A stretch of 64,000 nt of DNA from Methanosarcina sp. 2.H.T.1A.6 (lineage in GTDB: Archaea; Halobacteriota; Methanosarcinia; Methanosarcinales; Methanosarcinaceae): the NCBI RefSeq assembly GCF_000979455.1, contig NZ_JJOY01000006.1, positions 115,622-179,621 on the forward strand, written 5' to 3'. The position numbers and the translations under genes are program-made. Below the pieces are notes generated by a model. It had not been told where the DNA came from. It saw only the letters and a list, made by a program, of their open reading frames with translations, and made no database searches. Of this stretch, positions 1 to 64,000 are shown piece by piece; position 1 is the stretch's first letter; each line of letters opens with the position of its first letter.

Positions 1-11
1 TGAGGTTTTAT

Positions 12-94
12 GTGAGCGGAACCAACTGGGTTGACTTTGAATTAAAGAAGAAGTTGTTGGTGTGTTTGGGAAGTTTGGATTGGAATCCGCTCAC
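12..94 (-). ncRNA. Candidate small RNA, copy 1 of a three-member family
   Basis: A perfect 10-bp inverted repeat (TGTGAGCGGA at 11-20, its complement at 86-95) encloses about 65 nt. Read on the minus strand, a TATTTATA box (118-125) lies 23 nt before the first base of the stem, the normal spacing from an archaeal TATA box to the start of transcription. Two further copies at 478-568 and 1183-1254 have the same terminal stem sequence and box spacing. This copy is less C-rich inside than the other two. That it is transcribed is inference. Confidence 0.45.
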
Positions 95-117
95 AAATGC
101 AAGTATACAACTTTAGT

Positions 118-125
118 TATAAATA
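118..125 (-). promoter_or_regulatory. TATA box for candidate sRNA copy 1
   Basis: TATTTATA on the minus strand, ending 23 nt before the GTGAGCGG start of the element. The same octamer lies at 592-599 and 1277-1284 before the two sister elements. Confidence 0.4.
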
Positions 126-260
126 CTTATTTAATATATTTAGTATATTCTCTTGCCTGCCTGATTCAGTGTTCCTTTACATGTAAAACTCTTTTTATTT
201 TATTCTTTCGAGTTACAGTTATTTCAAAAGGTTCCCAGGTATTAAACCTGTAATCCGTAT

Positions 261-357
261 GATAACAGTTAAGATTAGTTAAGATAAGTTGAGATAAATT
301 GAGATAAGCTGGGATAAGTTATGATAAGTTAAGATAAGTTAAGATAAATTGAGATAA
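261..357. repeat. Degenerate tandem repeat, about 10 bp unit
   Basis: About nine imperfect copies of a GATAAGTTAA-like unit run between sRNA candidates 1 and 2. No coding potential is seen. It looks like a simple minisatellite of the kind seen in many other gaps of this window. Confidence 0.7.
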
Positions 358-477
358 TGCAGGCCTTATTGAGATCACATATGGTAAAGTTAAGAAAAGT
401 CTAAAAAAGTTAAGAACTGTTAAGATAATTATCTTATTTTTAAATAAAGTTGAGAGAAAAAATCGTGAGAAAAGTTT

Positions 478-568
478 GTGAGCGGGCTTGGGGAGTTGGG
501 GGAATAGTTGGGGGAATAGTTGGGGGATATGGGTTTGGGGTTATACTATGGAAAAGAGGCCCGCTCAC
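478..568 (-). ncRNA. Candidate C-rich small RNA, copy 2
   Basis: A perfect 10-bp stem (GTGAGCGGGC at 478-487 with its complement at 559-568) bounds a core whose minus strand reads as runs of four or five C separated by AACTAT-like spacers. The plus strand therefore holds six G-runs between 490 and 540 and could fold as a G-quadruplex. On the minus strand a TATTTATA box (592-599) ends 23 nt before the first stem base, and a T-rich stretch follows the 3' end. The C-runs would be single-stranded in the RNA and complementary to G-rich ribosome binding sites. The family resemblance among three copies is seen; expression and function are inference. Confidence 0.5.
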
Positions 569-591
569 TTAGCATGAGTAATATTACATCC

Positions 592-599
592 TATAAATA
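592..599 (-). promoter_or_regulatory. TATA box for candidate sRNA copy 2
   Basis: TATTTATA on the minus strand, 23 nt before the element's first base at 568. Confidence 0.4.
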
Positions 600-895
600 G
601 CTTTCTATAATATACATTATAATTTATAATTACAGTTTTATAGTTACTAATTTCTCAAACTGTTCTTCTCAATAATGTTTTTCTGGAACCTGTGCAGTCA
701 GATAATGGGTCTCAGGGTAAAAATATGTGCAAAATAAGAAATATAAAGCCTTTAACAAAAAGAGTAAATTAAGTTATTACTTGTAGTAATTGTTGGACAG
801 TCTGGCTCGTTCAAGCAGATTAATTTACGGGCAATTAACAATGCTTTTCGGTCGGAGGTTGATTTATTATCTTATTTCCGTGACAGCATTTCCAT

Positions 896-1005
896 TATTA
901 ATAGAGTTTAAAATAGAGTTTATTAATAGAGTTTAAAATAGAGTTTATTAATAGAGTTTAAAATAGAGTTTATTAATAGAGTTTATTAATAGAGTTTAAA
1001 ATAGA
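896..1005. repeat. Tandem repeat, 25-bp unit
   Basis: Four to five copies of a 25-bp AT-rich unit built from ATTAATAGAGTTT and AAAATAGAGTTT halves; one copy lacks the second half. It is noncoding and lies between sRNA candidates 2 and 3. Confidence 0.8.
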
Positions 1006-1182
1006 GTATTACCTGGTATTATCCTGAAATACGCCTGAATCGCCCTGCAAAACTGGCTTGACTTCTATGGTCATTTTTTACAAGCCTATCAATAGTATCC
1101 TGATAATAGTATCTTATTGACAGTATCCTGATGATAGCATAATATGATAAGATCACATAAACAGGTAGCAATATAATTCGTA

Positions 1183-1254
1183 TGAGCGGGTTGGGGAGTA
1201 TGAATTGGGGTGTTGGGGGGTTGGGGTTATCTTACAAAAGAGAGACCCGCTCAC
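1183..1254 (-). ncRNA. Candidate C-rich small RNA, copy 3
   Basis: A 9-bp inverted repeat (TGAGCGGGT at 1183-1191, complement at 1245-1253) encloses a core with four C-runs on the minus strand between 1193 and 1226. A TATTTATA box at 1277-1284 stands 22 nt upstream of the presumed first base (1254). Just inside the stem, copies 2 and 3 share the string GGGGTTAT and an AAAGAG block, so they derive from a common ancestor. Transcription is not shown by the sequence itself. Confidence 0.5.
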
Positions 1255-1276
1255 ATATTACATCATGTTAATCTCG

Positions 1277-1284
1277 TATAAATA
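1277..1284 (-). promoter_or_regulatory. TATA box for candidate sRNA copy 3
   Basis: TATTTATA on the minus strand, 22 nt before the predicted start at 1254. The intervening stretch shares ATGTAATAT with the copy 2 promoter. Confidence 0.4.
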
Positions 1285-1357
1285 TATTTTGCTTGTATGA
1301 ATTCTGATACAAAAAATGCCGAAAGAATACCTGTAAACGGTGGGGATTTTCATACTT

Positions 1358-1681
1358 TCAAAGCAGTAACTTTATATTTTCCATTTCAGTTGTTTCCAGT
1401 TCTCTCTCCGAAAAATATAGGTCAATAATCCCCCTAAAGTGGGAGGCCTGTTTCCGCAAGCCTTGATTGATCAGCCAAAGTCTGAAATCAAAAGTCCTGA
1501 GAGGTAGGGGCGACGTGTTACACACAAGAAGCATGTCCAACATTGACAAGATGAGACGTTTTTCCAAAACCGTGTTACTTGCTACGGAAACTCGTTTCCA
1601 AATCAGAGTGAATAAATCCAATAAAGTGGAATAAATGCCAGAAAGTTGACGGAATCCCTCCTTAACTGAAGTAATGGGCAT
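1358..1681 (-). CDS. Hypothetical protein (uncertain ORF)
   Basis: An open frame of 107 codons between the sRNA-like array and tRNA-Val. The protein has a mixed composition with a hydrophobic middle (around residues 38-65) and no motif I recognise. No convincing Shine-Dalgarno sequence precedes the ATG at 1681. It could be a remnant of a degraded gene or a chance frame; length and ordinary amino-acid use are the only support. Confidence 0.25.
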   Translation of the reverse strand: MPITSVKEGFRQLSGIYSTLLDLFTLIWKRVSVASNTVLEKRLILSMLDMLLVCNTSPLPLRTFDFRLWLINQGLRKQASHFRGIIDLYFSERELETTEMENIKLLL

Positions 1682-1852
1682 CCAACCTTAGAGATTGTGA
1701 AATTATAGGTGTATATAAATATCATCCGTCTAAATAAATTTTCAAACCCTTCTCCGAACAAAAGACATATATATTACTAGTGACTTGTTGACTCTGCATT
1801 TCAAGCAACTGCTTGTAAGGCAAGCATTTAAATGATGTAAATGTAGCAAACT

Positions 1853-1926
1853 GGGCTCGTGGTCTAGTCGGTCATGACATCGCCTTTACACGGCGGGGAT
1901 CCTGAGTTCGAATCTCAGCGGGCCCA
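1853..1926 (+). tRNA. tRNA-Val (anticodon UAC)
   Basis: A full cloverleaf can be drawn. The acceptor stem GGGCTCG (1853-1859) pairs with CGGGCCC (1919-1925), followed by discriminator A at 1926. The anticodon arm has stem CGCC/GGCG-type pairing and the seven-base loop TTTACAC, giving anticodon TAC. The T arm has the CTGAG stem with TTCGAAT loop. No intron and no encoded CCA. A run of T follows within 10 bases and probably ends the transcript. Confidence 0.95.
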
Positions 1927-1929
1927 CTA

Positions 1930-1940
1930 ATCTTTTTTAA
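1930..1940 (+). terminator. T-rich terminator after tRNA-Val
   Basis: ATCTTTTTTAA directly downstream of the tRNA. Short T-runs are the usual archaeal transcription stop. Confidence 0.5.
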
Positions 1941-2194
1941 GTTTACTCAGATTTTAAAACTGGGTAGTTTTTTTATATAGTAACGTTCATGTTTGTATAA
2001 TTGTGTATTAACCGTATGTTATTTTTTCGATTTATAACTTAATACTTTATATAATACTGATATTGTTATATAGAAAGGGAAACGATAAAGACTTAGAATC
2101 TTTGTTACCTACAAAAAGATACGCTTTAATATATTTTGAAAGCGTTGATTCTTACAAAGATTATTCTGAATCTACAGTGGGGGAGGAGTCAGTA

Positions 2195-2422
2195 TTGAAG
2201 AGAAGGAGCAGGACAGATATTGCAGTAGATATTCTAAGAGTAGCAATGAATGGGGCAAAGAAAACACATATCGTTTATGAGGTAAATCTTAACTTTAACA
2301 TTGCTCAGAAATATCTGGAAATGTTGAAAGAAAAAGAGCTTATAAAACACGAAAACGGTGTTTTCATCACAACTGATAAAGGAAAAGTTTTCCAGGAAAT
2401 GGCTAAAGAACTTAAACTCTAA
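2195..2422 (+). CDS. Small winged-helix DNA-binding protein
   Basis: The 75 residues from TTG at 2195 form a compact archaeal winged helix: a first helix (RSRTDIAVDILRVAMNGAKK), a recognition region (NFNIAQKYLEMLKEKELI) and a wing ending in TTDKGKVFQEM. This resembles the one-domain archaeal winged helix-turn-helix proteins (PF14947-like). The frame stays open upstream to an ATG at 2063, but the extra 44 residues do not look like this family, and a strong GGGGAGG ribosome site at 2180-2186 lies 8 nt before the TTG, so I chose the shorter form. It stands alone between tRNA-Val and a flavodoxin-like gene. Target unknown. Confidence 0.65.
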   Translation: MKRRSRTDIAVDILRVAMNGAKKTHIVYEVNLNFNIAQKYLEMLKEKELIKHENGVFITTDKGKVFQEMAKELKL

Positions 2423-2471
2423 TATTTTTCCTTTTTCCATTTCTATCAGGATTTACGCACTTGATATATGA

Positions 2472-2524
2472 AATCATGTGCATATGGTTTTATCAGCAAT
2501 CATGTGCATATGACCTTATCAGTA
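2472..2524. repeat. 26-bp direct repeat in a 450-bp gap
   Basis: Two near-identical copies of ATCATGTGCATATG plus a TTATCAG tail lie head to tail. They sit in the gap 2423-2877. Further right, at 2562-2583, is a TTTTTCAGTTCAACTGCGTAA string that recurs almost exactly inside the miniature element at 30597-30877, so part of this gap may be an old relic of that element. Otherwise the gap is T-rich and holds no gene I can see. Confidence 0.6.
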
Positions 2525-2830
2525 TTACTGTGATTTATACCGTTAAATGGTTTCCGCTTTTGTTTTTCAGTTCAACTGCGTAATTCCTATATAGGATTTT
2601 ATTTTGTTTTCATCTTTTTTCTTTTTATTCTACTATTCCGTTTTCCAATTTTCTATTTTCCTTAATCTATGAGTCTATTTTCTCATCTCTTTTTATCGAA
2701 GACTAAGTAGCGTCCCCCTCCAGGAGAATAAAAGATGAATCATGACTCCAGAAGGAAACCGGTATCCTGGCAGTAAATCCATAATAAGGTTTGGTGAAGT
2801 AATAATCTTTCTGAACATTTATACGTTTCC

Positions 2831-2840
2831 GTATATATAA
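2831..2840 (+). promoter_or_regulatory. TATA box of the flavodoxin-like gene
   Basis: GTATATATAA, centred about 27 nt before position 2863, where an ATGGCGATG copy begins. A 14-bp tandem duplication (actatggcgatgat) now separates this predicted start site from the real start codon. Confidence 0.5.
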
Positions 2841-2877
2841 CGGCATTTGGAAACATATATACTATGGCGATGATACT

Positions 2878-3528
2878 ATGGCGATGAGGGTGCTTTTTTT
2901 GAACTGCACACTGAAAAAATCACCTCAGGTATCGAACACCCGTGCTCTTGTTGACAAGGCTGTGATTATTTTTAAAGAACTTGGTGTTGAGAGTGAGGTC
3001 ATGAGGGTTGTTGACTACAATATAGCTTTCGGGATTTCCTCCGATGAAGGAAACGGAGACGAATGGCCCTTTATACTTGAAAAAATAAAAGCCTGTGATA
3101 TCCTGATAATAGCATCTCCCATCTGGTTCGGCGTACGCTCTTCGGTGGCCCAGATGGTCCTTGAAAGGCTGGACGGGACGTATATGGATGGGAATCCCGT
3201 AACAGGGCAGTATCCCCTTTATGGGAAAGTGGCAGGGGTTATAGTCACCGGCAACGAAGATGGAGCGCACAATGTTGCTGCAACCACACTCTTCAACCTG
3301 ACCCACCTCGGATGTACTGTGCCTCCCAATGTTGACTGCTACTGGGTTGGTGATGCAGGCCCAGGACCCAGTTACATCGAAGCCGGAGGGGAAAAGCACC
3401 TTTACACGAATCGGACAGTAAGATACATGGCACATAATCTTGTGTACTTCGCCAGGCTTCTCAAAGAAAACCCTATCCCTACAAACTTAAAAAAGCTGGA
3501 TGAGGAGGCAGAGAGGGTAAGCGACTGA
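2878..3528 (+). CDS. Flavodoxin-fold NAD(P)H-dependent FMN reductase family protein
   Basis: A 216-residue flavodoxin-like protein. The N-terminal strand and phosphate loop (VLFLNCTLKKSPQVSNTR, residues 5-22) match the FMN phosphate-binding region of NADPH-dependent FMN reductases. The second signature, ASPIWFGVRSSVAQMVLERLD (about 80-100), is the family's isoalloxazine-contacting loop, and VTGNEDGAHN (about 124-133) follows. There is no CxxCxxC iron-sulfur motif, so it is not a typical methanogen iron-sulfur flavoprotein. It probably reduces flavin or a quinone-like acceptor in the cytoplasm. The start could be ATG 2878 or ATG 2884; neither has a good Shine-Dalgarno sequence. It is monocistronic, just upstream of CDC48. 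Confidence 0.8.
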   Translation: MAMRVLFLNCTLKKSPQVSNTRALVDKAVIIFKELGVESEVMRVVDYNIAFGISSDEGNGDEWPFILEKIKACDILIIASPIWFGVRSSVAQMVLERLDGTYMDGNPVTGQYPLYGKVAGVIVTGNEDGAHNVAATTLFNLTHLGCTVPPNVDCYWVGDAGPGPSYIEAGGEKHLYTNRTVRYMAHNLVYFARLLKENPIPTNLKKLDEEAERVSD

Positions 3529-3629
3529 AGCCAAACCAGCCTGAAAAGTCACACATTGATCTTATTTTTTCAAAAAGCCGTATACTTTTACAGAGGGGAA
3601 TATTTTACTATGGAGATGGAGGGTGTTAT

Positions 3630-5924
3630 TTGACTGAGGGAGATAAATCGATTGTAAAACTTAAGGTTGCGGAAGCCGATCAACGGGATGTCGGAAAAGG
3701 AATTGTCCGAATTGACGAAATATACAGGGAGAAACTGGGTCTGAAACCCTTTGATGTTGTGGAGATCAAAGGTGGAAAATCAACTTCTGCCCTTATAGGC
3801 CGTCCTTATCCCAGTGATGCCGGGCTTGATATTGTCCGTATGGACGGACTTATCCGTACCAATGCAAAGACAAGTATAGGGGAATATGTGGAAATCCGGA
3901 AAGCTGAATGGAAAGAAGCAAAGCATGTGACCCTGTCTCCCGTTACGAGAGGCATGCAAATCTATGCTCCCAGTGAGACCCTCAGTGCGGTCTTCATGAA
4001 CCGTACGGTTTCAAAGGGGGACTTTATCTCCACCACCAGCTTAAGGAGGTCCAGGGAGAGGGACACTTATAGCAAGGGGCTCATGTTCGATGACTTTTTC
4101 CAGGACTTTTTCGGACAGGGTTTCGGCCCCTCGTTCGGGCTTGGGGAAATCAAGCTGCAGGTTATTTCCACTTCCCCTTCGGGGATCGTAAAGATCACGG
4201 ACATGACCGAAATCGAACTCCTTCCAGAAGCCGTGGAAATTCCTCCGGAACAGACCATTCCCACTGTTATGTACGAAGACCTGGGCGGGCTCAAGGATGC
4301 CATTACAAAGGTCAGGGAAATGATAGAACTCCCTCTGAAACACCCTGAACTTTTTGACCGGCTTGGGATTGACGCTCCAAAAGGGGTGCTGCTCCACGGT
4401 CCTCCCGGGACGGGCAAGACCATGCTTGCAAAGGCAGTTGCAAATGAGTCTGATGCCTATTTCATTTCCATCAACGGCCCGGAAATAATGTCCAAATACT
4501 ACGGGGAATCTGAAAAAGCGATCCGTGATCTCTTCGATGATGCCGAAAAGAATGCCCCTGCAATCATCTTTCTGGACGAGATAGATTCCATTGCCCCAAA
4601 AAGAGCAGAGGTCACAGGGGAAGTAGAAAGAAGGGTGGTCGCCCAGCTTCTTTCCCTGATGGACGGCTTAAAAAGCCGCAAGAACGTGATCGTGATAGGT
4701 GCAACAAACCGCCCCGAAGCCCTGGACCTTGCACTGCGCCGCCCAGGCCGGTTTGACAGGGAAATAGAACTCCGGGTCCCTGACACCGAAGGCAGGCTTG
4801 AGATTTTCCAGATCCATACCAGGGGTATGCCTCTTACCGAGGACGTAAACCTCAGGGATCTCGCCCAGATTACCTATGGGTTTGTGGGGGCTGACATTGC
4901 GGCACTCTGCCGGGAAGCTGCCATGAGTGCTCTTCGGCGTATCCTCCCAAAGCTCAACCTGAAAGAACCCCAGATCCCAAAGGAACTCCTGGACACCCTG
5001 CAGGTCACAAGAGCAGACTTCGAAGAAGCCATGAAAGAAGTCCAGCCCTCAGCCATCCGGGAAATTCTTATTGAGATCCCCAATGTCAGCTGGAACGATG
5101 TGGGCGGCCTGGAAGATGTAAAATGCCTCTTAAAAGAAGCTGTGGAATGGCCACTTAAAAACCCTGAGTCTTACCGGGACATAGGAGTGGAAGCTCCAAA
5201 AGGCGTGCTCCTCTACGGTCCTCCGGGCACTGGAAAGACTCTTCTTGCAAAAGCCATTGCCCATGAATCCGACGCCAACTTCATCACAGCCAAAGGAAGC
5301 GACCTCCTCTCCAAGTGGTACGGGGAGTCCGAAAAGAGGATTGCCGAGGTCTTCATGCGGGCAAGACAGGTTGCTCCTTCCATTGTCTTTCTGGACGAAC
5401 TTGACTCTCTTGCTCCCATACGCGGGATCTCCGCAGGAGAGCCTCAGGTTACAGCCCGGATCCTTAATCAGCTCCTCTCCGAAATGGACGGGCTCGAAGA
5501 GCTCCGGGGTGTAGTGGTGATTGGCGCAACCAACCGTCCTGACATCATAGACCCGGCCCTGATCCGTCCAGGGCGCTTTGATGAGCTTATCCTTGTGCCT
5601 ATCCCGGATAAAGGGGCCCGGAGGGAAATCCTCAAGGTCCATACAAAGAAGATGGCTCTTGCAGAGGATGTGGATATTGAAGAACTCGTTGACCTGACTG
5701 ACCAGTACACAGGTGCAGATCTCGCAGCCATATGCAAAAAGGCAGGAAGGTATGCCCTGCGCGAAGAAATCCATGCAAAAAACGTCAAACAGAAACATTT
5801 CCTTAAAGCGATTGCAGATACAGGGCCTTCAGTTACTCCGGATACCATGAAATATTATGAAGCTATTAAAGGCGAACTGAGAACCAAGAAGTCCAAGGAA
5901 ATAGAAAATCCATCTTATATCTAA
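3630..5924 (+). CDS. CDC48/VAT-type AAA ATPase with two ATPase domains
   Basis: At 764 residues this has the full architecture of archaeal CDC48 (VAT, p97): an N domain (double-psi barrel plus four-stranded part, about residues 5-185), D1 and D2. Walker A motifs GPPGTGKT lie at 257-264 and from 530; Walker B acidic pairs are D316-E317 and D589-E590. Arginine fingers follow in RRPGRFD-type segments in both domains. It is a homohexameric cytoplasmic unfoldase that feeds proteins to the proteasome. Between the N domain and D1 lies a Phe/Gly-rich insert (FDDFFQDFFGQGFGPSFGLG, about 153-172). The start is TTG at 3630 with GGAGGG six bases upstream; the nearby ATGs are closed by TGA. Monocistronic, followed by T-rich repeats. 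Confidence 0.95.
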   Translation: MTEGDKSIVKLKVAEADQRDVGKGIVRIDEIYREKLGLKPFDVVEIKGGKSTSALIGRPYPSDAGLDIVRMDGLIRTNAKTSIGEYVEIRKAEWKEAKHVTLSPVTRGMQIYAPSETLSAVFMNRTVSKGDFISTTSLRRSRERDTYSKGLMFDDFFQDFFGQGFGPSFGLGEIKLQVISTSPSGIVKITDMTEIELLPEAVEIPPEQTIPTVMYEDLGGLKDAITKVREMIELPLKHPELFDRLGIDAPKGVLLHGPPGTGKTMLAKAVANESDAYFISINGPEIMSKYYGESEKAIRDLFDDAEKNAPAIIFLDEIDSIAPKRAEVTGEVERRVVAQLLSLMDGLKSRKNVIVIGATNRPEALDLALRRPGRFDREIELRVPDTEGRLEIFQIHTRGMPLTEDVNLRDLAQITYGFVGADIAALCREAAMSALRRILPKLNLKEPQIPKELLDTLQVTRADFEEAMKEVQPSAIREILIEIPNVSWNDVGGLEDVKCLLKEAVEWPLKNPESYRDIGVEAPKGVLLYGPPGTGKTLLAKAIAHESDANFITAKGSDLLSKWYGESEKRIAEVFMRARQVAPSIVFLDELDSLAPIRGISAGEPQVTARILNQLLSEMDGLEELRGVVVIGATNRPDIIDPALIRPGRFDELILVPIPDKGARREILKVHTKKMALAEDVDIEELVDLTDQYTGADLAAICKKAGRYALREEIHAKNVKQKHFLKAIADTGPSVTPDTMKYYEAIKGELRTKKSKEIENPSYI

Positions 5925-5939
5925 AAATGAAAATATAAC

Positions 5940-6030
5940 ATATCTATTTTTTATCATTTTCTTTTTATTCTTTTTTATCATTTTCTCTTTTATTCTTTTT
6001 TATCATTTTCTCTTTTATTCTTTTTTGCTT
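5940..6030 (+). terminator. T-rich repeated terminator tract after CDC48
   Basis: Three direct copies of a TTTTTTATCATTTTC-type unit, with many T-runs of five to seven, lie immediately 3' of the CDC48 gene. Oligo-T is the archaeal terminator. From here to 6430 the gap is T-rich; a 98-codon frame in it (6110-6406) is low complexity and I do not accept it as a gene. Confidence 0.6.
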
Positions 6031-6483
6031 TCTATTTTTAATCTTTTCGAATATATTCATTGCACATCAAAAATTATTCTATTGATATTGATTTTAATAT
6101 TTTTAATACATGAACATACCACCTTTTGTAAAACTGAAAAACACAATCAATAATCAACAATTAAATAAAATGGAGTCAACGACTTTTGCTCATATTATAT
6201 CTAATAAGATGCCGATTAATATTGATTTTTATGCACTGAATAGTTCCCTTTTTAATATTGATTTTATATTGATTTTATTTTATAGTTCTTTTTTCTTTAT
6301 TTTCTATTTAATATTCTTTTACTGTCTTTGCATTGTTCATTGTTTAAAATTGATCCTTTTTAGATTTTGTTCTTTTTTTAAAACCTATTTTACAGGTTTT
6401 TTCTGATTGGTATTTCGTGTTCCCGAAAGCAATTTATATATCTACTCTTTAAATAATGTTAACCAATGACATTAAATACCATA

Positions 6484-6498
6484 ATTACTATCGGTAAT
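6484..6498. promoter_or_regulatory. Palindromic operator ATTAC-N5-GTAAT before the HTH-CBS gene
   Basis: ATTAC-TATCG-GTAAT ends 4 nt before the start codon at 6503. The string from its right half onward, GTAATATATATG, is identical to that of the site at 11394-11408 upstream of the homocysteine operon. A weak TATA (ATTAAATA, about 6472-6479) would place the transcription start at the ATG, so a protein bound here would block initiation. Probable autoregulation by the adjacent regulator is inference. Confidence 0.5.
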
Positions 6499-6502
6499 AT
6501 AT

Positions 6503-7066
6503 ATGCAGCTTCCAACACCCGAAGATCTTAAAAAAAGACGAAATGAACTCGGGCTTACCCAGAGCGACCTGGCTAAAAGGGCAGGTGTCAGTCAGCCTCT
6601 TATAGCCCGTATCGAATCGGGAGATGTAGACCCCAGGCTTTCAACGGTCAGGAAAATCCTTAATGCTTTTGAGGAGGCTGAAAAGGAGCAGCAGATCATC
6701 ATAAAGGACCTGATGCATTCCCCTGCAATTCATGTTTCTCCTGAAGACTCGGTAGAAGAGGTGGTAAACCTTATGCATATTCATGGTTTTTCACAGATTC
6801 CCGTGCTTGAAAGGGGTATTCCGGTTGGAAGTGTTTCGGAAGATATGATCATAAAACTGATGGGCGAGAGCAAGAAAAAATCCATCTCTCAGTTGAAAGT
6901 TTCAGGGATAATGGGGGAGGCGTTCCCTACAGTATCTCCCGGAATATCGATCTCAGTAGTTTCGCATATACTGGAAGGAAACCCTGCTGTACTTGTTATA
7001 GAAAAAGGAACAGTCATTGGCGTTGTAACAAAACATGACGTGATGAAGCTCCTTCAGGAACAATAA
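6503..7066 (+). CDS. HTH (XRE-type) transcriptional regulator with two CBS domains
   Basis: Residues 1-60 are a Cro/CI-type helix-turn-helix (RRNELGLTQSDLAKRAGVSQ then PLIARIESGDVDPRLSTVRK). Residues about 70-187 hold a pair of CBS domains (MHSPAIHVSPEDSVEEVVNL and GIMGEAFPTVSPGISISVV as their starts). CBS pairs bind adenosyl compounds such as AMP, ATP or S-adenosylmethionine, so this looks like a repressor sensing such a ligand. Its gene and the homocysteine operon at 11601 share the ATTAC-N5-GTAAT palindrome, and the homocysteine enzyme also carries CBS domains; a role in sulfur amino-acid control with S-adenosylmethionine as signal is my inference. No Shine-Dalgarno sequence is visible, so a leaderless mRNA is possible. 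Confidence 0.85.
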   Translation: MQLPTPEDLKKRRNELGLTQSDLAKRAGVSQPLIARIESGDVDPRLSTVRKILNAFEEAEKEQQIIIKDLMHSPAIHVSPEDSVEEVVNLMHIHGFSQIPVLERGIPVGSVSEDMIIKLMGESKKKSISQLKVSGIMGEAFPTVSPGISISVVSHILEGNPAVLVIEKGTVIGVVTKHDVMKLLQEQ

Positions 7067-7132
7067 CCGGAATCCGTTTTCCTTTAAGCCGAAATCTGAG
7101 ACCGAACGTGGAAAGCACATGAATTATATACT

Positions 7133-7156
7133 AGGATTCATTTAAACCTGAATCCT
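7133..7156. other. Hairpin in the intergenic region after the regulator
   Basis: AGGATTCA and its exact complement TGAATCCT flank an 8-nt loop. No T-run follows directly. It may stabilise the 3' end of the regulator mRNA. The remainder of the gap 7067-7394 holds the promoter of the next gene. Confidence 0.35.
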
Positions 7157-7333
7157 TAATCTAATTCAGTGCTCAACCTGTCTGAAATGGCCGAATAAAC
7201 ATGGCAAATGCTGTCGAAAAGGTATCAGGGCATGAGATACTGCAGAGCCATCCTGGCACACCGTATCATAAAGATATAACCCTGAATTATTTCAGGACTA
7301 CATGATTGAAAATTATAGAGTTTACATAAATTC

Positions 7334-7345
7334 CCTTTATATATA
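7334..7345 (+). promoter_or_regulatory. TATA box of the class V aminotransferase gene
   Basis: CCTTTATATATAG is close to the methanogen consensus. It predicts a start near 7366 and a leader of about 30 nt that contains GGAG 12 nt before the ATG at 7395. Confidence 0.6.
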
Positions 7346-7394
7346 GAAAACAAAAACCGATTAAATCTTTGAAAAAGTGTGGAGTCTTATATAA

Positions 7395-8546
7395 ATGGAT
7401 CTGGAAGATACCCTTCTCATGATGCCTGGTCCCGTACCTGTCGCACCCAGAGTCCTTAGAGCAATGTCAAAACCGATGATCAACCACCGGAGTGCTGAAT
7501 TTGCCGCAATATATACTGATTGCAGGGAAATTCTTGCTGACGTTTTTCAGACAAAAAACGACATCTTTTTGCTCAGTGGTTCCGGGACTGCGGGAATGGA
7601 AGCTGCAGTCGGGTCTGTGGCCGGAAGAGGGGATAAAGTTATTGCTATAGAAAACGGAAAATTCGGAGAGCGTTTCAAAGACCTTGCATCCCTCTATGCC
7701 GAAGTGGTGCCCCTGGAGTTTGAATGGGGTCTTCCTGTTGACCTTGAACAGGTTAAGGAAAAGCTCGAAGAAGGAGCAAAAGCCATCACCCTTGTCCACA
7801 ACGAGACCTCTGCAGGTATCATGAATCCTGCTGCAGAAATAGGCAAACTTGCAAAAAAACACGATGCTCTTTTTATTATGGACGGCGTAACCTCCCTTGG
7901 GGGAGATGTAGTCAAAGTCGATGAATGGGGCGTTGACATTGCAATAGTTGGTTCTCAGAAATGCCTTGCAGCTCCACCGGGAATGGCAGCTGTTTCCGTA
8001 AGCGAAAAAGCCTTTGAGGTTATAACTGGCATGAAGAAGAGGCCCTACTATAATGACCTTAAGGCATATAAAAAGAGCGGGGATAAACCCAAGCCGGAAA
8101 CACCTTACACTCCTGCTATTCCTCTATTTTATGCTCTTCAGGAAGCCCTTCACATCGTTAAAGAAGAAGGCATGGAGGCAAGGATTAGAAGGCACACGAC
8201 TCTTTCCGAAGCCGTAAGGGCAGCAGCCGGCGCAATGAACATAGAGATGTTCCCTCAGCTTAACGAGTACAGCCAGTACTCCAACACCATCACTGCAATG
8301 AAATCTCCTGCAGGGATTGATGGGGAAGACATTAAAAATGACATGAAGAAGCGGGGCATTATTATAGCTGGCGGGCAGGAACGCTTGAAGAGCAAGATTT
8401 TCAGAATTGGAAGCATGGGGAATGTAACTGCAAGGGATGTTCTTTCCACTATCCAGCAGATGGAAATCGTGCTGAAGAAGCGGGGTTACATTGACAGCGT
8501 GGGAGCAGGCACAGAAGCTGCAACACGCGTTATTGATAGGTTATGA
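7395..8546 (+). CDS. Class V pyridoxal-phosphate aminotransferase (serine/alanine-glyoxylate type)
   Basis: A 383-residue fold-type I class V aminotransferase. The N-terminal MPGPVPVAPRVLRAM, the SGSGTAGMEAA phosphate region (about 61-71), the aspartate of IMDGVTSLGG (about 156-165) and the Schiff-base lysine K189 in GSQKCLAAPPG are all present. Relatives include serine-pyruvate and alanine-glyoxylate aminotransferases; the M. jannaschii member MJ0959 has been described as a broad-specificity enzyme able to make phosphoserine, so a role in serine synthesis is plausible. It precedes the ribC-ribH-aspartate aminotransferase run on the same strand but has its own promoter and is separated by 90 nt from ribC. 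Exact substrate cannot be told from sequence. Confidence 0.85.
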   Translation: MDLEDTLLMMPGPVPVAPRVLRAMSKPMINHRSAEFAAIYTDCREILADVFQTKNDIFLLSGSGTAGMEAAVGSVAGRGDKVIAIENGKFGERFKDLASLYAEVVPLEFEWGLPVDLEQVKEKLEEGAKAITLVHNETSAGIMNPAAEIGKLAKKHDALFIMDGVTSLGGDVVKVDEWGVDIAIVGSQKCLAAPPGMAAVSVSEKAFEVITGMKKRPYYNDLKAYKKSGDKPKPETPYTPAIPLFYALQEALHIVKEEGMEARIRRHTTLSEAVRAAAGAMNIEMFPQLNEYSQYSNTITAMKSPAGIDGEDIKNDMKKRGIIIAGGQERLKSKIFRIGSMGNVTARDVLSTIQQMEIVLKKRGYIDSVGAGTEAATRVIDRL

Positions 8547-8612
8547 GAGGATTTAAAAAATCTTTCATAACCAAAGTTTATAAACGTTTCAGGAAAACCA
8601 GAAGAATATTAA

Positions 8613-9101
<489 letters not shown>

Positions 9102-9141
9102 AGCGACTTTAAGTTAAAAACAAGACTGGAGACCTTACTAG

Positions 9142-9546
9142 ATGACTATTAGCCTAGGATTTGTTGTAGCTGAATTTAACAGGGATCTGACCTACCAGAT
9201 GGAGCTGCTTGGAAGAGAGCATGCGGAATTCCTGGGGGCAACAGTTAAAGAGACAATTCTCGTGCCAGGAGTCTTTGACATGCCCCTTGCAATCAAGAAG
9301 CTCTGCCAGAGGGAAGACATTGATGCAGTGGTTACCATAGGGTCGGTAATCGAAGGTGAGACCGACCACGACCAGGTGGTTATGCAGCACGCCGCAAGGA
9401 AGATCATGGATCTTTCCCTTGAGTTCAACAAGCCAGTAACTCTTGGAATTCCGGGTCCGGGTATGACCAGGATGGCTGCTCATGAACGTGTCGACTATGC
9501 TAAAAGGGCAGTAGAAGCTGCAGTAAAGCTGGTGCGGCGGCTGTGA
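9142..9546 (+). CDS. ribH: 6,7-dimethyl-8-ribityllumazine synthase
   Basis: A 134-residue lumazine synthase. It condenses 5-amino-6-ribitylaminouracil with 3,4-dihydroxy-2-butanone 4-phosphate and normally forms icosahedral or pentameric shells. Key features are the N-terminal [13 protein letters not shown] (substrate pocket), [15 protein letters not shown] (about 41-55), the phosphate-binding and catalytic stretch [16 protein letters not shown] (about 72-87, with the catalytic His in DHDQV) and the C-terminal [13 protein letters not shown]. It lies 40 nt after ribC and 55 nt before the aspartate aminotransferase, so the three probably form one transcript. Confidence 0.94.
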
Positions 9547-9601
9547 AGTTCCTTGATGCTTCAATAAGCTAGCAAAAAAGTAACAAAGCAGGACCATTCC
9601 T

Positions 9602-10744
9602 ATGACATCCGCAAGGCTCAAGCGTGTAGAAGAATCCGCAACGATCAGGATCTCCAACATTGCAACCAGAATGATTAAAGAGGGTACAGACGTTATCAAT
9701 TTTAGCCTTGGCGAACCTGATTTCGACACCCCTAAAAACATCTGCGATGCTGCAGCAAAGGCTATGTATGAGGGAAAAACCCACTACGCTCCTTCTGCAG
9801 GCATTCCGGAGCTAAGGGCAGCTATTGCCGAAAAACTGAGGACGGAAAATAATCTGGATGTGGCCGAAAAAGATGTGCTGGTCACCCCGGGCGCAAAGCA
9901 GGGGATTTTCGAAGTGATGATGGGGGCCCTCGACGACGGGGATCAGGCCCTTCTCTTTGATCCTGCCTGGGTAACTTATGACGCCTGCATCCGTTTTGCA
10001 GGAGCAGAAACTGTCTGGGTTCCTACGGTTCCTGAGAAAGGTTTCCTGCCGGACAATTTCGCCGATTACATAAATGATAAAACAAAGCTCATTGTTGTAA
10101 ACAGCCCGGGCAACCCGACAGGCGGAGTATTCGGGAAAAAGACCCTCAAGTGCATTGCCGATCTTGCAATTGACCATGACCTTCTGGTAGTCTCAGATGA
10201 GATCTATGAGAAAATCATCTATGACCGGGAACATATCAGTATTGGCAGTTTTGACGGAATGCAGGAGAGAACCATCACTGTAAACGGTTTCTCCAAGGCA
10301 TATGCAATGACTGGCTGGAGGCTTGGATACCTTACAGCTCCCCCTGATATCTTTAAACTTCTACAGAAGATCCAGTCCCACTCCGTAAGCAGCGCCACTA
10401 CCTTTGTCCAGTACGGTGGGCTTGAAGCCCTTCAGGGCCCTCAGGAAGGAGTCCAGGCAATGGTTGACCGCTTTAAGATGCGCAGGGATATCCTCATCGA
10501 CGGGCTGAATAAAATAGGACTTGAGTGCAAAAAGCCAGACGGGGCCTTCTATGCCTTTGCCAATGTGAGCGAGTTTGGAAACGGGACCAAGGTTGCTGAA
10601 AGGCTCCTGAAGGAAGCTCATGTGGCAGTGACCCCGGGAATTGCTTTCGGGTCTTCCGGAGAGGACTTTATCAGGATTTCCTACGCAACATCCATTGATA
10701 GAATCCGGGAAGCTCTTGACAGGCTTGAAAAGATATTTACATAA
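9602..10744 (+). CDS. Class I/II aspartate aminotransferase
   Basis: A 380-residue pyridoxal-phosphate aminotransferase of subgroup I-gamma. FSLGEPDFDTP (about 34-44), the NSPGNPTGG motif (about 165-173), SDEIYEKIIYD (about 199-209), the lysine K232 in FSKAYAMTGWRLGY and the C-terminal arginine in FIRISYATS (substrate carboxylate) are all present. It most likely interconverts aspartate and 2-oxoglutarate with oxaloacetate and glutamate. Aspartate feeds the homocysteine route encoded 0.9 kb downstream, but the gene itself is in line with ribC-ribH. The convergent FAD synthetase gene ends 72 nt away, beyond a large palindrome. Confidence 0.88.
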   Translation: MTSARLKRVEESATIRISNIATRMIKEGTDVINFSLGEPDFDTPKNICDAAAKAMYEGKTHYAPSAGIPELRAAIAEKLRTENNLDVAEKDVLVTPGAKQGIFEVMMGALDDGDQALLFDPAWVTYDACIRFAGAETVWVPTVPEKGFLPDNFADYINDKTKLIVVNSPGNPTGGVFGKKTLKCIADLAIDHDLLVVSDEIYEKIIYDREHISIGSFDGMQERTITVNGFSKAYAMTGWRLGYLTAPPDIFKLLQKIQSHSVSSATTFVQYGGLEALQGPQEGVQAMVDRFKMRRDILIDGLNKIGLECKKPDGAFYAFANVSEFGNGTKVAERLLKEAHVAVTPGIAFGSSGEDFIRISYATSIDRIREALDRLEKIFT

Positions 10745-10801
10745 AACACTATTCCGAAGCAACCTTTTTAAAAGAGATCAAAAAACGTTTTCTTAATAAA
10801 G

Positions 10802-10829
10802 ACGGTATGGGTAAATTTACCCATACCGT
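10802..10829. terminator. 28-bp perfect palindrome between convergent genes
   Basis: Two 14-base arms (ACGGTATGGGTAAA and its exact complement) with no spacer lie between the aminotransferase and FAD synthetase genes. The right part is coding: it encodes the last residues Arg-Tyr-Gly and the stop of the FAD synthetase. T-runs follow on the minus-strand side. It probably works as a two-way terminator or 3'-end stabiliser. Confidence 0.6.
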
Positions 10830-11236
10830 TTAAGGACCTCTTTTATGATTGCGCCGGTACTGCAGAGGGGACACTCCTTTGAAAATGGAACCCTTACTAC
10901 TTTTGCAGGGAGACCTCTTTTAGTAAGTTCTTTTTCCAGAGGTTCAATATCAAAATACTGATCGTAACCCAGGGCAACTATGTCCGGCTTTATCTCTTTC
11001 AGGGGTTCGAACATGTCTGTTTCACTGCCAAGAAGGGCTTTGTCCACCGTTCCAAGTGCATTTACCATCTCAAACCGCTGCTCCTCAGGAATTATTGGTT
11101 TCGGCTTATGAGTCACATTGGAATCCCTGGCAATAATGACGAAGAGCTCATCTCCAAGAGCTCTTGCCTGGGTCAGGAAATAAACATGTCCCGGATGCAA
11201 AATGTCAAAAGTTCCGGTAGCAAGTACACGTGTCAA
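10817..11236 (-). CDS. ribL: FAD synthetase, archaeal RibL type
   Basis: A nucleotidyltransferase of about 139 residues that adenylates FMN to FAD, the last step of the flavin pathway whose riboflavin steps lie next door. The cytidylyltransferase-like signature TGTFDILHPGHVYFL (HxGH) is near the N terminus, and CPLCSTG with the two C-terminal cysteines characteristic of RibL is at about 122-128. The frame can start at ATG 11272, but TTG at 11236 has AGGTGAT just upstream and gives the expected short N terminus before the first beta strand, so I chose it. The protein could in principle use glycerol-3-phosphate, but the C-terminal cysteines and neighbourhood favour FMN. Confidence 0.87.
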   Translation of the reverse strand: MTRVLATGTFDILHPGHVYFLTQARALGDELFVIIARDSNVTHKPKPIIPEEQRFEMVNALGTVDKALLGSETDMFEPLKEIKPDIVALGYDQYFDIEPLEKELTKRGLPAKVVRVPFSKECPLCSTGAIIKEVLKRYG

Positions 11237-11393
11237 TAAATCACCTGATCTCGGGTAATATCCTGCAAGCATAAGAAACTTACTGAAAATAACCCCACTT
11301 CCTGACTTTAAGAATTACATTTTATTCAACCTGTATATGGTGTGAACGATTATTGCTACTTTAAGAAATAGCCTTTGTGGAAATATAGTCTTA

Positions 11394-11408
11394 ATTACCA
11401 TAAGTAAT
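11394..11408. promoter_or_regulatory. Palindromic operator ATTAC-N5-GTAAT, distal site
   Basis: ATTAC-CATAA-GTAAT followed by ATATATG, matching the site in front of the HTH-CBS regulator gene in both half-sites and in the next seven bases. It lies about 190 nt before the homocysteine synthesis gene. Confidence 0.45.
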
Positions 11409-11529
11409 ATATATGACTCTCGATTATGACTATCGATCATTGGAATGAAGATCTGACAGCGATAGTCTTAAAATAAATGATGCAAAGCCAGAACTTTTCA
11501 CCTATTCCGGAAGTGGCTGTTACTCCGGG

Positions 11530-11544
11530 ATTATCACAAGTAAT
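11530..11544. promoter_or_regulatory. Palindromic operator, proximal site (one mismatch)
   Basis: ATTAT-CACAA-GTAAT followed by ATATAA, 56 nt before the start codon at 11601; the ATATATAA may itself be the TATA box. A further half-site (ATTACCAT) lies at 11562. Binding here would cover the promoter. Confidence 0.45.
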
Positions 11545-11600
11545 ATATAATTCTGGCAAAAATTACCATCTAGATAAATTTGTACTAAGAGGAAACCCGC

Positions 11601-13103
11601 ATGGTTGAAAAATCGGTTCATGAGATCAATAAAAAAATTGAAGATGGAAGCGTCAATGTAGTCACAGCCGAGGAAATGGTCGGGATTGTTGAAAACCTTG
11701 GCGTGGAAGGTGCCGCAAGAGAAGTGGATGTGGTCACTACAGGCACTTTCGGAGCCATGTGCTCTTCAGGTTTGATGCTTAATCTAGGTCATTCTGAACC
11801 TCCAATCAAAATTCAGAAAGTCTGGTTCAATAATGTGGAGGCATACAGCGGGCTTGCTGCTGTTGACGCTTACCTTGGAGCTGCCCAGATCTCGGACACA
11901 CGCGGGATACAGTATGGTGGAGCACATGTTATTGAAGACCTGCTGAGGGGAAAAGAAATCGATGTGCATGCAACTTCCTATGGGACAGACTGTTACCCCA
12001 GGAAAGTACTTGATACGACAATCACCCTTAATGACCTGAACGAGGCAGTCCTTCTCAACCCCAGGAATGCCTACCAGAAATATGCTGCTGCAACAAACAG
12101 TTCAAAAAGGATTCTGAACACCTATATGGGAGAGCTTCTTCCCAACTTCGGGAATGTAACCTATTCCGGAGCTGGAGTGCTTTCTCCTCTCTCAAATGAC
12201 CCCAGCTATGAAACTATCGGGATGGGTACAAGGATTTTTATGGGCGGAGCCCAGGGCTACATTATCGGAAACGGGACCCAGCACTCCCCCTCCGGCGGGT
12301 TTGGGACCCTCATGCTTAAAGGGAACCTGAAGGAAATGAATCCTGATTATTTAAGGGCTGCTTCTTTTACAGGCTATGGGACAACCCTTTATATGGGAAT
12401 TGGAATTCCGATCCCTATTCTTAATGAAAAACTTGCAGCCTCAACTGCAGTGCGTGACGTGGACATTATGACCAGTGTCCTCGACTATGCTGTGGGCAGC
12501 AGGGATAAGCCTGTGATAAAGCAGGTAAACTATGCCGATCTCAGATCAGGCTCGGTGCAGATTGATGGAAAGGATGTTCCGACCTCCTCCCTCTCAAGCT
12601 TCAAGAACGCAAGAAAGATTGCAAATGAACTTAAGGAATGGGTAAAGCACGGGAACTTCTTTGTCAGCATGCCTGTGGAAAGGATTTGCTGTGAAGGCTC
12701 GGCAAAATCCATGAAACAGACTCAGGCAGTACCTCTCGTAAAAGACGTCATGTCCGATTTTATTGTAACAATCAAAAAGAACCAGACGGTTCAGGACGCT
12801 GCAAAGAAAATCTGGGAGAACTCCTTCAACCACCTTGCTGTGATTTCGGATACAGGTGAACTGGTAGGAATCCTGACCGCATGGGATATCTCAAAAGCCG
12901 TCGCCGAAAACAGATTTGATTCCGTAGAAAGTGTCATGACGAAAAAAGTCCTTACCTGTGCCCCGAACGAACCTGTAGATCTTGCAGCTCGCAGGCTGGA
13001 CCGCTACGGCGTTTCTGCAATGCCTGTTATCGATGCACAGAGACAAGTCCTCGGAATAATCACCAGTGACAATATAAGCAAACTTCTTGCAAGGAGGTAC
13101 TGA
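11601..13103 (+). CDS. L-aspartate-semialdehyde sulfurtransferase (DUF39/HcyBio) with CBS domains
   Basis: 500 residues: an N-terminal HcyBio (DUF39) domain (about 10-360) and two CBS domains (about 385-500). This is the same architecture as M. acetivorans MA1821, which with its ferredoxin partner turns aspartate semialdehyde into homocysteine using sulfide. The two cysteines reported as essential there are conserved at identical numbers, Cys54 (FGAMCSSG) and Cys131 (GTDCYPRK). Glycine-rich stretches GNGTQHSPSGGFG near 230 are also present. The CBS pair suggests feedback by an adenosyl ligand; the homologue MJ0100 binds S-adenosylmethionine through its CBS domains. A GAGGA ribosome site lies upstream, and the partner gene begins 2 nt after the stop. 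Two operator-like palindromes precede it. Confidence 0.93.
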   Translation: MVEKSVHEINKKIEDGSVNVVTAEEMVGIVENLGVEGAAREVDVVTTGTFGAMCSSGLMLNLGHSEPPIKIQKVWFNNVEAYSGLAAVDAYLGAAQISDTRGIQYGGAHVIEDLLRGKEIDVHATSYGTDCYPRKVLDTTITLNDLNEAVLLNPRNAYQKYAAATNSSKRILNTYMGELLPNFGNVTYSGAGVLSPLSNDPSYETIGMGTRIFMGGAQGYIIGNGTQHSPSGGFGTLMLKGNLKEMNPDYLRAASFTGYGTTLYMGIGIPIPILNEKLAASTAVRDVDIMTSVLDYAVGSRDKPVIKQVNYADLRSGSVQIDGKDVPTSSLSSFKNARKIANELKEWVKHGNFFVSMPVERICCEGSAKSMKQTQAVPLVKDVMSDFIVTIKKNQTVQDAAKKIWENSFNHLAVISDTGELVGILTAWDISKAVAENRFDSVESVMTKKVLTCAPNEPVDLAARRLDRYGVSAMPVIDAQRQVLGIITSDNISKLLARRY

Positions 13104-13105
13104 GC

Positions 13106-13492
13106 GTGAAAATAAAGATCAGCATCCCTACGGAAAGGATCCATAATCCCATTATCTCCGAGTCCATTATCGAAACAGGAATCCTGCTTAATATCATGGT
13201 CGCTAATATCGACTCGACTTACGGAGAACTGATTGCAGATGTGAAAGATTCCAGGTTCGACAAGATTAAAAATGCTCTCGAATCAAGAGGGGCAATAGTT
13301 GCAATTCTGGACCGGCCCATTCACAGGGATGAGGAGGAATGTGTTGAATGCGGAGCCTGCATCTCCGTCTGCCCGATGAAGGTTTATGCTTTTGATGAGA
13401 CCTGGGGCCTCTGCGTGGACGAAAAGAAGTGTATCCAGTGCGGCATGTGCATCAAGATGTGCCCGCACGGGGCTTTAAAACTTGGAGAATGA
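13106..13492 (+). CDS. NIL-domain plus 2x[4Fe-4S] ferredoxin, homocysteine synthesis partner
   Basis: 128 residues: an N-terminal NIL (ACT-like) domain (about 1-75) followed by two CxxCxxCxxxCP motifs (CVECGACISVCP about 82-93, CIQCGMCIKMCP about 112-123). It corresponds to MA1822 of M. acetivorans, the redox partner of the aspartate-semialdehyde sulfurtransferase, thought to supply electrons for reductive sulfur transfer. Start GTG at 13106, with GGAGG eight bases upstream inside the end of the previous gene; a 2-nt gap means tight translational coupling. A long pyrimidine tract follows. Confidence 0.92.
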   Translation: MKIKISIPTERIHNPIISESIIETGILLNIMVANIDSTYGELIADVKDSRFDKIKNALESRGAIVAILDRPIHRDEEECVECGACISVCPMKVYAFDETWGLCVDEKKCIQCGMCIKMCPHGALKLGE

Positions 13493-13502
13493 AAGAAAAC
13501 CG

Positions 13503-13660
13503 ATCCGCGGATTTTTCTTCTTTTTTCTTCTTTTTTTCACCTTTTCTTTTTTTCTATCTTTTCCTTTTTCCTTCGATTTTCCTTTTTTTCTATCTTTTCC
13601 TTTTTTCCTCACCTTTTCCTCTTTTTCTACCTTTTTCATCCTTCCCCCGGTTTTCAGCTT
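13503..13660 (+). terminator. Polypyrimidine terminator tract
   Basis: Nearly pure T/C for about 150 nt with many T-runs of four to seven, including repeats of a TTTTTCTATCTTTTCC-like unit, directly after the homocysteine operon. Frames through it translate to poly-Phe/Ser and are not genes. From 13661 to 13988 I see no gene. Confidence 0.65.
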
Positions 13661-13988
13661 TTTTTATCCGGCATAGAGCGTTCATACAGGAGTATAGTTG
13701 TGGATACCGATATCTATTTTGAAACCCTCCTTATTTATAGATTGAAACAAATAATTATGATGTATAGTAAGATGATTACAGGTGAAAGTCATCTGCTGTT
13801 GGAAGTATATGCTGTCTCAAGCACCTTCCGTCAGAACTGCATTTTAAAAGCATATCAGCAACTCCCGCAAAAGCAGATTTTTTCTCTGTATTTTTTCATT
13901 CTGAGAGACAAAACAGGCGGGGGAATCTTTACAAAGAAAGTGAATTTGCATAGTGCCTTTGGAATCCTTGAAAAAGGGGAGCAAACCT

Positions 13989-14801
13989 ATGAGAATCCTT
14001 GTACTTTATACAGGCGAACTCGGAAAAAAAGTTATCCAGAATCTGATAAATCCGTCAAGTTTCTGCGTGTCGTGCGGTGAGCTCTGCAACCACTGCCGCC
14101 AGGCAAGGAAATCTTATGCAAACCTGATTGTGGGAATCCATGAGTTTCCGGACGACCTGCCTTCATTTATTGAAGAGCCCGCCCAGTTCCTGCCTCCAAA
14201 GCTTCCGGAGTGTGATTTGATCCTTGCTATAGGGATCCACCCCGACCTCCTTGCAGCCCTTCCGGAAGTCGTGCAGAAAACGGGGGCAAAAGCCGTAATT
14301 GCACCTGCTGAAGACTCAAAGAAGACTCCTACCGGTGTCCTTGAGCAGCTCAGAAAAGAACTCGAAGCTACAGGTGTTGAATTCGAGGCTCCAAAACCCT
14401 TCTGTGCCCTTGAAAAGACCGGAAAGCCAATTATAGATGCTTTTGTGGACCTTGGTTTCGGAAGGCCGGTGCTCAGGATCGAGATGAGCCCTGACGGGAA
14501 GATGTTCATAGGAGCAGGCGTAATCCGGGATGCCCCCTGCGGCTCAACCTGGTTTGTCGCAAAAAAGCTCGGCTGGACCGATCTTTCGGGATACAAAGAA
14601 ACCGTCTCAGGAGCCCATCACTCCTATCCCTGTACCGGAAGCATGGACAAAGACCCCCAGATAGGGGATACTATCCTGCACAAAGCCGGATATATCATCA
14701 GGGAGGCTGTGGAAGACGCAATGGAATGTGCAAAAATAGAAAAGGACAGGCTTTCGACAACCTGTGGCGATGAAGTTCAAGCCCTGGCTTCTGAAAATTA
14801 A
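13989..14801 (+). CDS. DUF166 family protein
   Basis: A 270-residue archaeal DUF166 (PF02593) protein. The start RILVLYTGELGKKVI looks like a Rossmann-type first strand, followed by a cysteine cluster CVSCGELCNHC (about 25-35) that could bind a metal or FeS centre, and conserved blocks IGIHPDLL, GAKAVIAPAED and DAPCGSTWFVAKKL. Members were once annotated as thymidylate synthase in methanogens without evidence; function is unknown. The longer frame from 13953 was rejected because GGGGAG lies eight bases before the ATG at 13989, where homology-like sequence begins. It has no operon partner. Confidence 0.8.
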   Translation: MRILVLYTGELGKKVIQNLINPSSFCVSCGELCNHCRQARKSYANLIVGIHEFPDDLPSFIEEPAQFLPPKLPECDLILAIGIHPDLLAALPEVVQKTGAKAVIAPAEDSKKTPTGVLEQLRKELEATGVEFEAPKPFCALEKTGKPIIDAFVDLGFGRPVLRIEMSPDGKMFIGAGVIRDAPCGSTWFVAKKLGWTDLSGYKETVSGAHHSYPCTGSMDKDPQIGDTILHKAGYIIREAVEDAMECAKIEKDRLSTTCGDEVQALASEN

Positions 14802-14874
14802 TACGGAAAAGAAGAAAAGGCACAATTTTTTCCTTACCCTTTCTTATTTTCCGGAGTAAAGGATCTGGTTTGGG

Positions 14875-15597
14875 TTAGGTGTAAATTACGTTTGAAACTC
14901 TTTTTTCGGGCTGCGCCTGGAAATATACCTCTTCATAAGGCTGGACAACTACAAATCCTTCTCCTCTGAAAACCATCTGGACGGATTCTCCGCTGCTTTT
15001 TCCAATGAGAGTTTTCAGGGAGATATCGGTTTTTATCTCCGGCTCAAGGTTTCCTGACCAGGCAACTGTGACGCTGGGGGAAGTTAAGACCGGACGTTCT
15101 TTAGTTACCCTGAAGGTCAGAGGATCATGGTGGGTGGTGATGGCAACCATACCGGTTCCTTCAAGTTTTACGTTGTAAATCTCATTGTCCATCACTCCTG
15201 AGAGCTTTCTCATCATCTTGATATCCCAGTTGATAGAGTTTTCAATAGCCAGGATGTCGTTACAGTTTGCGAAGATGGAGTCGTTTTCAAGTTTCAGAAT
15301 TGAGACCTTCTTCCCTTTGTCCGCAAGGTAGAGTTTTCCCCGTCCTTCTGCTTTTATGAGGCTGATACCTTCTCCTGCAAGGGATATTTTCACGAGCTTT
15401 CCAAGCCCGTGTTCAAGGCCTCCTTCCCGCATAAACCTTATGTCTCCTGTGTATGCTACCATGGAGTCCATTTTTGTCCATACCATGCCGTTGAGGTTTA
15501 CCTCTAGCAGGTGTTCTCTTTCCAGTTCAAAAACTCCCTGCCCAGGGGCTCTTTTTCCTGTGTTTTTGATAAAATCTTCTAACGAATGGCTTCCCAT
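14875..15597 (-). CDS. AIM24 family protein
   Basis: About 240 residues with the all-beta AIM24/TRAP-like fold (PF01987): repeated glycine-hydrophobic strands such as GDIRFMREGGLEHGLGK, LAGEGISLIKAEGRGKLYLA, and the C-terminal MVFRGEGFVVVQPYEEVYF. The family is named after a yeast mitochondrial protein; the prokaryotic role is not known. I chose ATG 15597 over ATG 15618 because AGGTG lies eight bases before the former. Divergent from the Mth938-like gene with a 212-nt gap. Confidence 0.82.
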   Translation of the reverse strand: MGSHSLEDFIKNTGKRAPGQGVFELEREHLLEVNLNGMVWTKMDSMVAYTGDIRFMREGGLEHGLGKLVKISLAGEGISLIKAEGRGKLYLADKGKKVSILKLENDSIFANCNDILAIENSINWDIKMMRKLSGVMDNEIYNVKLEGTGMVAITTHHDPLTFRVTKERPVLTSPSVTVAWSGNLEPEIKTDISLKTLIGKSSGESVQMVFRGEGFVVVQPYEEVYFQAQPEKRVSNVIYT

Positions 15598-15809
15598 CGT
15601 TTTTTCACCTCTGGTCATATTTGTATTTTTATTATTGTGTCAATGTTTAATATTTTCTAATAAATATAAATAAGTATTCCTGTATTCCTTTCAACTAAAC
15701 TGATGTGAGTTTATGTATCCGGAGCAAACTTCCTGTTATTTATATGAAGCGTGCTAAACAATTGTAAAATATAAAATCTCGTTTTCAGTTTTAATTTCAG
15801 GAGGTAGCC

Positions 15810-16172
15810 ATGAAACCAAAGATTGATTCCACAAGTTTTGGTTCGATTACTGTAGAAGGAGAGACTTTTGATTACGATATTCTCATCCGCCTCGACGGCA
15901 GAGTTGAAAACCGGGAGAAAATGCTTTCAAAAGAAAAGTACGGAACCTCTCATAAAATATCTCTTGAAGAAGCAGAGCATATTTATGAGGAAGGGACAGA
16001 AAAAATCATCATAGGGACCGGGCAGACAGGGTTTGTGAAACTTTCGGAGGAAGCTGAAGACTTTTTCACGGGAAAAAAATGCGGAATAGAGCTTTTCCCG
16101 ACTCCCTGGGCAGTTGAACGCTGGAATGAAATCGAAGGCAGAGTCTCTGCAGTGTTCCATATAACCTGCTGA
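15810..16172 (+). CDS. Mth938-like domain protein (DUF498)
   Basis: 120 residues matching the Mth938/NDUFAF3 domain (PF04430): an N-terminal strand FGSITVEGETFDYDILI, then HKISLEEAEHIYEEGTEKIIIGTGQTG and the C-terminal LFPTPWAVERWNEIEG segment. The archaeal single-domain structure is known from M. thermautotrophicus MTH938; biochemical function is not. The eukaryotic relative assists respiratory complex I assembly. An excellent AGGAGG ribosome site lies six bases before the ATG. Confidence 0.85.
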   Translation: MKPKIDSTSFGSITVEGETFDYDILIRLDGRVENREKMLSKEKYGTSHKISLEEAEHIYEEGTEKIIIGTGQTGFVKLSEEAEDFFTGKKCGIELFPTPWAVERWNEIEGRVSAVFHITC

Positions 16173-16362
16173 GAAACAAAGACCGACAATTGACAGGCAA
16201 TTTTAACAAATAAGGCCGGGCTGTCTGGATTTTTGCTGAAGCAGCCCTGCCTTACGGTAAATTCCTGTAACTGTATTTTTTCTGCATTTTATCCAATTAT
16301 TTGAATTTTTTTGGCCTTTTATCCAGCTATCTGCATTTTTTCTGTATTTTATCCGGTTATAA

Positions 16363-17262
16363 TTACTCAAATGCTTTTATTCCAATGCTTTTTGCCTGAA
16401 TTTCACTTATTTCCGTTTTTATTTCCTTTACATGTACATCCATCTGAGGGAAGGGAATTTCAATTCCTTCTCTTCTGTAAGCCTCAAAGACCCCGGCGGT
16501 CAGATTATTCTTTACAGCCGCAAAGTCCCCGGTTTTTGTCCAGGCCCTGAGCTGCAAATTTACGGAAGAATTAGCAAGCTCGGTAGTTACCACCGCAGGT
16601 TCAGGATCCGGGAGTACAAGAGGGTGCCCTTTCATAAGGTCGAGAGCTATCTTGATAGCTATTTCAATGTCTGATGAATAGCTTATGCCCACATCCACGG
16701 AAGCCCGTCTTGTAGGCATGCGGGTCATATTGACAATGGAACTTCCCCAGACAAGCTTATTCGGGATTGTTATAAGCTGGTTGTCAGGGGTCAGGAGTTC
16801 TGTCGACATAATCCCAACTGCTTTTACTTTCCCCGTCTGTCCGTTTACTATTACCATCTCTCCCATGTCAATAGGCCTGATTGCCGCAACCCATACTCCG
16901 GCTGATAAGTTCGTAAGGGTGTCCTGCATCCCCAGGCCCAGAACCAGACCTATTATCGCAGAAAGCCCTACTACAAAACTATCCACATCAAAACTCAGGC
17001 TCTTCAAAAAGGCCAGGATAACTATCACATACAGGAGGATGCTCAGAAAATGTGCCAGAAACTGAGTCGTAAGGTCAGGTAGTTTTGTTTTCTGTATTCC
17101 TTTCCTGAAAATATAAACAAGAAATTTTACTGAAATAAATCCTCCAATCAGCACTATTATTGCGAAAATCAGCCTGGATACTGTTATATCAGTATACGGA
17201 ATCATCTGTTCTATTATTCCATTGCTTATTCCATCAATTCCATTGCTTATTCCATCACCCAT
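16363..17262 (-). CDS. MscS-family mechanosensitive channel
   Basis: 299 residues. Two hydrophobic helices (about 28-50 and 66-88) precede the pore-lining TM3 (about 93-123), which has the Gly/Ala-rich packing of MscS (VVGLSAIIGLVLGLGMQDTL). The beta domain follows with PIDMGEMVIVNGQTGKVKAV (about 142-161) and LITIPNKLVWGSSIVNMTR, then the alpha-beta C-terminal domain. It opens under membrane tension to release solutes in hypo-osmotic shock. GAGGG lies nine bases upstream of the ATG. The N terminus has a small ISNGI repeat. Sequence between 16173 and 16362 is T-rich with a repeated TTTTATCCAGTTAT-like unit. Confidence 0.9.
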   Translation of the reverse strand: MGDGISNGIDGISNGIIEQMIPYTDITVSRLIFAIIVLIGGFISVKFLVYIFRKGIQKTKLPDLTTQFLAHFLSILLYVIVILAFLKSLSFDVDSFVVGLSAIIGLVLGLGMQDTLTNLSAGVWVAAIRPIDMGEMVIVNGQTGKVKAVGIMSTELLTPDNQLITIPNKLVWGSSIVNMTRMPTRRASVDVGISYSSDIEIAIKIALDLMKGHPLVLPDPEPAVVTTELANSSVNLQLRAWTKTGDFAAVKNNLTAGVFEAYRREGIEIPFPQMDVHVKEIKTEISEIQAKSIGIKAFE

Positions 17263-17481
17263 TTTTTATTTCCCTCGCTTTTTAACACATATAGGGATTT
17301 AAGAAATATACCCCAAATAACTGCGTCAAATAATTAACTTTACCAAATTATTTATCCTATTAAATTATTAATTATTTTAAGTATTAAACCCTAACGAGTT
17401 CTAAACCGTATAAAATTATTAATCTATAGATTTATTGGCTGCATATATTTATTAAACTCATCAAATTCAGGAAGGCCTAAA

Positions 17482-18759
17482 TTGAAGTGGATCAAAAAGC
17501 TCTTCGGAAAACAAGAAAGCTCTCACGAGAAAATTATTTTCAGTGAAGTTAGTTTTGATGAACTGCCCGCATTGCTGGAAGAGAGTTCTCAAAAAATATC
17601 TTCTGAAATAGAAAAGGATGTCTCGGGCCTTTTCAGAAAGCTTGAAGTTGCGATTTCTGAGCTTAAAGAAAGCAATTCCAGGCTTCTGGAAGCAAAAGTT
17701 GAGGGAGATTTTGACATAAGGGCTGTAAAACGAGCAAAGAGCAACCGGGAAAATGTAACAAAACAGGTTGGAGTCTTCATAGATAAATTAGGAGTTATGG
17801 AAAATACGGATTTCAAGGCCCTTAAAGGGTTTCATGAAGCAGCTGTGCAGAATCTGGACACCTGTCTTGAACATATGAACCAGAGTTTCCGATACACCAG
17901 GGCTGTCTTTCCTCAGGAGTCAAAAGACGTTACTGAAAGCCTTGGCAGGTTGGGTCAGGTCCTTAATGAGCTAAGGGAAACGATTCGGGGACATAAAAGG
18001 GAAATGGAAGCTATTGAAGCAGCTTCTACAGGCATGAAAGATATTCAGGAATTATCTGCCTCAATGGAGGCTGAAAACCTGGAAATCGAATCTAAAAAAC
18101 GGAAAATCCAGACTTTAAAAGATGAAATTGCCAGAACCGGTCAGGCTCTCGAAGATTTCAAACAGGGAGAAGCCTGGCAAAATCTGCAGAGCCTTCAGGG
18201 AGAATTAGATATTGCCAGAGACAGGCTCAAAAAAGCCGAAACAGGCCTGAACTCCCTTGTCATTCCTTTTTCAGGCAACCTCTCAAAGATAAAAAAACTC
18301 CATGAAAGCAGCAGGTATACTTTAAAGCCAGAGGTAAAGCAGCAGCTTGATATCTGCCTTGAAGCTCCTGTAAACCTTGACCCTTCTTTTTTCCCGGAGC
18401 TTCAGAAGGTTTTTGAGGATCCTGCCCTTGACATACAAACCCAGAAGAAAGAAAAAACCCTGGCACAGGTCAGATCCGCAATTTCGGGCTTTGATGAGAA
18501 GAAAAAAGAATATGTTGCAGCTCAAAAAGCGTTTGAAGCAAAAAAAGCCGAACTCGCAAGCTCGGATACCGGAAAACTTGCCGGCCTTGAACACAAGGAG
18601 GCAGAACTGCTGGCAAGAGCCCGCCTGCTTGAAGAAGAAGTTGAAAGTACCGAAAAGAAATTGACTGTTTTAAAGGAAGAACTTAAAAGTAGAGAAGAAG
18701 AGCTTCAGTCCAGTGTGACCGTAATTGACAGCAGCGTAAAAATTCAATTCCTGCCCTGA
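17482..18759 (+). CDS. Coiled-coil protein of unknown function
   Basis: 425 residues, largely alpha-helical heptad sequence rich in Glu, Lys and Leu: coiled coils about 25-75, 150-260 and 330-410, separated by a less regular block around 270-320 (FSGNLSKIKKLHESSRYTLK). The first ten residues (MKWIKKLFGK) form a short amphipathic basic helix that could touch the membrane. There is no ATPase motif, so it is not an SMC protein although the rods resemble one. The start is TTG 17482 with AGGAAGG upstream. A strong hairpin at 18803 follows. I do not know a function. Confidence 0.7.
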   Translation: MKWIKKLFGKQESSHEKIIFSEVSFDELPALLEESSQKISSEIEKDVSGLFRKLEVAISELKESNSRLLEAKVEGDFDIRAVKRAKSNRENVTKQVGVFIDKLGVMENTDFKALKGFHEAAVQNLDTCLEHMNQSFRYTRAVFPQESKDVTESLGRLGQVLNELRETIRGHKREMEAIEAASTGMKDIQELSASMEAENLEIESKKRKIQTLKDEIARTGQALEDFKQGEAWQNLQSLQGELDIARDRLKKAETGLNSLVIPFSGNLSKIKKLHESSRYTLKPEVKQQLDICLEAPVNLDPSFFPELQKVFEDPALDIQTQKKEKTLAQVRSAISGFDEKKKEYVAAQKAFEAKKAELASSDTGKLAGLEHKEAELLARARLLEEEVESTEKKLTVLKEELKSREEELQSSVTVIDSSVKIQFLP

Positions 18760-18802
18760 AATTCAAGAATTTATACTATTATCAGGAGAACCTGAATTTT
18801 AT

Positions 18803-18827
18803 AGGGGATTTTTAGAGAAATCCCCCT
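18803..18827 (+). terminator. Stem-loop terminator after the coiled-coil gene
   Basis: AGGGGATTT and AAATCCCCCT pair around a 6-nt loop, 45 nt after the stop codon. Confidence 0.55.
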
Positions 18828-19044
18828 TACCTGAGAAATACTTCCATTGACCACAAATTACTTTCCCAATCTAATTTTCTATCTCTTCTAGGTTTTGCTT
18901 TTTTCCTGTTGTGTTTATTTCTGGCTTTCCTCTTCTTTTCCTTTTCTGCAGAAAAGACCACTATTCTGCGTCGAGTGTGACAAGACATTTCGGTAGAGCG
19001 AATACGGTTGTACGGATCAGAAATATCTGTATTTAGGTCCTTCG

Positions 19045-19509
19045 TTGTTTTGTGTGGATCTCCTATATGAAATTAAAGAACACGCTGATTGTGCCAGAAA
19101 ACAGGGTACTAAAATAGATGAAGATACGATCAAAACATTCATAGAAAAGTATCATTCAATACTAATAAAAGGATTTGAAGACAATCCTCCACCTGAAATA
19201 TCAAAAGACGATGAGGTTAAAAGAGGAAGACAAGCGCAGAGTAAGGCAAAAAATCTTCTTGATAGACTTGCAAAGTATGAAAAAGAGATCTTGAGGTTTG
19301 CTATGGATCTGAGAGTTCCTTTTAGCAACAACCAGGCAGAAAGAGATCTCAGGATGATAACAATTCAACAAAAAATATCAGGAAATTTTAGAAAACAATA
19401 TGGTACGGATGTATTCTGTAGAATAAGGGGATACATATCTACACTAATAAAAAATAAAATGCCTGTTATTAGTTTACTTCATGCGGCGATTGAAGATGTA
19501 CCTCCCTAA
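19045..19509 (+). pseudogene. C-terminal fragment of an IS66-family transposase
   Basis: The last 154 residues of an IS66 transposase. The diagnostic block is RVPFSNNQAERDLRMITIQQ followed by KISGNFRKQYGTDVFCRIRG, which contains the final catalytic region (the Glu of NNQAERDLR) and the conserved C terminus YISTLIKNKMPVISLLHAAI. Full-length enzymes are about 450-520 residues; the zinc-finger, helix-turn-helix and first two catalytic acidic residues are missing, and no open frame continues upstream. So this is a dead remnant. I could not identify terminal inverted repeats. Confidence 0.88.
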
Positions 19510-19723
19510 CCCTGAATAGATACTTCTTTTCTTTAACTTATTTTGTATTCCCTTTATGAGTTCATATCATTTCAAATCAAATATTATTAAACAAGATTTT
19601 TATTCCAATTACAGTTTTTGCAGTCCGGTTTTTAATTTAATGAATATGTACCGGTAAAATACGAAACAGTAATAACCTGTGGGTTCATAAATTGTAATAA
19701 CGGCTTGAAACTGGAGGCTAAAT

Positions 19724-20323
19724 TTGCTTTTAACAGAAGAATTCCTTCTGCTTGAGCCTGGACTTGAGGCTGTTAGGGCTCGAGAAGAGGCTCAGCTTTT
19801 CAGGGTAATAGATGAATTGGGTGAGCTTGGGATGAGATTTTTTTCAGGTCGGCTCTCGCAAGGGGTAACAGGCGAGACAATCGCGTGCATAAAATCCCTG
19901 GGGATGGCTGCGGCTGAGGAAAATATGACAGATGGTGTTCTTAACGCGGCAGCTTCCCTCGGGCTGATCGGGCAGGAAGCAGCAAGAAACGGGGCTAATG
20001 AAGCAGTGCTGGAGACTGCTCTTGCTCTTAAAGCTCTGGGGGAAAAAACAGCTTACATGGAAACGATTTTTTCTCTTCGGCTGATAGCTATCTCCCTTAA
20101 AGAAGTCGGAAAAGAGGCGGTCAGGCAAGGAATGGAAAATGAGGCTATAAAAAGCCAGTTTTGTTTAAAAGAACTCCATAATTCTTGCATAGGCTCGGAA
20201 AATGAATTTGAAACCTTCAATGAAGATTTTTTTTCTTTAATCAGGGATATTGGAAGGTGCGCTGCAGATGAGGGTCTTGAAAAAGCTGCAATAAATGCCG
20301 CAGCCCTGATGGAAGATTTTTAA
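19724..20323 (+). CDS. Alpha-helical repeat protein (paralogue of the 21086 gene)
   Basis: 199 residues made of consecutive short helices with recurring LG..A...A patterns every 30-37 residues, for example SLGMAAAEENMTDGVLNAAA then SLGLIGQEAARNGANEAVLE and ALKALGEKTAYMETIFSLRL. The same pattern fills the protein at 21086, so they are distant paralogues. Such alpha solenoids usually bind proteins; no enzyme motif is present. Start TTG at 19724 with a TGGAGG site upstream. No signal peptide or membrane helix, so cytoplasmic. Confidence 0.7.
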   Translation: MLLTEEFLLLEPGLEAVRAREEAQLFRVIDELGELGMRFFSGRLSQGVTGETIACIKSLGMAAAEENMTDGVLNAAASLGLIGQEAARNGANEAVLETALALKALGEKTAYMETIFSLRLIAISLKEVGKEAVRQGMENEAIKSQFCLKELHNSCIGSENEFETFNEDFFSLIRDIGRCAADEGLEKAAINAAALMEDF

Positions 20324-21085
20324 TTTACTCTAAAAGATCTTATCTAGATACTGTAAAAGAAACTCTTTATTCGTTTTTAAATCCGGACTAAATACAGAGG
20401 ATACTCCTTTCGTTTTTAATGCCTACCCAATACATTATTATTTAGATCCCGGTACAAAAATAATTTAGTCTAATAGGGGAAAGGTAAGGAGTTGAACCCT
20501 TTCCCCTGCCATGGAGGTTATGTTGTTTGTACTCACACGGGAAAATATGCCAGAATCCCGGATGAGTTTTTTATTTGTATGATATATATTATGTAAGAAA
20601 TGTATTTAACTCTTTTCCTTTAATGATAATGTAGGACTGTTTGGATTAATTAGTCCGATATCTTTTCAGAGAACCGAATAGATAAACCATATATAAAAGC
20701 CAATGACTCTCTAAAATCATTTGTATATAAAATAAAGTTATTGCCTCACTTTTAAATAAATATTCAGTCTTTTATTAGTCGGTCAATATAATTCGGAATA
20801 TCCGTAAAGGCACCTCATGTCTTTTTTCCTGCGCTTTGCAGAGCTGAAGCCGGCCTTCCACCCAGATCAGTATTTCTCTTGACCCCGAAAATCGTATTTA
20901 AATCTATAGTTTATAGGACACCTCCACCAGCTTGCCTGGCAGCCGGTCAAAAGAAATAAACGCCTGAAAACTCTTTATAAATTTCCAAAAATATAGGAAG
21001 ACTAATATCAGAGTATACCGATATAAATAATTTAATTATTAAAACCGGCATTTATAACAGGATTTGACTGGAAAGGGGTTTTAAC
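20324..21085. other. 760-bp intergenic region without a recognisable gene
   Basis: AT-rich sequence. A tiny frame at 20521 (20 codons, ATGGAGGTT before it) is too short to accept. Several TATA-like strings occur, including ATATAAATAA at 21021-21030, which fits a start near 21050 for the next gene. A CTTTATAAATTT string lies at about 20971. Confidence 0.5.
21021..21030 (+). promoter_or_regulatory. TATA box of the second helical-repeat gene
   Basis: ATATAAATAA about 60 nt before the ATG, giving a leader of about 35 nt that contains GAAAGGGG as ribosome site. Confidence 0.4.
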
Positions 21086-21832
21086 ATGTTCTCATTGAAC
21101 GAACAAAAAGCTATTGAACTTGGAGAATCTGGAGAAAAAGCTGTAAGGGAACAAAATGAATATGACGCACTCCAGTATATTGAGTACCTTCGGGAATTCA
21201 GCGAAGAGCTGATAATGGCAAACCTGGAGACAGATTTAAAAAGGGCTATAATCTCACTCCGGAATATAGGTAATAAAGCCGTCCAGAAGAAGATTGATAC
21301 CGTTGCAACTAATACGATACAGGTCCTTAAAAGCCTTGCAGAACCTACGCTTGAGAAAAACCTTTCAAATGCCATGTGGTCTTTTTCAAAAGCTGTGCAG
21401 GAGATAGGGAAAGGGGCAGTGCAGTTTCAGATGCTTGAACCTGCAAAAAATGCAGTGGAAGCACTCGAAGCTATAGGATCAGGGGCCGTTGCAAAGAGAA
21501 TGGAAGTTGTAACCCTCTGGACTACCCTGGTACTTGAGGAGATGAGTTACCTGGCAGACAGGCAGCAGCTCGAAGACCTCAGCAACATGGCAAAAACTGC
21601 AAGAGAAGGAATTATAAAGGCCTCGGAGGAAGGGAAGTTCGTTACAAGGGAACAGATCGAAAAGTATCCTCAGCTTATCGCCCAGACAGTAGGTGAATTC
21701 GCAGAGCTTCAGAACCTTCAGCCCGCAGGTTACGAAGGCAGGCCCAATGAGGAATTCACAGAAGATGAATTTTTCGAAGAAGAAGCCGAGGAAGAAGAAC
21801 CTGAAGCCGGAGCTTCTGAAAAGGAAAAATAA
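21086..21832 (+). CDS. Alpha-helical repeat protein with acidic tail
   Basis: 248 residues. Residues 1-165 are about four helical repeats of 36 residues recognisable by I.NIGNKAVQKK, VQEIGKGAVQFQM and LEAIGSGAVAKRM at regular spacing, as in the 19724 protein. Residues 205-248 form a strongly acidic, disordered tail (EEFTEDEFFEEEAEEEEPEA) absent from the paralogue. A scaffold or chaperone-like role is possible but not shown. Good GGAAAGGGG ribosome site. Divergently organised relative to nothing; the trp operon ends 130 nt downstream on the other strand. Confidence 0.72.
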   Translation: MFSLNEQKAIELGESGEKAVREQNEYDALQYIEYLREFSEELIMANLETDLKRAIISLRNIGNKAVQKKIDTVATNTIQVLKSLAEPTLEKNLSNAMWSFSKAVQEIGKGAVQFQMLEPAKNAVEALEAIGSGAVAKRMEVVTLWTTLVLEEMSYLADRQQLEDLSNMAKTAREGIIKASEEGKFVTREQIEKYPQLIAQTVGEFAELQNLQPAGYEGRPNEEFTEDEFFEEEAEEEEPEAGASEKEK

Positions 21833-21868
21833 CAACTATGTGGGTTAGACTACCAGTGGGTTAGCAAA

Positions 21869-21929
21869 GTTATCAGCTAACAGAATTATTAGCTAACAGA
21901 ATTATTAGCTAACAGAATTATCAGCTAAA
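21869..21929. repeat. Tandem repeat, 17-bp unit, between convergent genes
   Basis: About 3.5 copies of TTATYAGCTAACAGAA-like sequence just downstream of the helical-repeat gene and the trpG stop. Confidence 0.75.
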
Positions 21930-21964
21930 TAATACAGGCCGGGCAGAAAAAATTTAGGGCTGTT

Positions 21965-22567
21965 TTAAACAGCCTGCTGTCTTTTTTTAAAGTTCTTCGA
22001 TATTTCCAGAAATCTTTCTATTATTTTCAACCCTTCGGGAGTAAGCACGGACTCAGGGTGGAATTGCAGGCCGTAGATAGGATATTCTGCGTGTTCGACT
22101 GCCATGATGGTCCCGTCTTCTGCTCGTGCAGTAACCTTTATTCCGGGAGCCGGTTTCCCAATCTCAAGTGAATGGTAGCGACCTGCTTCAAATTGCTCTT
22201 TAAGTGTTGTAAAGAGCGCCGATTCAATGTGCAGGACCCTTGAACTTTTTCCGTGTACAGGTCCCACTTTACTTCTCCCTACAGGTCCTCCGAAGGCTAC
22301 GTTGATTGCCTGGTGCCCCAGACAGACTCCCAGAAGAGGGATTTCCCTGCCCATTTCCCTGATGATCTCCAGGCAGTTTCCTATGTCCTTCGGGTCCGAA
22401 GGATTTCCGGGTCCGGGAGAAATTACCAGGGCATCAGGCTTTATTTCTCTGAGTTCTTCTAAGGTTACTGTGTTGGGAAGGACCAGGGTATCTTTTTCAA
22501 AATACGAAATGTAATCTACCAGGTTCCACACAAAGGAGTCCTTGTTGTTAATGAAAACAATCTTCAC
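21965..22567 (-). CDS. trpG: Anthranilate synthase component II (glutamine amidotransferase)
   Basis: 200 residues, class I glutamine amidotransferase. Catalytic Cys82 sits in LLGVCLGHQAI, and His170-Pro-Glu172 in GLQFHPESV completes the triad; the oxyanion SPGPGNPSDP is at 50-59. It releases ammonia from glutamine for TrpE to make anthranilate from chorismate. Start GTG at 22567 with an AGGAGGTG site. It is the last gene of the tryptophan operon, separated from trpE by a 187-nt spacer carrying a tandem repeat, an unusual gap in an otherwise compact operon. Confidence 0.95.
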   Translation of the reverse strand: MKIVFINNKDSFVWNLVDYISYFEKDTLVLPNTVTLEELREIKPDALVISPGPGNPSDPKDIGNCLEIIREMGREIPLLGVCLGHQAINVAFGGPVGRSKVGPVHGKSSRVLHIESALFTTLKEQFEAGRYHSLEIGKPAPGIKVTARAEDGTIMAVEHAEYPIYGLQFHPESVLTPEGLKIIERFLEISKNFKKRQQAV

Positions 22568-22667
22568 TTGAAAACACCTCCTGAAGCTATTTCTTCCGGA
22601 TTTTTACTTCCCGGAGTTCTTTTCCCTGAATTTCCCTGCCCTGAAATCTCCCTCATTAAATGTATTT

Positions 22668-22754
22668 CCATATATCTCATCTCAAATTTTCATATATCTC
22701 AAACTTTCATATGTCTCAAACTTTCATATGTCTCAAACTTTCATATATTTCATC
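22668..22754. repeat. 17-bp tandem repeat between trpE and trpG
   Basis: Four to five copies of TCATATGTCTCAAACTT-like units. A CT-rich noncoding insert inside the operon. Confidence 0.85.
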
Positions 22755-24428
22755 TCAGAGTTCTCCGCCGATAGCCGCAAGCATTGCTGCCATCTTTCGC
22801 TCGGTCTCCCTGAACTCATACGCAGGATCGGAATCTGCAACAATGCCTGCCCCTGCCTGCACTGAAGCCTTTTTGCCCTGTACAAGCACGGTCCGGATAA
22901 CGATTGCAAAATCAGCATCCCCGTTCCAGCTGTAGTACCCGACCCCACCGCCGTAGATTCCTCTTGGAGTTGTTTCAAGTTCGGAAATAATCTCCATTGC
23001 GCGGATTTTCGGAGCCCCTGAAAGCGTCCCTGCCGGAAATACCGCCCTGAAAGCGTCGAACTGGTCACACTCGGGCCTCAGGGTTCCCGAAACCGTACTT
23101 TCTATATGCTGGACATGGGAATACTTCAGGACTTTCATGAAGTCGGAAACCTTTACCGAGCCGCTTTCCGAAACCATCCGGACATCGTTTCGTCCGAGGT
23201 CAACAAGCATTACATGTTCTGCTCTTTCCTTCTCGTCGTTGAGCATGTGTGAAGCCAGGGCTTCATCCTCAGCTTCGGACTTTCCCCTCGGGCAAGTGCC
23301 TGCAATGGGATTTATTATAATAGTGCTTTTGTGTACGGTCAGCAGGGTCTCAGGGCTTGCCCCTACAATTGCAAGGTCTCCAAACTCAAAGATATACATG
23401 TAAGGGCTGGGGTTGATTGCCCTGAGCTGCATGTAAAGCTCAAACGAAGACTGCTCCAGTTCGAACTCGCATTCCCTGGAAAGGACTACCTGGAAAATAT
23501 CCCCTGCAAAAATATGTTCTTTCGCCTGGAGTACGGACTCCTCAAATCCCGCCTGGTCAACGCTGCAGACCTGTACGCGTGGACCTGATGCCGTCGATGG
23601 GCTCGAAACTTTTGCTCCTGAAACAATTGCTTTTTCGGTTGATGCTTTTGCTATATCTTCCGGCAGGTGAGCTCCCTTAATTCTGGAGCAGAGCCTTTCT
23701 GCCTCTGAAAGCGCTTCTTCGTACACTTTTCCTGCATCCGACTCCGGGCTTACGAAGGGGGTGACAACTATGTAGACCTCTTCAGTCAGGTGGTCGAAGA
23801 CAAAACTTTTTGAAACGAGCAGGTACTGAAGTTCGGGGATGTCGGACTCAAAGCCTTTCTCGACCCCAAGCCAGCTGTCATAGATTGCATCGTACGCTGT
23901 ATAGCCGATAGCCCCTCCCAGGAAGGTCTGCCTCTCAAAACGTCTGGAATTAATAAGTTCTATCCCGTTTGCCGGAGGAAAAGCCAGGCGAAGGGCATCG
24001 AAAACATCTTTTCCCTCTGGAATTGCAGCTGTAAACTTTTCCGGACCTTCATTTTTCTTCGCTTCTTTATTCTCTGCGGTTTCCGGGCCGCAGACTTCCT
24101 CCATCTTTGCGCAGATCGCTTCAAAGAGAGGAGAAGCTTTTGGGTTAAGGAGCTCAAGGGAAATTTTTCGGTCACTTATTTTCAGCACGGCATCGGGGTC
24201 GTTTCCAACAAAGGAGTACCTTGCCCTGCTTTCCTGTTTTTCAACGGACTCCAGCAGGTAGGAGTAGCCTGTTGTCCCTGAAACCCGCAGGGCCCCGTAA
24301 AGTTCGAGGGGAGAGCAGGCAGGGGAACATCCAGCCTCAACTTTTGCAAAGAGCTGGACCAGGCCCGGCCTTTCGAGCCCGGAGACAAGTTCCAGAAATT
24401 CATCTTTTCCAAGGTCAAAGGAAAGCAT
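22755..24428 (-). CDS. trpE: Anthranilate synthase component I
   Basis: 557 residues of chorismate-utilising enzyme. The tryptophan feedback motif LLES is at 58-61, so allosteric inhibition by tryptophan is expected. The catalytic part carries PSPYMYIFEFGDLAIVGASP, GTCPRGKSEAEDEAL, HVMLVDLGRNDVRMV and PAGTLSGAPKIRAMEIISEL, all canonical. It makes anthranilate from chorismate using ammonia passed from TrpG. The frame opens at GTG 24434, but ATG 24428 has GAGGTG at the right distance. An acidic/basic low-complexity insert (ENKEAKKNEGPEK, about 120-132) is seen. The gene overlaps the end of trpF by 14 nt. Confidence 0.95.
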   Translation of the reverse strand: MLSFDLGKDEFLELVSGLERPGLVQLFAKVEAGCSPACSPLELYGALRVSGTTGYSYLLESVEKQESRARYSFVGNDPDAVLKISDRKISLELLNPKASPLFEAICAKMEEVCGPETAENKEAKKNEGPEKFTAAIPEGKDVFDALRLAFPPANGIELINSRRFERQTFLGGAIGYTAYDAIYDSWLGVEKGFESDIPELQYLLVSKSFVFDHLTEEVYIVVTPFVSPESDAGKVYEEALSEAERLCSRIKGAHLPEDIAKASTEKAIVSGAKVSSPSTASGPRVQVCSVDQAGFEESVLQAKEHIFAGDIFQVVLSRECEFELEQSSFELYMQLRAINPSPYMYIFEFGDLAIVGASPETLLTVHKSTIIINPIAGTCPRGKSEAEDEALASHMLNDEKERAEHVMLVDLGRNDVRMVSESGSVKVSDFMKVLKYSHVQHIESTVSGTLRPECDQFDAFRAVFPAGTLSGAPKIRAMEIISELETTPRGIYGGGVGYYSWNGDADFAIVIRTVLVQGKKASVQAGAGIVADSDPAYEFRETERKMAAMLAAIGGEL

Positions 24429-25119
24429 CGGCACACCTCACTTCTTCAATAAACGTCCTGATTTTCACAGCATCTTTTTTTCCGCAGGTCTCTACCCCTG
24501 AAGCCGTGTCCACAGCATAGGGGGAAACTGCCCTGATAGCTTCCTGCACGTTTTCGGGTTTGAGCCCGCCGGCAAGGATCAGGGGAAGTTCTGTTTCTTC
24601 TGCAATTCTCCGGCTCAGGTCCCAGTCATGAACAAAGCCTGTACCGCCGGCTTTTCCGGCAACCCCTGAGTCCAGAAGCACGCTGTCCACAGCTCCGCTT
24701 TCTTCCAGCTCGCGGACCTCTTCAAGAAGCCGCTTTACAAGGTCCTGGAGTTTAGAAGCTCCCCGACCGGCAGGCACAGAAAGGGTTTTTATGATGGGGA
24801 TGTCTGTTTTTTCCCTTATGACTTCAAGTTCGATAAGGGGCAGACTGGAGTGGATCTGCACTATGTCCGGCCTTACTTTATCGATAAGTTCCAGGGCGCA
24901 GGTGGAATTTTCAGGCATTATGACCATTACCGAATCAAGGAATTTCGGAACTTTTGAGACAAGGGCAGCAGCGGTGTCCGAATCGAGTTTCCTCGGGCTT
25001 TCCACAGGGACTTCCGTGATAAAACCCACGGCATCAGCTCCGTAAAGGGCTGCAAGTTCCATATCTTCAGGACTGCGGATCCCGCAGATTTTTACCCGGG
25101 TTTTCGGGCATGTTTTCAT
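24415..25119 (-). CDS. trpF: Phosphoribosylanthranilate isomerase
   Basis: 234-residue TIM barrel that performs the Amadori rearrangement of phosphoribosylanthranilate. Catalytic Cys12 is in VKICGIRSPEDM and the catalytic Asp in VLLDSGVAGKAGGTG (about 142); the phosphate loop is LAGGLKPENV (about 190). Its start ATG overlaps the trpD stop (ATGA) and its end overlaps trpE, so translation of the three is coupled. Confidence 0.94.
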   Translation of the reverse strand: MKTCPKTRVKICGIRSPEDMELAALYGADAVGFITEVPVESPRKLDSDTAAALVSKVPKFLDSVMVIMPENSTCALELIDKVRPDIVQIHSSLPLIELEVIREKTDIPIIKTLSVPAGRGASKLQDLVKRLLEEVRELEESGAVDSVLLDSGVAGKAGGTGFVHDWDLSRRIAEETELPLILAGGLKPENVQEAIRAVSPYAVDTASGVETCGKKDAVKIRTFIEEVRCADAFL

Positions 25120-26228
25120 GCCCTTTCCCCGGAAGCCGGGCTTAACACAGACGTGTCGGAAGAGGCAAGAAGCGCTTTTCCCGAGCTAGATCTCTCTTTT
25201 TTGCCCTGCCTGGAAATTTCGGCAGTGAAATTCCGGAACTGGTTGAACTTGACCATTACTTTCCCGCTGTCAATCGCATCTTCGGCAATGGGGATTGCCT
25301 GCCGGATTGAGCCCACTATCCCGCTCACATACAGGGCTGCGGCTGCGTTCAGGATAACAAGATCCCTCTTGGGCCCTTTCTGTCCCTTAAAAATGCAGAG
25401 GAGGTCACGGGCATTTTCTTTCGGGGAACCGCCTTTGATTTCATCGGGCTTTGCCCGCAGCATGCCCAGAGCCTCCGGAGTCAGAGTGTATGTGGAAACC
25501 TTTCCGTCCTTTAATTCGGCAACGTAGGTCTCGCTCACGTTTGAGATCTCATCCATCCCGTCTCCGTTCACCACAAGAGCGTGTTCGGTCCCGAGCTCAG
25601 CAAGAGCATAAGCTATCGGCTCACAGAGGCTTTTATCAAAAACTCCTACGACCTGCCCTTTTGCTCCTGCCGGATTGGTCAGGGGTCCAAGGATATTGAA
25701 AACCGTCCTTACCCCAAGCTTTTTCCTGACTCCTGCAACCCGCTTCATGGCAGGGTGGAAAACCGGGGCAAACATGAACCCTATGCCTATCTCTTCTATA
25801 GTCTTCCTGACAAGTTCCGGGGCAAGCTCCACTTTGATCCCGAGGGCTTCAAGCACATCCGAACTTCCGGACATTGAGGTGGCGGCCCTGTTTCCGTGTT
25901 TGGCTACAGGGACTCCGACTGCTGCAGTCACAATTGCAGCTGCTGTTGAGACATTGATGGTGTTAAGCCCGTCTCCTCCTGTTCCAACGACGTCCACAAG
26001 CCTGAAAGGAACGTCCGGCCGGATCATATTGGCGACTTTCTTCATTCCCTTTACAAAGCCTGTGATTTCTTCGGGTTTTTCCCCTTTTGCCTTGAGGGCT
26101 AGCAGAAATGCCCCAATCTCCTCATCCCCTGATGTGCTCAGAATCTCGCCCAGTGCAGCTTCGGCTTCTTCTGAACTCAGGTCGCAGCCTTCGTCCAATT
26201 TTTTAATATATACTTTCATTCCCTGCAT
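25116..26228 (-). CDS. trpD: Anthranilate phosphoribosyltransferase
   Basis: 370 residues. It transfers the phosphoribosyl group from PRPP to anthranilate. The PRPP loop GTGGDG is at 82-87, followed by NVSTAAAIVTAAVGVPVAKHGNR and the conserved NILGPLTNPAGAKGQVVG. The frame is open to 26297, but a GAGGGGG site precedes ATG 26228, which gives the normal N terminus. The C terminus carries about 30 extra Ser/Lys-rich residues (GKKERSSSGKALLASSD) beyond the usual end, probably disordered; they overlap the start of trpF. Confidence 0.94.
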   Translation of the reverse strand: MQGMKVYIKKLDEGCDLSSEEAEAALGEILSTSGDEEIGAFLLALKAKGEKPEEITGFVKGMKKVANMIRPDVPFRLVDVVGTGGDGLNTINVSTAAAIVTAAVGVPVAKHGNRAATSMSGSSDVLEALGIKVELAPELVRKTIEEIGIGFMFAPVFHPAMKRVAGVRKKLGVRTVFNILGPLTNPAGAKGQVVGVFDKSLCEPIAYALAELGTEHALVVNGDGMDEISNVSETYVAELKDGKVSTYTLTPEALGMLRAKPDEIKGGSPKENARDLLCIFKGQKGPKRDLVILNAAAALYVSGIVGSIRQAIPIAEDAIDSGKVMVKFNQFRNFTAEISRQGKKERSSSGKALLASSDTSVLSPASGERA

Positions 26229-26256
26229 TCTTCTGCCCCCTCTGGAATTTTCTGTT

Positions 26257-27084
26257 TCAATTTGCTTCAAGTATGCCGGATTTGAGTTCCCTTGCAAGGG
26301 TTTCCAGCTTTTCGTTTACGCCATTTCCTTCTTCGATGACCCTGACAAAAGCCGAGCCGACAATTACAGCGTCCGCCCCCGCTTTTATAACTTCTGCAGC
26401 CTGCTTTCCGGTTGAGATCCCAAAGCCCACGGCTTTCGGAATATTGGTTTTTACCCTGGAAAGCAATTCTTTTGTGGAACCTGAAACGTCCGCCCTGGTT
26501 CCTGTAACTCCAAGCCTTGAAACCAGGTAAATGAAGCCTGAGCCTCTCTGCAGTATCTTCAGGATTCTTGCATCGGTTGTTGTAGGTGCGACCAGAAAGA
26601 TCAGGTCAAGTCCGTGTTTCTCACAGCTGTTCTTCAGGTCAGCTGCTTCTTCTACCGGGATATCGGGTATGATCAGTCCGCTTATCCCTGCTTCTGCGGC
26701 ATGGGCTACGAATTTTACCACTCCGTACCTGAACACCGGATTGTAATAGGTCATGCACACAAGAGGGACTTCAACCTCAAGGGCTCTGACAAGCTCGAAG
26801 TAACGTTCAATATCCATGCCGGCTGCAAGTGCCCTCTGTCCTGCTGCCTGGATGGTTGGCCCGTCAGCCACGGGGTCTGAAAACGGGAAACCGAGTTCGA
26901 TAATATCCGCGCCCCCGTTTGCCAGGGCTTTTACAACCCCGGCGGTTGCTTCTGCGGAGGGGTCTCCTGCCATCACATAGCCGATAAGGGCTCCTTCTTT
27001 TTTCTCCCTGAGTTCACCGAATTTTTCTGAAATTTTTTGCCTTCTACTTTGCCTTCTAAGTTCAGTTTCCATTTGCCTTTCCAT
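26257..27084 (-). CDS. trpA: Tryptophan synthase alpha chain
   Basis: 275-residue TIM barrel that cleaves indole-3-glycerol phosphate to indole, passed by tunnel to TrpB. Catalytic Glu63 (DIIELGFPFSDP) and Asp74 (VADGP) are present, as is the phosphate-binding GFGISTGKQA (about 209-218). A basic, coiled N-terminal extension of about 20 residues (ETELRRQSRRQKISEKF) precedes the barrel. It starts one base after the trpB stop with a GAGGG site inside trpB. Confidence 0.95.
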   Translation of the reverse strand: MERQMETELRRQSRRQKISEKFGELREKKEGALIGYVMAGDPSAEATAGVVKALANGGADIIELGFPFSDPVADGPTIQAAGQRALAAGMDIERYFELVRALEVEVPLVCMTYYNPVFRYGVVKFVAHAAEAGISGLIIPDIPVEEAADLKNSCEKHGLDLIFLVAPTTTDARILKILQRGSGFIYLVSRLGVTGTRADVSGSTKELLSRVKTNIPKAVGFGISTGKQAAEVIKAGADAVIVGSAFVRVIEEGNGVNEKLETLARELKSGILEAN

Positions 27085-27085
27085 T

Positions 27086-28297
27086 TTAGATCCCTCTCTT
27101 CAGGCTCAGGACGGTTTCCAGGTCCTTGTCCCCTCTTCCAGAAAGGTTTACAACCACAAACTCTCCAAGTTCCCCGGATTCGGCAGCTTTTTTAAGGTAG
27201 GCAAGAGCATGTGAGGATTCAAGGGCAGGAATGATTCCTTCGAGCCGGCTCAGTTCGTGAAAAGTTTCAAGCGCTTCGTCATCTGTGACATAGCGGGCTG
27301 TAACCCTGCCGCTCTCCGAAAGGTAAGCCAGTTCCGGCCCTACTCCTGAGTAGTCAAGTCCTGCTGATATGGATTCGGACTCAAGGATCTGCCCGTTTTT
27401 GTCCTGCAGCACCTTTGTCCTGGCCCCGTGCAGGATTCCTTCTTCTCCGGCACAGAGAGAAGCTGAGTGGAGAGCTGCTTTTTCCGTACACTTCAGGGCT
27501 TTTCCCCCGGCTTCTACGGCAATCAGCTTTACCTCCCTGTCTTCGACAAAGGGATGGAAACTCCCCATTGCATTGCTCCCGCCGCCTGCACAGGCGATGA
27601 TAGAGTCAGGCAGCCTGCCTTCTTTTTCCATTGCCTGCTCCTTTATTTCACGCCCGATCACGCTCTGGAAATCCCTTACGATCATCGGGTAGGGGTGGGG
27701 GCCGACCACTGAACCGATCAGGTAGTGGGTGTTTCCTATGTTGGTGACCCAGTCCCGCATTGCCTCGTTGATTGCATCTTTGAGGGTTTTTGAGCCGGTT
27801 TGTACGGCTTTTACCTCGGTCCCCATGAGTTCCATTCTGTATGCGTTCATCTGCTGGCGTTTGACGTCTTTTGCCCCCATGTAGACGATAGTCTCAAACC
27901 CGAGAGTCGCTCCCACCATGGCAGTTGCAGTCCCATGCTGCCCGGCACCTGTTTCGGCGATCAGCCTGGTCTTTCCCATGAACTTTGCAAGCAGGGCCTG
28001 TCCGAGAGCGTTGTTGAGCTTGTGGGCGCCCCCATGCACCAGGTCTTCCCGTTTGAGATAGACCTTTGTCCCGTATTTCTTGCTCAGGTTCCGGGCAAAG
28101 TAAAGAGGAGTTTCCCTGCCCCCAAAGTCCTTCAGGTAATGGTCAAGCTCTGCAAGGAATTCAGGGTCGTTTTTGTACTTCTCATACCCCTCTTCAAGTT
28201 CTTCCAGGGCCGGCATGAGGACTTCGGGTACGTACTGCCCTCCGAATTTCCCGTACTTTCCTTTTACCTGAGATTCTGAAACTTCAGTTCCTGTCAA
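27086..28297 (-). CDS. trpB: Tryptophan synthase beta chain
   Basis: 403 residues, the TrpB1 form that pairs with TrpA. The pyridoxal-phosphate lysine is K93 in [13 protein letters not shown], the catalytic Glu115 is in [12 protein letters not shown], and the cofactor phosphate loop is [12 protein letters not shown] (about 236-247). It joins indole and serine to tryptophan. Start TTG at 28297 with GGGAG eight bases upstream. The spacer to trpC is 207 nt and contains tandem repeats. Confidence 0.96.
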
Positions 28298-28317
28298 TTT
28301 GATTACTCCCTTGTATC

Positions 28318-28406
28318 TTGATTTCTGATTTTGTGATTCCTTAATTTTTAATTCCTGAATTCTTGATTCCTGATTTGTGATTCCTGATTTGTGATTCCTG
28401 ATTTTA
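28318..28406. repeat. Degenerate GATTCCTGATTTGT repeat between trpC and trpB
   Basis: About six imperfect 14-15-bp copies (GATTCCTGATTTGT). Part of a 207-nt noncoding spacer in the operon. Confidence 0.75.
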
Positions 28407-28504
28407 TGAAACAGAATTATTACCTTAGTTTTGAAATGAAAGCGGATTTTTCGACCTTAATTTCCACAGGCCGAAAGTTCCTGAAAGTCAAGGAAAAGCA
28501 GTTG

Positions 28505-29308
28505 TTAACGCCAGCAAAAACTCTGGACGAATTCTTTAGTTTTCTCAAAAACGGAGTCACTTTCCATAAGTGAAGACCCTATAAGCACAGCATCTGCCCC
28601 TGCCTGCATCACGCGCCTGGCATCTTCGGGACTGTTCATCCCGCTCTCGCTTATAATGATATGGCTGGTCCCGTGGTCCAGGTCGTATTCCCTGATGAGG
28701 GGTGCAAGCTCTTCAGTGGTTGCCAGGTCGATATTAAGTGTCTCAAAGTTCCGGTTATTAATCCCGATGAGCTTTGTGCCGGTTTCCAGCGCAAGTTCAA
28801 GCTCTTCCCTGTTGTGAACTTCAACCAGCGGCTCAAAGCCCTTTTCAAGAGCAAGATCAACAAAGGCGTCCAGCTCTTTTCCCAGGATGCCTGCAATCAG
28901 GAGTATGAGGTCACTTTCCGCTTCCTCAAGCTGCCGCCTGTCAATAATGAAGTCCTTCCTCAGAACCGGTAAACAGACTGTTTTCCTGACGGCGTTCAGG
29001 TTTTCAAGTGAGCCCCGAAACACTCCTGGTTCAGTAAGGACCGAAATTGCAACAGCTCCGGCTTCCTCCATCTCCCATGCAAGCTCAGCAGCCACTGCCG
29101 GGGGTATATCCCTGAAGCTCTTTCCAGGGGATGCGGGCTTGACTTCCGCAATTACCGGCACCCGCCCGTCTGCTCTTACAGCTGTCACAGCGGCAATAAA
29201 GTCCCTTTTCTGGAACTGCGGCTGCGGGTCTTCCTTGTGGACATCGGCCCCAAAAGCCTGGATCCGGGTCTTTGTTGTGTTGAGGATGTGGAGGATCGAG
29301 TCGTGCAT
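28505..29308 (-). CDS. trpC: Indole-3-glycerol-phosphate synthase
   Basis: 267 residues, first gene of the operon. Catalytic Lys57 in IAEVKPASPGK, the second lysine in LPVLRKDFI, Glu in EVHNREELELAL, and NNRNFETLNIDLATTEEL followed by ISESGM are the canonical sites of the TIM barrel that closes the indole ring. The frame opens at a TTG at 29341, but that lies over the predicted transcription start, so ATG 29308 is preferred. The TATA box and a TGTACA box lie just upstream. Confidence 0.95.
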   Translation of the reverse strand: MHDSILHILNTTKTRIQAFGADVHKEDPQPQFQKRDFIAAVTAVRADGRVPVIAEVKPASPGKSFRDIPPAVAAELAWEMEEAGAVAISVLTEPGVFRGSLENLNAVRKTVCLPVLRKDFIIDRRQLEEAESDLILLIAGILGKELDAFVDLALEKGFEPLVEVHNREELELALETGTKLIGINNRNFETLNIDLATTEELAPLIREYDLDHGTSHIIISESGMNSPEDARRVMQAGADAVLIGSSLMESDSVFEKTKEFVQSFCWR

Positions 29309-29331
29309 TTGTAACCACTGACGTATAATTA

Positions 29332-29370
29332 TGTACAACAATGTCTAATACAATACTTGTTATAAAAAGG
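29332..29370 (-). promoter_or_regulatory. trp operon promoter with TGTACA box
   Basis: On the minus strand CCTTTTTATA (29361-29370) is a TATA box; transcription should begin near 29336. The hexamer TGTACA at 29332-29337 overlaps that start. TGTACA is the TRP box bound by TrpY in Methanothermobacter, so repression at this site by a TrpY-like protein is plausible. Only one box is seen. Confidence 0.5.
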
Positions 29371-29543
29371 TTTTGGATGAGGACAAACGGTTGTCGATTT
29401 GATAATATTTGAACAATTATATAATATTAGTTTTATTTAAATATATGTCTGTAGACAAGGTTAAATAAAAAAAGTGAGTAAGTATACATATTAATTAAAT
29501 TTACTCAGTCACGGGGTGTAATCGAAGTAACTGGGGGAAGGAA

Positions 29544-30560
29544 ATGGCTGAATTTTTGGATACCGAAGCAACTACTCATTATTTGACAAAAATCATCAAA
29601 AACGCGACGAAGGAAGTCGTTATAATAAGCCCATATTTGAAGATAAGCCATAAGATTAAGGATTTAATTGAAGATAAAGACAGAATGAAAATTGATGTAA
29701 AAATAGTTTATGGAAAAAATGAACTGCAGCCTGATGAGAATAACTGGCTGAAACAACTTAATTCCGTTCGTACCGGTTTTTGTAAGGACTTACATGCTAA
29801 ATGCTATTTAAATGAAAGTGAGGCAATTGTCACCTCAATGAATCTATACGAGTATTCACAGATCAATAATTATGAAATGGGAATATCTGTGACAAAAGAT
29901 GAAGACTCAAAACTATATTCAGATATTTATGATGAAGCTAGAAGGTTATTCAGGATAAGTGAAGAAATTAAAGTAACAGTTGAAAAAGTAGCACCTAGAG
30001 ATAGTGAGATCGGTGATAGGGTTTCAAGATCAAACGAACTATCAAAAGTAAACGGGCAATTGAAAGCAGAAGAGAAAATCGAAAGTGAAAAAGAAAAAGA
30101 AATAACAACTTATGATAGTAATTCAAATGACCTGAATCTTTTCGAGAGATTGAGAATACTTCGAAGTAAAGTTGCAGAACAGGAAAATGTACCTGCGTAC
30201 TATATATTTACGGATAAAACTCTTGAAGAAATATGCTTTAAAATTCCAAAGAACTCTAACGAGTTTTTAAGTATTACAGGAGTGGGGCAAAAGAAACTTG
30301 AGAGGTATGGATCTGCTTTTCTCCGGGAAATTGCAAACTACTATAAAAAGGACCTGATCAGTGATTCTGGATCATGCATTCGTTGTGGGGAAAAAATAAG
30401 GTCTAATCCAAATGAACCGTTTTGTAGCGATTGTTATAATTCATGGGCTAGATTTGGAAATCCAAAGTATAAGGAAAAGTATTGTCATAAATGCGGCAAA
30501 CCGACAGATACTTCTAAAGAAAAACCTGTGTGTTATCAATGCTTTAAAAATGGTTTGTAA
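29544..30560 (+). CDS. PLD-like nuclease with HRDC domain and double zinc ribbon
   Basis: 338 residues in three parts. Residues 1-130 are a phospholipase-D-like nuclease half: VVIISPYLKIS start, then His84-x-Lys86 (DLHAKCYL), Ser98, Asn100 and Glu111. Residues about 190-265 look like an HRDC domain, the RecQ/RNase D nucleic-acid-binding fold (LFERLRILRSKVAEQENVPA, ITGVGQKKLERYG). The C terminus has four CxxC pairs (278/281, 294/297, 314/317, 330/333), enough for two zinc ribbons. A charged linker (KAEEKIESEKEKEITTY) lies between parts one and two. One HKD half means it would act as a dimer. It probably cuts or processes nucleic acid; its position beside mobile elements and a restriction operon suggests defence, which is inference. 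Good GGGGGAAGG-type ribosome site. Confidence 0.8.
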   Translation: MAEFLDTEATTHYLTKIIKNATKEVVIISPYLKISHKIKDLIEDKDRMKIDVKIVYGKNELQPDENNWLKQLNSVRTGFCKDLHAKCYLNESEAIVTSMNLYEYSQINNYEMGISVTKDEDSKLYSDIYDEARRLFRISEEIKVTVEKVAPRDSEIGDRVSRSNELSKVNGQLKAEEKIESEKEKEITTYDSNSNDLNLFERLRILRSKVAEQENVPAYYIFTDKTLEEICFKIPKNSNEFLSITGVGQKKLERYGSAFLREIANYYKKDLISDSGSCIRCGEKIRSNPNEPFCSDCYNSWARFGNPKYKEKYCHKCGKPTDTSKEKPVCYQCFKNGL

Positions 30561-30596
30561 CAAATGGATTTTACTTTTACAAGGTAAATTCACTAA

Positions 30597-30877
30597 GAGG
30601 CCGTCTTAAAATTCAAACCATTTCTACAATTGGATAATTGTAACGTTAACTTTAAAATCGGATAGTAAATTTTTCCGAAATTCAAGTACATATTGACCTT
30701 AAGGATGTACTTTATCCCACAGGATCATACGCATTCGATGCATAAAATCAAGTACAGTAAACATTAGGGGTTAAATTTACATTTTGGACATTTAACGGTT
30801 TAATGCCACCATTTTTCAGTTCAAATGCGTAAGTCTTATCCCAATTGTGGAATCAAATTCAATTTTAAGACACGCTC
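30597..30877. mobile_element. Non-autonomous IS5-like miniature element (281 bp)
   Basis: Ends GAGGCCGTCTTAAAATT and (inverted) GAGCGTGTCTTAAAATT continue inward as an imperfect inverted repeat of about 40 bp that includes ACAATTGG(G)ATAA. The element is flanked by TAA on both sides (30594-30596, 30878-30880), the 3-bp TNA target duplication and GAG end typical of the IS1031/IS427 branch of IS5. It holds no transposase frame. The interior string TTTTTCAGTTCAAATGCGTAA recurs near 2562. Confidence 0.7.
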
Positions 30878-30880
30878 TAA

Positions 30881-31454
30881 GAGCCTATCCGAAAAGTGCT
30901 GTGACCTACTGACCTTTACAAATGGCATATGAATAACCGGAACGTCTACTCGGATACTATATATCTATTATAACTCTTAACTATTCCATTATTGACTGTT
31001 ACCGTAGGGCTGTTAATAGCCATGTTTCTCCATTTCTTTGAGTATCACTGAACTAATATCCGTGAAATTCTGAATCCTGCCGGTCCAGGCAGCCATCATC
31101 ATGGCGTCAGTTATCTCTGCTCTGGTAGCTCCGAATTGATGAAGCTTTTGCAAGATTTTGACTGCGCTGTCTGTGTTGTTGTTGGAACAGGCAATAGCAA
31201 AGACAGTCAGATGCTTCTGCTTAATGGAAAGTCCGCCTTCTCTCTCAGCCCATATAGCTTTATAAAAGCCTGCAAGCCCTTCGCCAAAATCCTCATTTAT
31301 CTTTTCAGCGTACACAACAGACCTGGGCGCAAAGCCCTTTATTTCCTTGATTTCGTGAATATTCTTCCCCATAATTATCCTATTTCAATACGAGATAATC
31401 GGATAAAACAATATCTTTACAACTTTTCATGGATCTGACTTTTCGGATAGGCCC
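30881..31454. mobile_element. IS5-like non-autonomous element carrying a CMD gene (574 bp)
   Basis: Begins GAGCCTATCCGAAAAGT and ends with the inverse (GGGCCTATCCGAAAAGT read from the right end). TAA stands on both sides (30878-30880, 31455-31457), and the left TAA is shared with the preceding miniature element. In place of a transposase it encodes only a carboxymuconolactone-decarboxylase-like protein on the minus strand. Confidence 0.65.
31013..31372 (-). CDS. Carboxymuconolactone decarboxylase/AhpD-like protein
   Basis: 119 residues, all-helical CMD fold (PF02627): FGEGLAGFYKAIWAEREGGL then SIKQKHLTVFAIACSNNNTD and LHQFGATRAEITDAMMMAAW. In redox-active AhpD-like members a CxxC is followed by a His; here only Cys62 remains (ACSNN), so peroxiredoxin-type disulfide chemistry is unlikely. 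Substrate unknown. The gene lies wholly within inverted repeats typical of an IS5-type element and so may be a passenger gene. A TATTAT/TATAATAG-like region upstream could serve as promoter. Confidence 0.8.
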   Translation of the reverse strand: MGKNIHEIKEIKGFAPRSVVYAEKINEDFGEGLAGFYKAIWAEREGGLSIKQKHLTVFAIACSNNNTDSAVKILQKLHQFGATRAEITDAMMMAAWTGRIQNFTDISSVILKEMEKHGY

Positions 31455-31485
31455 TAAAATGGTGAGTTTCAACTACAAGTGGAAT

Positions 31486-32214
31486 TCATATCTTCAACAG
31501 ATCCCCTTGCACCCTCAACCACTCTTTTCTTTTTTCATAGTCCGGCAGGATTTTCTGCACCTCATTCCAGAAAGCCTTTGAGTGGTCTTTATATTTTGTG
31601 TGGCAGAGTTCGTGGACAACCACATAGTCAATAATTGACATTTTAGCCATAACAACCCGCCAGTTGAACCTCAACTGATTTGTCTTTGAGCAGTTTCCCC
31701 ACTTGTTTTTCAGGGGCTGAACTTTGATAAGAGACGGTTTCTCTTCAAAGTATTTCAAATACATTCTGGCCCTCTGGTTGAGGACCTTTTCCGCTTTTTC
31801 TTGGTAAAAATTGATGAACAAGGGCTGTATGATGCGAGGATAGTCAGATTCCGGGACGCTTGCAGGTACATGGGCTATGAACTTGCTGTGGGTAAAGGTC
31901 AGGGATGGGACTATTTCTTCATTTTCCTGTACTACTTTCAGCCTGTAGCGCTTGCCTTTGTACAGGAATTTCTCTCCGCTTACGAATTCTTTCCGGGTCT
32001 CGTTTCTTATAACCTCGTTCATTTTATCGAGGTTGATTATAATCCAGCTGGCTTTCCGTCGAAGGTTTAAGGCAACCTCTTCTTTGCTCATGCTTCCAGG
32101 GGCTTTGACTGTAAACCCGGATTCCAGATCAATTACTAACTCAATGGTTTTCTGCCGGGAAGAATAGATTAAGCGGTAGTCAACGAGAGTGTTTCCGATC
32201 TTTATCTGTTCCAT
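31486..32214 (-). CDS. YgjP-like (DUF45) zinc metallopeptidase
   Basis: 242 residues. The zinc motif HELCH at 201-205 (VVVHELCHTKYKDHSKAFW) with a third ligand probably His211 marks the SprT/YgjP-like DUF45 family, and RRKASWI and WGNCSKTNQLRFNWRVVMA are family blocks. Such genes are often found just behind type I restriction genes, as here: it starts 60 nt after the hsdR stop, same strand, and probably shares the transcript. Its role in the restriction system is unknown; turnover of HsdR has been suggested for other proteases in this position. Confidence 0.85.
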   Translation of the reverse strand: MEQIKIGNTLVDYRLIYSSRQKTIELVIDLESGFTVKAPGSMSKEEVALNLRRKASWIIINLDKMNEVIRNETRKEFVSGEKFLYKGKRYRLKVVQENEEIVPSLTFTHSKFIAHVPASVPESDYPRIIQPLFINFYQEKAEKVLNQRARMYLKYFEEKPSLIKVQPLKNKWGNCSKTNQLRFNWRVVMAKMSIIDYVVVHELCHTKYKDHSKAFWNEVQKILPDYEKRKEWLRVQGDLLKI

Positions 32215-32274
32215 TCTCTATTCCATTTTTTATTTCAATCTCTGTCTCATTAATTCTTTTATTCTCGGTCCCAT

Positions 32275-35200
32275 TTACAGCAGGTTCCTGGCAAGGTTGA
32301 GAATATTATGGCTTTCCCTTTCAGCTGTTTCGATGTCAAAATCAATTTTATATAATTCCCTTTTGATCGTTTTGAGCATTATCTTTTGCTGTTCGGGTTT
32401 TTGCCTCCAGTCAATTACTGCAAGCCCATTTAAGGCTGAAAAAAGTGGGAGAGAAACCCTTGCGAGTTTTATCTCGGCCTCTTCTGTAAGGTGCACGGAA
32501 GCTTTTTCGGCTCCGGCCTGAAGCTGGATATAAGCAGCCCTGACCATCTGGAAAACTGCAAATTCTTCCCTGCTCATGCCGTGTTTTCTTGCGACAACAT
32601 CGACATCAAGCTCGTCTTTGATATTGTCAAGTTCGGTCAGGAAATCTGTGGTGGAGATTATTTCCTGTTCATGCTCTGTAATGAGTTTTTCGAGCTTTTC
32701 GCGGAGGGAAGTATAGTAAATAGGATTTGTGTTAAGAAGGTTGCTGATTGTGGTCCTGACCTTGTGCTGGATAAGGCTTGCTTTTGCTTTTGCCGAGGTC
32801 TTTTTGTTGACGATGTCATTGAACTCGGAGGAATAAATGGAAACAGGGTCATGGAAGACCTTGATGCCGTTTGATTCAAGGTATTCGTGGATAAGCGCTT
32901 TGGCTTTGGGGACAGCTTCAAGCACACTCGGGGCTTTTATGCTGTAGTTTGTCCGCATTGCATTATAGACCCTGCCGTAGAGATAGATGTCCTGCCTGAA
33001 GCGGTTTGCTTCGGGGTTAGGGATGATGTTGTTTACAAGGGCGACAAATTCCTTGAAAGCCCTTTCAAACCTGATCCGCGTGTCTTCTGCGCTCAGGACA
33101 TCAAGCACGCATCTGTCCACGTATTCAGCGGAATCATAGGTTGTCGGCACGTCTTTGAAGAACCTCTTTACCTTGTTTGCCGCCTGCTCGGCTTTCGGGA
33201 CATCATCCATAAGGTGTTCAAGGTAGCCTGCAATATCCCCTTCGTTGAAGATGTCAAGAGCTTCTTTGAGCCGCTTGGAAATCCCGCAGTAGTCGATAAT
33301 CAGGCCGTATGTCTTGTTTTCGGTGTAGGGGCGGTTCACCCTTGCAACTGCCTGCATGAGATTGTGTTCCCGGAGCGGCTTGTCAAGGTACATGACCTGC
33401 TCGATTGGCGCATCAAAGCCGGTAAGGAGCATATCGCAGACGATCAGGAAAGCCAGTTTATTATCTTCATCAAACGGTTTCCGGAACTTTTTAATTATCT
33501 GCCTCTGCTGGGCTTTTGTCCTGTAGTACTTCCGGATTTCGGCGTGAGGGTCATCTTTTGGGCTTGAGGAAATGATGATTTCCGATTCAGGAGCCCCGAG
33601 TTCGTCCAGAATCCGTTTGTAGGTAACGGCTGCATCCCTTGATGGGGTCACGATCTGCGCCTTGAAGCCTTCGGGCCTGACAGCAGTTATGTAGTGTTCG
33701 AGAATATCTTTGCAGATGACCCTTATCCTGTCTTCGTCTTCGGCAATCGTTTTGTATTTTCCGGCCTTTTCCTTGATGGCTTCCTGCTCAAGGTCAGTGT
33801 AATCAGCAAATTCGGAATCAAAAGCAACATCAAGCTCACTTCCCAGGATATGGACTTTCGGAAGCCTTGCCTGATATTTGATCTGGACGGTTGCCCCGTC
33901 AGCTATGGACTGTTTCGGCAGGTATCTGTCAATATAATCTCCAAACTCCCTGCGCGTGGATTTGTCGTTTTTATCAATCGGAGTGCCGGTAAAGCCGATG
34001 AATAAGGCATTAGGAATTGCAGTCCGCATATTCAGAGCCCAGCCCAGACTGCTGCTGTTTTCCTTCGCAGCCGCTTTCCCGTACTGGCTCCTGTGGGCTT
34101 CGTCAGCAAAGACGATGATGTTTTCGGAGCGGGACAGTTCGGGGTAAGTCTCGCCGTTTTTCGAGGTAAATTTCTGGATCGTGGTAAAAAGAGTCTTTCC
34201 AGTGGGGGTTTTCAGCTCATCTTTTAGCTGCTCTACGCTTTCCACAGGTACGGGATTCGGGAAGCTGCAATTCTTAAACGTACCTGAAATCTGAGAATCA
34301 AGGTCATTCCTGTCCGTTACAATCAGGATGCAGGGATTTTCAAGAGAAGTCCCCGGCACTTTTTCAATCCTGCGGATTTTCAGAGCCGTATAGGTCATGG
34401 TAAGCGACTTTCCGCTCCCCTGCGTATGCCAGATTACCCCGCCTTTGCCCTCTGCCATCCGTTCAAGAATTTTGTTGCTTGCAATGTACTGGTTGTACCG
34501 GCAGAGCTTTTTATTCACACCGTTGTTTTCGGTTTCAAAAACAATGTAACTCCTGAGAATATCCAGGAAATTCTCCTTTGAAAAAAGCGAGTACAGCAGA
34601 ATATCCTGTGCAGGCAGTTCCTGCCCTTCTTTTCCAATAAAAACCGCAAGATCCCTCTCATTCAGTGGATAAGGCATTTTCCACTCAAGGAAGTACTTTG
34701 CAGGAGAAAAAGTGGAAGCATAAGTCGCCCTGTACCGCGCAAGCGCAACAAGGAGCTGGTTCGGGTAAAAGAACTGCTCGTTCTTCTCCCTGTACCCGAA
34801 AAGCTGGGAAATTGCCTCATCAATCGGCTCCTGAAGATTCGGGCTTTTGCACTCAAGCACAGCCAGCGGAATTCCATTTACAAAAACCACAAGGTCAGGA
34901 ATGATCGTAAAATCGTTATTCTTAACATAAAACTGGTTGACAACCGTAAACTCGTTCTTCCCAGGCTCGTCAAAATCAATGAACTTGACAGTCTGCGACT
35001 TCTTCCCGAACCCCAGGTCCTGCTTGAAACTGGTATAGTTGACCAGCTTGTAATACAGCAGCTCATTAGCTTCAACTAAAGACGCCGCCTGCACAACAGT
35101 AATCTCCCTGACCGCCTTGTTCAGCCCGACCTCATCAATCCAGGGATTTATCTCCTGAATCTTCCGTTTCAGGATGTCCAGCAAAAAGAACTGCTGCGGC

Positions 35201-35316
35201 TCTTTTTTCAGCTTTTTTCCGTCAATGTAGTTGTACCCCAGCTTGTCAAATACGTCAAGAGCCGGTTTTTCCACAAGGGTATATTCATCTAACTGGGGCT
35301 GGGATTCGTCTGCCAT
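32275..35316 (-). CDS. hsdR: Type I restriction enzyme, R subunit
   Basis: 1,013 residues. An N-terminal PD-(E/D)xK nuclease (Asp141, Glu155-x-Lys157 in LAVLECKSP), then a superfamily 2 motor: Walker A GSGKS at 300-304, DEAH at 405-408, TGTPI shortly after, and the helicase C-terminal motifs VARVNRPYTENKTYG; a helical C-terminal domain follows for assembly on HsdM. It translocates DNA and cuts unmodified DNA far from the recognition site. I start at ATG 35316, which overlaps the hsdS stop by one base (TAATG), rather than the GTG nine bases upstream. No frame interruption. Confidence 0.95.
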   Translation of the reverse strand: MADESQPQLDEYTLVEKPALDVFDKLGYNYIDGKKLKKEPQQFFLLDILKRKIQEINPWIDEVGLNKAVREITVVQAASLVEANELLYYKLVNYTSFKQDLGFGKKSQTVKFIDFDEPGKNEFTVVNQFYVKNNDFTIIPDLVVFVNGIPLAVLECKSPNLQEPIDEAISQLFGYREKNEQFFYPNQLLVALARYRATYASTFSPAKYFLEWKMPYPLNERDLAVFIGKEGQELPAQDILLYSLFSKENFLDILRSYIVFETENNGVNKKLCRYNQYIASNKILERMAEGKGGVIWHTQGSGKSLTMTYTALKIRRIEKVPGTSLENPCILIVTDRNDLDSQISGTFKNCSFPNPVPVESVEQLKDELKTPTGKTLFTTIQKFTSKNGETYPELSRSENIIVFADEAHRSQYGKAAAKENSSSLGWALNMRTAIPNALFIGFTGTPIDKNDKSTRREFGDYIDRYLPKQSIADGATVQIKYQARLPKVHILGSELDVAFDSEFADYTDLEQEAIKEKAGKYKTIAEDEDRIRVICKDILEHYITAVRPEGFKAQIVTPSRDAAVTYKRILDELGAPESEIIISSSPKDDPHAEIRKYYRTKAQQRQIIKKFRKPFDEDNKLAFLIVCDMLLTGFDAPIEQVMYLDKPLREHNLMQAVARVNRPYTENKTYGLIIDYCGISKRLKEALDIFNEGDIAGYLEHLMDDVPKAEQAANKVKRFFKDVPTTYDSAEYVDRCVLDVLSAEDTRIRFERAFKEFVALVNNIIPNPEANRFRQDIYLYGRVYNAMRTNYSIKAPSVLEAVPKAKALIHEYLESNGIKVFHDPVSIYSSEFNDIVNKKTSAKAKASLIQHKVRTTISNLLNTNPIYYTSLREKLEKLITEHEQEIISTTDFLTELDNIKDELDVDVVARKHGMSREEFAVFQMVRAAYIQLQAGAEKASVHLTEEAEIKLARVSLPLFSALNGLAVIDWRQKPEQQKIMLKTIKRELYKIDFDIETAERESHNILNLARNLL

Positions 35317-36602
35317 TATACGCACACTCTGACTTTTCCAGTAAGAAGATCCTGCATAAGTCCTTTTTTAAGTTCTTGAAGCCTGCTTAAGTAGTTTTGG
35401 TTGTCTTGAATCTGGGAATCAACTTTTGAGAGGACGGAGACGATTTTTTGTTGTTCGGGAAGAGGAGGAACTGGAATTGTCAGCCGAACTAAATCCTTCG
35501 AATATATCGCTCCTACACTAGTAGTACCCTTAGAAATACTTTTTAAGGATTTCCAACCTTCTGTTGATGAAAAATAATAGTTAGCCCAAAAACTGTCATA
35601 AATTGGCTTAAAATAAATTCTCATAATATTACTATTAAAAATTGCTACAATTTCATCAAATTTCCAAGTGGCTGACTTCCCAACCAATTGAGGAGTATTT
35701 CTCGTATTAAATAAAAAATCACCATAGTTCAATTTGTAGTCCCTGTATTTCTCGATGTCAGTCTCGTCAATTTTTTCTAACTTCTCAAAATTAAAACTGC
35801 CTAAATTTAAATTACCCATTTTTATTAGAATTGTACCTTCGTTTTTTGTTGAAGCTTTTATATTTACTCCTAACTGTTTTTTTTCGATGACATCATCAAA
35901 TCTTTTTATTTCCCATTCTTCCGGTATCTCTCCAAGCTCAGTTTTCTTAAACTTCGTATGCCCAATACCTTTTGTAAGCAGTTTCTGCATCAGACCTTTT
36001 TTTAAGATTTCAGTTTTCTCAATAATCTGCTCTGTCTGTTCGATTTGTTCATCGACTTTTGAGAGGATGGAGGCGATTTTTTGTTGTTCAGGAAGAGAAG
36101 GAGCTGTGATTTTTATTTTTGAAACTTGGGTTGTATTAAGTGCAGGATATTGTCCTCCTGCCATCATTGAGGTGCATTGATCAATGACTTTATCTGAAAA
36201 CAGGAATTGTAAAAGGTACTTTGGATCTAAATTTCCCCCACAACTTAGTACAGCAAATCCGGTAGAGCAAATTTGATTCTCGTAAAGTTGAGGAACTAAA
36301 GCGAATGCTTTATGATAGGGTCTCACTGTTGACATGATTACATCGTCTTTATGTATCACCCTTCTTGCCCTTGAAGGAGCTTCTTTTCCAAACAGTCGCT
36401 TTGGATTTTTGATTAAACCGGTTCCATTTTCTACGGCATCGATGTCTATATAATAAAAGGACTCTTCAGAATTCTTTGTTGGATCTCTACTTTCTCTGTT
36501 TATGTTTGCGAGTTGGTCGATTTGAACGATTCCCCACTCTTCCGGAATCATTCCCAATTCCGTTTTCTTATACCCTTCAGGAACTGAAACATTTTTTGTC
36601 AT
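35316..36602 (-). CDS. hsdS: Type I restriction enzyme, S (specificity) subunit
   Basis: 428 residues with the usual two target recognition domains and two conserved helices. Each half begins with a TELGxIPEEW motif (about residues 14-23 and 223-232) and ends with PLPEQQKI.S.LSKVD.QI then LKKGLMQ.LLTG. Each recognition domain reads one half of a bipartite DNA target; the target itself cannot be read from the sequence. The middle region of the second domain is AT-richer than its neighbours, consistent with domain swapping. Its stop overlaps the hsdR start. Confidence 0.94.
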   Translation of the reverse strand: MTKNVSVPEGYKKTELGMIPEEWGIVQIDQLANINRESRDPTKNSEESFYYIDIDAVENGTGLIKNPKRLFGKEAPSRARRVIHKDDVIMSTVRPYHKAFALVPQLYENQICSTGFAVLSCGGNLDPKYLLQFLFSDKVIDQCTSMMAGGQYPALNTTQVSKIKITAPSLPEQQKIASILSKVDEQIEQTEQIIEKTEILKKGLMQKLLTKGIGHTKFKKTELGEIPEEWEIKRFDDVIEKKQLGVNIKASTKNEGTILIKMGNLNLGSFNFEKLEKIDETDIEKYRDYKLNYGDFLFNTRNTPQLVGKSATWKFDEIVAIFNSNIMRIYFKPIYDSFWANYYFSSTEGWKSLKSISKGTTSVGAIYSKDLVRLTIPVPPLPEQQKIVSVLSKVDSQIQDNQNYLSRLQELKKGLMQDLLTGKVRVCV

Positions 36603-36630
36603 TTACAAACCCTTTTCCACTTCAAATCTG

Positions 36631-37027
36631 AATTCGCCAGTCAGTGCTTGGCGAATTTAAAAATTCACTAAGTTAACTGTTGCTTTTCTTTAATTCGTCA
36701 CGCAGTGCGTGATGAATTTAAAAACTTACAAAGCTGGCTACCCTTCATCTTTAATTCTTAATAGATTGTTAACTGCTGAATTGTCAGTAAATTCTTTATT
36801 TTTTGATGTTTTCTTTACAGGGCTTCTAATTTTTTCGTTTTTATCTTCTCGAAGTCATTTTGTTCCAGCCGCGCTGAGGCGCGTGACAAGAACGACCGGA
36901 AGAAGCTATTCAGGCTGCCCCGGAAAAGTTATTCCTCTTGAATTTGTCAAGCAGTGCTTGGTGAATTTATAATTTTAAAGTGTCCATGCGCTCTTCTCTC
37001 AATTGGCCACGCAGTGAGTGACCAATT
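36631..37027. repeat. Four copies of a 27-nt palindrome between hsdM and hsdS
   Basis: Copies at 36631-36657, 36692-36718, 36941-36967 and 37001-37027. Each has 12-base arms close to AATTYGYCAMGC and its complement around a central AGT or near equivalent; mismatches between arms are mostly G-T-type, so RNA pairing is kept in places. They occupy the 473-nt gap hsdM-hsdS, in which no protein gene fits. They could be RNA hairpins tuning hsdS expression or protein binding sites. Confidence 0.8.
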
Positions 37028-37075
37028 AAATATTTTCCAAAGTGAGCCCAAAATTGAGAGATTTCTCATTCCTCT

Positions 37076-38590
37076 TCATTCCTCGTACCCGAGGTCCTTC
37101 AAATAAGCCTGCATTTCGCTGTAAGACACATCCCTCTGCCTGATAAGCTCTTTTAACTCTTCGTTGACCGCTGCCACGTCAATTTCAGGTTCGGCTTCTG
37201 AGGTGTCCACATAGAGGGAAACGTTCAGGTTGTAATCATTTTCGACAATGCTTTCTTTCCCGACAACTGCACAGAACTTTTCAATATCTGCAAAGCCGTC
37301 GAAAGCCGAGACGATCTTCTCAACATTGTTGTCCCGCAGGAAGTTCTGGGCTTTTCCTTCTTCATATTCGGAAGAGGCGTCGATGAAAAGGATTTTGCCT
37401 TTTCTTTCGGGGCGTTTGTTTTTGTTGAAAATTAAAATCGTGCCCGGGCTGCCTGTGTTATAGAATAGGTTCTGGGGGAGGGCTAGGACAGCTTCGATCT
37501 GGTCATCGTCAACATAGCCCTGGCGGGAGACTTTCTCCTGCCCGCCGCGGAAGAGGACACCGTTGTCAAGCACAATTCCAAGCACGCCCGACGAGTTCAG
37601 GGTTGCAGTCATGTGCTGAATCCACATCCAATCGGCTGAAGAGGCGGACGGGAGCGCATATTTCACGCGGGAATAGGGGTCTCCTTTGGCGAGCCAGTCA
37701 CGGGACCATTCTTTCTGGTTCCACATCGGGTTGGCTAAAACGCGGTCGAAAACCATCAGTTCGCCGTTGTCCAGCAGCTTGGGATCGGCCATCGTGTCGC
37801 CTTTCTCAATCTTTGCCTCAAGAATATCGTGCAGGAGCATGTTCATCTTGCAGATGGCCCAGGTGTTGAGGTTTTTTTCCTGCCCGAAAAGGGAGATTTT
37901 GTCCTGGTTTTTGCCGTGTTCCTGCAAATAGTGGATGCATTCGATAAGCATGCCGCCTGAGCCGCATGTGGGGTCGCAGATGCGCATATCCTCGGCGGGC
38001 TTGATCAGCTTTACAAGGAGCCTGACCACTTCTTCGGGGGTGTAGAATTCCCCGCCTTTCTTTCCGGCATCGTCTGCAAAGTGTTTGATCAGGTATTCGT
38101 AGGACCTGCCCAGCATGTCCTTATTTTCAAGGGAATGGTTTGCCAGGTTGTATTTCCCGAAATGGGTGATAAGCTTCTGGAGGACGGCGTCGGATATGCG
38201 CTCCTTGTCGTTAAAATCAATAGCAATCAGCACGCCTTCAAGGGAGCTGTTTTCGTGTTCCAGGGCTTCAAAGGCTTTGTTTATAGCCTCTCCTATGTCC
38301 GATGACTTCTTTTCAAGTTCGGACCAGCGGGCGCGGGGAGGGACAAAAAAGCTTCCTCCGTGCTCTATCGGGTCGGATAGGGCAATCTCTTTTGCCTTTG
38401 CTTCAGGCATGCCGTCTTTTACAAGTTCTTCCGTAATCCGACTGACGTTTTCCTCAAACTGGTCAGAGAGCCTTTTTAGGAAAAGCATTCCAAAAATGTA
38501 GTGCTTGTACTCGGAACTGTCAATTGAGCCTCGCAGGATGTCTGCGGCTTTGAAAAGGTGAGTGTTTAATTCGTTAAGGGTTAAAGGCAT
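37076..38590 (-). CDS. hsdM: Type I restriction enzyme, M (methyltransferase) subunit
   Basis: 504 residues. An N-terminal HsdM helical domain ([20 protein letters not shown]) is followed by an N6-adenine methyltransferase domain: SAM-binding motif [10 protein letters not shown] at 206-215 and catalytic motif NPMWNQKEW at 287-295, a variant of the NPPF/Y motif known in part of the HsdM family. With HsdS it methylates the target adenine; with HsdR it forms the restriction complex. The frame opens at GTG 38623, but ATG 38590 begins at the usual N terminus. First gene of the operon. Confidence 0.94.
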
Positions 38591-38994
38591 GTTTTTCGGT
38601 CCTGTTCTGGTGAGAATGAACACTGTGTCCTAAAATTCTGCATGTGAAATGGAGTGGTTAGAATCGAATTGGAATTGAATAATATGACAATCTCTTATTA
38701 ATAATCCAGTAAAAAGCTTGCGATTCCGTTTTACCTTTTCAAGATTGAAGCTCTTCTTTAAAACTCTCCTTTAAAGCTCTTCTCGCAAGCATTAAAACAA
38801 TCAGTATAATTATTATATTTATTTTTAAGGAAGTGCGGTTGAAGTTTTCATTTTTTCGCGAAAAGCCATTGGACTCAAGCCGCACCGGATTTCTGGAATA
38901 AAAACGGGAGGAAGTTATTCAGGTCCCCCTGAATAATATCTCACTAACCACGGAAACCGCGGAAAGTACGGAAATCTCTGTACCCATAAATTGG

Positions 38995-39066
38995 TCCTCT
39001 TGAGCGCAGCGAAAAGGACAGCGTACTCCCGAGGCGCAATTCGGGCGAGGCGCAATTCGGGATCAC
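38995..39066. repeat. Hairpin-rich repeat with a second copy at 41602
   Basis: The string from CCTCTTGAGCGCAGCGAAAA to GGACAGCGTACT is repeated at 41603-41636. Here it is followed by two CGAGGCGCAATTCGGG hairpins. The gap 38591-39110 also holds the hsdM promoter region and a stretch (38905-38925) resembling one in the hsdM-hsdS gap (GGAAGAAGTTATTCAGG). Confidence 0.65.
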
Positions 39067-39110
39067 AAAAACCCTTAAAATTTCACAGGTCTCTTCTTCG
39101 GAAGTAAGTC

Positions 39111-39653
39111 TCAAATATTATCATAAGTCGTAACCATCGCCTTTGTCACTTCGAACAGATCTCCAAGTAGCGGTGTTGTGTCTTCAGATTGCCCCAGGGT
39201 CGCATTTGCAGCATCAAGCATATCCTGCGGATATACGAGGCTTTCATTCAGATCTGAAACAGCACTATCGAAGGTATTCAGAGTAAAATTTGCCTTACTC
39301 ATGTTCTCAGGACTTGTTTCCATGACAACAATCGCCGAGTTCACTGCTTCCAGGCCTGTAGAAACTTCCTCTATTGTGGACTGCAGGAAAGGATATTCTG
39401 CAGAGTGTTCGTTGAGAGTTTCATTTATATGATCCAGGTTGAGGTCAAGAAGGTGAAGCATGGATGCGAGAAACCGGAGGCTCAGGCTCAGCTCCTGTTC
39501 AACGACTTCAGTTTCGTTATATGAAGACGTAGAGTTATCTATCGGATTTATTTTCGCGTATTCATTTTTAAGAATCGTTCCAGTGTCAAAATTTATTTCT
39601 GCTGAAACTGGAAGCACAGATAGAGTTATGAAGAGTCCTGCTGCTATCCACAA
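39111..39653 (-). CDS. Secreted helical protein, downstream paralogue
   Basis: 180 residues with a signal peptide (hydrophobic AAGLFITLSVLPVSA, cleavage after SA-E) and a mature domain of amphipathic helices rich in Asn/Asp/Glu. It is about 65% identical by eye to the 40399 gene, for example VVEQELSLSLRFL and SLVYPQDMLDAANATLGQ. N-glycosylation sequons (NET, NES, NMS, NAT) are frequent. The paralogue starts at an ATG (VVMDRHQVFCLW), but here that codon is ATA (VINRFQVFCLW), so translation must use TTG at 39653 or an unusual ATA; the gene may be losing expression. Function unknown. Confidence 0.65.
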   Translation of the reverse strand: MWIAAGLFITLSVLPVSAEINFDTGTILKNEYAKINPIDNSTSSYNETEVVEQELSLSLRFLASMLHLLDLNLDHINETLNEHSAEYPFLQSTIEEVSTGLEAVNSAIVVMETSPENMSKANFTLNTFDSAVSDLNESLVYPQDMLDAANATLGQSEDTTPLLGDLFEVTKAMVTTYDNI

Positions 39654-39999
39654 GCAAAAAACCTGAAATCTGTTTATAACAATTTTCCCCCTGTTGTAGA
39701 TCGGAATTTAACGGTACTTAACAGAAATTAACAGAAATTAACAGAAATTAACAGTACTTAACGGCACTTGTCATATTTTCAGCCTTATTCAAAAGGATAC
39801 TAAACTGCCTATAAAAACATACTGACTTATATAAAATTATCTTGGAAGTAAATGTCATATAAAAGGACAATATAGTGCAGAGTTTGTATAAATTTTTTCA
39901 TATCTTATAAAATTTAAACTACTGTAGAATGAATGTCTTGAAAATAAATTTGTAAGTTATACCGTAAGAAAAGAAAAGCCCCCAATCTCGCTCAATAAC

Positions 40000-40205
40000 T
40001 TTATATATCCGCGATCTATTTAATTATAATTATCTAGATATTTTAATAAAACTTGAATAGTCTTTATCGGACTTTAAACAATCCTTTTCAATTAATGACC
40101 TCAAATACGCAATCATTAGATAGTTCGGGCATCTTAGATAGAGGACAGTAATCAAGAATTAAAACATTTTTATTTCCCTATCGTTTGCCTCAAGAAATGC
40201 CCGAA
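40000..40205 (+). other. Conserved noncoding block, copy A (possible RNA)
   Basis: TTTATATAT at 40000-40008, then AGTCTTTATCGG and the arms TTCGGGCAT (40124-40132) and ATGCCCGAA (40197-40205), which pair perfectly. All are kept in copy B at 41292-41498. A plus-strand RNA from this TATA would contain the hairpin. Alternatively it is the far 5' region of the minus-strand gene. Confidence 0.3.
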
Positions 40206-40398
40206 GTCCCGGGCTATCTCCGACCTGAGAAATGTGAAAAGACTGAAAACTTTTGAATGCATAATGCAACTAAAAGAAAATTAAAGGCTTTAGCTTTTTA
40301 AAAGTAAAAATAAAAAAACCGGGAACTGATCACAAAAATCCTTAAACTGATCACAAAAATCCTTAATATCTCAAAGGTCCCATCTTCCCGGTTCAGTC

Positions 40399-40962
40399 TC
40401 AGATGTTGTCATAAGTCGAAACCATTGCCTTTGTCACCCGGAACAGATCTTCAAGGATCGGAGTTGTGTTTTCAGGCTGTCCGAGGGTCGCATTTGCAGC
40501 ATCGAGCATATCCTGCGGATATACAAGGCTTGCGTTCAGGTCCGCAATAGCATCGTCGAAGGTATGCATAGTGGAATTTGCTTTACTCATGTTAGTGGGA
40601 TCTTCCACATAAATAATCGTTGAGCCCACCGCGTCTATCCCTGTGGACGTTCCCTCTATTGTGGATTGCAGGAAAGGATATTCTGCAGAGTGGTCATTGA
40701 GGGTTTCGTTTATAAGGTTCAGGTTGAGGTCAAGCAAGCGAAGCATGGATCCGAGAAAACGGAGACTCAGACTCAATTCCTGTTCAACGACTTCAGTTTC
40801 GTTATCTGAAGTCGTTGAGTATTCTGTTAAATTTAGTTCCTCTTTTTCATTTCCGAGAATTTTCCCAGCTTCAAAAGTTGTTTCTGCTGAAGCCGGAAGT
40901 ACAGATAAAGTAACGAAGAGTCCTGCGGCTATCCACAGGCAAAAAACCTGGTGTCTGTCCAT
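40399..40962 (-). CDS. Secreted helical protein, upstream paralogue
   Basis: 187 residues: signal peptide (CLWIAAGLFVTLSVLPASA) then a helical mature domain with many N-glycosylation sequons (NLT, NET, NMS, NST, NAS, NAT, NTT). It shares the VVEQELSLSLRFLGSMLRLL and YPFLQSTIEGTSTGI regions with the 39111 gene. The frame extends to GTG 40977, but ATG 40962 lies before the signal peptide and has GGGG upstream. A conserved TATA about 160 nt upstream suggests a leader of about 130 nt. Likely surface-attached or periplasm-like location; function not recognised. Confidence 0.7.
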   Translation of the reverse strand: MDRHQVFCLWIAAGLFVTLSVLPASAETTFEAGKILGNEKEELNLTEYSTTSDNETEVVEQELSLSLRFLGSMLRLLDLNLNLINETLNDHSAEYPFLQSTIEGTSTGIDAVGSTIIYVEDPTNMSKANSTMHTFDDAIADLNASLVYPQDMLDAANATLGQPENTTPILEDLFRVTKAMVSTYDNI

Positions 40963-41418
40963 AACAACTTTCCCCACTATCGTTTATTGGAACTTTCCGG
41001 AACTTTCCGGAACTTTCCGGAATTTAACGGAACTTTCCGGAATTTAACGGAACTTAATGGAACGTAATGTATTTTCTTCCCTATTAAAAAATAAACTAAG
41101 CTGCCTATAAAAACGTAAGTATTTATATAAAATAATCAAGTAAGTAGAGAGCCCGCAAAAGACAATATAATGAAGAGTTTATACAAATTTTTTCATGTTT
41201 CCTAAAATTTAAACCACGGTCTACTGAAAGTTCAGAAAATAAAGTATCAAGTTGCACCCTAAGAAAATAAAAGCCTCCAATCTCATTCAATAACTTTATA
41301 TATTTGCAAACAACAAAATTATAATTTTGTGGCAATACTAATACAACTTGAATAGTCTTTATCGGGCTTTAAACTCTTCTTTTCAACTATTTTCCTCAAA
41401 TACGTAATCAATAGAGCA

Positions 41419-41498
41419 CTCGGGCATGTCAAATCAAGAACAATAATTAGTAATTAAGACACTTTGCCTCATTGACTTTTGCCTCCTAAAATGCCCGA
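41419..41498 (+). other. Conserved noncoding hairpin, copy B
   Basis: Arms TCGGGCAT (41420-41427) and ATGCCCGA (41491-41498), matching those of copy A at 40124-40205. A TTTATATAT string lies about 130 nt upstream in both copies. Confidence 0.3.
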
Positions 41499-41601
41499 AG
41501 TCCTGAACTCTCTCCTACCTGAGAAGAACGAAAAGGACTGAGAACTATTGACCGCACAATGCAACTAAAAGAAAATGAAAGGCTGTAGCTTTGTAAAGTA
41601 A

Positions 41602-41690
41602 GTCCTCTTGAGCGCAGCGAAAAGGACAGCGTACTGCAGAGCCGCAACTCTGCTGGCGAAGCATTTACATGTAAGGCGAGCATACAATGC
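41602..41690. repeat. Hairpin-rich repeat upstream of cyclophilin
   Basis: GTCCT...AGGAC stem around GCGCAGCG, then a GCAGAG/CTCTGC stem, then GCGAAGC and GGCGAGC words around ATTTACATGTAA. The first 32 bases are shared with 38996-39027. A GCAAGCATTTAAAT stretch before tRNA-Val (1795-1846) looks related to the last part. Confidence 0.6.
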
Positions 41691-41766
41691 ACAAAAAGCC
41701 AACAAAAAGACAGGCACACATAAAAATAAGGTTAAATCAGGTTAAAAAACCGGAAGAGGAACAGAA

Positions 41767-42234
41767 ATGGCTGTATGGAAGGGAAAGAAAGTGGTTTTGC
41801 ACACCACTATGGGTGATATCACTCTTGAACTGTTTGAAGACATGCCGATTACGGCAGGAAACTTTGCAAAACTTGTGGACAAGGGCTTCTATGACGGCGT
41901 GATTTTCCACAGGATAATTGACAAATTCATGATCCAGGGCGGAGACCCGACAGGAACAGGCATGGGTGGGCCCGGCTATGAGATCCCGGACGAGTTTACG
42001 AAACACAACCGGAACGACAAGGGCACGATTTCAATGGCAAATGCCGGCCCGAACACAGGCGGAAGCCAGTTCTTCATTAACCTTGTAAATAACACCCACC
42101 TTGACAGAAATCATCCAGTTTTCGGAAAGGTTGTAGAAGGCATGGATGTTGTCGAAGCCATGGGGAAGGTAAAGGTCGACCGTCAGGACCGCCCGAAAAC
42201 CGAAGTGAAAATCGTGAAGGCTGAACTGGTCTGA
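41767..42234 (+). CDS. Peptidyl-prolyl cis-trans isomerase (cyclophilin)
   Basis: 155-residue single-domain cyclophilin of the short prokaryotic PpiB type. Active-site segments FHRIIDKFMIQGGDPTGTG (catalytic Arg, Phe, Gln), SMANAGPNTGGSQFFI and HLDRNHPVFGKVVEGMDVV are present. It has no signal peptide, so it assists proline isomerisation in cytoplasmic protein folding. A GGAAGAGG ribosome site lies nine bases before the ATG. Monocistronic; a miniature transposable element follows 45 nt after the stop. Confidence 0.95.
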   Translation: MAVWKGKKVVLHTTMGDITLELFEDMPITAGNFAKLVDKGFYDGVIFHRIIDKFMIQGGDPTGTGMGGPGYEIPDEFTKHNRNDKGTISMANAGPNTGGSQFFINLVNNTHLDRNHPVFGKVVEGMDVVEAMGKVKVDRQDRPKTEVKIVKAELV

Positions 42235-42278
42235 AGACTTTTCTATCTTCAGGTCAACCCTTATTATTTATTTTTTAT

Positions 42279-42473
42279 GTAACTATTCAGCCTGGGGAAA
42301 ACAACATCAATAGCCATATTTAGTAAGATTCAATAGGCAAATTTCTGAAAAATGATTTTATTTGATTGTTGGCTATTGATTACGGTTTTTCAATTATCAT
42401 GGTGAATAATCAGATATATCGGTTTCATCAAAATCGATATCAATCAACTGATTTTTGTAGGCTGAATAGTTAC
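42279..42473. mobile_element. 195-bp miniature inverted-repeat element, copy 1
   Basis: Ends are the perfect 15-bp inverted repeat GTAACTATTCAGCCT. Inside, CATCAATAGCCA pairs with TGGCTATTGAT, and an ATCGATATCAATCAA block lies near the right end. A second copy at 58858-59053 is about 85% identical. No coding capacity; it should be mobilised by an IS with matching ends elsewhere in the genome. Confidence 0.85.
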
Positions 42474-42548
42474 TTTTTTATTTTTTTTCCGTGAGGAATC
42501 AATTTCCGTAACGGCCTATGACGATTTCAGTTTTGCATCCTCAGATTT

Positions 42549-42690
42549 TAGGATTTCTGATTACGTTTTAGGATTTCTGATTACGTTTTAGGATTTCTGA
42601 TTACGTTTTAGGATTTTAGATTACGTTTAAGGATTTTGGATTACGTTTTAGAATTTAGGATTACGTTTTAGGATTCGGGATGATTTTTTA
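42549..42690. repeat. 20-bp tandem repeat
   Basis: Six to seven copies of GGATTTCTGATTACGTTTTA, degenerating to the right, where a second family (ATTCTAACTATTTGTTC, three copies to about 42800) takes over. Noncoding; fills the 720-bp gap before the ribonucleotide reductase together with the miniature element. Confidence 0.85.
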
Positions 42691-42956
42691 GGATCATGGA
42701 TTCTACTTATTTGTTCAAATTCTTTTTAGGATTACATTTCTAACTATTTGTTCGAACCATGTTTAGAATTATGGATTCTAACTATTTGTTCTGATTATGT
42801 TTTCTCATCAGCCATTCTTATCACGCTTTCTAACCGAGTTTTCGGATAAAATGATAAAAAATCCCGTATAATTATGGAATACTATTTCTTTTTAGCGAAA
42901 AACACCGAAACCTGCTTACGGAAACCTGATGGAGATTCACGGGAGAAACGATTTAG

Positions 42957-44624
42957 GTGCTGGATACTGAGGAAGGATGGGATGCTCTGGTTGCCGAAGC
43001 TCTTAAGGCCAGGTACCTGCGCGAAGGGGAGAAAGGCTGGGAGGACATCTGTGAAAGGGTGGCAAAAGCAATTGCAACGGGTGAAGAAGAATATCTGGAA
43101 TTCAAAGACCTTATGATCCGTAAAATCTTTCTTCCGAGTTCTCCCACGCTTATGAACGCAGGTACGGAACTGGGCCAGCTAGCCGCATGTTTTGTAGTCC
43201 CTGTGGAGGACAGTGTCGAGGAAATTTTTGATGCTCTCAAAACCGCAGCCCTTATCCAGAAGACCGGAGGAGGGACCGGGTTTGACTTCTCAAAGGTGAG
43301 GCCAAAAGGGTCTCAGGCCCTTTGCGTTGACGGGGTTGCCAGCGGTCCGCTTTCTTTCATGAAGCTCTTCAACGAGGCAACGGAAGTCATCAAGCAGTTT
43401 GGCAGGCGCAGAGGCGCAAATATAGGAATCCTGGACGTTTCCCATGACGACCTCATACCTTTCATCAGGGCCAAGCACGTTGAAGGGAACTTCAGGAATT
43501 TCAACCTGTCAGTAATGGTCCCTGATGCTTTTATCAAGCTTGTTGAAGCAGGCAGCACTGAAGAGGTCTGGAACCCCCGGACAGGTGCAACGGTTGGGAC
43601 CATATTCTCCGAAATCGTTGATGGGGTCTGGAGGAACGGGGAACCGGGCGTTCTCTTCTATGACCGTATAAACAGGGATAACTTCACCCCGAAACTTGGG
43701 AACATCACTGCCACAAACCCCTGCGGAGAAGAGCCTCTCCTGCCCTATGAGTCTTGCAACCTGGGCAGCATTAACCTTTCCCTTTTTGTTGTGGACGGAA
43801 AAATCAACTGGGATTCTCTGAGGGAAACCGCCGGAAAAGCTGTCCGTTTCCTTGATAATGAAATTGACATAAATGTGTACCCTGTCCCGGAGATTGGGGA
43901 AGCAACCAGAAAGACAAGGAAAATTGGACTAGGAGTTATGGGATTTCATGATATGCTTTTGAAACTGGGGCTGCCCTATGACTCAACAGAAGCTCTCGAG
44001 CTTGCAGAAAAGCTTATGGAGCAGATTAGCCGGGCTGCAGTCCGGGAATCAAGAAAACTTGCGGCAGAAAAAGAACCTTTTCCGGAACATGAAAACTCCG
44101 CCTGGGAACTTCCAATGAGAAACGCCGCATTGACTGCAATTGCCCCGACCGGAACTATCAGTATTCTTGCAAACTGTTCTGCAGGGATTGAACCTGTTTT
44201 CAGCTGGGTTTACAGGCGGACCCGTACAGTGGGAAAAGAATTCCTGCTTGTTCACCCCCTCTTTGAGGCACATTTTAAGCCAGAACTTTCGGAACCTGAT
44301 TACCTCCGGCTCCTTGAGTATGTCTATACGCATGGCACCCTGCAGGACATAAAAGACCCGAAAATAGTGAACGAAGATGAAAAAAGGCTCTTCAGGTCAG
44401 CCCTTGATATTAGCTGGAAGACTCATATTGATGTACAGGCGGCCTTTCAGCGCCACTGCCATGCAGGAATCTCAAAGACCATCAACATGCCTGCAGATGC
44501 CAAAAAGGAAGATATTGAGAAAGCTCTGATTTACGCCTGGAAGCAGGGATTAAAGGGGCTTACAATCTACAGGACCGGAAGCAGACAGCATGTGGTTCTC
44601 AACTTGAAAAAGTCAGGAAACTAA
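42957..44624 (+). CDS. Adenosylcobalamin-dependent ribonucleotide reductase (class II), short form
   Basis: 555 residues of class II ribonucleotide reductase, which makes deoxynucleotides using a B12-generated radical. Redox Cys78 ([10 protein letters not shown]), catalytic Asn254, Cys256 and Glu258 (NPCGEE), and the partner cysteine in [15 protein letters not shown] are conserved, as is the phosphate-binding [11 protein letters not shown] at 42957 is the only reasonable start. It ends at ...[17 protein letters not shown] without the C-terminal CxxC tail (often with a zinc-binding region) that most NrdJ proteins use for re-reduction, so a different mode of reduction or a lost C terminus is implied. 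Monocistronic. Confidence 0.9.
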
Positions 44625-44761
44625 TTCCGGAAACTGAACTGTCTCTGGCAGGGTAATTTTGGAGTATTGGCCTCCCACTGCAGAATAAAAATACCCTTTG
44701 TAATAAGTTCTTTAATTTTTTTAGTAAGTATTATATTACCAGAATTATAGTTATCTCACTA

Positions 44762-44772
44762 AAAATATATAT
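44762..44772 (+). promoter_or_regulatory. TATA box of the first EamA transporter gene
   Basis: AAAATATATAT centred 28 nt before the ATG at 44796, so the transcript is probably leaderless. Confidence 0.5.
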
Positions 44773-44795
44773 ACATTCGTCCCTCCAGAATATAT

Positions 44796-45773
44796 ATGAC
44801 TGTTTCTGTGACTGCTGCCTCCAAACACCACCTTGAACTGCTCACTGCGTGTGTTATATATGGTACCGTCGGAATTTTCATGGAATGGCTCAAGGATATG
44901 TCTGTAGGTTCGATTATTTTCTACAGGGTCCTTTTCGGGCTTTCAGCCATACTGTGTTATCTTGCAATTACCGGAAACCTCGGTCAGCTCTCGTTGAAAA
45001 GGAAGAAAAAGTACCTCCTTCTTCTGGGAATTCTATACGTTTCGCAGATGTTTTCCTACTATTCTGCAATTCGGTACCTGGGAGCTTCTTCTGCTGTCCT
45101 TCTCCTGTATACTGATCCTATATACCTGACTTTCCTTGCACCCGTTCTTCTAGGTGAAAAGAATACTGGAAAAACTATTCTTGCTCTTTTCCTGGGTCTG
45201 ATAGGCGTCTTCTACGTAACAAGGCCCGAAGGCGGTTTTGAACAACTTGAATTTGGAAGCAACTATCTTAAAGGAGTAATCTTCGGGCTCGTAGGAGGGC
45301 TCTTCAGCAGTGGAGTCATAATATCTGTCCGCTTCCTCAGGGACGAGTACAACGGCCTTACCCAGCTTGTCTGGCAGAGTGTAATCAGTCTGGTCTTCCT
45401 CTCTCCTTTTGCAATCTCCCTTCCAGGACAGGTACTCGCTGCAAACCTTCCCGTCCTCATGCTTTTCGGCTTCCTCATCACCGGTGTAGGTGCAGTGTTC
45501 TATATAAGAGGCGTTGCGGGCGTAAGCGCCATTACAGGCAGCGTCCTCACCCTTCTTGAGCCGGTTTCCTGTATCTTTTTTGATCACACCGTTCTGGGAA
45601 GCCCTGTTCACAGCGGGATGCTTATAGGTTCCTTCTTTATCCTTGCAGCAGCAGTCGTAGTAAGCCTGGATAACTCTGTTTTCCTGAAGAAGTTGATTTT
45701 CGGGGAAAAGATGGGATTAAGCAAAAAGATACCCTTCTGGAAAAAAGAACTTTTAAGGGTACAGGGTAAATAA
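44796..45773 (+). CDS. EamA/DMT-superfamily transporter, first of a pair
   Basis: 325 residues with about ten membrane helices arranged as two five-helix EamA repeats (GTVGIFMEWLKDMSVGSIIF in the first, GVIFGLVGGLFSSGVIISVR in the second). The family exports or imports amino acids and other metabolites; substrate not predictable. A basic cytoplasmic tail (GEKMGLSKKIPFWKKELLRV) ends the protein. It is about 45% similar to the next gene, its tandem duplicate. A TATA box 28 nt before the ATG and no Shine-Dalgarno sequence point to a leaderless mRNA. Confidence 0.88.
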   Translation: MTVSVTAASKHHLELLTACVIYGTVGIFMEWLKDMSVGSIIFYRVLFGLSAILCYLAITGNLGQLSLKRKKKYLLLLGILYVSQMFSYYSAIRYLGASSAVLLLYTDPIYLTFLAPVLLGEKNTGKTILALFLGLIGVFYVTRPEGGFEQLEFGSNYLKGVIFGLVGGLFSSGVIISVRFLRDEYNGLTQLVWQSVISLVFLSPFAISLPGQVLAANLPVLMLFGFLITGVGAVFYIRGVAGVSAITGSVLTLLEPVSCIFFDHTVLGSPVHSGMLIGSFFILAAAVVVSLDNSVFLKKLIFGEKMGLSKKIPFWKKELLRVQGK

Positions 45774-45798
45774 GTACCCTGTTTTCTTTTTTATAATT

Positions 45799-45903
45799 AC
45801 GGATTTCTTCCATACGGATTTCTTCCATACAGATTTCTACCATACAGATTTTTACCATACAGATTTCTACCATACAGATTTCTACCATACAGATTTCTAC
45901 CAG
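45799..45903. repeat. 15-bp tandem repeat between the two transporter genes
   Basis: Seven copies of ACAGATTTCTACCAT. The unit is a multiple of three, so the reverse frame reads as repeated Met-Val-Glu-Ile-Cys; that frame is not a gene. Confidence 0.9.
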
Positions 45904-45917
45904 TTTTTTCCTTTTCC

Positions 45918-45930
45918 AAAAAATATATAT
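45918..45930 (+). promoter_or_regulatory. TATA box of the second EamA transporter gene
   Basis: AAAAAATATATAT centred 28 nt before the ATG at 45954, exactly as for the first transporter; leaderless transcript expected. Confidence 0.5.
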
Positions 45931-45953
45931 CTGCAGTCTTTTAATTCTCGAAT

Positions 45954-46874
45954 ATGCCAGTTCAGGGAAACTCTTTCAAGCCGTACTCCGAGGTCATAAC
46001 AGGCAGTATCATTTATGGCACTATAGGAGTTTTTCTGGACAGGGTCCAGGACATGTCCGTAGGGTCTATTCTCTTCTGCAGGCTCTTTTTCGGGTTATGC
46101 ATGATTTTCTTTTATCTGCTGATGAGCGGAAGCCTTGAACAGCTCAGGCCCGGCAGGAACAAAAAATATCTTCTGCTGCTGGGTTTTCTGAATGCGATAA
46201 CAGGCATATGCTATTTCTCGGCTATAAGGTACAGCGGAATTTCCGTTGCTGTCCTGCTCCTTTATACTGCTCCTGTATATGTCAATCTGCTTGCTCCTTC
46301 AATCCTTGGAGAAAAAAATAACAGCAAAAGCCTACTGCCTCTTTTTCTTTCAGTTGCAGGGGTATTATTTATTACCCGTCCCGGAGAGGTCCTGGCAAGC
46401 CTGAGTACAGGGTCCGATTTTATGAAAGGCCTGTTATTCGGCCTGCTTTCAGGGCTCTCCTTTGGCACCACCATAATAACGATCCGCTACCTTAGGCATG
46501 ACTATACAGGGATATCCCAGACTTTCTGGCTGACCGGAATAAGCCTTCTCTTTATGCTGCCGTCTGCCCTTTCAACTCCCATCCCTGTCTACTTTAGAAA
46601 CTTCGGTACTCTGCTTCTCTTCGGTTTGACCATTACACTTGCAGCCATCCTCTACCTCAAAGGAATTTCGGGCATAAGGGCGCAGACAGGCAGCATTCTT
46701 GCCCTGCTAGAACCTGTATCGGGAATTTTCTTTGACACTGCAGTCCTGAGAAACCCTCTCTATATCTCAACTTTTCTGGGCTGTGTCCTCATCCTGACAG
46801 CGGCTTATCTTGTGAGCCAGGCCAGGGACGCAGAAGAAGTCCCTGAAGATTCCCTCCCCTCACCGCTTGCCTGA
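45954..46874 (+). CDS. EamA/DMT-superfamily transporter, second of a pair
   Basis: 306 residues, ten helices, two EamA repeats; the segment YGTIGVFLDRVQDMSVGSIL mirrors the first transporter. Helix-loop motifs RYSGISVAVLLLYTAPVYVN and the C-terminal AQTGSILALLEPVSGIFF are typical. Substrate unknown. Its last 15 bases overlap the 3' end of the convergent fdhB gene, which limits space for a terminator. Confidence 0.88.
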   Translation: MPVQGNSFKPYSEVITGSIIYGTIGVFLDRVQDMSVGSILFCRLFFGLCMIFFYLLMSGSLEQLRPGRNKKYLLLLGFLNAITGICYFSAIRYSGISVAVLLLYTAPVYVNLLAPSILGEKNNSKSLLPLFLSVAGVLFITRPGEVLASLSTGSDFMKGLLFGLLSGLSFGTTIITIRYLRHDYTGISQTFWLTGISLLFMLPSALSTPIPVYFRNFGTLLLFGLTITLAAILYLKGISGIRAQTGSILALLEPVSGIFFDTAVLRNPLYISTFLGCVLILTAAYLVSQARDAEEVPEDSLPSPLA

Positions 46875-48062
46875 TTTATTCTGTCCCTTTTCGTGAAAGA
46901 AAGCTTCCAGAGGTGCAACCGTCGGAAGGGAGAGGTCCTCCCCTGCCCTGTACCCGTAGAGTTCCTGAAGCTCCACAGCAAAGGAATGCATGAAAAGCGC
47001 ATTGGGGATGTCCATTGGACAGAGTTCCTCGCACTGCCCGCAGTTGATGCAGGAATCCGCAACAAGGGAATAGCGAAGCGTGTGGAACGCAAAAGCGGGA
47101 GGGACCTTTCCGGAAGCGTCTACTGTAAAATCGGAGGGTTTTGCATGGGGGAGGGCAGGGCAGACTTCAATGCAGGTGTAGCACTTGATGCAGCGGGAAG
47201 TTTCATTTATTAGCTGTTTCAGGCGAGCCTTCCCCTCTCCCAGCGCCCGGAAGTCTTTTTCCCTCCATTCCTCAGCCAGGTTCAGCATCGACCGCTCTAT
47301 TTTACCCCGGACCTCCAGCCCTTTCGGAACGGGTGAAGAGGCTTTGATAGCTCCTGAGGCTTCAGCTTTTTCAAGCAGCTCTGCACCTTTTGCGCTGCAG
47401 ACCTCAACAAAAGTTGCTTCCGTGCCAATAACGCCCCATTCCCCACAGGCAAGGTCAGCCTGTCTCGGGATTTTCAGCTTGCAACGCCTGCAGTTACTCC
47501 TGCGCCCATAGCCTTCCTCTTCAAGTTCGTCCATGGGCACTGAAAATTCCCCTTCAGGAGTCCTGAAGATGAACTTCCCCTTTGAAATCCTTTCCTTTTC
47601 AACCGAATCAGGGTCCAATGCAAACTTTTCTGCAGCCATTTTCCTTGCCATTTCCGGACTGACCGAACCTCCGCAGTTCAACCCCAGCATGAGGATATTT
47701 TCCAGCCTGACCTCTCCCCGCTTTGCAAGCTCGTAAAGCCCCATTACATCGCAGCCTTTCAGGGCAGCTGCAACCTTCAGGTCCTTTGCCCCACCCAGGT
47801 AACTGCTGAAAAGCCTGGAGAGAAGAAGAGTCCCACAGTGCAGGGAGCCCGAAATGTCCGAAATTTCCGCCGGGTCTGTGATCAGCACCGGAACAGCGTC
47901 GTAGAGGTCTGCACCTTTCCTTACCCCAAGTACTGCGTCCACGCTTCCGCTTTCCAGGGCGAACTTCAAAAGGGCTGATACCGCACCCCCAGACTCGCCT
48001 TTTTCCAGAAACTCCCGGCCACAGGCCCGGACATAAAACTTGTCTCCTTTCAAAGGTTTCAA
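46860..48062 (-). CDS. fdhB: F420-type formate dehydrogenase beta subunit (FrhB/FdhB family)
   Basis: 400 residues. An N-terminal F420/FAD-binding FrhB region (KGESGGAVSALLKFALESG, LGLNCGGSVSPEMA, NCRRCKLKIPRQADLACGEWG) followed by two [4Fe-4S] motifs, CIKCYTCIEVCP (about 296-307) and CINCGQCEELCP (about 342-353). It passes electrons from FdhA to coenzyme F420. Its ATG overlaps the fdhA stop (ATGA), so the two are translationally coupled. No carbonic anhydrase or formate transporter gene is next to it. Confidence 0.9.
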   Translation of the reverse strand: MKPLKGDKFYVRACGREFLEKGESGGAVSALLKFALESGSVDAVLGVRKGADLYDAVPVLITDPAEISDISGSLHCGTLLLSRLFSSYLGGAKDLKVAAALKGCDVMGLYELAKRGEVRLENILMLGLNCGGSVSPEMARKMAAEKFALDPDSVEKERISKGKFIFRTPEGEFSVPMDELEEEGYGRRSNCRRCKLKIPRQADLACGEWGVIGTEATFVEVCSAKGAELLEKAEASGAIKASSPVPKGLEVRGKIERSMLNLAEEWREKDFRALGEGKARLKQLINETSRCIKCYTCIEVCPALPHAKPSDFTVDASGKVPPAFAFHTLRYSLVADSCINCGQCEELCPMDIPNALFMHSFAVELQELYGYRAGEDLSLPTVAPLEAFFHEKGQNKSGKR

Positions 48063-50203
48063 AGTTTTCCCTCCGCCGTTTCTACTTGCTCTACCTGTTC
48101 TACTTGTTCTACTTGCTCTACCTGTTCTACTGGTTCCACCTGTTCTACTGGCTTTATTTTCTCTACCCTGACCGCACAGGCCTTGTACTCCGGAATCTTT
48201 GCCACGGGGTCAAGGGCTCCGCTGGTCAGCAGGTTGGCCGCACATTCCTTAAAATGGAAGGGGATGAAAACAACCCCAGGTTTTATGTCTTCCGTAACCA
48301 TTGCAGGGATTTCGATTTTCCCCCTCCGGGAAAGTACGCGGACTTTTTCCCGGTTACTGACTCCAAGTTTTTCCGCATCCTTCGGGTGAAGCTCCACCCA
48401 GCCGGTCCTGACTTCGGAGTCCAGGGTTTCTGACCTGCGGGTCATGGTCCCGGTGTGCCAGTGCCAGATATTTCTTCCTGTGGTAAGGATGAGGGGATAT
48501 TCCGTATCCGGGACTTCGGCAGGAGGCTTCCATTCCACGGCGGAAAACTCCCCCAGCCCGTCCGGGGTGGCAAATTTTTCGGTATGCAGGATGGGCGTTC
48601 CTGGATGGGACCTGTCCGGACAGGGCCACTGGAGAGAGTCAGGGTTTTCAAGGCGCTCGTAGCTCATGCCCCCATACTGGGGAACAACCTTTGCAATTTC
48701 CTCAAAAACCTCAGCTTCATTCAGGTAGGAAAACTGCGGCCTGTACCCCATACTCCCGGCAAGTTCGCAGATAATGCGCCAGTCTGCTTTAGCTTCTCCC
48801 GGCGGGTCAAGGGCTTTTCGGAGCCGCTGGACACGGCGCTCGGTGTTGGTCTGGGTCCCGTTTTTTTCTGCATAACAGGCTGCAGGCAGGACGACGTCAG
48901 CAAACTTTGCAGTCTCGCTCAGGAAAATGTCCTGTACGACCAGAAAGTCCAGGTGTTCCAGGGCTTTTCTGACCCTGTTCAGGTCCGGGTCCGAGAGCAT
49001 GAAATTTTCTCCCATAACGTACATGCACCTCACAGGCGATGTCCCTTCAGCAAGCTCTTCTATCAGCTCTGTGACCGTGATTCCCGCTTTTTCAGGAAGT
49101 CCTCCGGCGCCCCAGATAGATTCCATCGTCCTGCGGACTTCAGGACCTGAAACCTTCCGGTACCCTGGATATACGTCCGGCAGGCAACCCATGTCGCAGG
49201 CGCCCTGTACATTGTTCTGCCCCCGCAGGGGGTTGACCCCTCCTCCGGGAACCCCAAGGTTTCCGGTCAGCAGCATCAGGTTTGCCGTGGACTTCACGTT
49301 GTCTACCCCCACCGTATGCTGGGTGATGCCCATGGAGTAGAGAAGGGCAGAAGGCTTTGAATGAGCGATCCACTCAGCTGCGGTTTTTAAGTCTTCCTCA
49401 GGCACTCCTGTGATTTTCGAGACCTTCGGCAGGGAATAAGCCTCCTGCATGACAACGGTTTTCATTGCTTCAAAATTTTTTGTCCTTTTCGCAATGAATG
49501 CCGAATCTTCCCAGCCGTTTGCTATGACGTGGTGCATGAGCCCGTTCAGGAGGGCCACGTCTGTTCCCGAGTACATGGAAAGGTAGAGGTCTGCCTGTTT
49601 TGCCGTGGGTGTGAAGCGGGGGTCCGCATAGATTATTTTAGCCCCCTTCTTCTTTGCAAGAATTACCCTCCTGCCTATAAGGGGGTGCTGCTCTAAGGTA
49701 TTGCTCCCGATAATGAAGATGCATTTCGACTCTTCCAGGTCCGCAATTGAATTCGTCATGGCTCCAGAACCGAAAACTGCAGCAAGGCCAGCGACTGTAG
49801 AGGAGTGGCAGAGTCTTGCACAGTGGTCAACGTTGGAAGTCTTAAGGACAACCCGGGCAAATTTCTGCATAAGGTAGTTGTCCTCGTTTGAGGTCTTTGC
49901 TGAAGAGAGACAGGCAATTTCCTCAGGGAAAAAAGTAGTGAACTTCCCTGCAACCAGGGTCAGAGCTTCTTCCCAGCTCGCTTCCGCAAGCTGTCCGTTT
50001 TTCCTGACCAGCGGCTTTACAAGCCGGTCCTTGCTGTGGATGAACTCGTGGGCATACCTGCCCTTCTGGCAAAGCTTCCCCGAATTGACAGGAGCCCGGT
50101 GCCAGGGCTCGATGCCTGCAATCCTTTTGTCCTTTACCACAAGGTTAAAGCCACATCCTGTTCCGCAGTAGGGACAGGTTGTGGGGACGTATTTCAATTC
50201 CAT
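48059..50203 (-). CDS. fdhA: Formate dehydrogenase alpha subunit (molybdopterin)
   Basis: 714 residues. [4Fe-4S] ligands Cys10, Cys13, Cys17 and Cys45 are at the N terminus. The active-site residue aligned with selenocysteine of E. coli FdhF is Cys132 followed by His133 (ARLCHSSTVAGL). Molybdopterin-binding blocks include IIGSNTLEQHPL, GGGVNPLRGQNNVQGACDMG and TGRNIWHWHTGTMTRR. It oxidises formate to CO2 (or reverse). The C terminus ends in about ten Val-Glu-Gln-type triplets (PVEQVEQVEQ) encoded by a 9-bp tandem repeat at 48086-48150, not part of the enzyme fold. No Tat signal, so cytoplasmic. First gene of the operon. Confidence 0.93.
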   Translation of the reverse strand: MELKYVPTTCPYCGTGCGFNLVVKDKRIAGIEPWHRAPVNSGKLCQKGRYAHEFIHSKDRLVKPLVRKNGQLAEASWEEALTLVAGKFTTFFPEEIACLSSAKTSNEDNYLMQKFARVVLKTSNVDHCARLCHSSTVAGLAAVFGSGAMTNSIADLEESKCIFIIGSNTLEQHPLIGRRVILAKKKGAKIIYADPRFTPTAKQADLYLSMYSGTDVALLNGLMHHVIANGWEDSAFIAKRTKNFEAMKTVVMQEAYSLPKVSKITGVPEEDLKTAAEWIAHSKPSALLYSMGITQHTVGVDNVKSTANLMLLTGNLGVPGGGVNPLRGQNNVQGACDMGCLPDVYPGYRKVSGPEVRRTMESIWGAGGLPEKAGITVTELIEELAEGTSPVRCMYVMGENFMLSDPDLNRVRKALEHLDFLVVQDIFLSETAKFADVVLPAACYAEKNGTQTNTERRVQRLRKALDPPGEAKADWRIICELAGSMGYRPQFSYLNEAEVFEEIAKVVPQYGGMSYERLENPDSLQWPCPDRSHPGTPILHTEKFATPDGLGEFSAVEWKPPAEVPDTEYPLILTTGRNIWHWHTGTMTRRSETLDSEVRTGWVELHPKDAEKLGVSNREKVRVLSRRGKIEIPAMVTEDIKPGVVFIPFHFKECAANLLTSGALDPVAKIPEYKACAVRVEKIKPVEQVEPVEQVEQVEQVEQVEQVETAEGKL

Positions 50204-50293
50204 GTTCTTCCTCCCCTTAAGCTGATGGGATCTGATAAGCTGTTAATCATGAATATTGATTAATCCTTCATAAAATAGTTAATCTTGCAGTAA

Positions 50294-50352
50294 AGACGGG
50301 ATCAGGAATAAAGATGGGGTCAGGAATAAAGACGGGATCAGGAATAAAGATG
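50294..50352. repeat. 18-bp tandem repeat upstream of fdhA
   Basis: Three copies of GACGGGATCAGGAATAAA. They lie in the 364-bp divergent gap between fdhA and the ABC ATPase gene; no regulatory palindrome is obvious there. Confidence 0.8.
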
Positions 50353-50567
50353 CCGAAATGATCGTTCGGTAAAAATTTGAAACTGTATTGTGAATTCTCA
50401 GTTTATCTGGAGTCTCTGATACTTTGCGGGAATCTTATCGGGCTCGATCAGCCTTTTTGGATTCCAGAGCTTCTCCTTATTCCCGGCTTTTGCCCCTCTG
50501 CCCAAAACCTCTTTACTTAAGAAGCCCTCTATTTTTAACATAAAAATTATGAAAATACAGGAAAAGC

Positions 50568-51251
50568 ATGACAGACGGAAGCCCAATTATAGAGCTTAAG
50601 AACCTGACCAAAGTTTATAAAAACGGTGTGGAGTTCCGCGCGCTCGACAATGCAAATCTGAATATTAAAAAAGGGGAATTTGTTGCAATTGTAGGGCCTT
50701 CTGGTTCAGGTAAAAGCACACTTATGCATCTCATAGGTCTGCTCGACACACCCAGTTCAGGGACCCTCCTGATAGATGGCAATGACGTGACAAAAATGTC
50801 TGATAAGGAGCGTTCCGGGATGAGAAACAGGATGCTCGGTTTTGTCTTCCAGTATCACCACCTGCTTCCTGATTTCACTGCTCTGGAAAACGTAATGATG
50901 CCGCTCTTGATTGCGGGAAAGAGCAAGGACGAAGCAAAGGATATTGCCGAAAAACTTCTGACAGAGGTCGGGCTTGAAGACAGGATGGACCACAGGCCAG
51001 GAGAACTCTCAGGAGGGCAGAACCAGAGGGTTGCGGTAGCCCGGGCTCTTAGTTGTTCTCCGGCAATCGTACTTGGGGATGAGCCTACAGGCAACCTGGA
51101 TACTAAAGCAGGAGATCTTATCTATGAACTGCTCCGCAAACTGAACAAGGAATATAACCAGACCTTTATTGTAGTAACCCATAATGAGGAACTGGCCGGA
51201 AAAGCCGATAGGATTATCAGAATTGTAGACGGAAAAATAACGGATCAGTGA
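50568..51251 (+). CDS. ABC transporter ATP-binding protein (MacB/LolD type)
   Basis: 227 residues: Walker A GPSGSGKST (43-51), signature LSGGQNQRVAVARAL (about 145-159), Walker B IVLGDEPTGNLD and the H-loop VVTHN. The LolD/MacB/FtsE subgroup is shown by KAGDLIYELLRKLN after Walker B and by the NxDT spacing. Its partner should be a FtsX-like permease; the one at 54912 is the obvious candidate though 3.7 kb away. The next gene starts one base after its stop. Confidence 0.92.
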   Translation: MTDGSPIIELKNLTKVYKNGVEFRALDNANLNIKKGEFVAIVGPSGSGKSTLMHLIGLLDTPSSGTLLIDGNDVTKMSDKERSGMRNRMLGFVFQYHHLLPDFTALENVMMPLLIAGKSKDEAKDIAEKLLTEVGLEDRMDHRPGELSGGQNQRVAVARALSCSPAIVLGDEPTGNLDTKAGDLIYELLRKLNKEYNQTFIVVTHNEELAGKADRIIRIVDGKITDQ

Positions 51252-51252
51252 G

Positions 51253-51717
51253 GTGGAAATAATAGAGTACTCAAAAGGAAGGATAGGCAGGGTCTTTACT
51301 GTCAGGGTTGACCACGGGGATGACCTTCTCCTGGAACTTATTAAACTTGCAGAAATGGAGAAGATCGAATCAGCTGTGTTTATGCTGCTTGGCGCGCTGA
51401 GGAAAGGAAAGCTCGTTACAGGCCCGAAAGAAAACAGAAGGCCTCCGGAACCTGTCTGGTCTGGCTTTAATGATGCCCATGAGATTCTCGGGATCGGAGA
51501 TATATTCCAGGAAAACGGAAAGCCCAAAATACACCTTCATGCAGGAACAGCCAGGGGAGATAGCATTAAACTGGGGTGCCTGAGAGGTGAAAGTGAAGTT
51601 TTTATGGTTGTTGAGGTATTCATTTTCGAGTTGGAAGGAATTTCTGCCAGAAGGATAATGGATGCAGAGCAGGGCTTTGCTCCTGTGAGCTTTGTGCATG
51701 TCCCTGATCAGGAATGA
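51253..51717 (+). CDS. PPC/DUF296 domain protein
   Basis: 154 residues of PPC (plant and prokaryote conserved, PF03479) domain: GRVFTVRVDHGDDLLLELIK, AVFMLLGALRKGKLV, and the metal-binding-like IHLHAGTARGD and LRGESEVFMVVEVFIFEL. In plants the domain is part of AT-hook DNA-binding proteins; in prokaryotes it stands alone, forms trimers and has no firm function. Start GTG at 51253, immediately after the ABC ATPase stop and using its AGTGAGG as ribosome site; clearly the same transcript. Confidence 0.87.
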   Translation: MEIIEYSKGRIGRVFTVRVDHGDDLLLELIKLAEMEKIESAVFMLLGALRKGKLVTGPKENRRPPEPVWSGFNDAHEILGIGDIFQENGKPKIHLHAGTARGDSIKLGCLRGESEVFMVVEVFIFELEGISARRIMDAEQGFAPVSFVHVPDQE

Positions 51718-51814
51718 CACATTGAATAAAGTAAGCATTAAAAGGGCTCGACAATTGGAGTAATTAAAGCTGAATACGATTTATGGAAAATCAGATCTGG
51801 CAGATTTCCTTACA

Positions 51815-51958
51815 TTTATTTTTTGTAAATTTATTTTTTGTAAATTTATTTTTTGTAAATTTATTTTTTGTGAACTTAATTTTTGTGAACTTAATTGATG
51901 TGAACTTAATTGATGTGAACTTAATTGATGTGAACTTAATTTTTGTGAACTTAATTTT
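51815..51958. repeat. 15-bp tandem repeat
   Basis: Nine or more copies of two related units (ATTTATTTTTTGTAA then GTGAACTTAATTGAT). Frames through it read Val-Asn-Leu-Phe-Phe repeats and are not genes. The repeat runs into the stop of the next gene on the minus strand. Confidence 0.9.
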
Positions 51959-52340
51959 GCAGTATAATTTCCAGTTCCCTTAGCCTTTTGAGCGCGATCA
52001 TTTTCTCGTTGTTATATTTTAAAAATTCCTCTTCGAGAATCTGGACTATCTGCGGGAACGGTACTGTTAACTGGTAGTACTTCACAGGTCTGCCTTTTCC
52101 TTTATTCTTCTTTTCGGACCTTTCATCCACCCAGCCCCTATCCCTTAGAGGGCGCATAGCTACACTCACTTCCGGCTGCCTGAGCCCGGAAACAAGTTCG
52201 ATATGAAGAGATCTGAGTTCCCTGCAGTCTTTTAAGCACACGATTGCAGTGGCCTCTGTCCTCGGGAGTCCCAGGCTCTGGAGATTATCAATAATTGAAT
52301 ACTCTTTTTCGGTTAAATTAACTGGAGAATCGTCGGTCAT
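51951..52340 (-). CDS. Winged-helix transcriptional regulator
   Basis: 129 residues. A TrmB/MarR-like archaeal regulator: LTEKEYSIIDNLQSLGLPRT then TEATAIVCLKDCRELRSLHI form the first helices, GLRQPEVSVAMRPLRDRGWV is the recognition helix region, and KGKGRPVKYYQLT is the basic wing. A C-terminal helix (about 95-129) may dimerise. Target unknown; the divergent enolase lies 630 bp upstream. The last codons come from the edge of a tandem repeat. Confidence 0.82.
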   Translation of the reverse strand: MTDDSPVNLTEKEYSIIDNLQSLGLPRTEATAIVCLKDCRELRSLHIELVSGLRQPEVSVAMRPLRDRGWVDERSEKKNKGKGRPVKYYQLTVPFPQIVQILEEEFLKYNNEKMIALKRLRELEIILQN

Positions 52341-52435
52341 CGAGAATGAATAATACTTTCAGGTTTATATATTTTATGTAGATAAAATTAGTTTTTAAAT
52401 AAATAGGGTATTGTCAGTAAGTAAAAAAGGCATCT

Positions 52436-52457
52436 AACCCTAGTAAGGGTTTTTTTC
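52436..52457 (+). terminator. Rho-independent-like hairpin with T-run
   Basis: AACCCT and AGGGTT pair around AGTA and are followed by six more T. On the plus strand there is no gene directly upstream, so it may end a short unannotated transcript. The rest of 52341-52973 has a TATA (AATATATCT near 52933) for enolase and no other recognisable gene. Confidence 0.45.
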
Positions 52458-52973
52458 TGGAGTATTTATATAAAAGACGGTGGGAATTCATCTAAAGAAA
52501 AAAATACACACAGTTATTATAACCAAAACCTTTAAACAAGTGTTTGCAGAAATTAAACATCCTTTAAGTAGAAAATAGGTTTTCCAGAAACAAGGGAATA
52601 GGTTTTGCCATATAGAATATTGAAGTTCCTGAAAGTTGGAAATTAGCCATTCTGATAAATGAAATACCCTGTTTTGAGCGCAGGGATACCTTCAATTCTT
52701 TAAGAGGGGGAGATTCTCTCTAAAAGAAGAAAGAGTAAATCCTTAAAATCGGGACTCCTTAAATACTGCTGCTCTAAGATAAACAGGATACTGGAAGCGT
52801 GAAATAGAGGAGTCTCTTCTATAAAAACACGGGTATAATTCAGGCAAATTGATTAATTCAAACCGGATAAACAGTTAAATACCATTCGGACATGTAACGG
52901 TTAAGTTAAGTAAAAGTCAAGTTCAAATAACAGAATATATCTATAGATAGATCAGAGATTTAGAAAGGGTGAA

Positions 52974-54263
52974 ATGATGTCGTATATCGGTTTACAGCAG
53001 GATTCTGGAGAATATAAGATCCAAAAGATACATGCTCGGGAGATCCTGGACTCAAGGGGAAATCCCACTATTGAAGTTGATGTGTTTACACCGAAGGGAT
53101 TTGGCAGAGCAAGTGTCCCTTCAGGAGCTTCCACGGGTACGAACGAAGCCCTTGAACTGCGCGATGCAGACCCCAATAGGTACGGTGGAAAGGGAGTCCA
53201 GACTGCAGTCAAGAACGTAAATACCGTTATCCAGAAGGAATTGCTTGGACTTGATGTGCGAAACCAGCGGGAAATCGATGAGCTGATGATCCAGCTCGAC
53301 GAAACCGAAAATAAAGCAAACCTCGGAGCCAACTCAATTCTTGGCGTATCCATGGCGGTTGCAAAGGCTGCAGCTGACTCCCTTAACATGCCCCTTTACC
53401 GCTACTTCGGCGGTTCTAATGCTTTTACCCTTCCGGTACCCACAATGAATGTCCTGAACGGAGGCAAGCATGCAGGAAATGAGCTTGCAATCCAGGAGTT
53501 CATGATTCAACCCAAAGGCGCAGACACCTTCTACGAGGCCCTGCAAATCGGGACAGAGATCTACCAGACCCTGGGGAAGTTTCTGGAGAAAAAATACGGG
53601 CGCTCTTCTATTAACGTGGGTTATGAAGGCGGGTATGCTCCCAAAATGAGCGAATCTACAGAAGCTCTTGACGCCCTCGTACAGGCAATTGAAGAAGCAG
53701 GCTATACTGAGTCCGAGGTTACAATAGGGCTTGATGCGGCAGCAACCGAGTTTTTTGAAGATGAATTATACGCAATTGATGGAAAGAAACTGGCTGCTCC
53801 GGAACTGCTTGACTACTATGTAGAACTTGTAAACTCATATCCCATCCTTTCTATCGAAGACCCCTTCCAGGAGGAAGCCTTCGAGGACTTTGAAGCCCTT
53901 ACCAACGAACTCTGGGACACGATCATTGTAGGTGACGACCTCTTTGTCACAAACATCGAAAGGCTCTCAAAAGGCGTGGATATGGGAGCAGCAAATGCCC
54001 TTCTCCTTAAAGTCAACCAGATTGGCTCAATCTCCGAAGCCTTTGATGCTGCCAGCATGGCTTCCAGAAACGGCTACACCGTAATCGTAAGCCACCGCTC
54101 TGCCGAAACCGAAGACACCACCATCTCAGATCTCGCAGTTGCCATAGGAGCAGAAATGATCAAGACCGGAGCTCCGGCACGCGGCGAAAGGACTGCAAAA
54201 TACAACCAGCTCCTCAGAATCGAAGAAGATCTCGGTGAAGTTGCACATTACGTGCAGCTCTAA
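52974..54263 (+). CDS. eno: Enolase
   Basis: 429 residues. Converts 2-phosphoglycerate to phosphoenolpyruvate in glycolysis/gluconeogenesis. N-terminal REILDSRGNPTIEVDV, SGASTGTNEALELRD (mobile loop), catalytic Glu in MNVLNGGKHAGNELAIQEFM, metal ligands in GLDAAATEFFEDE, SIEDPFQEE and DDLFVTN, the catalytic Lys in LLKVNQIGSI and SHRSAETEDTTI are all in place. A GGGTG site precedes ATG 52974. Monocistronic, with T-rich terminator sequence after the stop. Confidence 0.97.
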   Translation: MMSYIGLQQDSGEYKIQKIHAREILDSRGNPTIEVDVFTPKGFGRASVPSGASTGTNEALELRDADPNRYGGKGVQTAVKNVNTVIQKELLGLDVRNQREIDELMIQLDETENKANLGANSILGVSMAVAKAAADSLNMPLYRYFGGSNAFTLPVPTMNVLNGGKHAGNELAIQEFMIQPKGADTFYEALQIGTEIYQTLGKFLEKKYGRSSINVGYEGGYAPKMSESTEALDALVQAIEEAGYTESEVTIGLDAAATEFFEDELYAIDGKKLAAPELLDYYVELVNSYPILSIEDPFQEEAFEDFEALTNELWDTIIVGDDLFVTNIERLSKGVDMGAANALLLKVNQIGSISEAFDAASMASRNGYTVIVSHRSAETEDTTISDLAVAIGAEMIKTGAPARGERTAKYNQLLRIEEDLGEVAHYVQL

Positions 54264-54911
54264 CCTTTTTTATTAACTTTTTTAACTTTATTATTTATTT
54301 TTTAACTTTTCTATTCACTTTTTGAACTGTTGTCCTCTTAGTCCCTAATCTTTTAGCTTGATTAATCTCTTAGCTCTATTTTTCATTGATTCCTGATTTT
54401 TTTAGTATTTTTATGGTTTCTGAATTCTGGCAGTTCATGAGAAACCGGTTAATACTGTTACGGTACTGCCTGAATATCATTATCCTCCATTCCGGTCCCG
54501 CGTCGAAAAGCGGCTGGAGTCCCCCCTTTTTGATGAAATGGAAAAGCGAAAATGCTCCTGCTTGTTCGAAAATTACTTCTCTTTACCCCAGAAACCGGTT
54601 TTAAATCCATGCATTATAGGATGCTTCCGCCAGTTTGCATTTCTACCTATTAGTTAATTACAGGTGTTCTCAGTAGTTTTCATTGTATTTTCCGTCTCTT
54701 TTTTCCGGTATCAGAAACAGATTTATAATCAGCCCTCTAAAAGTGAATACAGAAGTCTAAAGATCTGAAAATCCTAACAATTTAGAATCCCTTGAAGTTC
54801 AAATATCTCAAAGCTTTGAAATGTTGAGCAAATTGAACTTTCCTGATACTTTGAAGGTTTGAGGCTGCCTGAAAATTCAGATAATCTGGTCGGATCCAGG
54901 AGTTTATCCAG
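54264..54911. other. 650-bp intergenic region after enolase
   Basis: Starts with T-runs (54264-54340) that probably end the enolase mRNA. A 72-codon frame at 54386-54604 has no ribosome site and no recognisable sequence, and I do not accept it. No RNA or repeat is recognised in the rest. Confidence 0.5.
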
Positions 54912-56081
54912 ATGTATGAGCTAAAAATCGCTTTGAGGCAGGTATTATCCAGAAGAAGACAGACCCTTTTTGCCATACTTGCTGTTGCTCTGGCAGTCGC
55001 TGTGATCACGGTAATGATGGCAATGCTGTCTGGTTTTCAGGATGAACTTGTAACCTCAAGTATTGAAAACAATCCACATATTGTTATCAATCCTCAAGAT
55101 GAAGAGGAAGAGTTCATCCACCTTTATAGGCATGCATCTGCCCGAATTGCTGAAAAGGAAGGAGTTATAGCCGTATCCCCTAAATACCTGGGCCAAGCGG
55201 CTCTTGAATACAGGGACAACGCTGAAGGGGTTTCTCTTCAGGGAGTTGACCCTGTGGCTGAAGAGAATGTTATGAGGGTGAATGAGGATGTTGTAGAAGG
55301 GGACCTCATGACCCTTGTTCACACAAGGTACGGGATTCTGCTCGGGGATAAGCTTGCGGAAAATCTTGAAGTCCATGTGGGAGACAGGGTTGACGCCGTT
55401 TTTCCGGGCTCGCAAACAACTTCTTTTAAGGTTATAGGTCTGATTCATACCGGCACTGCTGCGGACGAGGTAACAGCCTACACAAGGCTGGATTCAGCGC
55501 AGGACTTTTTTAACGAACCCGGAGTTGTGAGTACCATTGGAGTCCGGGTTGTAGATCCTTACCAGGCCGAGGTTATTGCAGCTTCGATTGAGGGAGAAAC
55601 CGGGCTTGATGCCGTAAGCTGGAGCGAAGCAAATGCCGAAATCCTCAGCCTCCTTGATACCCAGATGGTCTTTGTAAATATCTTCTATCTCCTGATCTAC
55701 GGGATTGCCGGTTTCGGGATTGCAAATACCCTGATCACCATCGTTGCCCAGAGGACCAGGGAAATCGGCATTCTGAAAGCGATGGGGGCTTCTCAAAAAA
55801 GCATAATGGTTGTCTTTCTTTTCCAGTCATTGGTCCTCGGAGCCATAGGTCTGGTGCTCGGCACTGTTCTTGGTTACATTGTGACTGTTGCCCTGCAGAG
55901 CTATGAAATCGAAGTCCCCCAGGAAATGTATTTCGGGCTTCAGACCCTTCCTCTTGAGGTAAAGCCCCTTAATTTTGTATATGCCTCTTTTTTTGCTTTC
56001 ATAATCAATATAATCTCAGGTATCTACCCTGCAAGGAAAGCTGCAAAACTTGATCCTGTAACAGCTATTGAAAGCGCCTGA
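54912..56081 (+). CDS. ABC transporter permease (FtsX/MacB/LolC type)
   Basis: 389 residues. One N-terminal membrane helix (about 20-42, FAILAVALAVAVITVMMAML), an extracellular MacB_PCD domain (about 45-235), then three membrane helices in the FtsX region with QRTREIGILKAMGASQKSIM (about 277-296) and the end SGIYPARKAAKLDPVTAIES. This topology pairs with a LolD/MacB-type ATPase, almost certainly the one encoded at 50568. Such complexes move lipoproteins or peptides, or act as mechanotransmitters. AGGAG precedes the ATG. Confidence 0.9.
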   Translation: MYELKIALRQVLSRRRQTLFAILAVALAVAVITVMMAMLSGFQDELVTSSIENNPHIVINPQDEEEEFIHLYRHASARIAEKEGVIAVSPKYLGQAALEYRDNAEGVSLQGVDPVAEENVMRVNEDVVEGDLMTLVHTRYGILLGDKLAENLEVHVGDRVDAVFPGSQTTSFKVIGLIHTGTAADEVTAYTRLDSAQDFFNEPGVVSTIGVRVVDPYQAEVIAASIEGETGLDAVSWSEANAEILSLLDTQMVFVNIFYLLIYGIAGFGIANTLITIVAQRTREIGILKAMGASQKSIMVVFLFQSLVLGAIGLVLGTVLGYIVTVALQSYEIEVPQEMYFGLQTLPLEVKPLNFVYASFFAFIINIISGIYPARKAAKLDPVTAIESA

Positions 56082-56109
56082 AAAGGACGGATTATTATTT
56101 ATAACAGTC

Positions 56110-56222
56110 CTTAATTTTAACAGTTCTTCATTTTAACAGTTCTTTATTTTAACAGTTCTTTATTTTAACAGTTCTTCATTTTAACAGTTCTTTATTTTAA
56201 CAGTTCTTTATTTTAACAGTTT
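56110..56222. repeat. 16-bp tandem repeat
   Basis: Seven copies of TTTTAACAGTTCTTYA between the convergent permease and TauE-like genes; may act as a terminator for both by its T-runs. Confidence 0.9.
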
Positions 56223-56259
56223 ATGAAATTCCCTATCAGCAGTTCTGTTTATTCTGTTT

Positions 56260-57072
56260 TCAAATAACTCCGATCATTTTTAGCCCTACGTAGATCATCA
56301 GAAGTACAAAAAGATGTTTTAAATACTCCGGGTTTACCAGATGGGCAACTTCTGCTCCTTTTCTTGCTGCAAGAAATCCCGGAACTACAAGTAAAAACCA
56401 GTTAAGGAGATTGATATATCCAAGAGAATAAGGAGGAAGCCCTGTTTGCCCCCAGCCGTTGATGATGTATCCGACCGATCCTCCAAAAGAGGTAAAGATC
56501 ATTATTGCAGCCGAGGTTCCAATGGCTTTCCTCATATCAAAATGCAGAAAAACCAGCATGATTGGAATTCCAATTACCCCTCCTCCGATTCCAAGAAGTC
56601 CTGAAAAAAAGCCTATAAAGATACCGGCAAAAATATAAGATATAAGATTGGAGCTAATTTCAGTCTTTTCCTTTACAGCCGGCGTGGTATAAGTTTTCAG
56701 AGCTCCCAGTATGATCACAACCCCGAAAATTGTACTCAGCGTAGAGGCAGGCAGGTAAGAAGCTACCGCTGCTCCCCCGAAACTGGCAATTAATCCGGAG
56801 GCTCCCATAATCGTAGCCTGTTTCCAGAGCACTGCTTGCTTTCTATGATATTTTAGGGTAACAATTATGGAGTTTATTAAGATCACGAAGAGGCTTGTCC
56901 CGAGAGCTGCCCTTATAGCCAGGTCTGGCTGCATTCCGGTTTCCTGCAAAAGCCAGTACTGGACAGGAGACATAATAAAGCCTCCTCCCACACCCAGAAG
57001 ACCTGAGATAATGCCCGTAAAAGCACCTGTGAGAACGAGGATACCAAGATAAAGGGGATCTGTAGGAGTCAT
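56260..57072 (-). CDS. TauE/SafE (TSUP) family membrane exporter
   Basis: 270 residues, about eight membrane helices in two repeated halves. Each half opens with the family signature: GLLGVGGGFIMSPVQYWLL (about 24-42) and GLLGIGGGVIGIPIMLVFL (about 158-176). Members move sulfite, sulfoacetate or other organosulfur anions. In this organism the substrate is unknown. A basic loop follows each signature. Monocistronic. Confidence 0.9.
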   Translation of the reverse strand: MTPTDPLYLGILVLTGAFTGIISGLLGVGGGFIMSPVQYWLLQETGMQPDLAIRAALGTSLFVILINSIIVTLKYHRKQAVLWKQATIMGASGLIASFGGAAVASYLPASTLSTIFGVVIILGALKTYTTPAVKEKTEISSNLISYIFAGIFIGFFSGLLGIGGGVIGIPIMLVFLHFDMRKAIGTSAAIMIFTSFGGSVGYIINGWGQTGLPPYSLGYINLLNWFLLVVPGFLAARKGAEVAHLVNPEYLKHLFVLLMIYVGLKMIGVI

Positions 57073-57442
57073 TTTCAGTTTAGTGTTTTATATTTATTTC
57101 CTGATTTTTCCTGATTTAATAACATGGTTCGGACTGTTCTCTGCATGAAACTGCGAGTTTATTTGAGTTAACGGTATCGTACTGAAAATATGAAGATCTG
57201 CCACTGATGGTAAAATGGAAAAATCCGGAATTTGCAGAAAGATTGTATTTGAAGGGATAAATCATGGGTTAAGAGGGTAACTATTTTTCTTAAATAATTT
57301 CCCCTCGGAATAATGCTTACTTCCTTTAAATCAGCCTGAATTTCTCAGGTTTCCCTGCTGGATATTTCAAAGAATAAATCGAGTAACTGTAAAAGTGAAA
57401 AGTAAGCATGCTGCGCAACAAATATTTAAAATGAGTTATTAT

Positions 57443-57500
57443 TTATTAGCCAGAAGCAGGTTATTAACCAGAAGCAGGTTATTAGCCAGAAGCAGGTTTA
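57443..57500. repeat. 18-bp tandem repeat upstream of the ThyX-like gene
   Basis: Three copies of TTATTARCCAGAAGCAGG. It sits in the 490-bp gap 57073-57563, which otherwise shows no gene. Confidence 0.85.
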
Positions 57501-57563
57501 CAACCTATTTACCAGACCGGATTTAGAATTAATTTACCACAACAGGGTTTAAGAGGCGCTTTT

Positions 57564-58217
57564 ATGATTGAAATGAAGTTACACGGCACATACAACATCT
57601 ATTATGCGGTTCTTGGAATGCGGAATCCCATGAATTCCTGGCATCTTATGGACAGCAGTGAGCCTGATCAGGCAGGGAACTGCAAACTCGGGGAAAAGGA
57701 CCTTAACCTTGCCAAGCGCCTGACCCTTGCAGGAAACGAACACGGCAAGTTTCTGAGGTTCATTACAGTTTGCTTTGACCTCACAGCCCCCCTCTACTGG
57801 TGGAAAGAGTTTGATACATACAAATTTACGGAAAAGAATTCAACCTCTACAATGCATAAGCTGACCAGCAGGGACCTGGCTCCCCACGACTTTTCCTTTG
57901 ATACGATGACGGACTACAGGAACTCCCAGATCCGGCATCTCAATGACCTTATCAAAGCTTACAAGTCCCGCGAGGGGGACAGTGAAGAGGACAATGCATA
58001 CCGGAAAGCAATCTTTCGGGAACTTATTCAGGACCTTCCGAGTGCTTACATGCAGAAAAGGACAGTCATAACCAACTACGCTGAACTCCGGAACATCTAC
58101 TTCCAGCGCCGCCACCACAAGCTTGATGAGTGGCGGGAGTTCTGCGACTGGATGAAAAAGGAACTCCCGTACTGTGAAGATCTTATCTGCCTGGAAAAAG
58201 ATGAAACCAAAAACTAA
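57564..58217 (+). CDS. ThyX-like phage-type protein
   Basis: 217 residues. Blocks KFLRFITVCFDLTAPLYWWK, STSTMHKLTSRD, LPSAYMQKRTVITNYAELRN and IYFQRRHHKLDEWREFCDW resemble a family common in Firmicutes phages and prophages that is distantly related to flavin-dependent thymidylate synthase; I recall this from general knowledge and could not check it. The ThyX motif RHRxxSxNExS is not present in standard form, so catalysis as a thymidylate synthase is uncertain. A GAGGCG site precedes the ATG. The gene opens a short island with small mobile elements. Confidence 0.6.
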   Translation: MIEMKLHGTYNIYYAVLGMRNPMNSWHLMDSSEPDQAGNCKLGEKDLNLAKRLTLAGNEHGKFLRFITVCFDLTAPLYWWKEFDTYKFTEKNSTSTMHKLTSRDLAPHDFSFDTMTDYRNSQIRHLNDLIKAYKSREGDSEEDNAYRKAIFRELIQDLPSAYMQKRTVITNYAELRNIYFQRRHHKLDEWREFCDWMKKELPYCEDLICLEKDETKN

Positions 58218-58251
58218 ATTGTAACTATTCACTATTACCTAGAAATGCCAA

Positions 58252-58404
58252 ATGAGATTCATTGATTCCAATGCTAATGCCGTAAATGGAAACAAAGCTG
58301 AATGGCACATGCTCAAGGTATCGCAGATGAGAGAAGTCTATGCAAAGTGTGGAACACCATTTTTGCCTGGACTGGGAGTATCAGTACTTTGTGTATTCTA
58401 TTGA
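58252..58404 (+). CDS. Possible 50-residue ORF or gene remnant
   Basis: An ATG frame of 50 codons (start MRFIDSNANAVNGN, then WHMLKVSQMREVYAKC, end FLPGLGVSVLCVFY) with ordinary amino-acid composition, 35 nt after the ThyX-like gene. No clear ribosome site. It may be the remains of a larger gene. Confidence 0.25.
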   Translation: MRFIDSNANAVNGNKAEWHMLKVSQMREVYAKCGTPFLPGLGVSVLCVFY

Positions 58405-58444
58405 CAGTGTTTATTCTGATTAAGAAGAAGTAAACCAGTTATAT

Positions 58445-58534
58445 ACTAGTGTCGTGTCAATCCTCAAGGATTAAAGGATTCTGAATAGCTGGAATCGACT
58501 ATATGCGACATTTTACTGCTGACGCAACACTAGT
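58445..58534. mobile_element. 90-bp miniature inverted-repeat element
   Basis: The ends ACTAGTGTCGTGTCA and (inverted) ACTAGTGTTGCGTCA match at 13 of 15 positions. Exact 7-bp direct repeats GTTATAT flank it (58438-58444, 58535-58541), as expected from target duplication. Interior contains AATCCTcaaggatt-type self-complementary sequence. Confidence 0.75.
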
Positions 58535-58564
58535 GTTATATTTTTATTTCTGAAAAAAAATCAA

Positions 58565-58792
58565 ATGGTGTGGAAGTTTATGAAATTCGGTTTCAGAAAA
58601 CCATCTTTGAAAAAGTCTATTAAAGCAAGGACTACAGGCAAATTAAAACGCAAAGTAAAAAAGGCTGTAGTACCATTTTATGGAAAAAAGGGAACGGGAA
58701 TTGTAAAGAATCCAAAAAAAGCAGTGTACAATAAGGTTTACCATAAGACATCGTTTAGTATATTCGGTTTTGTTAAGAAGCTACTAAAATAA
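58565..58792 (+). CDS. Small basic phage-like protein
   Basis: 75 residues with about 24 Lys/Arg. The core GFRKPSLKKSIKARTTGK then VPFYGKKGTGIVKNPKKAVY and NKVYHKTSFSIF matches a small protein that I recall from Firmicutes genomes and their phages; no function is known. It lies between two miniature transposable elements and next to the ThyX-like gene, so transfer is likely. The first ATG (58565) or ATG 58580 may be the start; GGAAG lies before the second. Its charge suggests nucleic acid contact, which is inference. Confidence 0.65.
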   Translation: MVWKFMKFGFRKPSLKKSIKARTTGKLKRKVKKAVVPFYGKKGTGIVKNPKKAVYNKVYHKTSFSIFGFVKKLLK

Positions 58793-58857
58793 TAAATTCA
58801 ACATTTGTGTAGAATTTAATAGGTCAAAATTAAAGCCAGACAATTAAATATTTTTAT

Positions 58858-59053
58858 GTAACTATTCAGCCTGGAAAAAACAACATCAATAGCCATATTT
58901 AATAAGATTCATATAGCAAATTTCAGAAAATTGATTTTAGTTGATTTTTGGCTATTGATTGCGTTTTTACAAATATATTTAATTAGTAATCAGATATGCA
59001 GATTTCATCAAAATCGATATCAATCAAAGGATTTTTGTAGGCTGAATAGTTAT
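58858..59053. mobile_element. 195-bp miniature inverted-repeat element, copy 2
   Basis: Second copy of the element at 42279-42473: same GTAACTATTCAGCCT left end, CATCAATAGCCATATTTA, the TTTCATCAAAATCGATATC interior and a GGCTGAATAGTTA right end. The last two bases of the right end differ (TA-T in place of TAC). No coding capacity. Confidence 0.85.
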
Positions 59054-59309
59054 ATTTTTTTAAGGAACCGGGTTCTTCAACAAAGCTCTGTTTCCTCTCG
59101 ATTTAAAGCTTTCCATTATATACAGATGTTTATTCTTTTCGTGCCCTGGATCTATCACCTTTTTTGAAGTAAGCTGCATATGAACCTGCAAAGGGATAAT
59201 ATTTGACTTGCACAGGTGAAAATCGCAAACATTATAGGGTTTTAAAGTGTATCCTCTGCTTCTTCCCCTTCACTTCTATGAATTATCCGTGACAGAAAGG
59301 ATACAAATC

Positions 59310-60638
59310 ATGACCGAACTTGAAAAAACAGTTACTCTTGGGCGAGGTGTGGTCCTTGCAATTCTTATGGTTATAGGTTCAGGGCTCCTGGGCCTGCCCG
59401 GGCTGGTTGCGGACGTAGGGACAGTGCAGGAAGTGGTTTTCGGCTGGCTCCTGATTATTCTGGCAGCAATGCCTCTTATTCAGATCTGCGCAAGGCTCGG
59501 AAAGAAATTCCCCTGTTCAGGGGGCCTTTTCCATTATGCCCGCGAAGCGGTGGGAGAGTGGGGAGGATATGCAGTGACAGCCCTTGTCTGCGGCTCCTTT
59601 ATTCTGGGAGAGCCGGCAGTTGCCCTCATTGGCGGCGAATACCTGCAGCACCTCTTTGACCTGCCTGATTTTGGAGCCCATTTGCTGGCTTTTCTCATCA
59701 TCACGGCCATGGCCCTTATAACGGTTGCCGGGGTCAGACTTGTCTCTTTTTTCAACTACGCAGCCGTGGCTGTATTGCTTTTCCTGATTGCAGCCCTTAC
59801 CTTTTATAACTTCAATTTCTTTTCTTCAGGGCTCGCGTTTTCAATACAGGCTCTTGGAAGTGGTTTATCCGCTATTCTGGAAATGAATTTTGAAGCTTTT
59901 GACCCTTATAGTGTCTGGAAAATTTCTGCTCTTCTCTTCTGGGCTTTCCTGGGCTGGGAAAATATGTCTTTTGGCATTGGAGAACTCCAGAACCCGGAAA
60001 AAAATGTCCAGAGAGTTTTCTGGCTCAGTTTTGTCCTGGTAATCTTCATTTACCTGATGCTGGCAATCACAAGTATAGGGGCTGATGCAGCCGGAGTTTC
60101 TCTCTCCGGAGCATCCGGACTCGTGGAACTCGTAAAGTTCACACCAACAGGGAATCTGCTCATCTGGCTGATGGCAGTAGTCATCGTAGCTAATGTAACC
60201 TGCTGGAACTTTGCTTCAAGCCGCCTTGTCTACTCATCCGGTAAAGAAAAAGTGCTTCCGGCTTACCTGGGAAAACTTTCGAAAAACGGACAGCCTATGG
60301 CAAGCATCTTGAGTATGTATACGGCTTTCGTACTGGTGCTCCTGGGGACTTATGTGTTTAAGGTCCCGGTTTCTTCCCTGCTCATGCTTACAAACCAGAA
60401 CTTTCTCTTTCTTTACGGCTTTATCCTGCTCTCCTACTGGAAAACCGAAACCGGCTGGAGGCGCTGGATCTATTCAGGGCTTTCCTTCCTGTCTCTCTCC
60501 TTTCTGGTTTCAGGGTTTACATGGAGGATTCTCTATTCCGTTGCCCTTACGGGACTTGGGTATTATGGGTTTGTGAGGAAAACAAAAAAGAACAATAAAG
60601 AGGAAAAAACAGCTTCTCGGACTCATTCAGAGATGTAA
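59310..60638 (+). CDS. APC-superfamily amino acid transporter, first of a pair
   Basis: 442 residues with about twelve membrane helices. Helix 1 has the APC substrate motif GSGLLGLPGLVA, helix 6 a GWENMSFGIGELQNPEKN motif like that of the AdiC/YjeM group. The frame opens at 59247, but ATG 59310 aligns with the start of the paralogue (MTELEKTVTLGRG versus MTELGKTITLRRG) and has AGAAAGGA upstream. Substrate unknown, probably an amino acid or polyamine. It is followed by its close paralogue. Confidence 0.9.
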   Translation: MTELEKTVTLGRGVVLAILMVIGSGLLGLPGLVADVGTVQEVVFGWLLIILAAMPLIQICARLGKKFPCSGGLFHYAREAVGEWGGYAVTALVCGSFILGEPAVALIGGEYLQHLFDLPDFGAHLLAFLIITAMALITVAGVRLVSFFNYAAVAVLLFLIAALTFYNFNFFSSGLAFSIQALGSGLSAILEMNFEAFDPYSVWKISALLFWAFLGWENMSFGIGELQNPEKNVQRVFWLSFVLVIFIYLMLAITSIGADAAGVSLSGASGLVELVKFTPTGNLLIWLMAVVIVANVTCWNFASSRLVYSSGKEKVLPAYLGKLSKNGQPMASILSMYTAFVLVLLGTYVFKVPVSSLLMLTNQNFLFLYGFILLSYWKTETGWRRWIYSGLSFLSLSFLVSGFTWRILYSVALTGLGYYGFVRKTKKNNKEEKTASRTHSEM

Positions 60639-60763
60639 ATTTTCGGAGCTGTAAATTTTCGGACATTTAATATTCTGCAGATCGGGGAGAAATAACCTGG
60701 AAAAACCACTTACATATAAATAAATATTCCAAAATATATTTACTGATCTACTTAAGGGGAAAA

Positions 60764-62107
60764 ATGACTGAACTTGGAAAAACAATTACCCTCAGGCGGG
60801 GGCTTGGGCTTGCAATCTGCATGCTCATAGGAACAGGAATCCTGGCACTACCTGGTCTGGCGCTTGATGCTGGCAGTGTCCATGAGACAGTCCTTAGCTG
60901 GTTCCTCATTTCTCTTATCGCAGTCCCTCTTATCCAGATCTGCGCCCGCCTTGGCTTGAAATTCCCTTCAACTTCCGGCCTTGCAGGCTATGCCGAAGAA
61001 GTTGTGGGTCCCTGGGGTGGGTATGCAGTCTCATATCTTGTAGGTGGGTCTTTCTTTTTCGGGCTTCCTGCTGTTGCGCTTATCGGAAGCGAGTATATGG
61101 GACAGCTCTTTACCCTCTCCGAAGCAGGTGTCGCCCTTTTTGCAGTTCTCCTCGTAACCCTGATGCTCCTCTCAAACCTTGCCGGAATGAGGGCTATTTC
61201 CCTTATCAATTACATGGCCCTTGCTGTGCTTTTCCTGCTTATGGGCCTGCTTATCGGCTTCAACCTGGACTTCTTCGGCTCAGGCGTGGGGATTGCAAAA
61301 GAAGCCGTAAACGGTAGTGGAAACATAGACCTGAGCAATGTCTGGAAGGTTTCAGCTCTCCTTTTCTGGGCCTTTCTGGGCTGGGAGAACCTCTCTTTCT
61401 CCCTGGGAGAAATTAAGGAACCTGAGAAAAACGTGCCTCTACTCTACTGGCTGAGTTTTGCCCTGGTGACCTCCGTCTATATTCTTCTTGCCCTTATCAG
61501 TTCAGGAGCCAGCGCTGCAGGCGTCCCTCTTCGGGGTGCTGCCGGGCTTTCGGGGCTTGTCCTCTTCACTCCAGGAGGAGACTTCCTTGTGTGCCTGATG
61601 GTGATAGTTGTTGCAGCAAATGCATGTTCCTGGAATTTTACGGCAAGCCGCCTGCTCTATGCGGGGGGCAGGACAGGCATTTTCCCGGCAGTTTTCGGAA
61701 AGCTTTCAAAGAGGGACATTCCTGTGTCCGGCCTCGTCGGGTTATATGTTTTGTCCATTATCCTGATTATCGGAAGTTATTTCTTCAAAATCCCGGTTTC
61801 AGCCATGATCCTGCTCGTAAACCAGAACTTTGTCTTCCTCTACGCCTTTATCATAGTTGCCTACTGGAAGACCGAGGTCGGCTGGAGGAAATGGGTCTTT
61901 TCGGCACTTTCGCTCGTATCCCTGAGCTTTCTGATCTCCGGTTTTACCTGGGAGGTCATTTATCCGATATTCCTTATCGGTTTCGGGCATTACAGGTTTC
62001 TCGAAAAAAAGAGACAGTTAAAGAAACAGTTAAAAACACTGCAGTCTGGTAAGGACCTCCCATTATGTGAAGACTACATGGAGCTTCCCTGCCCCACTCA
62101 GCACTGA
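60764..62107 (+). CDS. APC-superfamily amino acid transporter, second of a pair
   Basis: 447 residues, about twelve membrane helices, GTGILALPGLALDAGS in helix 1 and LFWAFLGWENLSFSLGEIKE in helix 6. About 50% identical by eye to the first copy across the whole length, so a tandem duplication. AAGGGG lies six bases before the ATG; AAAATATATTT at 60731-60741 is a likely TATA box, so the gene has its own promoter. Cys and Ser content in helices differs between the two copies, which may mean different substrates. Confidence 0.9.
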   Translation: MTELGKTITLRRGLGLAICMLIGTGILALPGLALDAGSVHETVLSWFLISLIAVPLIQICARLGLKFPSTSGLAGYAEEVVGPWGGYAVSYLVGGSFFFGLPAVALIGSEYMGQLFTLSEAGVALFAVLLVTLMLLSNLAGMRAISLINYMALAVLFLLMGLLIGFNLDFFGSGVGIAKEAVNGSGNIDLSNVWKVSALLFWAFLGWENLSFSLGEIKEPEKNVPLLYWLSFALVTSVYILLALISSGASAAGVPLRGAAGLSGLVLFTPGGDFLVCLMVIVVAANACSWNFTASRLLYAGGRTGIFPAVFGKLSKRDIPVSGLVGLYVLSIILIIGSYFFKIPVSAMILLVNQNFVFLYAFIIVAYWKTEVGWRKWVFSALSLVSLSFLISGFTWEVIYPIFLIGFGHYRFLEKKRQLKKQLKTLQSGKDLPLCEDYMELPCPTQH

Positions 62108-62325
62108 AAAACCTTATTTTTTATGATGGTCGAATCCTTTCCTGGGAAAATCCTGTTCATCTGGCCCAAGCTCTCCTGCTTACTTTTATTATTTTTTGAA
62201 TTTTTTGTGTGGCAGGCTATAGATAGCAGAATGATATAATTGATTAATTGGGAAAATATGATTTATAGGGAAAAGAGGGTCGAATAAGAAAAAGAGGGTA
62301 AAAGTGTTTTGTGGGGACCATTTTG

Positions 62326-64000
62326 ATGAACCAAAACATCATGAGTACGGATGAAGCAAAAGAAGTATCTGTAGCTGAACTCCTGGAAAAACTTTCTTCA
62401 AGTGAAAGAGGGCTCACTGATTCGGAGGCAAAAGAACGGCTTCAAAAATATGGGCCCAATGAAATTACGGAAAAGAAAACCAGTGTTATTGTCAAGTTGT
62501 TAGGCTATTTTTGGGGCCCTATTCCCTGGATGATCGAGGTTGCAGCAGTCCTTTCGGCAGTCCTGCATCGGTGGGAAGATTTTGCAATTATTCTTGCGCT
62601 GCTGCTGCTGAATGTAACGGTGGGCTTCTGGCAGGAGCACAAAGCCGATAATGCTATTGAATTATTGAAGCAGAAACTGGCCTTGAAAGCAAGGGTACGC
62701 CGTGACAACAAATGGCTTGAAGTATCCGCCAGTGAAATAGTTCCCGGAGATGTAATTCGCCTCCGGCTGGGGGATATTTTCCCTGCTGATGTCAAACTCA
62801 TAGACGGAGATTACCTGCTGGTAGATGAATCCGCATTAACCGGAGAATCTCTCCCTGTAGAAAAACATGTGCCCGATGTTGCATACTCAGGTTCCGTTAT
62901 CCGGCAGGGGGAAATGGATGCACTGGTAGTTGCAACCGGCATGAACACCTTCTTTGGCAAAACTGCAAGGCTGGTAGAAGAAGCCAAAACCCGGAGCCAC
63001 TTCCAGAAGGCTGTCATCAAAATCGGGGATTACCTTATTGTTTTTGCCCTTGCGCTTGTAGCCTTTACTTTTCTTGTGGTGCTCTTCCGCCACGAAAGCA
63101 TGCTTGAATTTTTCCAGTTTGCGCTTGTCCTGCTTGTAGCAGCAATCCCGGCAGCTCTGCCTGCAGTTCTATCGGTAAGCATGGCAGTAGGCGCAATTAC
63201 CCTGGCCAGAGATGGAGCGATCGTCAGTAAACTTGCTGCTGTCGAGGAAATGGCCGGAATGGACATCCTGTGTTCGGATAAGACAGGAACCATTACTAAA
63301 AACGAGCTTGTTCTGACTGAAATAAACCCTTTCAAGGATTTTTCCGAAAATGATGTGCTTCTTTTTGCCAGCCTGGCTTCAAGGGGAGAGGACCGGGACC
63401 CGATTGATGATGCAATTCTTGCCGGAGCAAAAACCATGCAGGGTTTTTCCGGGCTGGCCAAAAGGTACAGGATACTTTCATTCAAACCATTTGACCCTGT
63501 TTCAAAAAGGACAGAGGCTACAATAGAGGACCCTGCTGGCAACAGATTCCTGGTAACAAAGGGAGCAACTCAGGCAATTTCGGCTCTCCTGAACAGTAAA
63601 GTTACCATGGACAGTAAAGTTACACCCGGGTCCCAGGTTGACGAATACATTAACGAATTTGCTTCCAGAGGGTACCGGGCACTGGGGGTTGGCAGAACAG
63701 ATGCTCATGGGAGCTGGCATTTTGCAGGGCTCATTGCTCTCTACGACCCTCCCCGTGAAGATTCCGCAGAAACCATCAGGACTGCACAGTCGATGGGCGT
63801 GAATGTAAAAATGATTACCGGAGATCATATTGCTATTGCAAAGGAGATTTCCAGGCAGGTAAACTTAAAGTCGGACATCATGCTTGCAACGTCATTTCTG
63901 GATGTGCCTGACAGGAAAGCAGAGGAAATAGTCGAAAATTCAGATGGTTTTGCCCAGGTTTTCCCTGAGCATAAGTACCATATAGTGGAATTACTGCAGC
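62326..64000 (+). CDS. P-type H+-ATPase (type IIIA), truncated by the window end
   Basis: Open to the last base without a stop: 558 residues visible of about 800-830 expected. The N-terminal cation ATPase domain LSSSERGLTDSEAKERLQKY is followed by two helices (GPIPWMIEVAAVLSAV), the actuator loop ALTGESLPVEKH, TM3-4 with a VLLVAAIPAALPAVLS segment and the phosphorylation site Asp318 in CSDKTGTITK. The lack of heavy-metal CxxC domains and the PAALP motif fit the fungal/plant plasma-membrane-type H+ pump found in several methanogens. GGGG lies nine bases before ATG 62326; a second ATG at 62341 is possible. Confidence 0.92.
   Translation, partial: MNQNIMSTDEAKEVSVAELLEKLSSSERGLTDSEAKERLQKYGPNEITEKKTSVIVKLLGYFWGPIPWMIEVAAVLSAVLHRWEDFAIILALLLLNVTVGFWQEHKADNAIELLKQKLALKARVRRDNKWLEVSASEIVPGDVIRLRLGDIFPADVKLIDGDYLLVDESALTGESLPVEKHVPDVAYSGSVIRQGEMDALVVATGMNTFFGKTARLVEEAKTRSHFQKAVIKIGDYLIVFALALVAFTFLVVLFRHESMLEFFQFALVLLVAAIPAALPAVLSVSMAVGAITLARDGAIVSKLAAVEEMAGMDILCSDKTGTITKNELVLTEINPFKDFSENDVLLFASLASRGEDRDPIDDAILAGAKTMQGFSGLAKRYRILSFKPFDPVSKRTEATIEDPAGNRFLVTKGATQAISALLNSKVTMDSKVTPGSQVDEYINEFASRGYRALGVGRTDAHGSWHFAGLIALYDPPREDSAETIRTAQSMGVNVKMITGDHIAIAKEISRQVNLKSDIMLATSFLDVPDRKAEEIVENSDGFAQVFPEHKYHIVELLQ

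Follow-up and report, generated by a model that had tools for sequence, protein, structure and literature searches.

The left end of the window, meaning the whole 64,000-nt stretch of DNA that was analysed (G000:C52:115622-179621, within a 4.07-Mb genome), very probably carries three transcribed stand-alone RNA genes on its minus strand, copies A, B, and C, as inferred from the conservation of their orthologues, the spacing of their promoter boxes, and covariation in their terminal stems. These genes appear to belong to an RNA family that is absent from Rfam and is kept at one or more copies in nearly every Methanosarcinia genome. The products are most likely trans-acting small RNAs (sRNAs), which would act on selected G-rich sites or titrate a C-binding protein.

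Direct reading of the sequence confirmed the inverted arms that the first-pass annotation had noticed in all three elements (Table 1). The elements form an intergenic array between rfcL (the replication factor C large subunit gene, L007), a convergent gene that ends left of the window, and tRNA-Val (1853-1926), and they combine a promoter with an intergenic position, as archaeal trans-encoded sRNAs do. The minus-strand folds of A, B, and C had energies of -22.7, -18.5, and -17.3 kcal/mol, respectively (z of -5.6, -7.1, and -5.2), and 0 of 200 shuffles were as stable, whereas the plus-strand folds had z values of only -2.4, -1.5, and -1.3.

Table 1. Candidate RNA genes in the window and their promoter boxes (positions count from the first letter of the window)
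Feature	Position	Strand	Description
RNA copy A	12..94	-	83 nt; first base 94; stem GTGAGCGGA/TCCGCTCAC; loop C/A/U-rich
RNA copy B	478..568	-	91 nt; first base 568; stem GTGAGCGGGC/GCCCGCTCAC; UUUU tract; six C runs, including CCCCAACUAUU repeats
RNA copy C	1182..1254	-	73 nt; first base 1254; stem GTGAGCGGGT/ACCCGCTCAT; UUUU tract; C runs; ACUCCCCAA adjoins 3' arm
TATTTATA box, copy A	118..125	-	23 nt before RNA start
TATTTATA box, copy B	592..599	-	23 nt before RNA start
TATTTATA box, copy C	1277..1284	-	22 nt before RNA start

The picture of a three-member family with a shared terminal repeat and exposed runs of C stood in part. Arms are present in all three elements, but the closing pair of copy C is G-U (its distal arm reads TATGAGCGGG), and it has no perfect GTGAGCGG repeat; C runs are exposed in B and C, but copy A, though C/A-rich, is without any run of four or more C; and the three window genes have relatives, copies D, E, and F, elsewhere in the same genome. 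Covariance model R1 matched copies A, B, and C with E values of 8e-4, 1.3e-15, and 2.8e-19, respectively. Within Methanosarcina, B and C have larger loops with more C runs and A is degenerate in its C runs; copy A appears to be a derived, A-type member.

The sequence between the RNA genes is itself repetitive. A dispersed, AT-rich repeat of about 93 bp with a conserved AAAGCCTTT lies between B and C (712-804), and four more copies with 77-79% identity are found in the genome (two on C44 and one each on C50 and C16). Tandem arrays occupy positions 267-425 and 895-1007 (AGTTAAGATA x9 and the 25-bp TTATTAATAGAGTTTAAAATAGAGT x4.5, respectively).

The box spacing of 22-23 nt ahead of the first base, reported in the first reading for all three copies, was confirmed; on the plus strand the boxes read TATAAATA. 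Among orthologues, the distance from the end of the best TATA-like box to the stem was 22 nt for every C copy and 23-24 nt for every B copy; it was 23 nt for three of the five A orthologues, the other two having their best match elsewhere, and mostly 23-26 nt in other genera. In the copy D type, the box ends 30-33 nt before GTGAGCGG. Copy D has an outer helix of differing yet pairing sequences, GAGUA/UACUU versus AAGAU/AUCUU in two species groups, which makes the RNA about 9 nt longer, and the 23-nt spacing would be restored because the RNA can start about 9 nt earlier through this helix. As read from copy D, the promoter spacing appears to track the end of the stem.

Conservation was sharply delimited. 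Four further loci were fetched for copy A, and the aligned orthologue sets comprised 5 A, 18 B, 15 C, and 20 D sequences. In most of the flanking DNA identity was about 0.3-0.5; across the box and the RNA it was mostly 0.8-1.0, and it had fallen back close to background by about 10-20 nt past the terminal stem. Past the stem, a search for an intrinsic terminator found only a mild T excess at 6-10 nt. Boxes, stems, and loops are kept in orthologues across the genus, in agreement with the earlier argument that a chance origin is improbable. Both-sided changes occurred at 5 of 9 stem pairs in alignment A4 (23 cells; 99.1% paired) and likewise at 5 of 9 in the distant alignment A5 (26 cells; 98.1% paired); both alignments were fitted to the stem, and slid controls were only 32-56% paired. 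The covariation score was reached by none of 500 shuffles. Judged by these compensatory changes, the elements form a structured non-coding RNA family, and the fixed box spacing and covarying stem support the proposal that they are genes for small RNAs, read from the minus strand under an archaeal promoter.

Three further copies were found in the genome. Copy D (C22:280142-280212) was found by an exact stem pattern search, and copy E (C17:16071-16128; stem ACGAGCGAG/CTCGCTCGT) by covariance model R2. Copy F, on the minus strand of C7 at about 45,900-45,975 (L302), has a TATATATA box, a U-tract, AAUAACCCCCCAUACCCCCCAACUCCCCAA, an added internal hairpin, and a 12-bp terminal stem (TGGGCATCTGGA/TATCCAGATGCCCA) unlike the stem of the other copies. 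Several copies of F-related genes occur in other Methanosarcina genomes, with stems that are altered and still pair.

A covariance search of Methanosarcina genomes, suggested in the first-pass annotation, was carried out with R1, which was built from 15 sequences; at E up to 1 it had a match in 30 of 31 genomes of the genus. At E up to 0.5 the same model reached 102 of 112 genomes of the family, covering 12 of 14 genera. The second model, R2, built from 38 sequences and applied class-wide at E <= 0.01, matched 215 of 238 Methanosarcinia genomes in 34 of 39 genera, among them 146 of the 151 good ones (97%), with 1-15 copies each. Outside Methanosarcinia there were no matches in about 284 genomes, and all 104 positives in a phylum-wide sample (n=391) fell within the class. 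A simple stem pattern, loose enough that chance matches occur among its finds, had a match in 29 of the 31 genus genomes, and its C-rich matches recurred as A, B, C, and D types. In 84,980 species genomes, an exact 22-base pattern gave at least 119 stretches, and among the matches listed all were from Methanosarcinia or archaeal, namely, Methanosarcina, Methanolobus, Methanococcoides, Methanohalophilus, Methanosalsum, Methanomethylovorans, Methanothrix, Methanoperedens, and ANME-2; this pattern had no match in viral contigs. No Rfam 15 family matched at the gathering score or at E up to 5.

Some genomes and loci stood apart. An ANME-related genome of f5 (G181) had fifteen family members. In other genomes, at L136 and L138, two copies lay in tandem only 158-176 nt apart, and a separate TATA-like box preceded each copy. 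At L119 and L122 (genus g11, probably Methanolobus), the stem was TTGCGCGGG/CCCGCGCA(A/U) and the upstream TATA match was poor; these members are perhaps regulated differently. Cold-induced sRNAs are reported in that genus. In the small class genomes of genus g6 (G040-G045) and of f6 (G112 and G113), R2 found no member, and these are candidate family losses.

In the form common among distant members, the RNA is 48-62 nt long and consists of the stem (G/A)(U/C)GAGCGGG, a short U-tract spacer, ACUAACCCCCACUCCCC(A/U)A, and the 3' arm. The common ancestral form is an RNA of about 50-60 nt with a stem, a U-tract, and then a G-free loop ending in ACUAACCCCCACUCCCCAA. Across 94 distinct RNAs, loop G content was 2.5%, a U-run of at least four was present in 91, and the longest U-run was 4.97, versus 2.69 +/- 0.09 in shuffles; C-runs were likewise longer than in shuffles. 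In a less redundant set, ACUCCC occurred in 37 of 52 RNAs (3.6 expected) and C4+ACUCCC in 31 of 52 (0.2 expected), counts that represent members of common ancestry and not independent events. Within a single RNA (L120), the C-rich motif was iterated up to three times.

The best explanation, tentatively preferred, is a trans-acting RNA whose C-rich motif pairs with selected G-rich mRNA sites. By the sequence evidence, each gene stands alone behind its own TATA promoter and encodes a non-coding RNA of 50-90 nt, in which a blunt terminal stem of 9-10 bp forms the start and end of the RNA and keeps the G-free loop open; the stem would also guard those ends. In the loop, the 5' side holds a U-tract and the 3' side holds C-rich recognition motifs (ancestral ACUAACCCCCACUCCCCAA, with C runs iterated in B and C). 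An Sm-like (Lsm) protein may bind the U-tract, a suggestion drawn from the tract itself; counting against it, the pairing of another M. mazei sRNA was unaffected by purified Lsm-like proteins (PMC3510493). The C-rich motif would pair with a few G-rich mRNA sites of the GGGAG/GGGGG type, and the absence of CCUCC would avoid general Shine-Dalgarno pairing. The flanking genes, named from sequence reading and not by profile search, vary by locus (rfcL, LarB-like, MFS, HppA-like, CoA-disulfide-reductase-like, Sua5/YrdC, MnhG-like, CofD-like, and Top6B), and no common neighbour that might give a clue to function was found across loci; the varying neighbours argue for action in trans.

A DNA-level element that yields no RNA, such as the ends of a mobile element, a palindrome linked to replication, or a site bound by a protein, would explain the terminal inverted repeats and the partly invariant stem core, and it would suit the presence of rfcL beside the array, of Top6B at six other fetched loci, and of a DnaG-like gene near an E-type copy. 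Fixed promoter spacing, strand-asymmetric folding, and sharp conservation limits, however, together with compensatory stem changes, a loop more conserved than the arms require, positions stable across genera, and the absence of matches in viral contigs, make such an element highly improbable. The specific case of transposon or MITE ends, which the first-pass annotation had raised as ends lacking promoter conservation, was excluded by syntenic orthologues across the genus and family and by the conserved promoter and loop. A general anti-Shine-Dalgarno sRNA that masks G-rich ribosome sites, possibly of the sRNA41 family (sRNA41 of M. mazei is reportedly the subject of Buddeweg et al. 2018), would match the pairing with such sites originally proposed for these RNAs, and C-rich loops do pair better with positions -25..+5 than with the flanks, as any C-rich sequence would. 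Among 249 Methanosarcina gene-start regions, located by crude gene calling over 464 kb, however, 77-80 of 80 dinucleotide shuffles of loops A, B, C, and F paired as strongly as the loops themselves or more strongly, and loops D and E were average, with 55-57 of 80 shuffles pairing equally or better. The anti-Shine-Dalgarno core CCUCC was depleted, occurring in 1 of 52 loops versus 12.2 +/- 3.0 expected, a depletion that may arise in part because ACUCCC already takes up U and C, and the motif complement GGGAGTGGGG was not enriched at gene starts relative to permuted words (1.5 Mb). The cdhA, cdhB, and cdhC leaders of both ACDS operons (six leaders, computational comparison, later operon genes left out) were ordinary predicted targets, falling between the 32nd and 84th percentiles for B-F and between the 12th and 94th for A, and neither targeting of ACDS in the manner of sRNA41 nor membership in the sRNA41 family thus found support. 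From the shuffle test, the CCUCC depletion, the complement test, and the ACDS leaders, general masking of ribosome sites therefore appears unlikely, and the anti-Shine-Dalgarno explanation as a whole is improbable.

The mRNA-pairing step of the preferred explanation likewise showed neither a ribosome-site preference nor enrichment of the complement at gene starts. Leaders with GGGGAGGGGGA or GGAGAGTGGGG were examples of predicted targets in the leader-pairing comparison, and a genome search for the perfect complement GGGGAGTGGGGG with at most one mismatch gave 17 sites, none within a known RNA; several lay within the RNA genes themselves and the rest mostly in apparent coding sequence. Selected mRNA targets are possible, as is a protein partner. 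The latter is central to a less probable but still substantial alternative, in which the C-rich motif and the U-tract bind an RNA-binding protein, for titration (CsrB-like) or in a stable particle. The near-invariance of the motif across the class, its presence up to three times per RNA, the up to 15 gene copies, and the way the loops shun ribosome-site pairing, with a complement that is not enriched at starts, all favor protein binding, but no protein gene is a consistent neighbour across loci and copy A is without long C runs. Other explanations take up the rest of the probability.

The Methanosarcina sRNAs described in the literature found are limited to the genus or to a few species. A single-stem family in 97% of good class genomes, including uncultured ANME-2 and Methanothrix, would point to a core function in the dominant organisms of the methane cycle; its covariance model is an addition to genome annotation, and M. 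mazei and M. acetivorans are genetically tractable, which makes a direct test feasible. It is a more speculative and rather doubtful proposal that the family dates back to the Methanosarcinia ancestor and supplies, in multiple copies, a protein-titrating or particle-forming RNA. If this were true, the titrating RNA would be a global regulator in methanogens and ANME-2 methane oxidisers. To our knowledge, no titration RNA of that kind is known from archaea.

The class-wide family is described neither in Rfam nor in the literature found on archaeal sRNAs; individual members may already stand on published transcript lists. In reviews such as PMC5867862, M. mazei sRNA41 is reported to mask ribosome sites on the polycistronic ACDS transcripts and to be repressed under N limitation. 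As far as that description allows a comparison, the present RNAs resemble sRNA41 as intergenic sRNAs of Methanosarcina and differ from it in that the ACDS leaders were not unusual predicted targets of their loops. The trans-acting M. mazei sRNA162 is 191 nt long, has three stem loops, and binds a ribosome site through an unstructured linker; M. acetivorans and M. barkeri are the only species with reported homologues (PMC3510493). Unlike sRNA162, the present family is 50-90 nt long, single-stemmed, and class-wide. A report on Methanolobus psychrophilus R15, of the same class, gives 195 sRNAs, nine of them conserved, multicopy, intergenic, and cold-induced (PMC5378194), and by that description the nine resemble the present conserved multicopy intergenic RNAs; R2 found only two to five family members per genome in the Methanolobus-like genus g11. 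The closest counterpart in working style, by analogy, would be LhrC1-5 of Listeria monocytogenes, a multicopy, G-poor family with redundant UCCC in unpaired stretches (PMC4132741). Like LhrC and the C-rich sRNAs of Firmicutes, the archaeal family is multicopy and G-poor, with unpaired UCCC motifs; unlike LhrC, which has several hairpins and a terminator, it has one terminal stem, an open loop, and an archaeal promoter, and its loops are without a general preference for ribosome sites, leaving single targets possible.
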